From assembly GCF_024713975.1 (NCBI RefSeq), contig NC_091106.1:13976501-14040500 (forward strand): a DNA stretch of 64,000 bases. The letters are read 5' to 3'. The notes beneath the pieces are model-generated. The model made no database searches. It had not been told where the DNA came from and saw only the letters and a list, made by a program, of their open reading frames with translations. The stretch is from Paralichthys olivaceus (lineage: Eukaryota; Chordata; Actinopteri; Pleuronectiformes; Paralichthyidae). This document shows positions 1 through 64,000 of this stretch, in pieces. Made by a program: the position numbers and the translations under genes. Every line of letters starts with the position of its first letter. The stretch's first letter is position 1.

Positions 1-2
1 TA

Positions 3-2698
3 GAGGAGAGGAGAGAGAGGGGGATAGACAGAGTGTTAGAGAGGGGTCTGGATAAAGATGATAAGGGAGTAGACAAGGGAATGTCCACTGAGATCCTAGC
101 ATTCTCAAAACCCAGGCACCATCACTCCTCTAAGGCAGCGGCAGGAAAAAGATCTGCTCTGAAGGCTTCACGCAGCAAGAGGAGGGCCCACTCATCCAGA
201 GAGAAGCAAAGGGAAAGAGAGAAGGAGAGGGTTAAGAGTAAGGTTCCCATATGTGCGGACAATTATCCAGAGGGGGACGATTTGATCCCTACTCGGCTCA
301 GAGTGGAAATCCCTGTTGATGAACCAGATCAAGTGGAAGAAGGTGGAGTTGTCGAGGGAAAATCTCTTTATAAGAAACGCATTGAAAACCCTTTCCAGAC
401 CCAGCCAATCAAAGACCCGGCTGATGCTGCTATTCCCGCCACCAACAGAGAGCAGAGAAGACGAGAGGTGAAAGAGGGCAAGGCCTCGGGGCCAGGCAGG
501 AAGGAGCGAACGAGTCACCGCTCGAAATCCTGGGATCCGCATCGGGCCAAAGTTAACGCAACAGACGGAGAGCCCGTAGGGAAATCCCCGACATCTGACG
601 ACAGGTACGACTATGTGCATGACAAGGAATTCGCTGTTGATCATCTGCTCCAAGCAGACACAAAACTCAACAGAGAGCTCCCGCTGGACTACAGCTCAGC
701 CTACCCACAGAGCAGCACCCTGCGGATAGACGACAAGGTCCGACATCAGAGGGAGGGAACTGGCAAGAAAAGCTGGGAGAGAGACTGCAAAAATGCACCT
801 TTTCAGGAGGTCAAACACAATACTGTGCCAGACCAAACTGTAGCTGAGAGCCTGTCTAGCGACCAACAATACTCAAATACTAAGAGCAATCTCCCTACAC
901 CTGTCGTAAACCACTCATATGACACAACACTGCCCTGGCCCAAGCCCTCTTTGCAGAGGAAACACTCGCTCAGACTCTCTAACCCACAGAGGGATGATCT
1001 ACCAAGGCCTGATGAACTTTTTTCACATCAGCAGACCTGTGATACTCCAGCCACCCAGGAGCAACAGGAAATCAGAGCTGTCTCTATCAGTTGTAGAGAA
1101 CAAAGGGTCATGAGCCAGGGAGAAAGGTCTGAGCTGATAGCCGAGAGCAATCCCTCCATAACAGACGCTGATGGATTGATAGAAGACGACTACAGGCTCT
1201 ATGAGAGAGCAGACGAGCGGGAGGACGAGGACGCCTGCAGCTCCCTGTGTCTCAATGAGGAGGAGATTATTGATGTGACAAATGCGTACAGAGCAGACTA
1301 CCGCGGTCACCAGCTGGTTTATCATAGCCGTGAATCTGATTTGCAATATCAGGGACACCACAGTCACTATTACAACTCCAACCTCCACCAACCACAAGAC
1401 TCAGGGGACAGCACTGTGAAAGATCTCATCCCCCCAGCAACCCAGAGGGCATCTTCCCTCAGCCCCGCCAGAGTTGAAGAGACCAGCTGGAGGCTCCGTC
1501 ATCACCATCAGAAGACTCGATCACCAGGGGCCCAAAGTGGATCCAGCCCAAGGCAAGGCACGTCCATCCAGGGGGAAAGGCCCCATGAGATGAACCTCGA
1601 TTTGGATTGTCCCGAACCATCTGAAGTTGCAGACAGCAGCATCTTCGACTACTGCCAGACCAGCGAGATCGAGTCAGACACAGAGACCGTACGCAAGTCT
1701 GCTGACGAGGGCGACGGCGAATCTGCTCATTGGGCGGTCGAGGTGGGGGAGGACGACTTTGACGAGACGTGTGTTCCTCCGACTCGCAGGGCTGTTGTGG
1801 GCATGCCCGGCGGAGCGAGAAGGGCAGAGATCGGGGAAATGGGAGAAAACCAGAGTATCACAGGAGACAGTGGTATCGATTCTCCTCGGTGAGTGCCTCT
1901 CTTTAGAGTTTGTTCATATTAGCTGCAATAAGACACTGATATTTCATCATAGCCCAGGGGTATCTTGTCACAGCCATTGACCTTTGTGAAACTGAGACAG
2001 CTGACACCTTCTGTTGAAAAGGTTTTATGTAGAGGAAAAATAAATGTTCTTAATCCCTTAGCACAGATGCTCATTCTTCAGGTCAGCCCTTTTCTGCTTT
2101 TCACACCTTGGGCAAAAATCTTTTGCGGCCACACCAGACTCCCTCCTTCTGGTGGAGGTTTAGTGACAGGTAAAATAAACACTGCATTGAGGTTAGTTAA
2201 CCTGTAGGTTACATGTCTGTGGCTGGCCTGACTCCCAATTAGTGTTTTTTTTCGTTTAAAGTAAATTGCAATAAAGCTGAACAAACACCTCATGACCAAT
2301 TACAGCATCCAGTATTTGGACATAAGGGAGTCATTTTGATAATTATGTGTAATTGCTGTGCAGTACTTACATTCTTGTGTTATTATCAAAGAGGAAGAAA
2401 AGACTTATATTCTGGCATTGAACTCGTTGTGCACTCTCGTATGTAGGTGGATGGATGGAGTGCATGAACGCGTCACCTTGTTAGAAATGGCGTATTTTCG
2501 GAAAATATCAACCTCTTGCCCCGTCTACTCTCCCCTCCCCACAGGACCCGCGTCAGCCTGGCCTCCAGCAACACCAACATTCTAGAGGGTCTCAAGAGAA
2601 GAGGCTTTCTGCAAAACTTGGAGAAACTGCACTCAAAGAGCAGCACCATTCGACCGCAGAGCTCACTGCTGCAGCTGACCCCCGTCATGAACGTATAG
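3..2698 (+). CDS. C-terminal part of an unidentified basic, disordered protein (partial, last two exons)
   Basis: The reading frame is open from the window edge with no in-frame stop, so the exon may continue upstream; the first ATG in frame is at 81. The long exon ends at 1888 (CCTCG|gtgagtg) in phase 2. The next exon runs 2545-2698 after a CCCCACAG acceptor and ends at a TAG, giving a C-terminus ending [10 protein letters not shown]. The protein is rich in Arg, Lys, Ser and His near the start and acidic near residues 530-600, with no predicted globular fold that I can see. The last ~60 residues (GDSGIDSPR followed by a Leu/Lys/Ser-rich tail) look like ordered, conserved sequence, and the terminal V-x-V could be a PDZ ligand. 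I do not recognise the family and give no symbol. Spliced structure and a sensible stop support a real gene; function is unknown. Confidence 0.75.
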
Positions 2699-4130
2699 CG
2701 GGTCCAGGTCTCTGCTCGGGCTGAGATCTCTTCACGCTGATCAGTTTGAAAACCGAGTGCTTGAATGTGAAGTTCTATGCAAACCGCTCCATTAGAAACA
2801 CACCCAGTAAGAAGGGTTCGTACGTTGTTGCCTACCTCCACATAATGTGGAACCTACCTTACAGGGGCCAGTGTACAGATGTACAGTAAATATATTTTTC
2901 TTTTTGTAAATAAGTTTTAAAGGTAATATGCTATGATTTATCTATTCATATATGCGCTGTTGAACATGTGTATCTGCAGTTTTTTTGTTGTAAATATAGT
3001 TTTCTTTCCCTACATGTCTCATTGGTTAAAATGTTCATTACAGCAATAACATGTTCTTGCATTTACTGCAGAATCGTGTGCATTGGCCAAGATGTCTTTC
3101 TTGTCATGATGTTGCTCCTGTAAAGAAACAACATGAGTATGTGTGTCTGTGCTGTACTAAACTTGCTATTAGTATTGGCACATCAACCTCAGAATGCAAT
3201 ATTGTCCTAGGTTCAATAATACTTTTATAGCCTTTGTCAAACCGTTAAACAGGCATTTTTGTTTTTATTGGACAATATCGCTCAATGCAACTAACAGAAT
3301 TAATTAAAAATACATATATTTGTAAAGTTTACCTGGTTATGTCATTGTATGTGTTGGTGGGAGATGGTGGATGTTTCATCAGCTTGAAATAAAAACACAT
3401 CTAAGTCCCATCACCATTGTAGACCAGACGTCACTTTTCACCCACATGACTGATAAGGTTTTATTATCTCCTAATGATATGGTGACAGCTGATCCCGACA
3501 TTGAGTCTGACCTCCAGTTCTAAAGGAGTGTCAAACAGTGAAAGATGGGAACTTTCCTGGTATCATGTTATGTTTACATTTTAACTCAGGACATTCCCCT
3601 AGTTTTCCCCAGGTAAACGTTGCTGCTTTATCTGCAGCAGAGTGGCTCAGTGTCGTTGATATTAAGACAAAAATAATCCTTTATTGGTCCCACAATGCAG
3701 AAACAAAGACATTGCTAAAGAAATAAACATGCGATACAAATGTGAATGAAATGTAAAAAAAATTGAATAAAATGAGTGTAAACTGAATATATGAGTGTAC
3801 AGTGAAAACACAGCTAGTCATATGTTGAAGTTATATTAGGATCTTATGAAATACGCATTAGTAACATACCACATCTGTAATCAAACCATTAATGCCATGG
3901 GTAAAGAGTGACACCATGTGGCCACACTGTGGATGTGCGAAGTCATAGCAGACAGTGAAAATATGACCCAGTGCCACTGCAACACAAAATTCAGTGATTT
4001 ATTTTTCAGGATTTTAAAAATTATGCGTAATCCTAATAAATATTGAACGAATAAGACCTAATTAGCTCTGTTTGACGCCTTTCCCATTTTATGGATGCAC
4101 TGCATTGATCGGACACCACAAGAGAGTCAA
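2699..4130. other. 3'UTR and AT-rich intergenic DNA
   Basis: This holds the probable 3'UTR of the upstream gene up to about 3.4 kb and then AT-rich spacer. At 3655-3720 there is a short remnant resembling a common teleost dispersed repeat (CTTTATTGGTCCCACAATG motif). No coding potential beyond short chance frames is seen. Confidence 0.5.
3388..3393 (+). terminator. Candidate poly(A) signal of the first gene
   Basis: AATAAA, 690 bp after the stop at 2698, is the first strong canonical signal in this AT-rich 3' region. The cleavage site itself is not visible. Confidence 0.4.
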
Positions 4131-4135
4131 CAACC

Positions 4136-4141
4136 TTTATT
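4136..4141 (-). terminator. Candidate distal poly(A) signal of the zinc-finger gene
   Basis: TTTATT on the plus strand reads AATAAA on the minus strand, about 1.7 kb after the zinc-finger stop codon. The intervening 4142-5883 is AT-rich without a gene and would be a long 3'UTR. Nearer weak signals cannot be excluded. Confidence 0.35.
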
Positions 4142-5883
4142 TATCCATAAATGTGCCACTCAGAAATTGGGAAAAGGTGTTACAGGATTTGCCCTTAAGA
4201 GAAGCTTATATGGATGATTTACAATTTTTCTCTCTACAATGAGGCCATCGACAAAAAAAAGGGTGGGGGTAAAGACAATATGGTCGTAACAGTGTAAACA
4301 CATGGTAATATACATGAAAGCAAAAGGTATCAGTGACATCAAATTAAAATGTAGGGTAAGTAAGTATGAATAAGAACAAAAGACTCCTGGAAACCCTAAC
4401 TTTTTTCCTCAAATAACAGCTCAGCATACATTTCTACATCGCATGCAATAAGGCACCTATCTAACACAAGGAAGAAACCTATGCTACAGTTTGAAGCACA
4501 ATTGTTATCCAAATGAAAAGAAAATATTGCTCACTATAATGTTCACTCCCATAAAAACTGTATATCTCTCATTCCCTTTCATAGAGCCCAAGCCATATCT
4601 AAAAAAATACATCAGTTTGTAAAAGATATTTTACACATAACAGTAAATAGAGCGCCATCCATTGGAATTCCAAAAAATCTTGTAAAAGTGAGATTTTTCA
4701 CGTAGTCTTTTAGTATACACAATCTATTTTTAGATCAAATCGTGACAATCTGCAGATCAACGTGTGTGTTACTTATATTCTGTACACAGGTCATTGAATT
4801 AGTCTCCAAAGAAATAAAGTGTGGTGTTGCATTTCAGTTACATTTGGTGCTGGGGTACAGAGAAAAACCGCACAGTAAATAATTAGGACACGGGTCATGT
4901 CTTAATATGCTACCCAGTAGGTTTTTATTTCTATTATGCATTTTCTTATGGCTAAATTGCATGTCAATAGAACCAGGGGGTGAGCCAGTATTGCTCTCTG
5001 TACAGACTATGCAGCAGTGCCAACCCATAGTAGACATACAAGAAAACAACCTCATAAATATACAAGATGGCTCATGTTGGATGGAGCCCAAATTCAAGAA
5101 CAAGCTGCATGAGAACACCTGCAACACGGTTCATCTCCAACACTTAAAACAAATTAAAGTCATAAAAAGGAGAAGAAAAAAAAAGGGTGGAGACAAAGTG
5201 GATCTTACTATCAAAAATGTAATCTTTTGGAACAGCACACTAGTCACCTATACATATATATAAAAGAAAATCAATAGGTATTTACATTGGATTTTTGACA
5301 TTTGCTTTAGATGGATTATGTGGATGAAAAAAAAAATATTTAAATTTAAACAAGTCTTGTTCATCAATTGTATTGATAGCCTTGGATAAAGTTGAGGCTG
5401 AGAAGCATGTGTGCCCACCTGAAAGTACATCAACTGAATTTGTCTATTGAAAAATACAAAGCCAGAGGGTGAAGCATATTTTCCCCAGGTAACAATTTCA
5501 TCATGTAGATCTTCAAATCACATTTTTTTTTTTCTTTAAAAGTGTTCAAAAGAGCTCCTGGAGCAAGTGAAGCACAAACCGCTTCCTTCCCACTCTATTA
5601 TTATACCCTCTTTAAACTGTGCACATAGTCACAGGATCAGCTCTGAATTATAGGTTTCATTGTCCTTCAGGCCAAGCAGTTTCTCTTTGAAGACGCATGT
5701 TACTGTCCATTTACTGTCAACTGCTCCACTTCATCGTAGCCATGTGCTGACCTGACCTTTTGTCTATAGAGGTTGGCCTGATGATGGGCGATTTCGTTGA
5801 TGGGATCACCGGCGGAACAGAAACGGGAGGGGAGTGGTGGTGTGCGCTTGGATGGGACAACATTTGAGGGATAGAACAGGTGC

Positions 5884-7539
5884 TCACTGATCAACATGGA
5901 TCCTATGATGTCTGGAGAGGGAAGATGAATGGTTAAAGCCTTTGCCGCACTGAGTGCACCTGTATGGTTTTTCAACGGACAGGATGCGCTGTTTTGGGAA
6001 AGCGTTGTTAGGGAATGCCTTCCCTGTGGGGATGGTGGTGTACTGCTGGGGTTGCGGCTGCGGAGGCTGTGGTTGCTGCTGCTGCTGTTTGTTCTCCAAG
6101 TGAACTCTCTGATGCCTTGCCAGGGAGGAGGAGTGATTGAATCTTTTGCCACAGTGAGCGCAGGTGTAACTCTTTCCCTCCGAGTGGACTCTTTGGTGCC
6201 GAGACAGGGAAGAGGAATGATTGAAGCCCTTATCACAGTGGTGGCACATGTAGGGCTTGTCTCCCTGCTGATGCACCCTCTGTTTTGGGGGAGTGCCGTA
6301 AGACAAGGGTTTCCCAGGCTGCGGTGGAGAGAACACTGGATTCTGCAGGTGGGTCTTGTGGTGGCGAGAGAGAGAAGAGGAGTGATTGAAGCCCTTGTTG
6401 CAATGTCTGCAGGTGTAGGGCTTTCCTCCAGCATGGACCTGCTGGTGCTTCTTAAGGTGGCGTTTTCGGACGAAGCTCTTCCTACACATGTTGCATTTGT
6501 ATGGCTTCTCACCCGAGTGGATCCTCTGGTGCTCTCTGAGAGTGGCAGCAGCCGCAAAACACTTTCCACACTGTGCACAGCGGTGGGGTTTGTCTCCGAG
6601 CACAACTGCAGCATGGGTTTTCTGGTGCTGCTTCAGGTTGGAGGTTGTTGCGAAGCCCTTGCCACATTGACCACACGTGTACGGCTTCTCACGTGCGTGG
6701 ACTTCTTGGTGCTTTTTTAAATGCCTTCTGCGGACAAAGCTCTTCCTACACTGGGTGCACTTGTAGGGCTTATCCTCTGAATGCATCTTCATGTGTTCTC
6801 TCAGGGTGATGGCAGCAGCAAAGCTCTTACCACATTCTGAGCATCTGTGGGGCTTGTCTGGCAAATGAATCATCTGATGAGACTTGAGACTGAAGGCATC
6901 GATTACATCTTTTCCCATAATCTCAACTCCAGGAGGAACATACGGCTTTTCTTTCATGTGAATCTTCATGTGTTGTTTGAGGCTGGCCTCCACAGCGAAG
7001 CTCTCACCACAGTGGACACAGATGTAAGGATTCAGGTCCTTATGAATCTCAAAGTGTTGGTGAAGATCGGCAATGCTGCCAAAAATCTCCCCGCACTCGT
7101 TGCACTGCAGACCGTGGGCTTCATGTATGATTACACCATTCTCAGACTCCACTGTCAACTCTCCGCCATGGTCAGACTCCACTTTGACCACATGCTCGCT
7201 TTCTGTCTTAAGCAGCACCTCTCCCAGCAGAGCCTCGCTTCCTGTTGTCTTGATTTCTGCCCCCGTGAAACAGTGCATCTCACCATGTTCAACCTTGATG
7301 TAATCATGGTCTGTCTCGGCTACAATTGCATCCACACAGGCTACAGCACCAAGGTCCGTCCCCAGTCCCTGGATCTTTAAGTCGGCTCCATGGATCTCCA
7401 GCTCTAATCCACGCTTTTCTTCAGTCATGATCTCAGTTTCTGCTCCATAGTGAAGGTCGACATGGCTGTGGGCTATGACACACTCCGACCCAAGTGTGTC
7501 AAGGCCGGGTGTGTCACATTCAGTCTCTGACTCGGCCAT
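5884..7539 (-). CDS. C2H2 zinc-finger protein, 551 aa, 11 intact fingers
   Basis: This single coding exon starts at the first ATG (MAESETE) after an in-frame TAA upstream in the same exon; the exon's acceptor is near 7658. Residues 1-143 are acidic and contain three psi-K-x-E motifs (IKVE, LKTE, VKVE) suitable for SUMO attachment. Eleven C-x2-C...H-x3-H fingers follow from residue ~144 to 548. A twelfth unit between fingers 2 and 3 (after EKPYVPP) has lost both cysteines and is a relic. Fingers 3-5 and 6-8 are a three-finger duplication, and fingers 8-11 share the same recognition helix (FNHSSSL). A Gln/Pro stretch separates fingers 10 and 11. The family is nuclear DNA-binding transcription factors; no KRAB, BTB or SCAN domain is seen. 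I cannot name the orthologue, and the target site is unknown. Confidence 0.92.
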   Translation of the reverse strand: MAESETECDTPGLDTLGSECVIAHSHVDLHYGAETEIMTEEKRGLELEIHGADLKIQGLGTDLGAVACVDAIVAETDHDYIKVEHGEMHCFTGAEIKTTGSEALLGEVLLKTESEHVVKVESDHGGELTVESENGVIIHEAHGLQCNECGEIFGSIADLHQHFEIHKDLNPYICVHCGESFAVEASLKQHMKIHMKEKPYVPPGVEIMGKDVIDAFSLKSHQMIHLPDKPHRCSECGKSFAAAITLREHMKMHSEDKPYKCTQCRKSFVRRRHLKKHQEVHAREKPYTCGQCGKGFATTSNLKQHQKTHAAVVLGDKPHRCAQCGKCFAAAATLREHQRIHSGEKPYKCNMCRKSFVRKRHLKKHQQVHAGGKPYTCRHCNKGFNHSSSLSRHHKTHLQNPVFSPPQPGKPLSYGTPPKQRVHQQGDKPYMCHHCDKGFNHSSSLSRHQRVHSEGKSYTCAHCGKRFNHSSSLARHQRVHLENKQQQQQPQPPQPQPQQYTTIPTGKAFPNNAFPKQRILSVEKPYRCTQCGKGFNHSSSLSRHHRIHVDQ

Positions 7540-7658
7540 GAGAACACACTCCAACCCCACGACCTCCGTTTTCCTGCCGGGCGATTACTATTAAGAGAAT
7601 CGGGGATATAGGTTTGTTTTGTGTGGGGCGCGTTGGTTTCTTTTGTCAGTCAGCAGAC
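7540..7658 (-). other. 5'UTR part of the zinc-finger coding exon
   Basis: On the minus strand a CTTCTTGCAG acceptor precedes 7658, so this part of the exon is untranslated. It contains an in-frame TAA before the ATG, which fixes the start at 7539. Confidence 0.6.
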
Positions 7659-8499
7659 CTGCAAGAAGAGGATAAAGGGAAAAAATAAATCATCAGCATC
7701 ATAGCGAAGCTGTAATTGGTCTTGCCTACTTCAATATGTGAAATTGGGTGGCAAGAGAAATAATAGGACAATTAGACAAGCAGTCTGAAAAATAAATGTC
7801 TGGAGAACAAACAATATTTCTTATACAACTCCATACGTTTGTAGTCATATCTATTTAACTTACCTGAATTTCTCAACCAAGACCTGACAAAAACAGACAA
7901 TGGGCCTGATTTTAAGTAAATTGCAGGTCTCTCTGAAAGTCAAGTTTAGGAGGCACATTGTTGACATGTATAGTGATTTTAGTTAAGATTGTTTGCCACC
8001 CCCTTCCCATGACACACACTACATATGATAGTAATGTAATAGATGAACAATCTCCTTAATATTAGATAAAAAATAATCCCCTCTGATATAGAGAATAACC
8101 ACGGAAAATTAGATCTAAAACCACTGAGTTTGCAGCATTTAGTTTTTTTTTTTTTTTTAAATTACTTTAAGTGGGAGGTGCAATTACACCAAATAAAGTT
8201 GTGGTGCTGACGTAGAGGAGTTTATAAATTAATTTTACAACATGCAATACTACTTAGCAAGCTAAGATCTGTCTGTTAGCTTCGTTAGCACTTAAAATGA
8301 GCTTCTCCTCACTGGCTAACAATATTGATAAAATCAAAACAGACCATATCTCGTCCAAGCTCCCAAAGCAAAATTAATCCGCAAGCCAAAGTCGACTGGC
8401 ATGAGAAACCTGCTTTATTGTTCAGTCTGCTCTTCACTCTGGATTAAGAACAAAATGTAATATATTGAGGCATTAAACGTTGATGTTTTGCCCCCAAAC
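7659..8499. other. First intron of the zinc-finger gene
   Basis: AT-rich, with a poly(T) run near 8142-8158 and several GCTAA/TTAGC motifs from about 8250. No gene is seen. Confidence 0.5.
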
Positions 8500-9450
8500 A
8501 TTGAAGTGTTTGGTTGCTAGCCTCCTGAAACGGCTACAAATAGCCTCCATAGCCAGCTAACTAGCTGCTATGGTGGAAGGGGGAACTGGTTAACGACAAA
8601 ACAGCATTGTGTTAGCTGCTAATGTTCGCGATTTAGCCAGCTAACTAGCTTCATAGCAAAAGCACCGCGCAAATAATGATCCAGAACCTAAATATATCAC
8701 GAAATACTTACATTTAAGCGAATAACTGAGCTCAGTATTTTGATGCGATTTGTGGGACTACTGTCGACGCGGAAATTCGCTCCCTGCGAGTATTAACAGG
8801 CCATCTTGTTGTGCCACACCAGCACTTCCAGCTAGCCAAGATTACATGCTCGCCTAAGATGGCTGCCGCTTGCTAACGTTAGCTCGGTTAGCCTCCGCCC
8901 TTCAAAACATACTGAATTAGAGCTACCCCTCGAAGCCATTTCAAACTGAGCGGAAATCAGATTAAGCCTCGCTGCCTGTCCGTTATACTGGATCGCCGAG
9001 ACGGCCTCAAACTCCCAGTAAACACACAGCTTCGCCAGGGACAGCAGTGAAGGCTAGTTTGAGTTATGTTAGCACGCTAAGAGCCACATCGTATTTTCGA
9101 CCAGGAGCGGGCTAGCTGAAACAAAGATGGCTAACTGTGAGGGAAATGAACGCTGCGCGGGAAAAATGTATTTTACTTACACAGGAGTGGACACAGGAAG
9201 CAGATCTGTAAGCCGACACAGTTTAAAACACATAAACCAGATAAAAATATACAGAATAAGTGGTGATTTGAAGTTAGAGGTGGCTCGAGCAATCTTGGCT
9301 ACAGTCCGGGCTACAGCTCCCCCTCACTGCGGCAGCACCAGCAGACCGCACACACAACTGCAATGGCGGCCTTGCTGAGGTTAGCAGCTACCCAGCCTCG
9401 ACAGCGTTAGCGTGCTGGCTACATAGCCATGATGCCAAGCTAACGAGCCA
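8500..9450 (-). promoter_or_regulatory. Promoter and first-exon region of the zinc-finger gene
   Basis: Two minus-strand donors (GTAAGTATTT ending an exon at 8712, and GTAAGTAAAA near 9175) suggest alternative non-coding first exons. The surrounding DNA is locally more GC-rich and CpG-containing than the flanks. It carries many GCTAA/TTAGC pentamers, including the palindrome GCTAACGTTAGC near 8873. No TATA box is obvious. A plus-strand frame starting at 9127 is short and not convincing as a gene. Confidence 0.5.
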
Positions 9451-11422
9451 GCTAATCCTGCCTGCTAGCACGGCTACAGCCCGCTGTTCGGCGTCGGTAC
9501 CAGCCCGTGGAACACTGGAGCGGAAGCTTTGCTGTAAACCGCCCATCCGACCATGTTGAGTCTGCACAGATAAACTGGACTTGGCCTCAAAACAGGCGGA
9601 TGGGTCGAGTGGACAAAAAACGAACCTGGATGAGATTCCGAGCTGAAATAGTTCATTATGTGCAGTAACGTGATGTCGCTGTCTGTCTGGATTTTCCCGA
9701 CAGGACACGAACAACCAGTGCGGGTCAGGGCCTGTATTTTTCCATGACAAAGTTGGCTATTACCACAAAGAGAGAAAATAAACATCCTACATGCTAACTA
9801 GCATGCTAAATAACAACTAAGCGTATATTGACTAAAACAGCGTCCTCCTGCCTCAGTGCTGCTGCTGCTCATGGTATCGCAAGTTGAATTTAAATGGTGA
9901 AATAATCGCCACGCGTAAACACAGCGCCGGCTCCAAATGTGTAAATCGTTGCATGCACACACCCACCTTATGCGTCTTTAGAGAGATGGAGGGAGGAAAA
10001 GAAGAAGAATCGTATAATTGCTTCAAACTCCGGGTTGAGGAGAGATCTTTACAAGCTGTGGTGAGCCTCGTCTGATCACTGTGTGTTACTGAGTGTGTGT
10101 GTGTGTCTTCCCCTCTCTCTGCCTCTGTGTGTAGCTGGCGCCACTGCTCATCTGGCGCCAACGTTGGACGACCGACGCACTTTACCGAACGCAACCCGTC
10201 ATTTCAATGCGGCAACACAACCACTAGCGCCCCACGAAGCTTCGGAGTGGTACGTGCTAGAAAAGTTAGATCTCAGAAAGAAAAACTTTGGTATGACAAT
10301 GGTTCTTATTTTAGTTTTTTGCCCTCAGTGGTGAGAGGGGAGCAAATAAGGAAGTTAGTTATATAAAAGGTAAGTAAGCATGTTTACAGTATCGTGCAGA
10401 TATTAAAAGTGTATTAACTTAACATATACGTGTTTCCATGTTGGATTATTTGCTGAGTATTTTATGACCAGTCTGCTTTATTTTTATTAATTATATGATT
10501 CGTCTGCTTTATTTTGATGCCATTGTAAAGCACTTCACTGTCATGTAGATTTTGAAAAGTGCTCTGTAAATAAAGATTATTATCATTATTATTATTATCT
10601 CCACTCCCCTATCAATGTTTTAATCAATTAAATGTAACCATGCTGTAGAGATACTTTTTAACAAGTAAAATAATTTCATCCAAAACTTAACTTGTGATAG
10701 TCTAAACAAGTTTTCATCAAACACTTTGAAGAAAATGAATGCACCCATGATGCAGACGGACTAATTATAGATACATTAATCTAAAAACTTCACTTTAATG
10801 TTGCAGCTGATAAAGTCAAGACTAATTTCAGTAGAAGTGGCCAAAAAATAACATGAAATATTTCTACTCAATTAAGTGCAAGTATCTCAAAACTGTACAA
10901 TATCAACCCAGCTCATGTGTAAATGTTTTTGTTACTTTCTACAACCAGACTTCACTACATTTATATGATAGCATATATTTTTTAATACAAACAATATGTT
11001 ATTATTATTTATCTTATATATGCAGTAAACTGTATTTACTCTGTGTAAAGAATATCTATCTATCTATCCAAAATTTTGTTTAGTACTTTCTTTCTCTCTT
11101 TCTCTCAGTTGAGTTTGTGTCAGACACTACATGTGTAGTAGCGCCCACTCCCTGTAAATTAAACAACCAACCTGGAATACTGGTTTTACAATGAGAGGAA
11201 AGCACATAGCTAACATTCTGTCACGACCAGCGTCAGTCACACAGTTTCACTGAAGCTGTTCACTTCTGGACCTCGTTACTTTTCTTCTCCTGCTTCTTTT
11301 CAGTCTTTTTTTCAGCTTTTTCATCTCAATACATTTTACCAAGAGGGTAAAACACTGCTGTTGAGCTAAATCACCTGTGGATTCAATTTGTTTTGAACAT
11401 TTTTTAACTCCTGGTAGGAAGA
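9451..11422. other. Intergenic spacer before the TRIM-like gene
   Basis: It contains GT-rich tracts near 10083-10105, a hairpin-like repeat tail ending in an ATTATT-rich run (10523-10598), and a short ATCT tetranucleotide tract (11051-11068). The last ~200 bp probably include the 5' untranslated exon of the TRIM-like gene, with a possible acceptor (CTGGTAG) just before its ATG. No coding gene is supported. Confidence 0.45.
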
Positions 11423-14400
11423 ATGTCGCACCCCAGCACTCTGGATTTGGACAGAAGCAGCATCCTGGAGAAATCTCGTCGCTCCACCAGTCGGAGCCAG
11501 CCTAGGGCCCAGGCCAAGCACGGGGAAGTCCTGTGTGACTTCTGCACATCAGGGAAGCAGAAGGCCGAGAAGTCCTGCCTGGTGTGCCTAGCGTCCTACT
11601 GCGAGACTCACCTACAGTCCCACTATGACTATCCCGCCTTGATGAAGCACAAGCTGGTCAAAGCCACAGGTCAGATGAGGGAGAAGCTCTGTGCGCAGCA
11701 CGACAAGCTACTGGAGGCTTTTTGTCGCAATGATGACACATCAGTGTGTGTGCTGTGCATGATGGATGAACACAAACATCACGACATCGTCCCGGCTGGA
11801 ACTGAAAGGACGGAGAAACAAGTGAGTGGTGGAAACAATCTGTCAACCTTAAGTTTTGCTGAAGACAATGAGATGTGAAAGGTTATTTATGGTAGCACAG
11901 ATAAGTTGACTGAAAGTTAATGACTGTTAGGATGGATGTCCTTACAGTCAAGAAGAAACAGACATCTTATGTTAATCATTTATAAAACCCTTCCAAATAC
12001 CTCACCTCTCATTTCAAACTATAGTCACTAACGTATACAGTTCAGTAACTACATCACCTGATATATCACCTACTCTCACACTAATGTTGGCAGAACTGTG
12101 TTCAGGTATTATGCACATATTAAATGGAATCAGCTGCAATCCAACAATGCAGTCTCACATTTCCCATACTTATTGTAAATCTTTGTTGTCTGATGTTTGT
12201 CATGATTCTTTTAATTGAAAAGTCGCTGTTGTGTTGCTTTTATGTATGAACTCTTTGTTGTGTTGTATTTATTTGCTGATTGTGAATGTCTCCTGTTCTC
12301 AGGTCTGTCTTGAAAGAGAGACTGACAATCTCAATGAGATTACACAAAGATGAAATAAATATAAAAATGCCCTTTTCTCTGCAGAAACAACTTAGTACTA
12401 CACTGTACAAATCTCAACAAAGAATTGACCAGAGAATCAAAAAGTGGCAGGATCTCAGACAAGCTGTGGAATCAGTTAAAGTAAGCAAGAACTGATAATC
12501 TCAATCTTAGTCAAACTACGTGATGCTAAGAACAAATCATTGTGATTTGCCTGTTTGAAAAAATAATCACTTTTTTATCCACATCTTACTCATCAGCACT
12601 CTGCTCAGTCGACCCTGGAGGAGAACGAGCGGATCTTCACCGAGCTGCTGCTCTCCATAGAGAGGAAGTACAATGAAGTCAAGGAGATGGTCCGCTCCCA
12701 CGAAAAGATCACGGTGACACGGGCTGACATAGTGCTAGACCGTCTGGAGGAGGAGATCACTCTGCTGAGGAAAAAACACAACGACCTGGAGAAGCTCTCG
12801 CACACTGATGATCACATACACTTTCTACAGGTGAGATCTCGGACAAGGCCTCCAACACGTGGTGCAAATATCAGGGTCCGTGTGTCAGATCTCTCATCTC
12901 TCTCCTCCACTTTCTCATTGTTTTTATCAGAGCTGGCAGTCTCTGTCAGGACCCTCTGGGTATGAAGACCTCAACAACATCACTGTCGCTCCCAACTACT
13001 CCTTTGAATCCACCAAGAGAGCCATCGCTGCTCTGAAAGTACAAGTTGAAGAAGTCAGCAAGAATGAAATGAGCAAAATCTCAGGAGCAGGTGGACAAAT
13101 CTCATCTTTCCTCTGTTTGTTTCATTAAGCTTCGCTGTCTCTCTGCACAAGTGGTTGTTTTTTTAAATCTGCTGTTGCTTTCATGAAGCTCATCATGTGT
13201 TTGTCACGTGTCTTCATAGTGAAAGAAGTCTACGTCACACAAGAAGGGGAGACCCAGACAAGAAGAGAATCTATTCTGAGAGAAGAACCAAGAACAAGAG
13301 AAGAACTGAGGATAAGAGAAGAACCGAGGACAAGAGAAGAACCGAGGACAAGAGAAGAACCGAGGACAAGAGAAGATTTCCTGAAATGTGAGTTTTTAAA
13401 AGTGATCTTAAACTTCAGGCTTGAAAAGTGTAGCCATGGTGTCATACATGTAACCATCCTTAACAGAGGCATGGCCTCACTGGGGTGAAACTAGAGTTAC
13501 ATAAGGAATGTTCTGTGCAGAACAGGTTTGGTGAAACTTAAACAAACACAGGTGTTGCTGCTTTCACTCCTTTGTGGGAGTTGCCGGCCAATGGTTTCAG
13601 TTGGCTAACTTTCCTTAACACATAAGATAAAGTTTGACAAATTCTGTGCTTCAGGATGAAATCCAATGAGACATACCTGTATATGATAATAGATAATAAC
13701 AACACAAGGATGGATGGATGATAATCTTGTCCTTCAATATTTTCAGACTCTTGCCAGTTGATTCTGGACGTAAACAGCGTTCACCCCAGCCTTCACCTCT
13801 CGGAGGGAAACCGAACAGCCACGATGAAGAGTGAGCCCAAGAACTACCCAGACCACCCAGAACGATTCGACCACTGGCAGCAGGTGAGGATTTGTCGCCT
13901 GCCAGAACGCCATCTTGTGCCGGGGGAGGGAAATTGATCTGTTGTTAATGCTGCAGAGCCCTAATTATGACTGTCTCCAGAAAGAGGAATTCTGTTTAGA
14001 GACTTAGCAGTAAAATAAGCCTTTGCTTTCAGAGAACTTACTCTTTAAATAACTCTCCTGAGGCAAGAATTATTTATGGGTAAATGGTTTTTACTTTTAA
14101 AATGTGTTTCTCTCTTCTACATTTGTTTGTAATGATTGAAAAACTTTTCCAAAATGATTTTTTGTATAGCTATAACAAAAAATCTGTTTTCAATCATGCA
14201 GCAAGTGAGTCCTCATTTAAACTCACGTATAAACAGTTTCAAGTCTTAAATCTATTATTTCATCCATTCCACTCCAGGTATTGTGCAAAGAGAGCCTGAC
14301 TGGGACTCGTTGCTACTGGGAGATGGACTGGAAGGGAACAGAGGTAGACGTGGCTGTCACCTACAGGGGAATCCGCCGCAAAGGGAACGGGAATGAGTGC

Positions 14401-14661
14401 AGCTTGGGCTGGAACGATAAGTCCTGGAGTCTGTACTGCTCTGACTCCCAGTTCTCCTTTGTGCACAATAACAAGAGGAAAGAAATCCCAGCTCCGAGGT
14501 CATCTCGTATTGGCGTCTACGTGGATCGTGCAGCAGGAACACTTGCGTTTTACAGCGTCTCTGATGGCATGCAGCTTTTGCACAGAACCCAAACCACGTT
14601 TACAGAGGCCCTGTACCCTGCATTCAGTGTGTGGGGCTTTGGAACCACAATAAAAATGTAG
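11423..14661 (+). CDS. TRIM16-like protein: B-boxes, coiled coil, PRY-SPRY, no RING (525 aa)
   Basis: Seven exons join in frame with GT-AG introns: 11423-11821, 12385-12480, 12597-12830, 12931-13090, 13220-13387, 13747-13883 and 14278-14661. Residues ~38-80 are a B-box 1 type zinc site (CDFC...CLVC...C...H) and ~90-122 a B-box 2 (CAQH...C...CVLC...H...H). Exons 2-4 encode a Lys/Glu-rich coiled coil. Exon 5 holds a repeated EEPRTR segment. The final two exons form a PRY-SPRY (B30.2) domain with RCYWEMDW, GWNDKSWSL and GTLAFYSVS motifs. The ATG exon goes straight to the B-boxes with no RING, as in TRIM16. TRIM16-type proteins act in protein quality control and innate immunity; fish have large families of these, so orthology is uncertain. 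Its own E3 activity would have to come without a RING. Confidence 0.9.
13279..13376 (+). repeat. Coding 18-bp minisatellite in the TRIM-like gene
   Basis: Five complete 18-bp units starting at 13279, 13297, 13315, 13333 and 13351, plus a partial sixth, are all inside exon 5. Each unit encodes six residues of the form R-E-E-x-R-x (EEPRTR/EELRIR). The last three complete units are identical, suggesting recent expansion. The unit length is a multiple of three, so copy-number change keeps frame. Confidence 0.95.
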
Positions 14662-14790
14662 CAGAGTCACTATAGTGCTACTGATCTGAATTTACTTCAC
14701 ATAATTTCCCCCAATACGCAATAGGGTGTTTGATTAATTTTTGTTGATTAGTTCAGTGGTTGTTTTTCGATCTAGCCCCCCTGGGGATAT

Positions 14791-14796
14791 AATAAA
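14791..14796 (+). terminator. Candidate poly(A) signal of the TRIM-like gene
   Basis: AATAAA, 130 bp after the TAG at 14661. Alternative ATTAAA-type signals exist further on (near 15172). Confidence 0.45.
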
Positions 14797-15462
14797 CAAA
14801 TAGTTAGAAATAACATATTTGAGCCATACATTGTTACAAAAGATTTAAAAAATAATAACATTTAAAATAGAAATATATTATCAGTCCCTGTTTTTCTTTG
14901 CCATATGATCCATAAGGTGAGTTTAGGTAAATCACTGGTTTATTAAAAAATACGAGTTTCATCATCAGTCTGATTTTAAAAATTTGGATCTGTTGATCAT
15001 TGCTTTCTATTTTTGGGAGAATCAAGTCTGAAGAGTAAAAAAAGGAAATGTCTTAATTATGAAACTCATTCAATAACTTATTCCATGTTATCTTCTTTAT
15101 GTGGAAAATGTTTTTCTCTTTTCTATAAATGTTCCATTCACATTATTGGTGTGTTTAATGCTGTGTGTAAAATTAAAGCACAGTTGCTTAAAACCTTCAT
15201 GTTGTCTCTGATGTTTTTATCATTTTAAATGTGGATTTCAGCTGATTTTGTTCAAATACATCATGTGGACAGAGGATCAACTTCACCAGAGCTGGATCAG
15301 TAGTTAATACAGTAATATAGTTATATGTATGCATGCATTATATTATATATTATATTATATGGATGGTGGATTTGATTGATCATTGGCAGACCAGAATTCA
15401 ATCAATGGTCTTCAGGAGATTCATTGCAGAGAGATATTAAGTTAAAACTCCAGGGGGCAGCA

Positions 15463-15525
<63 letters not shown>

Positions 15526-16100
15526 GGAGTAAGGAGGGGGGGGGGGGGGGGGGGTCATTTGCCTATTTATTGTTCCTTTCTTTACAGAGCTGGTGTTAAA
15601 TTTCACTGTGGCTCAACCGTCTGACAGTGAGAACTGAAAACGAGGCATCGAATTGGGGGAAGAAAACCACAAAAGGAGAAGGAGCGCTTGGTTATTGGCA
15701 TCAAACACACCGGAGGCCAATTCAGATGAGCCAACAAACAGAAATCCTGCTCCTCTCCACACTGATCGGCTGGATATGTAGAAAACAATAAGCAACAAGT
15801 GTCTTATACCAACAGACCTGAAGCTTTAAACATTTAAAGTGCTTGAGTTCGAAGTGATCATATTTGAATCTGCTCTGTCTGCAGCAGTTTACTGGACACG
15901 GCATCTGGAAACTAACCATTGTCAAGTGACTGAAGATGAATTGGCATCACTTTTAATTATTGATTTCCTTTCTTGTACCAAATGTTTGGTGAATTTCACC
16001 TTTCAGATGCTTTCATTCTCCAGTTTTCTCAGTTTTCAGTGTCAGAGAAGATAACATTATTGTACTTTGACAGCTAGTCAGAACACAATAGAAAATCAAA
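14797..16100. other. Intergenic AT-rich DNA with simple repeats
   Basis: A compound microsatellite occupies 15464-15554: (AC)n to 15505, (GA)n to 15526, then a run of about 19 G from 15536. The rest is AT-rich. No convincing exon is seen. Confidence 0.5.
15464..15554. repeat. Compound microsatellite (AC)n-(GA)n-G(n)
   Basis: About 21 AC units, about 10 GA units and then a G homopolymer, directly readable. Confidence 0.95.
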
Positions 16101-16142
16101 ACACCTGGAATGAAAAATGATCATTTTCAACTATATTCTGAT

Positions 16143-16319
16143 CTATATGATAACTATATCTTATCCTATATTATATTATCCTATCTCATCTTATCTTTTC
16201 CTATATTATCCTATCCTATCCTATCCTATCTTATCTTCTCTTCTCTTATCCTATCCTATATTATCCTATCTTATCTTATCTTATCTTATCTTGTCTTATC
16301 TTATCCTATCTTATCTTAT

Positions 16320-16351
<32 letters not shown>

Positions 16352-16519
16352 TATCTTATCTTGTCTTATCTTATCCTATATTATCTCATCTTATCCTATC
16401 TTATCTTATCTTATCTTATCCTATCTTATCCTATCCTATCTTATATTATCCTATATTATCTCATCTTATCCTATCTTATCTTATCTTATCTTATCCTATC
16501 TTATCTTATCTTATCTTAT

Positions 16520-16551
<32 letters not shown>

Positions 16552-16712
16552 TATCTTGTCTTATCTTATCCTATCTTATCCTATCCTATCCTATCTTATA
16601 TTATCCTATCTTATATTATCCTATATTATCTTATCTTATCCTATCTTATCTTATCTTATCTTATTTTATCTTATCCTATCTTATCTTAACTTATCTTATC
16701 CTATAATATCTT
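16143..16712. repeat. 570-bp pentanucleotide array (TATCT/TATCC)n
   Basis: More than 100 near-perfect 5-bp units alternate between TATCT and TATCC with a few TATAT, TCATC and TTGTC variants. A longer variant pattern (around 16376 and again around 16450) shows higher-order repetition of about 75 bp. It ends less than 200 bp before the probable first exon of tmem150a. All long frames through it are repeat artefacts. Confidence 0.97.
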
Positions 16713-16879
16713 ATTTATAGTCTGGTCCCAGATGATATAGGGTAAATTTGGTGATCCACTATTTTACATACAACATACAAAACTGTTCTCAGCTCGGTTA
16801 TTTTGCCATAGAGCCCACCTGCCCGCCCACCCGGCGCGCCTCTAAACATAAATGCAACACACCCTGCCACTTTTTTATT

Positions 16880-17150
16880 TTGAGGGGGGAGGAGTTAAAC
16901 AGCTGGATTCTCCGAGCGTCTCGTGGCGACGGTACATCGGGATGGACCACATGTGTAAGGGGATCGGACCCGTGCAGCTCCAGGAGAAAACAGAGAAGTT
17001 CAGCACAGAGAAGAACCGGGAGCTGTTGTGGAAACTCTGAGCAGCAGGAGTCCGGCGAGGAGCAGCTCTGAGGCGGCAGAGGTGTGGAGCACAGGTCGGC
17101 CTGCTCCAAATCATCCAGGAGGAAAACTTGGCAGCTGACGGAGGCAGAAG
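16880..17150 (+). other. tmem150a: Probable 5'UTR exon of tmem150a
   Basis: A GC-richer block ends at a good donor (GGCAGAAG|gtgagtta at 17151). The next acceptor (TTCCGTAG at 17825) opens the exon that carries the tmem150a ATG. The 5' boundary is a guess; no TATA box is seen. Confidence 0.5.
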
Positions 17151-17479
17151 GTGAGTTATTGATTCTTTCTGCAAACAAGAGGCTGAATATCTGTACGTGT
17201 GTAAATTAAATACGAGAAGACCCATAGTGATGTGTAGTAGATGTTATAACTTCTTTTCAATGCAAACCAAAAATGTTTTTCATCGCTGAAACACAAGCAG
17301 AGAAATCCATCAGCTCTGGATCACAAATCTGGAAGTAAACGACCTGTGGAAGTAAAACCATTGGATTGTACCGCGTGTGTTTTGCTTTCAATAAGTCATA
17401 TTGAGTAATATGAACGAGTCTTTATACCTTTAAACCAATGTGAGCATCACATTACTCTTACTACAGATTACAGCTGAAC

Positions 17480-17770
17480 CTATAAGTCAACTAATCGATT
17501 AGTAGAGCAACAGAAAATCAACCTCCACCTATTTTCATAATCAAATAATCATTTAGGAATTTTTAAAATCTTGTTTCAGCCTCTCAAATGTGAGAATCTG
17601 ATGCTTTTCTTTGTCAGAAATGATAATAATCTGAATATTTTGGTGGATTTGACAGATCAAACTACCTGAGGATATAATCTGTGAGTCCAGACAACTGCAA
17701 CAGGAAGTTCTCACTAATTGGCAGATTAGACAATAATTAAAGTAATTGTTGGTTGCATTTCTTACTCGGA
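17480..17770 (+). mobile_element. Degenerate dispersed repeat, MITE-like
   Basis: It begins with an AATCGATTAGT motif, contains CTCAAATGTGAGAATCTGATG and CTTTTCTTTGTC blocks, and ends with a TAATTGTTGGTTGCA motif. I recognise this arrangement from teleost introns as a widespread non-autonomous repeat; the family name was not determined. A related reverse copy lies in the last mat1a intron. Confidence 0.6.
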
Positions 17771-17962
17771 TTTCTTTCACCGGCAGGGCTTAATGATGAT
17801 TACTCTCTCTCTCTTATTTCCGTAGGTGAATGATCCTGACCCACATCCCATCTCCACTCATTCAACCAGCCAAGAGGCAACATCTGTCCTACATGTGTCC
17901 CATCTACCATCCTCTGCCTTCAAGAACATGAACCCATGCAGGCGTCAGTCACACTCATTTAA

Positions 17963-18042
17963 ATGTTAGTACTACTTGAGCAGATATCACTCGGCTGGCC
18001 GAAGAGGAAGAAGAAGAAAGCGACTGTTAAAGGTGCGGGGAG

Positions 18043-18058
<16 letters not shown>
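17963..18058 (+). promoter_or_regulatory. Overlapping upstream ORF in the tmem150a leader
   Basis: An ATG at 17963 opens a 31-codon frame out of register with tmem150a and terminates at a TGA at 18056-18058, 16 nt past the tmem150a ATG. Two further ATGs lie a little upstream. If the exon begins at 17826, ribosomes would meet these first, so the uORF could reduce tmem150a translation. Its use is not proven. Confidence 0.5.
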
Positions 18059-37472
<19,414 letters not shown>

Positions 37473-37957
37473 CCTCATTGATGCATCCAGATGTCACACA
37501 GATGGCTTGTTCATTCATTTCAAACTCTTGGTTGTAGAATGAGTTTAATTATTCATTTCCAGCCGCGCTCGTCTGAAGCTCTGAGGTGAACCAGGCCTGT
37601 GCAGCAGCCATTCATGGTAGAGTGGATCCTACCCTTACAGCCCGAGGGGGTGTAGATCTACTGCCACAGTAGAGAGCTCCACTTGCATTGATTGTGTCTT
37701 TAAAGAACTTGCTTGCATTTTGCACAAAGCACAAGTGTGAAACCAAATTTTCAGTATTTTGTCAATCATGTCAAGAGAACCTTCCCTCCCCTGCTGAGAT
37801 CCTGAAACCTGTCTCAAGTGTGGCCTTGGACCATTTCTGCTTCACTGCCGCAGCGCTAAAGGAGTGAAGGCTGCTGGACGGCCTGGCTGACAGTGTTACA
37901 GTGGCGAGACGGAGTGAGAGAAGATGGTGTTACAGAGGATCCAGGTCACATGAACAC

Positions 37958-37963
37958 AATAAA
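37958..37963 (+). terminator. Candidate poly(A) signal of tmem150a
   Basis: AATAAA, 486 bp after the tmem150a stop. A second AATAAA near 40563 could serve a longer 3'UTR. Confidence 0.45.
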
Positions 37964-40900
37964 TCCAGAGAGTTTATAGACGTTTCAGTCAGTGGTCTGC
38001 CTTTTGCAATCATTTACTCCTGCAGTAAGCAATATATTTGATATTAACAAATCAAATTATTGTAACATTGAAGCGTTCCAGAGTATTGAACACCCTGAGA
38101 ATAAACCTCCTGCTCCACGTAGATTTTAGTGGCTTTTATATGACAGAAAGTTTGGAAAGCAGAAGACATTTTTCTCTGGAGCTGCATAATTATGGTTAAA
38201 AGGAAATTGGATATTGGATTCATATTCTTCAGATGGCCGTTAGGATAATAATGCTGCTCTGTTTCTGCTGGAAGAATACGTAGCTATAGAAGTTAACCAA
38301 AACAGCCTCTGTTTGTTTTGTGGTCAAAAATCACCTAAAACAGCTTTATATAATGCACTTGTCAAGGACTTCATTTTCTATCAGCAACTCTACATATGCA
38401 AAGCTAACACTATTTTTAAAGTATCAGCGTCAGGATGCTTTGGGTGGCGTGCCATGTCATTATATCACCTGCAACATACAACATACATACAATAGATCTG
38501 GTGCCTCATGAATGCAAACCTTTACGACTCATTGTACCACGTCAACCTGAAACCTCACTTTTTAATTCAGCTTCCTCTCTGTAGAGTTTCTGCCATAGAA
38601 TATGAAAGAGAGATGACAAGGCGTCCAGAGGCTAAATGCGTACCGGCTAATTCAAGCCAGAGCTCTGGCTTTATTGAGTTTGGTGACGAGGCATCACACG
38701 TGGTTTCAGGTCTTACGCTTGGAGGTCTGCATCCGATTACACCCCCCATCGAGGAGGAGCAGCAGAATGAGCTCTCACTGCTGAACCTTCAGACTTTCTC
38801 TTTGGATCTCGGACGTCCCCATAGTAGGAGTTTCTACATTGGGACAAATGGAAGAGTGAGAAGGAAGTAATGAGACACAAGTGAGATGAACTGTCCTGCT
38901 CGCTGTACGTGCCAAATATCAGTCATCGGTGCTCAAACACAAAAGGCCTTATCCTGTCATGTTTCCCAGAGTTCAGCTGTGATTATGATGAGTGAAAGCA
39001 ATAAGACGGGGATGTGGGGTCAGTTCTTGGACGAGTAGGAGACAGGAGGGCTGAGAGTGCCAGGAATTCCTAAGCAGATATTTATCACAACAAGAAAAAA
39101 TCTTGTGATATCTGTAGTTTGGACTCACGGTTTAGAATCTTCTCTTCAGTCGTTCCTTGGTGAAGATATCCTCATGTTGATTTGCATTCACTGTCTTTCT
39201 CTGACAGTGTTGTGTTTATATTTTGAATTCTGTGTAACATTAACACAGTTTTTTATTTCTGGTGAAAAACCAGAGCGAGCTGCGCAACAGCAACAGTTTT
39301 GTTAGTTTGCTCTTTAAAAATATCGCTCCCTCTCACCACAACCAGCCACATGTTGTGCAGTGCCAGTATTTGTTGAGTGCAAGTGCTTAAATGAGCTTTC
39401 TTCAAATGCAGTTTCACAATCTGAAATATAGGGACTGAAATATAGTAAATCACTCTGGGACTGAATGTTTGAAACAAGGCTGAGCTGGAGGAGCTAGTGC
39501 TCGTTGCTCCTGTGGAATGAGCTGAGATGAGGTTAGAACGCCGGCAGCTGATCACCTGCTTCTCTCTGCTGGTTAAAGTGCTCATTGCACATGAGCTTGT
39601 GTTAGGATCAGAGCTGGAAAGTCGTATTTCAGTTTGTTTTCTACTTGACGTGTTCAGTCGGTCAAATCTGCTTTTTTTCCTCTGGTAACACCTGACCTCA
39701 TGTCCACATACTACTTCTACAATATGCATTCTTCTAACAAATCACATGTTAATATTCAATGTTCTATAAAACGTTAATAAGCCAGATGATGGTGCTGCTC
39801 TAGCAAGAAACATTTCATTATTATGCATTTACTAAAAGTTACTTTACGGTTTGTGCATGTTCTTTTCAATTTAAATCCTTTGCATCATCTCCTCGGCCTC
39901 CTCGTCATTTCATTTCTGTCCTTTTATTTTTTCCCCTCGTTTTCTGATCTGTCTGATCTTTGCACTCAGGAAAATGTTAAGACACCAGCTGCATTGTTCA
40001 AAGCAGAACCGACTGTTTGCTTCTGCCTCCCGTTGCCTTTTTGTTTTAATGGAAACTGTTTCATGTTCGCGAGGACTCATTTTGTATATTTTGCTTTTGT
40101 GTAGAGTAAGCGCAACTGCTTTTTTTATTGTAATCAGTTGCAGGATTGATGGTTGCCTGTGATGTAATCGATTATTTTTGTTAATCAAAGACTCAGTAAA
40201 GCTTAAGAGAAGAATAAACATTCCTTAACAGTTAGCTTAGTTAGGATGCTTATGCTGCTTCACACAGATGTGGTTAAATATCTGCAAAGATAAACCGGTT
40301 GACTCATGTTTTCAGTATATGATGGGTGAGAGCATTCTAAGAAACCAACTAGTATTTGTAAACCTCAGAAGATTCTATTACTCAATACCCAGTTTTCTCA
40401 GTTAAAATGCAAAATATTCCCTATGTGCCTTATGTATTATTTTGATAATGAAAACCAAAGAGGTTTAGGTTATAAAATTCTATTTTGATGAAAGTCATGA
40501 TTGTATGTGTGAGTATAAGATCTATATATGTATAGATATAGATATATGCCTTAATGTTAAAAAAATAAAGCTAAAAACCTAAAAAAGCATTTCTCCCTTC
40601 ATTGTTTACTTCATGTGAGTTGCGTTCAGATGTCGATTGAAAAAGGCCAAACAACACTTTAAAACTTTAATTTTCTTTCATTGTTGAATTATTTACATTG
40701 TCCAGTTTCTCTGCCGACAACGTCAACAGATGATGGTACAGATCAAAACATTCGACAGAGGAAAAACGTCTCTTAAAAAAACAACGTTGGCTGTAGAAGA
40801 AAGCATGGATTGTCACCATGGAAACTCCTAAACCTCCCCACACACTTCATCAAGCCCATCAGAAGTGTTTCAGGAGAATAAGACTAAATACATTGATTAA

Positions 40901-41995
40901 AGACAGAATCTGACCCATTACATTTCTAATACCCTGTGAGAAATATATTCATGTATTTCCTCTAAACCCATGGAGACAATCTCGGCCCGTGGTATAGAGC
41001 TGCAGGGTAACCAGGCAACAGTCCAAGATGTGTTTTTTGGAGAACATCAAAATTCATATTGAGGAGAAATGAGGAAAGAGTCTCGAGGATGAAGAGAAGC
41101 TGCATTTGAAGCAATTTACTATGTCTGATATGAACTATAATTGAACACAGGCTTAAAACAGAATGCAGTTGTAAGACATCAGTGCAGCTTTGATTTAATG
41201 CCAAGAGGAGATTGATTCACGGTCAATTAGTTGCTAAAAAAAAATACAGACACATAAAATCCATCCACAGTTGAAGTGAGCAGCAAGTTGATATTAAAAC
41301 AGTAAAAGTGGTGACAGAAGTGAAAACATGAGACTCCCTGACTGTTTTGCATTTGATTGAGCACAGCATATTTCATCTTTAGAAAATAAAAGCTTGCCAA
41401 CGTTGAAATGATCTGTGCGGTGGTCGTAACGGTGCAAACAGCTTCCTGTCGCACACATTACAAAATAAGACTTAAAAAAGAAACACATTTTACACTCATG
41501 ACAGAAAAGATTAATTTCTTCCTCTAAAGCCAAGCCTTTGGTTTAGCAATAATTATGCCACTGACACTCACATGATCGTCACCGACAAAATACTTGCTAT
41601 TGTCTATAGCACCTTTTGAAAATGAAGCACTGAGGTTGTCTCCGTACACAGTAAGGTTACAGTCACAGCTTTAAAATAAAACCCTGCTTCTAGTGGTGTA
41701 GATGTTCTAATCATCAGAGGATTTTATTTTCTGTGTTGTTGGTTTACCAGGGAAGAGCTTTGAATAGTGATGGTTCTTACTGGATATTTTAGATGCTAGA
41801 AAAGGATTAGTTACTGAGACATCCTCTTTTACATCCGTTTGGCTACAAATACTCTCAAAATGATCTTCTCATCTCTTTAAAGCTGACCCTGACTTTGGCT
41901 TTACTTCTTCCCATTAAAACGTGTTCTATCAGTGACCGGAGGTTGCAGTTGTAGCCCACGAGCAGTTGTCGATCAGGACGAGCAGGTGGTGGTTT
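37964..41995. other. Spacer between convergent tmem150a and mat1a
   Basis: It is AT-rich and contains possible extended 3'UTRs of both genes. The 120-codon frame at 38508-38870 has no start context, splice signals or recognisable domain. No separate gene is supported. Confidence 0.5.
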
Positions 41996-44690
41996 TTAGA
42001 AGACAAGCTTTTTGGGCATCTCCCAGGTAAACTCTGGTCGACCGAAGTGGCCGTAAGAGGCTGTTTGCTGGTAGATGGGCCTCTTCAGGTTCAGTTCCCT
42101 GAGGGAGGAAACAGAGGAAACGAATCATCAGAGGTGAGGAAGTACACAGGATAATAGAAGCTTTTTATTTCTAAATTCATATATGTTGATCTGTTCCTTT
42201 TCATTCATTCTTTGTAAATGATCTTATATGGACAACATCTAGTGTGTTTACATTTTGAAACTGTCTTTGGGGCCCTCTAGTGGTTATATATAAAAAGGCA
42301 GAAGACAAAAGCTATAAAACTGCATACATTTTCAACAGGCTGCACTTTAATAATTCACAATAAAGTAATCTGCTTATTGTTGAGTTTTGATTAATCAATT
42401 ATTGATGAATTCTCAAAAAAGTGGTGAAAATCCATCATCACTTCCCAGAACCCAACACTGCGTCCTCAAGTTTTACACAACCAGCCACTGGATTAGTCAT
42501 TTACTGACATGTTTAATGTAAACAAGCAGCATATTCCTGAATTTTAGAGGCTTCAACCTGAAAATATTTGTCTTTTCCCTCGAAAATAGAAAAATTATTA
42601 TTAATCAAAAACCAAAGACGTTGTCTATCAAATTGGTATCTGCTAATTGATGAATAGTTTCAACTCTGCTTTTAAAGAAACAAAATAGTATGGCCATCAG
42701 ATTAACAGGAGACATGCTATATTTTCCACACAGGATAACCACTGCTTGTGACAAACACAGAGGTCGTATTCACATATACCTGACAATGACTCCGGGCCGC
42801 AGATCAAAGTTCTTGTTGACGATGTGGAGCAGCTCTGTTTCTGTTTTCTGGGAGGAACCGTAGGTGAACAAGGAGATGGACAGAGGCTGGGCCACTCCGA
42901 TAGCATAAGACACCTGGAACACACCCAGACAGGTAAATATGAATGTTTCTATCTGCACATGTTGACACTTCACTCGGAGTGACAGGAGCCGCTCACTCAC
43001 CTGAACCAGGACTCTCCTGCACAGTTTGGCTTTGACCAGAGACTTGGCGACCCAGCGAGCAGCGTAGGCAGCTGAGCGGTCGACCTTTGAGAAGTCTTTG
43101 CCGGAGAAAGCTCCGCCACCGTGAGCTCCCCAGCCTCCGTATGTGTCTACGATAATCTTCCTGCCCGTCACACCAGCATCACCCTGATGACCCAAATGTA
43201 AGATAAGTGGTTACTTTTTTTTTTCTTATTATTTTTTTCTATGTTTGCTTTAGATGAAATGAAAAGTGCGAGTGTGTTCATCACCTGAGGTCCTCCAATG
43301 ACGAAGCGACCGCTTGGCTGGAGGTGGTAGATGGTCTTGTCGTCTAAATATTTAGCAGGAACCACAGCGTTGATCACCTGAAAGAATCAATGCTACATTA
43401 AAACCTAAAAGAAATTATGTCCAGAGTAATTCATTAGAGCGAGCTAACAGTAAGACGTTTGAATGAGTCTCTACCTTCTCCTTTAGCACCCTCTTCTGTT
43501 CCTCCAGAGAGATGCAGTCGTCGTGCTGGACGGAGATCACGATGGTGTGAACTCTCTTTGGGATCACGGCTCCATCCTTCTGTTCATAATGCACCGTCAC
43601 CTGTGGGATGGACGTCAAGTTAGTCTGCAGCCTTACTCAAAAACTACCGAACAGATTACCATGACACTCAGAGGAAGGTGTCAGGGAAGAACTCATCAGA
43701 TCAGCAGTTAGCTCCAGGAATAGTTTTTTACCCTCCTTTAACATTGTTAGATTTTAGTTGTTTTTTTTCCTTGATTTCTCTTAGAATAATTAATAGATAT
43801 TGATGAAAAACAAATCATGTTTAGGGGAATTATATTTATGAGTGTTTCTAATTTGGTGCAGATCCAAATAAATGGATCCAGGGAATTCAAATGTGGTCTT
43901 TCTATTTTTCCCTTATTTTCCTAATTTCCCAAATTTGTATCATTCCCACAGGATGATGAAGTTTCCTGTGATTCTTTTTTATTTTCTTGTACCGACCCTC
44001 ACCTAAACTCTAAATGAGTTCTTGGTCTGATTTGCTTTAACATCCGAGAAAAATAAATGATTCCTGAAGCTGCTGCTGTCTCCTTCTCTCTGCTGTTGAG
44101 AACAAAGTGCATCTGAATGACAGAAGTGAAAAAGACTTATGCTGATAAATGACATGATAACATAACAATTCAATACTTTGTTAATTAATTCATTAATACG
44201 TTTCTGGTGCAGTGACAATGTGTGCTAACTCTAATCTGGGATAAAATCTAATGCTCTATGTTCAATTCCCTGGTTTAAAATCCGACCATCTCTCTCCTGT
44301 CGGACAGAAGTAGATTATCCACTTTGTGTTGAAATATAAAACTTTTGACTGAGGAAGTTAGCTGCTTATTTTAAATACCTGCAGTAGCCACCGTTAATCT
44401 GATTTTGTCTGCTGGCACCGGTGTAAATCTCTTGGAAGACACCCAGAGTAGAACAATGAACTACTTCAAACTGCGACCAGTGTAATGGTGTTACCGTTTC
44501 AGTCCTGCGTGTTTTGTAATAGCACACATATTATTACTTTACCTGTGTTTTAGAGTCGGGACGCAACCAGGGGATGGTGCCGTTGCGTCTGAGTTCAGCC
44601 ATCGATGAGTTGAGTTTGTGGGCTAACACGATGGTGAGGGGCATGCACTCCTCTGTCTCGTCTGTGGCATAGCCGAACATCAGACCCTGT

Positions 44691-44744
<54 letters not shown>

Positions 44745-47700
44745 ATCTATAATACAAAGATAGATAATGACAAAATATGCATATTCCCTGCACTGAAACT
44801 ACAGCCTGAGAAGAATCTACTAGACCTATACATTCATATAATATCAGTACTGTCACATAAGATCAACAAATACAGCATTTACTTCATATAGAAAAACAGA
44901 AAAGGGCAAACAGAAAAGATAAGAATACCTTAAGAGTGACAGAAACCGAAAGAAACCGAGAGAAAACCCAGTAAAATAAATCAATTCAAGATAAATCTGG
45001 TAAATTGATAATAATAAGTAAATAAATTCAGATTGTTATGGTATTTCTGTACTTCTAAATTGGGGTACTTGTATTTCAATTTCATGAAACTTTACACGTT
45101 TGAGTGGGAAATATTGTACTTTACAGTATGTATTGTTACTATTGTTGCTTCACAGATTCAAATTGTAGATACTTATGTCACTATCACCCAGCCCTCCAGC
45201 CAACACGGGCCCAAGGACACACTGAGCTGTTGCAACAGTCGTACCTGGTCTCCTGCTCCAATGTCCTCCTCCTGTCTGTCAACATGGACCCCCTGAGCAA
45301 TGTCTGGACTCTGCTGCTCCAGAGCCACCAGCACGTTACACGTCTTATAGTCGAAACCTACAGAGGGAGAGCGAATGAGAGGAAACGTTGACAACACTGA
45401 CCACACGTTCCCTCTACTTTTCTTCTGTTGTGCATTATTTTCTCACCTTTGTCGGAGTTGTCGTAGCCGATGTGTTTGATGGTGTCTCTGACCACCTTCT
45501 GGTAGTCCACGTTGGCCCGAGACGTGATCTCCCCACAGAGCAGCACCATGCCAGTCTTACACACCGTCTCTATGGATACAAACAACACATTACATTTGAA
45601 GTCATTTTACATAATTCTTGACCAGGACACGTGTTTAGACTTCGGCCTGATTGCTGTTATCAGCAAGTTCACAGGGTCAAGCTCGAGAGCCCTCATCTTG
45701 TGACTTTCAGGGATCAATACTGAAATATGATAAATAATCTCAACAATGTTGATCATTTCATTCCAGGTGAGACTCAGGCCTGTGGGTGAGAAGTGCCTGT
45801 GATTCATCTTTATTTGAGAAGACATGATACTGAATGAATCCTCTCTCTTTCTCTCTCTCTCGGTTTTCGTGTGTTTACTCACCACAGGCCACTTTGGCAT
45901 CTGGGTCCTGCTTCAGGTGAGCATCCAGGACAGCATCGCTGATCTGGTCACAGATTTTGTCTGTGAAGAGGAGACAAGCATTAAGCTAAACTTGAATTTT
46001 GGCCTGTTTGAGATTTAAGAGGTTTCGTGGCAGGAATACATGTGTTTGAAGAAATTTTTTTTATTTTTCTGTCTTTTTCACTGTAGGTTTTGTATAAGAT
46101 TATAAATAGGAGATTTTAGCGAAGTGTCCAAATATTTCTCCTGAGGTAGAGCTCATAGATGAAGCTGATATTTCAGACAGGAGGAGTTGTTGGATTTTCA
46201 TTGTGGGATTTGAATGCAGCAGCAGGACAATGCCTCACAAAACACTCCATTCATCTCTCTGTCATCCTGCTGAAGCAACGCAACACACGTGTTACATCAG
46301 AAACAACATCAACATCTGGTTGCACTGACTCTGCAGTTACACAGAGGACCTCACATTATACACACAACACAAATCAGGATGATTGATATCAAATGTTGTT
46401 GTTTGCAGATCCGATTCTGATCCTGAAACATGGCCGAGCTCTGTGGGAACAGCCCAGACCTCGAAGTGTGTTATCAAATCAAAAGGTTTGAGCAGCAGCC
46501 TCCTGCCAAGGCCACTCTCCTCAGTGAATATACAAACAGTGAGAGGAAAGTTTTCATTTCATTACTACAATATCTGTTTTCCTATGAGCTGCATTGTTAC
46601 TTAATGCTAAAGAAATATTTTTTTATTTAAGGATAAATGCAGATACGTAAAGATACGTTCTAATAAACAGTAAGCTTGAAAGAAGACAGTGAGATGTGGG
46701 TACATTTCCTCCAGACCTGAGGCTCTAAACTATGATTTTCTACCACTGCGGTTCTTACATATGGTCGAGGGGCTCACAGTTCACTGAAGTACCGTCGTTA
46801 TCTGCAAAACTAGACAACTGGTCAACACTGTTGCGTTTACTGATTATCGATTTGACACAGGGGACTTTGTCAGGTTAGGGATTACAACACATTGAGAGAA
46901 GGGGGGAGGGGGGTAACTTGAAGGCAGCATTGGATAGGTTAGACTAAATTTTAACTTTTATCAGGAGGGTGTATCAGTGTATCTATTTTAAGTCCCACTA
47001 TGCAGCATTAGTTAACAATATACAAACATTTAATAAATGCTTTAAATCTCACTATAATGTAGGCGCACACAAGAATCTTCAAGGGTTATTAAGATACAGT
47101 ATTTTTCAGCAATACAACTTTTCTTATGAAGATATATTTTATATTGTTACAACTGTGGTGCACCATTTGACATTTACCACCAGCCTCCACCTACAAATGG
47201 AGTTATAGATGTTATCAATAACAATCAATTACCACTGAGATCTGAAAATGTATAATATTTCTTATAAAGGCTAAATAGGGAGAAAATGTGTTGCCAAGAT
47301 GGGATTGATAATTTTGTGGACTTGAAAAGCACTGACAGCCACATGAAATACCGTGAACCAGAAATTAAAATTCTTGAATCCCCCCTCAAGCAAAAAACAT
47401 TCCAGAGAGACAGTGTGACAATGTTGTTCTGCAGCAGCTATTTTGATTTGACATGTATTCGAACATCTCCGTCTAATGTCAACATGAAACTTGTGTCTGC
47501 ACGTCGGCCTTTTCTCTATTTTGTGGGTCACTTTTATCCTCAGCGTGCAACCTAACACCAGGCTGCTGCCCAGAAGTGGGGGGCAGTGAGCACATGTTGC
47601 TGTGAATGGAATACCAGCCATGCTTGGAGAGTAAATATGCAGCTCTGTGGAGTTATTTTGGACATACAGCCTCAACTTGCACTGGGTTTATTCACATGCA

Positions 47701-47922
47701 TATAAATGTTGAGACAGAATGTGGCAGGTTTAAAGAGAAGTGTTGAATCTATTCCTCTGTGTACAGGTGAAGAAATAGTTAAAGTCAAGTTTTGGGAAAT
47801 TGTAAATATGGGTGTTGATCTGAAGTTCTCACACGTGTATCTGAAGTTGACTCACCTGGATGTCCCTCGCCTACGGACTCCGACGTGAACATGAATGAGC
47901 CATCGTCCAGCAGATCACTCAT
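41996..47922 (-). CDS. mat1a: S-adenosylmethionine synthase (methionine adenosyltransferase 1A-like), 387 aa
   Basis: Ten exons in minus-strand order: 47922-47856, 45960-45883, 45569-45447, 45357-45245, 44686-44543, 43600-43475, 43377-43285, 43183-43001, 42913-42780 and 42098-41996. They join in frame to 387 residues, eight fewer than human MAT1A, all at the variable N-terminus. The enzyme makes SAM from methionine and ATP in the cytosol. Visible hallmarks are GHPDKICDQ (exons 1/2), [40 protein letters not shown] and GGGAFSGKD. Liver-type features are [26 protein letters not shown] and C-terminal KKLVF. At the position of the regulatory Cys121 of rat liver MAT there is Gly, as in MAT2A. The PRXL2A neighbourhood supports MAT1A; a mat2a-like paralogue is the alternative. 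Confidence 0.95.
42345..42660 (-). mobile_element. Near-complete MITE-like repeat in mat1a intron 9
   Basis: It runs from AATCTGCTTATTG through GATTAATCAATTATTGATGA to CTAATTGATGAATAGTTTCAA. The TAATCAATTA/TAATTGATGA edges form degenerate terminal inverted repeats. It is the reverse orientation of the element at 17480-17770. Confidence 0.6.
43630..43900 (-). mobile_element. Intronic dispersed repeat, reverse copy, in mat1a intron 5
   Basis: AAACTACCGAACAGATTACC is the complement of the GGTAATCGGTCCAGTAGT block at 32435-32830, and a GGTGCAGATCCAAATAAATG block further on fits the same repeat. Confidence 0.5.
44695..44741. repeat. (GA)n microsatellite adjoining mat1a exon 5
   Basis: About 23 GA units. 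On the coding strand this is (TC)n, lying 9 bp from the exon 5 boundary at 44686, so it serves as the polypyrimidine tract of that intron. Confidence 0.95.
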
Positions 47923-48018
47923 TTTGTCTACAGCACCAGGTACTTGGCGAGACTTGGCACACACAGGGCGAAAAGGTTCCTTGGTTCCAAGCAGCGAGCG
48001 TTCAGAACTGAGGGCTGC

Positions 48019-48024
48019 TTTATA
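48019..48024 (-). promoter_or_regulatory. Candidate TATA box of mat1a
   Basis: TATAAAG on the minus strand, about 97 bp upstream of the mat1a ATG, would place transcription start near 47990 and give a leader of about 70 nt. A second TATATAT lies at 48133-48140. The choice between them, or an upstream exon using the CTCTTACAG acceptor near 48040, is open. Confidence 0.45.
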
Positions 48025-48388
48025 TTCCCACTGGTTCTCTGTAAGAGAGAAACGAAGAAAGGGAGGCAAACAGCCGAGCAGCCAATACAAAGTCTATCCT
48101 ACAAAACTGCACGTCTGTGTCCACATGGCCCAATATATATGGCTAAGAGAACACACACGCACACACTCACTCACACACGCACATGCTCGCTCTGTCACTG
48201 TCTCTATCTCTCTTTCTCTCTCAAACACACACTCTGTCACTCACACACACACACACACACACGCACACACGTCATGTGAATCCATGGGACGGTCCATTCT
48301 GGGAGTGGGTGGGGAGGTGCATGATGGGAGGCCAATTCACTTTGTGGAAAACACTTGTTAACCCCTTGTGTACAATACGTTTGCAGGA

Positions 48389-48394
<6 letters not shown>

Positions 48395-48442
<48 letters not shown>
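48395..48442. repeat. (GT)n microsatellite
   Basis: About 24 GT units. Confidence 0.95.
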
Positions 48443-48444
<2 letters not shown>

Positions 48445-51400
48445 ATAGTCAGACCCTGTGCTGCGACAGCTCCACTTTAGGGTGTCACACTTCTCGAGTG
48501 GGAGCAGAAACATCTTTAATAGGGGGGTTACCCCTCCTCCCCCCGTCCAGCACACCGGTGGGACAGCTCTGTCTGCTGGGACATGAGTGGGTCGTTGGGC
48601 AAGCTTTGGATAGAGGGAGAGAGAGAGAAAAGGTAGTTGTTGTTTAGTGGGAAAATGATGCAATCACTCCTGTTTACATTGTGCTCAGATGTAAATAATG
48701 ATGAAACAATGAACACAGTGCATAAGAGAAGAAACACAACAGCAACATGACTGTGAAATAAATATTACATAAATATATAAATTAATTAATGAAACTATTT
48801 TGGATTTAATGGGGTAAATGTTGAAATGAATATAAGGTAACTATGTGAGTGAGATAATGTAGTCAAGGGCCATACTGGAATAAAATACAACTTAGTACTT
48901 GAACTGCATTTGAGTGTTTCCACTTTACATACAGTATTTAAACTCTATACTTCATTATCTCTCTGAAAATATTATAAGAGTATAAGTACCTGCATCTTAC
49001 ATATACAGATATATAGTTTACTAAAAAATAATACATGGTTTCTAGGGCAATCAGTATTAAGAATGTTCAGTGGCCATGGCAACCAACTGATCAACCGTGG
49101 AGATAAAAAAAAATTGTGGAAAAGTGGAGCCAATAATCTTCTGAAAGGAAGCAGCAATAATGAGGGATAAAATAGAGAAACTTAGGTCAAGTACTTCCCA
49201 TCTAGTACTTGAGAAAAAGTACTTACTTTACCCACTATGCTTTGTATGTGAAATCTTTACACACAATCTATAATTTCAAAATAAACGTAGTGAAGTTTGT
49301 CCATATTGAAAATAAGTGGAAAAAGTTTAAATTATCATAAAAAATACTGGTTTAAACTTGTAGTTGAGTACAGTATTGTGTAGTGAGTAACTCTCCATCA
49401 CTGCCGATAATTAAGTTTTGAGCCTGTAGACAGTCACCTGTTGTCTAAATGCTCTTTTCCATCCCACTCGCAGCCCGAGGCTGTTGTCTTTGTGCCCAAC
49501 TGCGGAAAATCTCCGGCCATTTCCTGAGAGAAGATCAAATAATGAAGATGTGTCTCTGAGATATCTCGTGGCCTTTCAGGTGACTCAGTGTGCCTGTGTT
49601 TTAACTCAAAACCAGGGGCTGTGGTGGACTGTTTGTGCCAGTGATGCTCACATATGGACACAAACATACCGTGTGCCTCATGCACAAACATACAACTGGA
49701 GTGACAATGGGACCGTTGGCCACACAGACACAGACACTGTGCCTTTCATTTGTGTAAGCTCTGCAGAGAGATAAACACATCTCTCTTTACTGGAGTGAAA
49801 CAGAGCAGACGAACTAATTCTTTCTCTACATCTCTGTCGCTCTCTGGCTCATCTGGCCCTGATTTCAATTGGTGTTGAGCTGACCTCATGAAATTAGAAG
49901 AGAATTTTAACTAGCTCTCTATCACTGAGTGCTTTAAGCCTTAATTAAAGCAGACATAACCAGAAAAGAAAAAAGAACAAACCACAGAAACAATGTAAAC
50001 AGTTATTGATTGACCCGTTTTCCCCCATTGTCATAGAAAGTCTAGAAGTGAATGTGAACTAATATCCTTTTGTATTTTAAAGAATTCGTAAAACTACACT
50101 CGGCCTTAAAAGCTGTGCATGTGCAGGACTTTAGTGGGTCTTTAGTAGATGCAGCTTGTTAATTTTCAGGCAGCAAACAAGAATTCACAATATAATATAT
50201 ATATTATATAAGAGCGATGGGTTTAATCAATAATTTATTATATTATATATATTGAATGTCTGGCTGAATTATAGTCATATACAGTCATGCACATAGGACA
50301 TCATTGTGATGATTGTTAATAATGCAGCCAAATTAGTGCCAGTGGCCCAGCTCCTACACTTGTTATATATATATAAATATAAAATGTGACCAAATGTTAA
50401 CAGTTCACCTGTAAATGTGACCAAGCTCCTTCCTGCAGGGGGTTTGGGTTCAGTTGAATGAAACAAACATGAACTAGATTAAACTAGAGTTGGCATGAAT
50501 GTCCTGCCCAACGCTGAAGAGCACAGAGAGACAGTCTGACAGCACAGCGAATGACCTCTGGATGATACACCTCTGTTTGTTTTGGCCTGAATGGAGACAG
50601 AATGAACACGTTCAAGACAAACGCCACTACACCCACACTATCTGAAGACGGAGGAGGACTTCTCTCAGTTTGTGTAGTTTGACTCAAAACACGTGTTAAT
50701 GACTGACCAATTTTTCAACACTAACAAGATGGCTCTGGTTGTGCTGACAGATAACTGGTATCAGAGATTTGATGTGTCAGCATGAAGCATGAAGAAGGTG
50801 GAAATGAGCTAGGGGCTACTTAAACATATGAAATAAAATAAATGAAAGCTAATTGGGAAAATGATAATATCAAAAGCTTCAAATCGTAACTTTTTATGAC
50901 TTGTACCTTTTCTTTTCTGTCTCTCTGGCCTGTGGGGGCATGGAGAACACCGGGGGCTTTAAAGACAGGGTAAAGTCTCCTGAGGTGAAATATCTGACCT
51001 CTATGAGCTCCAGTTATCATGCACATGGAGGTCAGGCTATCAAGAAAAACAAGGTAATCACCAACAGCAACGTCAATACCATGTTTGACTGAGTATGTAA
51101 TAACTGTAATGATTCTTAATAATTATAAATACTTGATCCATTCAGTATGTCTACAGAATAAACTATCAATCAAACTATCAGTATCATCAGTCATCTATGA
51201 GTTAGAGTAAGGTTGAGGTAATTACCATTCCAGTTAAATATCTGCATTAAAACTACATAAGGGTTTATTTGTGGTAAACGACTTTTTTCCCCATACAAAT
51301 AAGCTCTGACCTGCAGAATAATTATTAGTACATAAGCCTTTTTTGTAGATACAGTTGCATTTAGCATCAACTATATTTTAACAAATCTTGTGCAACTGAA

Positions 51401-53235
51401 ACTTAATTTTCATACACAACAAGTGGATTTATATAGTTTTAACTATTGGGTTCACTTAAAAAAGGGATTTCTGAATCAAATGTATTTTAATAGACATCAT
51501 TTTGGAGTTGGAGTTCCCAATATCCTCACACCTACAGGTGATTTACATATGATGTACATTAATCTCTCCATAGGATTTAATAAGCAAAGATACAACACTA
51601 GTGAGGATAGACTTAAATCATCTTGGTTTCATACCGGACTAGATATAATGAAGAAGATATAGCTGCATTCTAAATAAATTACAATATAAGACTGACCAGA
51701 CTGAATCCCATTTTTTTCATGGGGGGGTTAAACTACACTCAGATAAGATCTGTACTAACAAGGTTGAAACTAAAGACACGAGCTGGATGACCAATGAGTA
51801 AATTAACAAATTCATTCATTAAACAAGATTTGAGAGATGTGTTATAAAATTAAAGTTATTGTTGCCACTTTACTGAACTCTTCTAGGTAAAGTCTGACTA
51901 AAGAGATGCTCATATGAAACATACAGAGGTTATGAGTTCATCCTGTTGTGCGTACATCCACGGAGCCTTTGGACCCTTTCGAAGATGAGGAGTAAAAAGA
52001 GGAAGGCCTGACGACCTTTGGGTTTGTTTCATATCTTCACCTCAGTCAATGAACATCTAACGATTATGTCAGTGACACTGAAAGCCCTGTTGCCTTTAAC
52101 TCATAACTTTTAGAGACAGGTAATGTGTAACGTTGAATTAAATTAAGTGAAAAACATGAAGTCCATTCATCACAGATATACAATAATTCCATGAGTTTCC
52201 TGGCTCTTGGTCGAGGTTAAGTAGTGGAGGCCATTGTGCGTCTGCTGCAGCCGCCCCACAGCTTTTACACACACAGAGATAAATAATGGTAAACTGATTT
52301 TATTAACTATTGTTTGATTTGATTTTATTCTTGTATCTTTTTAATTGTATAAAACTTTGACCAACACGGCTTGTTTCAAATGTGTTTAATGAATAAACCT
52401 GACTTGACTTGAGTGTCTGATTTTAAGAAAAAAACAACGCAGCATGGCTGAACCAATTAAAAATCAGTTTGACAAATTTTAGCCACACCAGCGTCTCCTC
52501 CTTCTCTCTGATTGGCTACAAGACGTGTGTAATAGTGACCCCTATTGTGCTTCTGCTCAAAAAGCCGGGGTCACGGTTTTGGGGTCACTTTGTGGTTAGA
52601 GTGTGAGTCAGACTGAAACTTGACAGAACAGGATGAGATAAACGGACCCTGGCAGCCTCAGGGGCTGTTAACACTGTTTGTTTTTCCCCAGGTTCAAGGA
52701 CGCTCAGTTTACCCCCGCAGCTCGTCTCTGCTCATCTGGTTACCAGCCAGTTCCATCTGGATGGCCGGCAGGACGGGCAGAATGAGTTGGATCCTGTTGG
52801 CCTGAAGTTTTAATGCATGGCCAAGCAACTGAGGAGCGGTTAGTGTTATATAAGGAATAACATGTCGATAAAAGAGTAGATAATAAACACATGTAAACAG
52901 AAATTTTCTCTTTTTTATCATTGCTGTTCTGTGTTTTCACAAGCTGTTACAGCTTCAGCCGATTCTCTGTGTTGAAGGTTATTTCTTACGTATTGAATAT
53001 GTGACTTGTTTGTTTCATAGGGTGGAATTTTTGTATTATAAAACATCAATGTTAACTCAGTAATTACTATAGTGCTCCCTGACCTTCTTTAACTACTGCC
53101 CACTTCTCATGTCAACCAATCCCTGTGGGCGAGAATGCCACACAGAAGGTGGGGCGCAAATCTCCAGCTGTGATTGGCTGTTGGTCACACACACTCCACA
53201 CTAGAGCAGCACTGGAAAAGGCAGTGGTGTGTATT

Positions 53236-53241
<6 letters not shown>

Positions 53242-53295
<54 letters not shown>
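53242..53295. repeat. (GT)n microsatellite
   Basis: About 27 GT units. Confidence 0.95.
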
Positions 53296-53296
<1 letters not shown>

Positions 53297-53641
53297 CGGC
53301 TTGTGATGAGAAAACCAGCTACAAAACAGTGTGACTGAGCAAAGACCTCACTTGAACCTCACAAATTAGTTTTGTGCTTCGTGATGTCGGAAATGTTCAC
53401 TGTCTCCTCGTAGAATATTTTTAACTACAAATGTGTGATTATCTGCACAAGCACAACCCCAACTTTAACACATCATAATATATTTATCCATATATTTATC
53501 TATATATAGATATATATTTAAAAAAATGATAAGATAATAAAGTATATAGAAAAGAATCCAACAGAAGTACATTACGTTTTCTAGAGGAAGACTTAAAAGG
53601 GTTTGAAACATTGAAAACAAGAATTTAGGCAGACTCTACCT

Positions 53642-53720
53642 CACACACACACAGACACACACACACATTCACAAACACACACAAACACACACACACACAC
53701 ACACACGCACAAGCACACAC
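53642..53720. repeat. Imperfect (CA)n tract
   Basis: CACA runs interrupted by G, T and A, about 79 bp. Confidence 0.9.
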
Positions 53721-54979
53721 ACCAGCATATGTCCGAGCGGCACAGAGGGAGAGCAGCAGCTGGGCTCGAGGAGTGTCATCCTATCCCATCTCTATTCTGG
53801 CCCATTTTGGACCCTCAGCACATTCCTCTGTGAATCTGTCACTGATGACTGAAATATTGCCACAATACCACTCGAGCAATTTGCTTCCATCACACACGAT
53901 ACGTCGGAGTCGGAGTGAAACAATCACTTCACTCGTCAGCTAATGCTTACCATGTAGACTAAAGTCTCTGTTTTTATCAATGGCTCCTCCTTTAAGCTGC
54001 TATCTCAACTGTTGCTGGCTGTAAAAATGGTCATTAAACAGAGACCGGAGGTTTTTGAGGTTGGACTTGATCTATAAATAGCAACATAGCAAAAATATAT
54101 AGTTTCTAGTGTCACAATCTATCTTCTTAGATGAAAAACGGAGGGCATTGCTACAGTTTGTTTTAGAAAGGGTTAGGGTTAGAAATAAAAGGGTTGCTAT
54201 GTGTGTAAATGCAGGAGCGTTTCAAGGGACTTTGGGGGCCCCGGGCAAAAAGGAACCTGAGGAACAAAACTGATCGAAACACACATACTTACTCATTCTG
54301 GTCTTCAACCAAACCGTATCAAATTATGAAGCTTTTAGCACAAAACCAGTGGCATGGAGTCTTGTTAGGGGGTTTGTGACCATGGTGTCGTTTCAGTCTC
54401 TTTTTCACAGCTGATCTTAGAATTTAAGGACGTTCCTACAAAAAACACCTGATGGTTGAATAAGTAACCTTGGGCTGTGCAAAATTATAACAGACACTAC
54501 TTTGTGACATTTTACACACAACATAGTCATTTAATTAATAGTTTTTAAGTTAATTCATGATGAAAACAACTATTAGCGGCAGTCTGCTCTGTAATGCCAC
54601 TAACCTGCTGCAGGGGTCAGTCTTGCTATGTCTCTGGTCATCTGCAGCTGCTGGGTCCGACCTGATGTGACAAAAAAAAAGCATTATATTATAAAGGAAT
54701 ACTTAATTATTATATCCACCATTACATTTCAGCAATTAAAAAGAGACATTTAAATCAACTTAATCTAAAAATCAGGGGAAAGAGGGGTTGTCTTGATAGG
54801 TATCACTTTCAAATACTGAATTACAAAAAGTGTTTTATCATATTAAAAGCTTGAACAACATAACGGATGAAATAAACATTAAAAATGTGAAATGAAGGTT
54901 TGCATTGCTCTGGTACCTGGTACCGAGGATCCAGCTCAACACGAGCCTTGTTTCACAGCAGTCGGAGAAAAATTCCTCT

Positions 54980-55098
54980 CGTGTTACGTTCACATAAACG
55001 AGCCTTTCACTGTGGCTGCACTGATCTGAGTTAAGAGGGCTTAAAGGGTCGGGTAGAAAACTTTAGATTCCTCCACATCAGCAGCAAGCCACAGTCGG
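54980..55098 (+). other. Probable 5'UTR exon of prxl2a copy 1
   Basis: A donor (CAGTCGG|gtgagtat at about 55099) precedes the coding exon, whose acceptor is TTCTCTGTAG at 55203. The start of this exon is not defined. Confidence 0.4.
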
Positions 55099-55229
55099 GT
55101 GAGTATCACCTTTCTACACAAATAACTTTTATGATTTTATCTTAGCGGTATTTTTCTTTTTGTTTCAAGTTGAGTTAAGGTTTTTTACATGATTTCTCTG
55201 TAGGTGGCCTGTGGAGTGAGTTTAAGGTG

Positions 55230-56618
55230 ATGGTGACTGTGACCACGGTCCTGCAGTTTTTGGGCCTGTTTGTCACAGAGCTCATCAGCTCGATCACCGA
55301 CTGGTTCCAGACCAAACCAGCATGGGCCAACCTGGAGGTGCTGGAGGACACAGAGCTGAAGACCACAGGAGGAGGTGAGCCAGGCCACAGAATCAAGTAG
55401 AAACTACATCACATATTCTTCAAATTACTTCTCTCTTTGTGCTACTGTCCGTCCACCACAGCTCAAACCCAATAAAGAAGAGGGAATTTTGTACTAGACT
55501 GACAACTTGATTTATCTAACCCATGTTAACTTCAGGTAAATTTTTGAGTTTACGGTGAGGATTTTGTTCCCCTCACTTCTACAGGAAGTGCATCAGGAAT
55601 GGATCTTTAAATTGATCACAAACAGGAAGACATTTTTACAAAAACAGAAAATAAAAAAGTAAACCCATCTAAACTGAGGAATTGTATTGATTTGACACAA
55701 AATGAGCAAATGACATTCATGAATACTCAAAACAAAGTTAATCCCTGAGATGATCAAAACCCTGCATTTGGCACCTCAGATTATCTACGACAGTTATTAA
55801 CCCACTGACTATGGACGTCTTTATCTTTTCTTTATCTTCTGTTTTTTTTAGTCCATGAAAAACACAAAGCCAAAACCCTGTGGGAGAAGACTGGAGCTGT
55901 GGTCGTGGTTGTACGACGACCTGGATGATTATTGTGCAGAGAGGTATGAAATCACAAGCCTGAGCTCTGTATTCCCCTCACTGGTGATTTATGCTATTTG
56001 TGCTTCTGTCTTTGCAGGAGGCCGCTGAGCTGTCCTCTCTCAAGTCCCAGCTGCAGGACCTTGAAGTCCCGCTTTTTGCCGTGGTGAAAGAAAACCTTGG
56101 CAAAGAGCTGGACAGCTTCAAGAAGTACTTCTCTGGGAAAGTCTACGTGGATCAACAGGTCTGTTTTTGTAAAGCCCCTCCCCTACACATGCCTTTAGGA
56201 TATTAAGTCACACATGGAGGGGTTACATAGTTTGAGCCAATAAGCTGCTTTTATATTTTTCTCACAGAGAAATTTCTATGGCCCACAAAAACGATGGATG
56301 TTTCTCTCCATGTTCCTGCGTGTCGGTGTGTGGAGGAACCTGTGGCGGGCTTATCGAAGGGGCTTCAGGGGAAACCTGAGAGGTGAAGGACTTGTCCTGG
56401 GTGGAGTCTTCGTCATTGGACCCGAAGATCAGGTTTGGTAGAATTCATATTATCTGACAAGTGGATCTGGGTGTTTTCTTGTGTTATGATTGTGTGTTTT
56501 TTATTTTTCCTCTCAGGGTATTCTCCTGGAGCACCGTGAGAAGGAGTTTGGGGATAAAGTGAATATGCTGGCGGTCCTCAGAACAGCCCGGAAAATGCAA
56601 AACAACCTGGCAACATAG
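55230..56618 (+). CDS. prxl2a: PRXL2A/selenoprotein U1, copy 1, with selenocysteine at residue 74 (214 aa)
   Basis: Coding exons 55230-55374, 55852-55943, 56018-56158, 56268-56432 and 56517-56618 join in frame to 214 residues if the TGA at 55926-55928 is read as selenocysteine. The motif is RRPG-U-LLC-RE, whereas mammalian PRXL2A has RRPGCFLCRE. Residues 1-25 are hydrophobic (a signal-anchor-like start). A thioredoxin-fold core of the AhpC/TSA-like PRXL2 family follows, with LWEKTGAVVVVVRRPG, LSSLKSQLQDLEVPLFAVVKE and GLVLGGVFVIGPEDQGILLEHREKEFGDKV. It is a redox-regulatory protein; fish SelU1 is an established selenoprotein. A SECIS element is present in its 3' region (57498-57562). A pseudogene is unlikely: every splice site and all other codons are intact, and the TGA falls exactly on the catalytic position in both copies. 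Confidence 0.93.
55926..55928 (+). other. UGA selenocysteine codon (copy 1)
   Basis: The TGA follows CCT GGA and precedes TTA TTG TGC, giving a U-x-x-C redox motif. It lies 16 nt before the exon end. Reading continues in frame through the next three exons with strong family similarity. Confidence 0.92.
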
Positions 56619-57046
56619 AGCTCAGAATGTGAACGTTTGTTAGTGTGGCATTGCGTCATAGTGGATGATGTGGCCAAAAATTATATCAAGATAAAATGAT
56701 AGATATTGATAATTATCACCGTAAATATCATCAGGTTTAAAGACAGATTTTTTGGTTATATAAGTATATGTTATACCTCCTCACTGTGTTTACACAATGC
56801 ATAAGCAATAATCATCAATGTAGACCATATTAGACGCCTGTTGCTGCTGATAAAAATTATGTTGCGATAATTTGAATGCCCAGTTCTATGTTATAGTGTT
56901 TCCAGATTCATGTCTTTCAGTCTGAGGCTGGATTTTTGTCTACATCACTGTACCATGACTTACAACACATATAACACAAACTCTGCTCATGCTGCAGCTG
57001 CATGATCTCAATGTGTTTTAGCTGCTGCTGGTTTCAGGGTGTGTTA

Positions 57047-57409
57047 AAGGGATAGTTCACCCTAAAATAAAAATTCACTCATTGTTCCAACTCTAAAACT
57101 TTTGGAGTTTCAGGGGTAAACAGCGTTGCAGACAGATCCAGTACAATTGAAGGAAATGGTGACTCCTCAAACGTATATAAACAACAGAAAACCCCCCACA
57201 ACATGTTTGCATAATACGTTTGAAGACTCTGTCACCATTTACTTCAACTGTATTGGATTTGGCTGCAGCACTGTTTACCCCATAGACTGTATATAAAGAG
57301 GTTTACCCCTGAAACAGTATTTTGTGGACTCAAGCACTTTACCCACCCCCTCCCCCATAGTGGTGAGTAGATAATGAGTGCATTTTCATTTTGGGGTGAA
57401 CTGTCCCTT
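57047..57409. mobile_element. 363-bp terminal-inverted-repeat element (MITE-like)
   Basis: The left end AAGGGATAGTTCACCCTAAA and the complement of the right end (AAGGGACAGTTCACCCCAAA) match over about 35 bp with few differences, extending to CACTCATT. No open frame is inside. Internal blocks (TTTCAGGGGTAAACAG and its complement) are also inverted. The ends and interior resemble a frequent non-autonomous repeat in teleosts. It sits in the 3' region of prxl2a copy 1. Confidence 0.8.
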
Positions 57410-57497
57410 GAAGCGCAGCAACAACTAAAATGTGCCACTTTATAAAGTTTATTTTCCACTGTCTGCAAACCTGGTCTTGGAAGTGTGATGTTGTTTC

Positions 57498-57562
57498 GTG
57501 TGTTTTAATGAAGATCTGTTTCTAAAACTCTGCAGAGAGACACAGCTCTGATGTCCACACAC
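57498..57562 (+). promoter_or_regulatory. SECIS element (form 2) of prxl2a copy 1
   Basis: Lower helix: GTGTGT at 57498-57503 pairs with ACACAC at 57557-57562. The quartet is ATGA (57508-57511) opposite TGAT (57549-57552). The upper helix is 57513-57523 with 57538-57548, 11 positions with two T-C mismatches. Unpaired AAAA is at 57524-57527, then a mini-stem CTC/GAG (57528-57530 with 57535-57537) closed by TGCA. The quartet-to-AA distance of 12 nt fits the family rule. It directs selenocysteine insertion through SECISBP2/EEFSEC binding. Confidence 0.9.
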
Positions 57563-57657
57563 TAACTCATCACTTTAAAACAAGACAGAGTTGTGACGAC
57601 GTGATGGAGAATAAACAGCTGAAGTGATGGATGGCTCTGTTCTGTTCGACATCTCAT

Positions 57658-57663
57658 AATAAA
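57658..57663 (+). terminator. Poly(A) signal of prxl2a copy 1
   Basis: AATAAA, about 95 bp after the SECIS, is followed by GT-rich sequence (57690-57715). Another AATAAA lies at 57610-57615. Both leave the SECIS within the mRNA. Confidence 0.65.
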
Positions 57664-57719
57664 ACAGTGCTCATGTCCCGCTGATGTAAAGTCTCTGTGT
57701 TTGTTTATTACCTGTGTCT

Positions 57720-58210
57720 GTGTCTTCTTATGTCTCCGTGCTCACACTCTTCCTGTGCGTTCACGTGCTCCTCGGGAAAATTCACTTTTTCCAAGTTTGT
57801 TAAGACTTCGGCGTGTTCATGTACACAAAATACTCTGTGCTGTTTTTATGTGTTTGTGGCGTTTAAATTAAATGACTCTGCCTAAGATTTGCATGGTATA
57901 GAAAAGTGAGGACAAGGGATCAGGTGTGTTTGAAATAGGGATGAAGTGGACATTTGCAATTTGACAAGATGATGTTAGAAGCTACTTCTCAGAGCTGATT
58001 GTAAAATGACTGAAAATGATGACGGTCTCGTGCACCAAACTTTTCACTGACTTATTGAGTATCTCTTTTTTTTTTTTTTTTTTAAACTCAAAGTTCTTTA
58101 TTCATAAGCAGAAATTCTTAAATTCTCCACCTAAAGGTTCTAAAACGTGAATCAGCATTTAAACCACCCATTTAATTAGAGAATATAGGCTATAGAGAAA
58201 AGATTAAAGA

Positions 58211-58247
<37 letters not shown>

Positions 58248-58430
58248 CACTGAGCAGCCTATACTTTTATGATTTTTCTTGCATTTCTACACATATATAT
58301 CTCACTACTCTATATGTACAATGTGTTGTCAACGTTATACCTTTTATCTCTTTTTGTTGTTTTTATTTGATTAACTTAAAAAAATAGCCGGGAGCTCATT
58401 TTTACTATTATTCCGACAACACTTGAATGC
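57720..58430. other. Spacer between the two prxl2a copies
   Basis: AT-rich, with a poly(T) run near 58065-58083 and (AT)n at 58211-58244. No gene is seen. Confidence 0.55.
58211..58244. repeat. (AT)n microsatellite
   Basis: About 16 alternating TA units. Confidence 0.95.
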
Positions 58431-58439
58431 ACTTTCTTG

Positions 58440-58542
58440 TAGCATCCGGCCATCTTGTTCTATTAGTTTCCCTGCTCTCTGTGCCTCTGGATCGTTTAAC
58501 TCTCCTGCGTGTGATCGGGTCGGTGCTGCTTCATTGGCGGAG
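58440..58542 (+). other. Probable first (non-coding) exon and promoter of prxl2a copy 2
   Basis: GC-richer sequence with an ATTGG (inverted CCAAT) at 58533-58537 ends at GCGGAG|gtgagtga (donor at 58543). GCTAA/TTAGC motifs follow at 58616-58670. The start site is not visible. Confidence 0.45.
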
Positions 58543-60634
58543 GTGAGTGAGTCAACTGACCTGCAACTATAATAACATGTCGACAGACGGTCTGTGTGCA
58601 GGTGCTGTGTCTGTGTTAGCTACTGACACACTCGCCGAACACAGGCACCACAGTTAGCTGAATGCTAATGTAGCCGCCGTCTGTCCCGCAGCACTGACAG
58701 CAACTCTGTGAACTCTGCAGGGCACCGACAGTGTGTTTGGGTTGTGTAATAACCCCGAGGCCTCTGATCGTAATGTTTCTCTTCGGTCACAGTTTTAACT
58801 GCAGGAGAAGTCAGTGATTACGAATCGATCGGATCAAGGTCATCACCTGTGTCCTGTGGGATGTCAGGGTCAGAGTTTCCACCACCTCACCTTTACTGCG
58901 TTTACTGTTTCTAAATCAGCAAGATACCAAACATGTATTTACAGCTGCGGGATTATTAATACACCAAATATCAGCTCGTGTGTCAAAGATGCAAGTCACC
59001 ATTGTTTTGTTTATTACAGTTACTGAAGTATTACACGTTGGACTGTTCTGTCAAACGAGATGTGACCAGTCAAAGTCAAACACGCTTTCTTAGGCCACAT
59101 TTCCCTTCAAGAGGATAACATTTGGTTTCCACTGGTTTCTCATGTGAAATCACAAAATATTAGAGGAGAGCCCTTCACTAATCAAATGATCAAATTAGCC
59201 TTTTTCATTTCATTGATTTCCCTTCTTGTAATTTAATAATTATTCTCCTCCAACCCTAATTTGAACTCATTTTCTCCCTCAGCCCCTCTCCCTCCTCCCT
59301 CCTCCCTCTCCTTTCACCCTCAGCTGTTTCACATATTCCAGGATATTTGCCACAGAAATTAAAAGGATTAATAGATAATAAGAAATACAAGGCAAGGGAA
59401 GCACTCAATAATTACAGAGGTAAAAATATGTCTCTGTGCAAATAGTCAACAAATTGTAAAGTATCACATAGAACAGATTAGAAACCCTTTGTTTTCATGA
59501 CACAAGAGAAAAGCATCACTGAATTAGAGGTGCTACCACTGAAAGCAGTTCTATAGAAAAACACGTTTAAAATCCGACAAAATTATCCACTGCTGATTAA
59601 ATGTCATTCATGTGTGTGACAGTGTGACGAGTGTCAGATGATTTGAGGTGGAATGACCCTCGTGCAACTCTTCATCATGTGTCAGTAGCAGTGTTGGAGG
59701 CTCGCTCAGCGCTCTGCTGCACACACATTCATGAAAACCAGACGCTTGTTTGTGTCACAGATAGGGGTGTATCTCTCTCTCTCTCTCTCTCCCTCCCTCT
59801 CTATTGTTTGCATTTTTCAGCTCTTCCTCCTCCCACTTGTCAGTTCTCAAATGCATTTTTGAGATTCATGAGCTGAGTCTCAGGCGACAGAGTATCTTCT
59901 TCACACTTTGGAAACTGAAAAAAGTTAGTATAAATTATTTCTTATAAATTATTTCTTCTCTTATAAGATGGATACGATATAAGATAAATACTTTTACACC
60001 AAGGTACAATTAAAGTTATTATTTTCATTACAACAACCACAACAACCTGTTCCGTGGCTCAAATTTTTTTACTGAATTACCTTTTTATTACAATTTATTC
60101 TTCCTCTAGCCATGGGTTTTATTATTTTTCTTGTGAAGCACTTTGTAACTTTGTTTAGATAAGTGCTATACAAATGCAGGTATTATTTTTATTATTATTA
60201 TTATTTGATCTTTTTAAAACATATTGTCGTCTTGTGTGTAATATCTGCAAAACTGGTAATTTTGAATAGTGCACAGTGCATTGACATCTGTGTCTTATTC
60301 TTATACTTTTGAGTTTTCAGTTCACTCTGTGTGTTGCTATGTTTACTTGACAAACAAGAGAACTTGACGTTTCGGAACGGAAGATTTATTTGTGTCAACC
60401 ACACATTTTCAGCTTTATCTTGGTCTCATCTACACCTTTCACGCTCTGCAGGGTGATAACTTTAAAAAAACCTGGCTGAGCAGTTTAACTGTTTGTGTAA
60501 TCTTGAATTAATCCATGCAATCAAAAGTGGGCCTTTTGAAAGTTGGGCTGCAGTACAGATGGGATGTTTTTTTCTGGCATGGCACAGCTGGTTTAACTTT
60601 CATAGACAAGACGTTGTGTGTTTCTCTCTTTCAG
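58543..60634 (+). other. First intron of prxl2a copy 2
   Basis: It contains a (TC)n tract at 59772-59790 and a hairpin-like repeat tail at 60133-60205. No coding exon is supported. Confidence 0.5.
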
Positions 60635-60877
60635 TGAAATCTTGAGGGGGGGTGTATAGTCAGGCTTTTTTCCTGGTCCAGATGTTGGCTCTGTCTAGAT
60701 GCTCCCCATCTGTGAGGAGGTCTCTCTCCATGCACTGCTCTGCCCTCTCTCTGGGGAGCGTTACCGTGAGCAGCCAGTCCTCCTCCACAGCATGGCCCCA
60801 GTTTTTAAGAACCCACAGAGCTCTGTTTCACCAAAGTAGAGCCAAATCCAGTCCCGAGCCAAACAAGCCCCCTCCAG
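60635..60877 (+). CDS. Alternative 5' exon of prxl2a copy 2 with mitochondrial-type leader (or separate small ORF)
   Basis: An acceptor (TCTCTCTTTCAG at 60634) opens the exon, and an ATG at 60682 starts MLALSRCSPSVRRSLSMHCS. The next ~45 residues are rich in Ser, Arg and Ala and almost lack acidic residues, like a mitochondrial presequence. Without splicing the frame stops at TAG 60889-60891 (69 aa). A CAG|GCAAGG donor at 60878 would splice to the copy 2 acceptor at 61516 in frame. That adds 77 residues before the MGMWS start and gives a protein of 289 residues. No comparable exon was seen for copy 1. Splicing and localisation are inferred. Confidence 0.5.
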
Positions 60878-61550
60878 GCAAGGACATGTAGCATTTGACT
60901 GATAACTGTTCTCTGTCACAACCCAAACAATCAGAGCTTGCAAGATTAATGTCTCCTAAATAGTTAGATCTTAAGATTAACTTCAGGCCAGAGTCTAATC
61001 AACCAAACATGACTGTGCTGAAACTGCTTCATTAAGGCAAAAATGATTTTCTTGGTGTTATGTGACAGTAAACAGTCTTATTTATTTCCTGTTTGATAAG
61101 TGAATAAATGAAAACATGTTGCAGCGAAAAGAAGAGTAAGTTGATGGAATGATATCGAACTTTGCTCAAGACAAAATCTGCAAATGTGTGTTTTAATGAT
61201 TTCTCTTAATTCTCTAGCTTCTTTAAAATCCCTTCTTAAAACGTTTCTTTTTATGAAAGCTTTTACAAATTATTGATTCTTATTTGCACTGAATAATCCT
61301 ATTTAAGTATATGATTCTATCTATTTTATTTTCTCTGCTCATGTTTTTCCTTTTATTCTCAGTGTGTAATTCACTGTTTCACATTAAGAAGAGGGTTATA
61401 AAATAAAGTTTCAGATGTCCATATATTCTTTCTTTTTTAAGGCTGCAAAAAAAATGTAGAAGTTGTTTTTGCATTGTGACCTGCTCACACATGTTTTTCG
61501 CTCTCTGTGCTGCAGTGTTTTCCTCTGGGCTGGAGGAGGAACTGTTCGGG

Positions 61551-63576
61551 ATGGGGATGTGGTCGCTGGGTCTGGGGGCTGTCGGAGCCGCCCTGGCCGG
61601 GATCTTCCTGGCCAACACTGATTTGTGTCTGCCTAAAGCTGCCAAGGCATCGCTGGAGAACCTGGGAGATGCTGACCTGCGCTCCACCGTAGATGGTAGG
61701 TGGGCTTTCTGATTGGCTGTTTTAATAGTGTCACCCTATGTTAATCTTGTTTCTTCTTAACAACTCATAAACCCATTAGGAATTAACAGTACATCAGCAC
61801 AAGAATCGACCATTCATAGTTTTCTTTACTGTTGCATGAGGGGCATTCTTTGTACATGTAGTGAATGATGTGTTGTATGTTGCACATAAGGCTAAGCTGC
61901 TTTCTTACATCAGCTGGTTGTACAGATTAGATCACTTAGCCTGAAGCTGAAGGCCCTGTGTTATTCATCATAAGCATATTCAGCATATACATGTTCCCTG
62001 TGACCATGAACAAGATCTTTATCTCCATTTGAAGGCTACATTTGTATCTTCCGCACTAAAGTGTGAATAAGTTCTTGCAGGTCTTTGCTGAAGACGAACT
62101 TGTTTTCGAAACTGTTTCTTGTTTTGTCTGCAGATGCCACAGTCATCAAAGCAAGGAGCCTGTGGGAGACGAACGGGGCCGTGGTCATGGCCGTACGACG
62201 GCCTGGATGATTTTTGTGCAGAGAGGTGATCACATGTTTCTGAGTTTTTATTCAGAGTGTATTTCCGTCACATCTTCTCTGATGGTATTATCTCTCTCTC
62301 TCTCTCTGTAGGAGGCCTCTGAGCTGTCCTCTCTGAAGCCCCAGCTGGAAGAGCTCGGGGTCCCTCTGGTCGCCGTGATAAAGGAGAACGTCGGCACAGA
62401 GATCCAGGACTTCAGACCGCACTTCGCTGGGGACATCTACGTAGATGAAATGGTTAGCATCAGATCTTGTCCTTTCACAGTTTCGTATTATTTCCTTTTT
62501 CTCATAGTAAGATAAGAGAGATGTTTTCCTGTGTTGCGGTATTATAAAGATGCAGCACAGATGCAGCAAGCTCTATTTGACTCATGCTTGCATTATCATT
62601 CATCAAGTTTTTATCTTGCACGTAGAAAGACAGACCTCATAGTTTCAGCCTCATTTTTTTTTGGGCTTTTTATAATCTGGTTTATAAAAACCCCAGGTTT
62701 ACATATTCAAGTCTGAGCAGTAATTCGAAACCAAGTTGGAAGTGAATAAAATAAATTTTTGTTCTGTAAAAGAAAATAATTAGAAGAACTGACATTTTTT
62801 AGTAATAAAACCAGCAGAATGGATGTTTTTGGTAAAAGATTTTTACCTAAACAATCAACTGATTTATCACAAATCATGGCCAAACAATTGAATCTCTATA
62901 GAGCTTGGGTGTGGATCTTGTAGTTTATTAGTGGAACATGTCATGACCATTCAATTGCACTTAACATCATTTTAACAGTCTTTCTACGGGTAATAGATTA
63001 TTCATCATTAGTGATTACAGGGGAATGAAAACAAGTTGCATATCTATATTATAAAAAAATGAGAAATTCCCTCTGCATTTATCTGCTACTAGGTTCAGTG
63101 ATAAAGAATCAGTAAATACATATTTTATTAGAGAAAAAATCATGTTGTGAATTCAAAAATAGAAAAAAATTACGTTCATCTTATATTGTCTGTTTCTGAA
63201 CTGAAACCATGTGATTACAGAAACTCTTCTACGGTCCGCTGCAGAGGAAGATGGGGGGTCTGGGGTTCATTCGCCTCGGCGTGTGGCAGAACTTCATGCG
63301 GGCCTGGAGGTCAGGTTACCAGGGCAACATGAACGGCGAGGGCTTCATCCTGGGGGGAGTGTTTGTCATTGGGCCAGGAGACCAGGTAGCGCAGCACACA
63401 CCTGGACTAAGATACGATTCGGTTCAGCAGAGCTTCACAAAGCAGGCGTCTGTAATTTAACTGCATGTTGTGTTTTGCAGGGGATTCTCCTGGAACACCG
63501 CGAGAAGGAGTTTGGAAATAAAGTGGATGCTGCAGATGTTTTAGAGGCCGTCAAGAAAATTGTTCCAGCCAAATAA
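61551..63576 (+). CDS. prxl2a: PRXL2A/selenoprotein U1, copy 2, with selenocysteine at residue 74 (212 aa)
   Basis: Coding parts 61551-61695, 62134-62225, 62312-62452, 63221-63385 and 63481-63576 join in frame to 212 residues with TGA at 62208-62210 read as selenocysteine. The motif is RRPG-U-FLC-RE. The start MGMWSLGLGAVGA matches the mammalian PRXL2A MGMWSIGAGALGA start, and the exon with its 5' leader begins at 61516. A hydrophobic N-terminal segment precedes the thioredoxin-fold core (LWETNGAVVMAVRRPG, LSSLKPQLEELGVPLVAVIKE, GGLGFIRLGVW, GFILGGVFVIGPGDQGILLEHREKEFGNKV). Its first four coding exons are 145, 92, 141 and 165 nt, exactly as in copy 1. The tract before exon 62312 is a (TC)n run. 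It is closer to mammalian PRXL2A than copy 1 is. Its SECIS must lie beyond the window if it is functional. Confidence 0.93.
62208..62210 (+). other. UGA selenocysteine codon (copy 2)
   Basis: TGA between CCT GGA and TTT TTG TGC, at the same residue and same exon position as in copy 1. Confidence 0.88.
62453..63220 (+). other. Longest internal intron of prxl2a copy 2
   Basis: AT-rich with no exon or repeat of note. The same intron in copy 1 is only 109 bp. Confidence 0.6.
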
Positions 63577-64000
63577 ATCCTTCAAAGAGCATGCTGGATT
63601 CAGATCACAACTAGAACTGCGTAGTATTCAAATTTTCAGTTTGACGTGCTGAGTCCACCCATCACTGAATTATGATTATTACAATAACTTTGACATATGT
63701 TTATGTTGTCTAACATCACATTAATTTACTTTCGTTTACAAAAACAGCTATGAAATACAGAAGAGGGACAGTAATAGAGTATTTCTCTTTACCTCCGCAG
63801 ACACTTTAGAAGTTTCTTTAAAACGGGTATTATGAAGAGGTAGGGATTTAAAGGCAGCGTTCTCATTCAGGTACATCGTGCATTACTTTTAAGTTCACTT
63901 GAAATTTTTAATGAAGTTCCTGTTGTTTTGTTTGCTTCTCCTGCTCCGGTGCATAAATGTGTCTCAAACATGGTTGACAGGTGTGTGTGCGCGTGTGTGT
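63577..64000 (+). other. Start of the 3'UTR of prxl2a copy 2
   Basis: An AATAAA overlaps the stop codon. ATGA occurs near 63672, 63750, 63831 and 63911, but none has a paired TGAT quartet with a helix of the right length, so no SECIS is found here. The window ends in a GT repeat. Confidence 0.5.

Follow-up and report, generated by a model that had tools for sequence, protein, structure and literature searches.

The locus described here poses the question of whether a TGA triplet that interrupts an otherwise open frame is a stop codon or encodes selenocysteine (Sec). The window, that is, the whole stretch of 64,000 nucleotides that was analysed, corresponds to positions 13976501-14040500 of contig C14 in a genome of 588 Mb and 25 contigs, and it holds two neighbouring copies of the gene in question, referred to as copy 1 and copy 2. 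Copy 1 lies on the plus strand and has five exons, at 55230-55374 (145 nt, with the ATG at 55230 and the donor gtgagc), 55852-55943 (92 nt, bordered by ag and gtatga, its first two bases finishing a codon started in exon 1), 56018-56158, 56268-56432 and 56517-56618. All four introns have GT...AG borders, and joining of the exons gives a coding sequence of 645 nt in which TAG is codon 215 (56616-56618). The TGA at 55926-55928, within exon 2, is codon 74 of this frame and stands in the residue context RRPG-U-LLC-RE; apart from it, the 214 codons contain no further stop and no frameshift. An earlier note on this DNA had placed the TGA in frame, given the borders of the exon that contains it and claimed three further exons downstream, all of which is borne out by the spliced frame and its GT-AG introns, the exon borders being exact; the truncation to 73 residues that it expected if TGA were a stop likewise agrees with the position of the triplet at residue 74. 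Skipping of the 92-nt exon was considered and rejected, as in copies 1 and 2 it shifts the frame and leads to a stop within a few codons. Instead, the UGA at codon 74 of copy 1 almost certainly encodes selenocysteine in a SECIS-dependent manner, giving a SelU1 redox protein.

The same arrangement is found twice more in this genome. Copy 2, also on the plus strand (61551-63576; exons 61551-61695, 62134-62225, 62312-62452, 63221-63385 and 63481-63576), encodes 212 residues and has an in-frame TGA at codon 74 of its spliced frame (62208-62210), while a third copy of 220 residues, on the minus strand of contig C21 (L006), has one at codon 76. In all three SelU1 copies found in the genome the TGA falls in one common alignment column and exons 2 to 4 measure 92, 141 and 165 nt, and because of this shared column and these shared lengths the TGA is more than would be expected by chance. 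If gene prediction takes TGA for a stop, two adjacent genes would be cut short or wrongly spliced, and selenocysteine at codon 74 would be the better annotation for both copy 1 and copy 2. With copy 2 as the query, a protein search of the genome (E up to 1) gave 14 matches, nine to the C14 pair, four to the C21 copy and one to a relative on C2 that reads LRRFGCQVCRW, with TGT coding both cysteines; this relative with TGT at the Sec site is probably PRXL2B. A Pfam search found an additional gene on C4, in which a frame in another exon reads FLCYSCK and which we take to be PRXL2C.

A U/C-x-x-C redox motif is present at the active site of the domain in the SelU1 copies. Pfam AhpC-TSA_2 (PF13911) is found in all three proteins (copy 1, residues 83-191, E 4.4e-20), and AhpC-TSA (PF00578) also in two of them. 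All three match NCBIfam NF040769, SelL-related redox protein (copy 1, residues 50-203, E 1.1e-13), but copy 1 scores 51.2 bits where the cut-off is 120 and was not accepted as a member. When a profile of the three copies was compared with the PDB two sequences matched, both of them prostamide/prostaglandin F synthase: in 9us9 (E 2.2e-20) a C-x-x-C lies under U74-x-x-C77, the TGA corresponding to the first Cys, and in 9usa (E 2.7e-17) Ser-x-x-Ser occupies the position of U-x-x-C. This synthase (SelU3), which we take to be PRXL2B, differs from the copies described here in being a Cys form and a separate paralogue, likely represented in this genome by the TGT copy on C2. Mammalian PRXL2A differs in having Cys in place of Sec; PAMM, adiporedoxin and FAM213A/PRXL2A are assumed here to be one gene. 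Excerpts of the literature describe in this mammalian protein a PRX-like 2 domain and a redox motif with two-residue spacing, and a requirement of the CXXC for the anti-redox activity of adiporedoxin/PAMM (excerpt of PMC5150245), and they attribute a Prx-like2 domain to SelU and equate SelU3 with prostamide/prostaglandin F synthase (excerpt of PMC3473315).

Copy 1 belongs to the PRXL2A family as a gene for teleost selenoprotein U1, and as such it is an expected, ordinary case of a known selenoprotein family and of an already known kind. To the earlier note the analysis adds a SECIS for each of copies 1 and 2, the latter crossing the end of the window, and a further copy on C21. In the excerpted text of PMC3316567, all Sec-containing vertebrate SelU sequences fall within SelU1 and mammalian SelU1 has Cys, as the earlier note had said of mammals at this residue. 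The same excerpt traces SelU1c to the teleost genome duplication and SelU1b to an additional, percomorph duplication, gives SelU1a, SelU1b and SelU1c of bony fish as Sec-containing, with three Sec forms in fugu and pufferfish, and contains no mention of tandem placement of the copies. No difference from these bony-fish genes was found here, in a comparison made without direct alignment to the named fish sequences, and the gene set agrees with that of a percomorph fish in which three Sec forms are present. Copy 1 is probably SelU1b, copy 2 SelU1a and the C21 copy SelU1c, the first two labels being assigned because the N-terminus of copy 2 appears to resemble that of mammalian PRXL2A. In a search of open-licence papers, selenou1a and selenou1b found none, and SelU1a, SelU1b and SelU1c found only PMC3316567.

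An Rfam scan of the whole window gave a single match at the gathering threshold, SECIS_1 (RF00031), at 57498-57562 on the plus strand (37.2 bits against a gathering score of 35, E 0.00078). It starts 879 nt past the copy 1 stop, and 47 nt lie between its end and an AATAAA at 57610. A match lies 3' of the stop in the other two copies as well, at 63998-64063 on the plus strand for copy 2 (L005:98-163; 31.7 bits, E 0.014; AATAAA downstream at 64197) and at L006:4268-4213 on the minus strand for the C21 copy (32.0 bits), so that all three have one and only that of copy 1 passes the Rfam cut-off of 35. The copy 2 match straddles the window edge, with only 63998-64000 inside, and a scan of the window alone therefore misses it. 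The core motifs TAATGA, TAAA and TGAT are kept in all three aligned matches. RNAalifold, run on these three sequences only, predicts 18 pairs, of which five have both partners changed in one sequence or more and four are broken or gapped in one; the single-sequence folding energies are unremarkable (z of -1.00 for copy 1, then -2.14 and -1.62). Three TGA copies with differing SECIS scores would make a small natural set for considering SECIS strength and Sec retention.

A home-made SECIS scan lends weak support, since copy 1 passes its cut-off of -7 narrowly (-7.4). It gave four plus-strand matches in the window and the next 2 kb, two of which are the two SECIS, whereas the minus strand had none; the numbers of matches in five plus strands shuffled by blocks were 1, 1, 0, 2 and 0, and the gene strand of L006 gave one, the C21 SECIS. 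Like the sub-threshold scores of the other two matches and the folding energy of copy 1, a genome-wide SECIS-family search counts against the Sec reading: with an E-value limit of 0.001 and the best 150 of its 13358 candidates scored, none of the three copies is listed; the one match that is listed lies on C2, and none of 14 control genomes matched. When the E-value of copy 1 is converted to a search with a single family across the entire genome, it becomes about 0.002, and copy 1 could therefore narrowly miss the cut-off of 0.001. It also weighs against the Sec reading that a 369-bp repeat (57044-57412) separates the copy 1 stop from the SECIS, which starts 85 nt beyond the end of the repeat. 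With its 40-nt terminal inverted repeats, which are 88% complementary, and many dispersed partial relatives (at least 147 matching pieces listed, from the best 40 of 2256 candidates scored), this repeat is a MITE-like, transposon-like insertion. The other Rfam matches near copy 1 (12 of 13 listed) each fall below their own family's gathering score, and those to mir-3688 and mir-722 lie on the inverted arms of this repeat.

Eukaryotic decoding of UGA as Sec uses SECISBP2, eEFSec and Sec-tRNA. A tRNA-Sec gene is present at C11:16706979-16707064 (76.8 bits, in a loose search that gave matches in all 14 control genomes and exceeded the cut-off in five), and ARAGORN independently identifies it as SeC with the anticodon tca. 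Among the weaker matches (12 of 13 matches listed), the single other one that exceeds the cut-off, and one that comes close to it, were set aside as tRNA-Ser by ARAGORN. The copy 1 mRNA would carry the SECIS hairpin downstream of the stop, the UGA at 55926-55928 would be decoded as selenocysteine by this established pathway, and the product would be a 214-residue thioredoxin-like redox protein with U-x-x-C where mammals have C-x-x-C. The biology would be the expected one of a fish that retains Sec at a site occupied by Cys in mammals.

The coding sequence is conserved on both sides of the in-frame TGA, as expected of a eukaryotic selenoprotein. By the Nei-Gojobori method, after the TGA dS is 1.19 between copies 1 and 2, 1.05 between copy 1 and the C21 copy and 1.06 between copy 2 and the C21 copy, with dN of 0.31, 0.30 and 0.22, and before it dS is 1.23, 1.23 and 1.67, with dN of 0.60, 0.45 and 0.53 for the same pairs; these dS values are near saturation, and pairwise values average over all the time elapsed after duplication, which makes them compatible with copy 1 having lost its function recently. 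Past the TGA dN is well below dS and the region is more constrained, which is unexpected if translation stopped at the TGA. Were copy 1 a pseudogene or decaying duplicate, its TGA a true stop, this would accord with its being the most diverged copy after the TGA (identities of 81/138 and 83/140, against 94/138 between copy 2 and the C21 copy) and with SelU1b being missing in medaka and having Cys in stickleback (excerpt of PMC3316567). Such decay is very improbable in the face of 214 codons that are otherwise uninterrupted, the low post-TGA dN and a SECIS score that is the highest of the three.

Decoding of UGA as Sec is rarely fully efficient, and the codon might be pictured as a regulated stop that yields a 73-residue peptide, or as one read through without a SECIS. 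Nothing specific favours either version, whereas a SECIS match is present and Cys77 and the matched domain sit past the UGA, which leaves them next to no probability. Improbable in the extreme, too, is an assembly error for the Cys codon TGT or TGC: mammalian SelU1 has Cys (excerpt of PMC3316567) and the same-genome relative that is probably PRXL2B has TGT at the site, but the TGA occurs at three separate places, each with its own SECIS match. The earlier proposal of selenocysteine at the catalytic cysteine position is supported by a SECIS above the cut-off, the same TGA in two paralogues, dN well below dS after the TGA, the tRNA-Sec gene and the alignment of the TGA with the CxxC in a relative of known structure.

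The relationships among the copies are mixed. Before the Sec codon copy 1 is identical to the C21 copy at 37/72 positions and to copy 2 at 28/73 (55230-55374; L006:6235-6085), so that the closest pair before it differs from that after it, and the duplication order of the three copies is not obvious. Because copy 1 is nearer to the C21 copy before Sec and copy 2 and the C21 copy are closest after it, the duplication that separated copies 1 and 2 might be older than the published percomorph event and precede the teleost genome duplication or lie close to it in time; such an age seems unlikely. If it were true, SelU1b and SelU1c would form a pair of partners, and other fishes would have lost copies. 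The mixed similarity could equally come from gene conversion or from rates that differ between copies.

Elsewhere in the window, the minus-strand open frame 47785-48093 resembles, by eye, the first coding exon of methionine adenosyltransferase, and such a neighbour would presumably fit what surrounds PRXL2A in tetrapods. A second minus-strand open frame, of 566 codons (5884-7584), resembles by eye a C2H2 zinc-finger protein.
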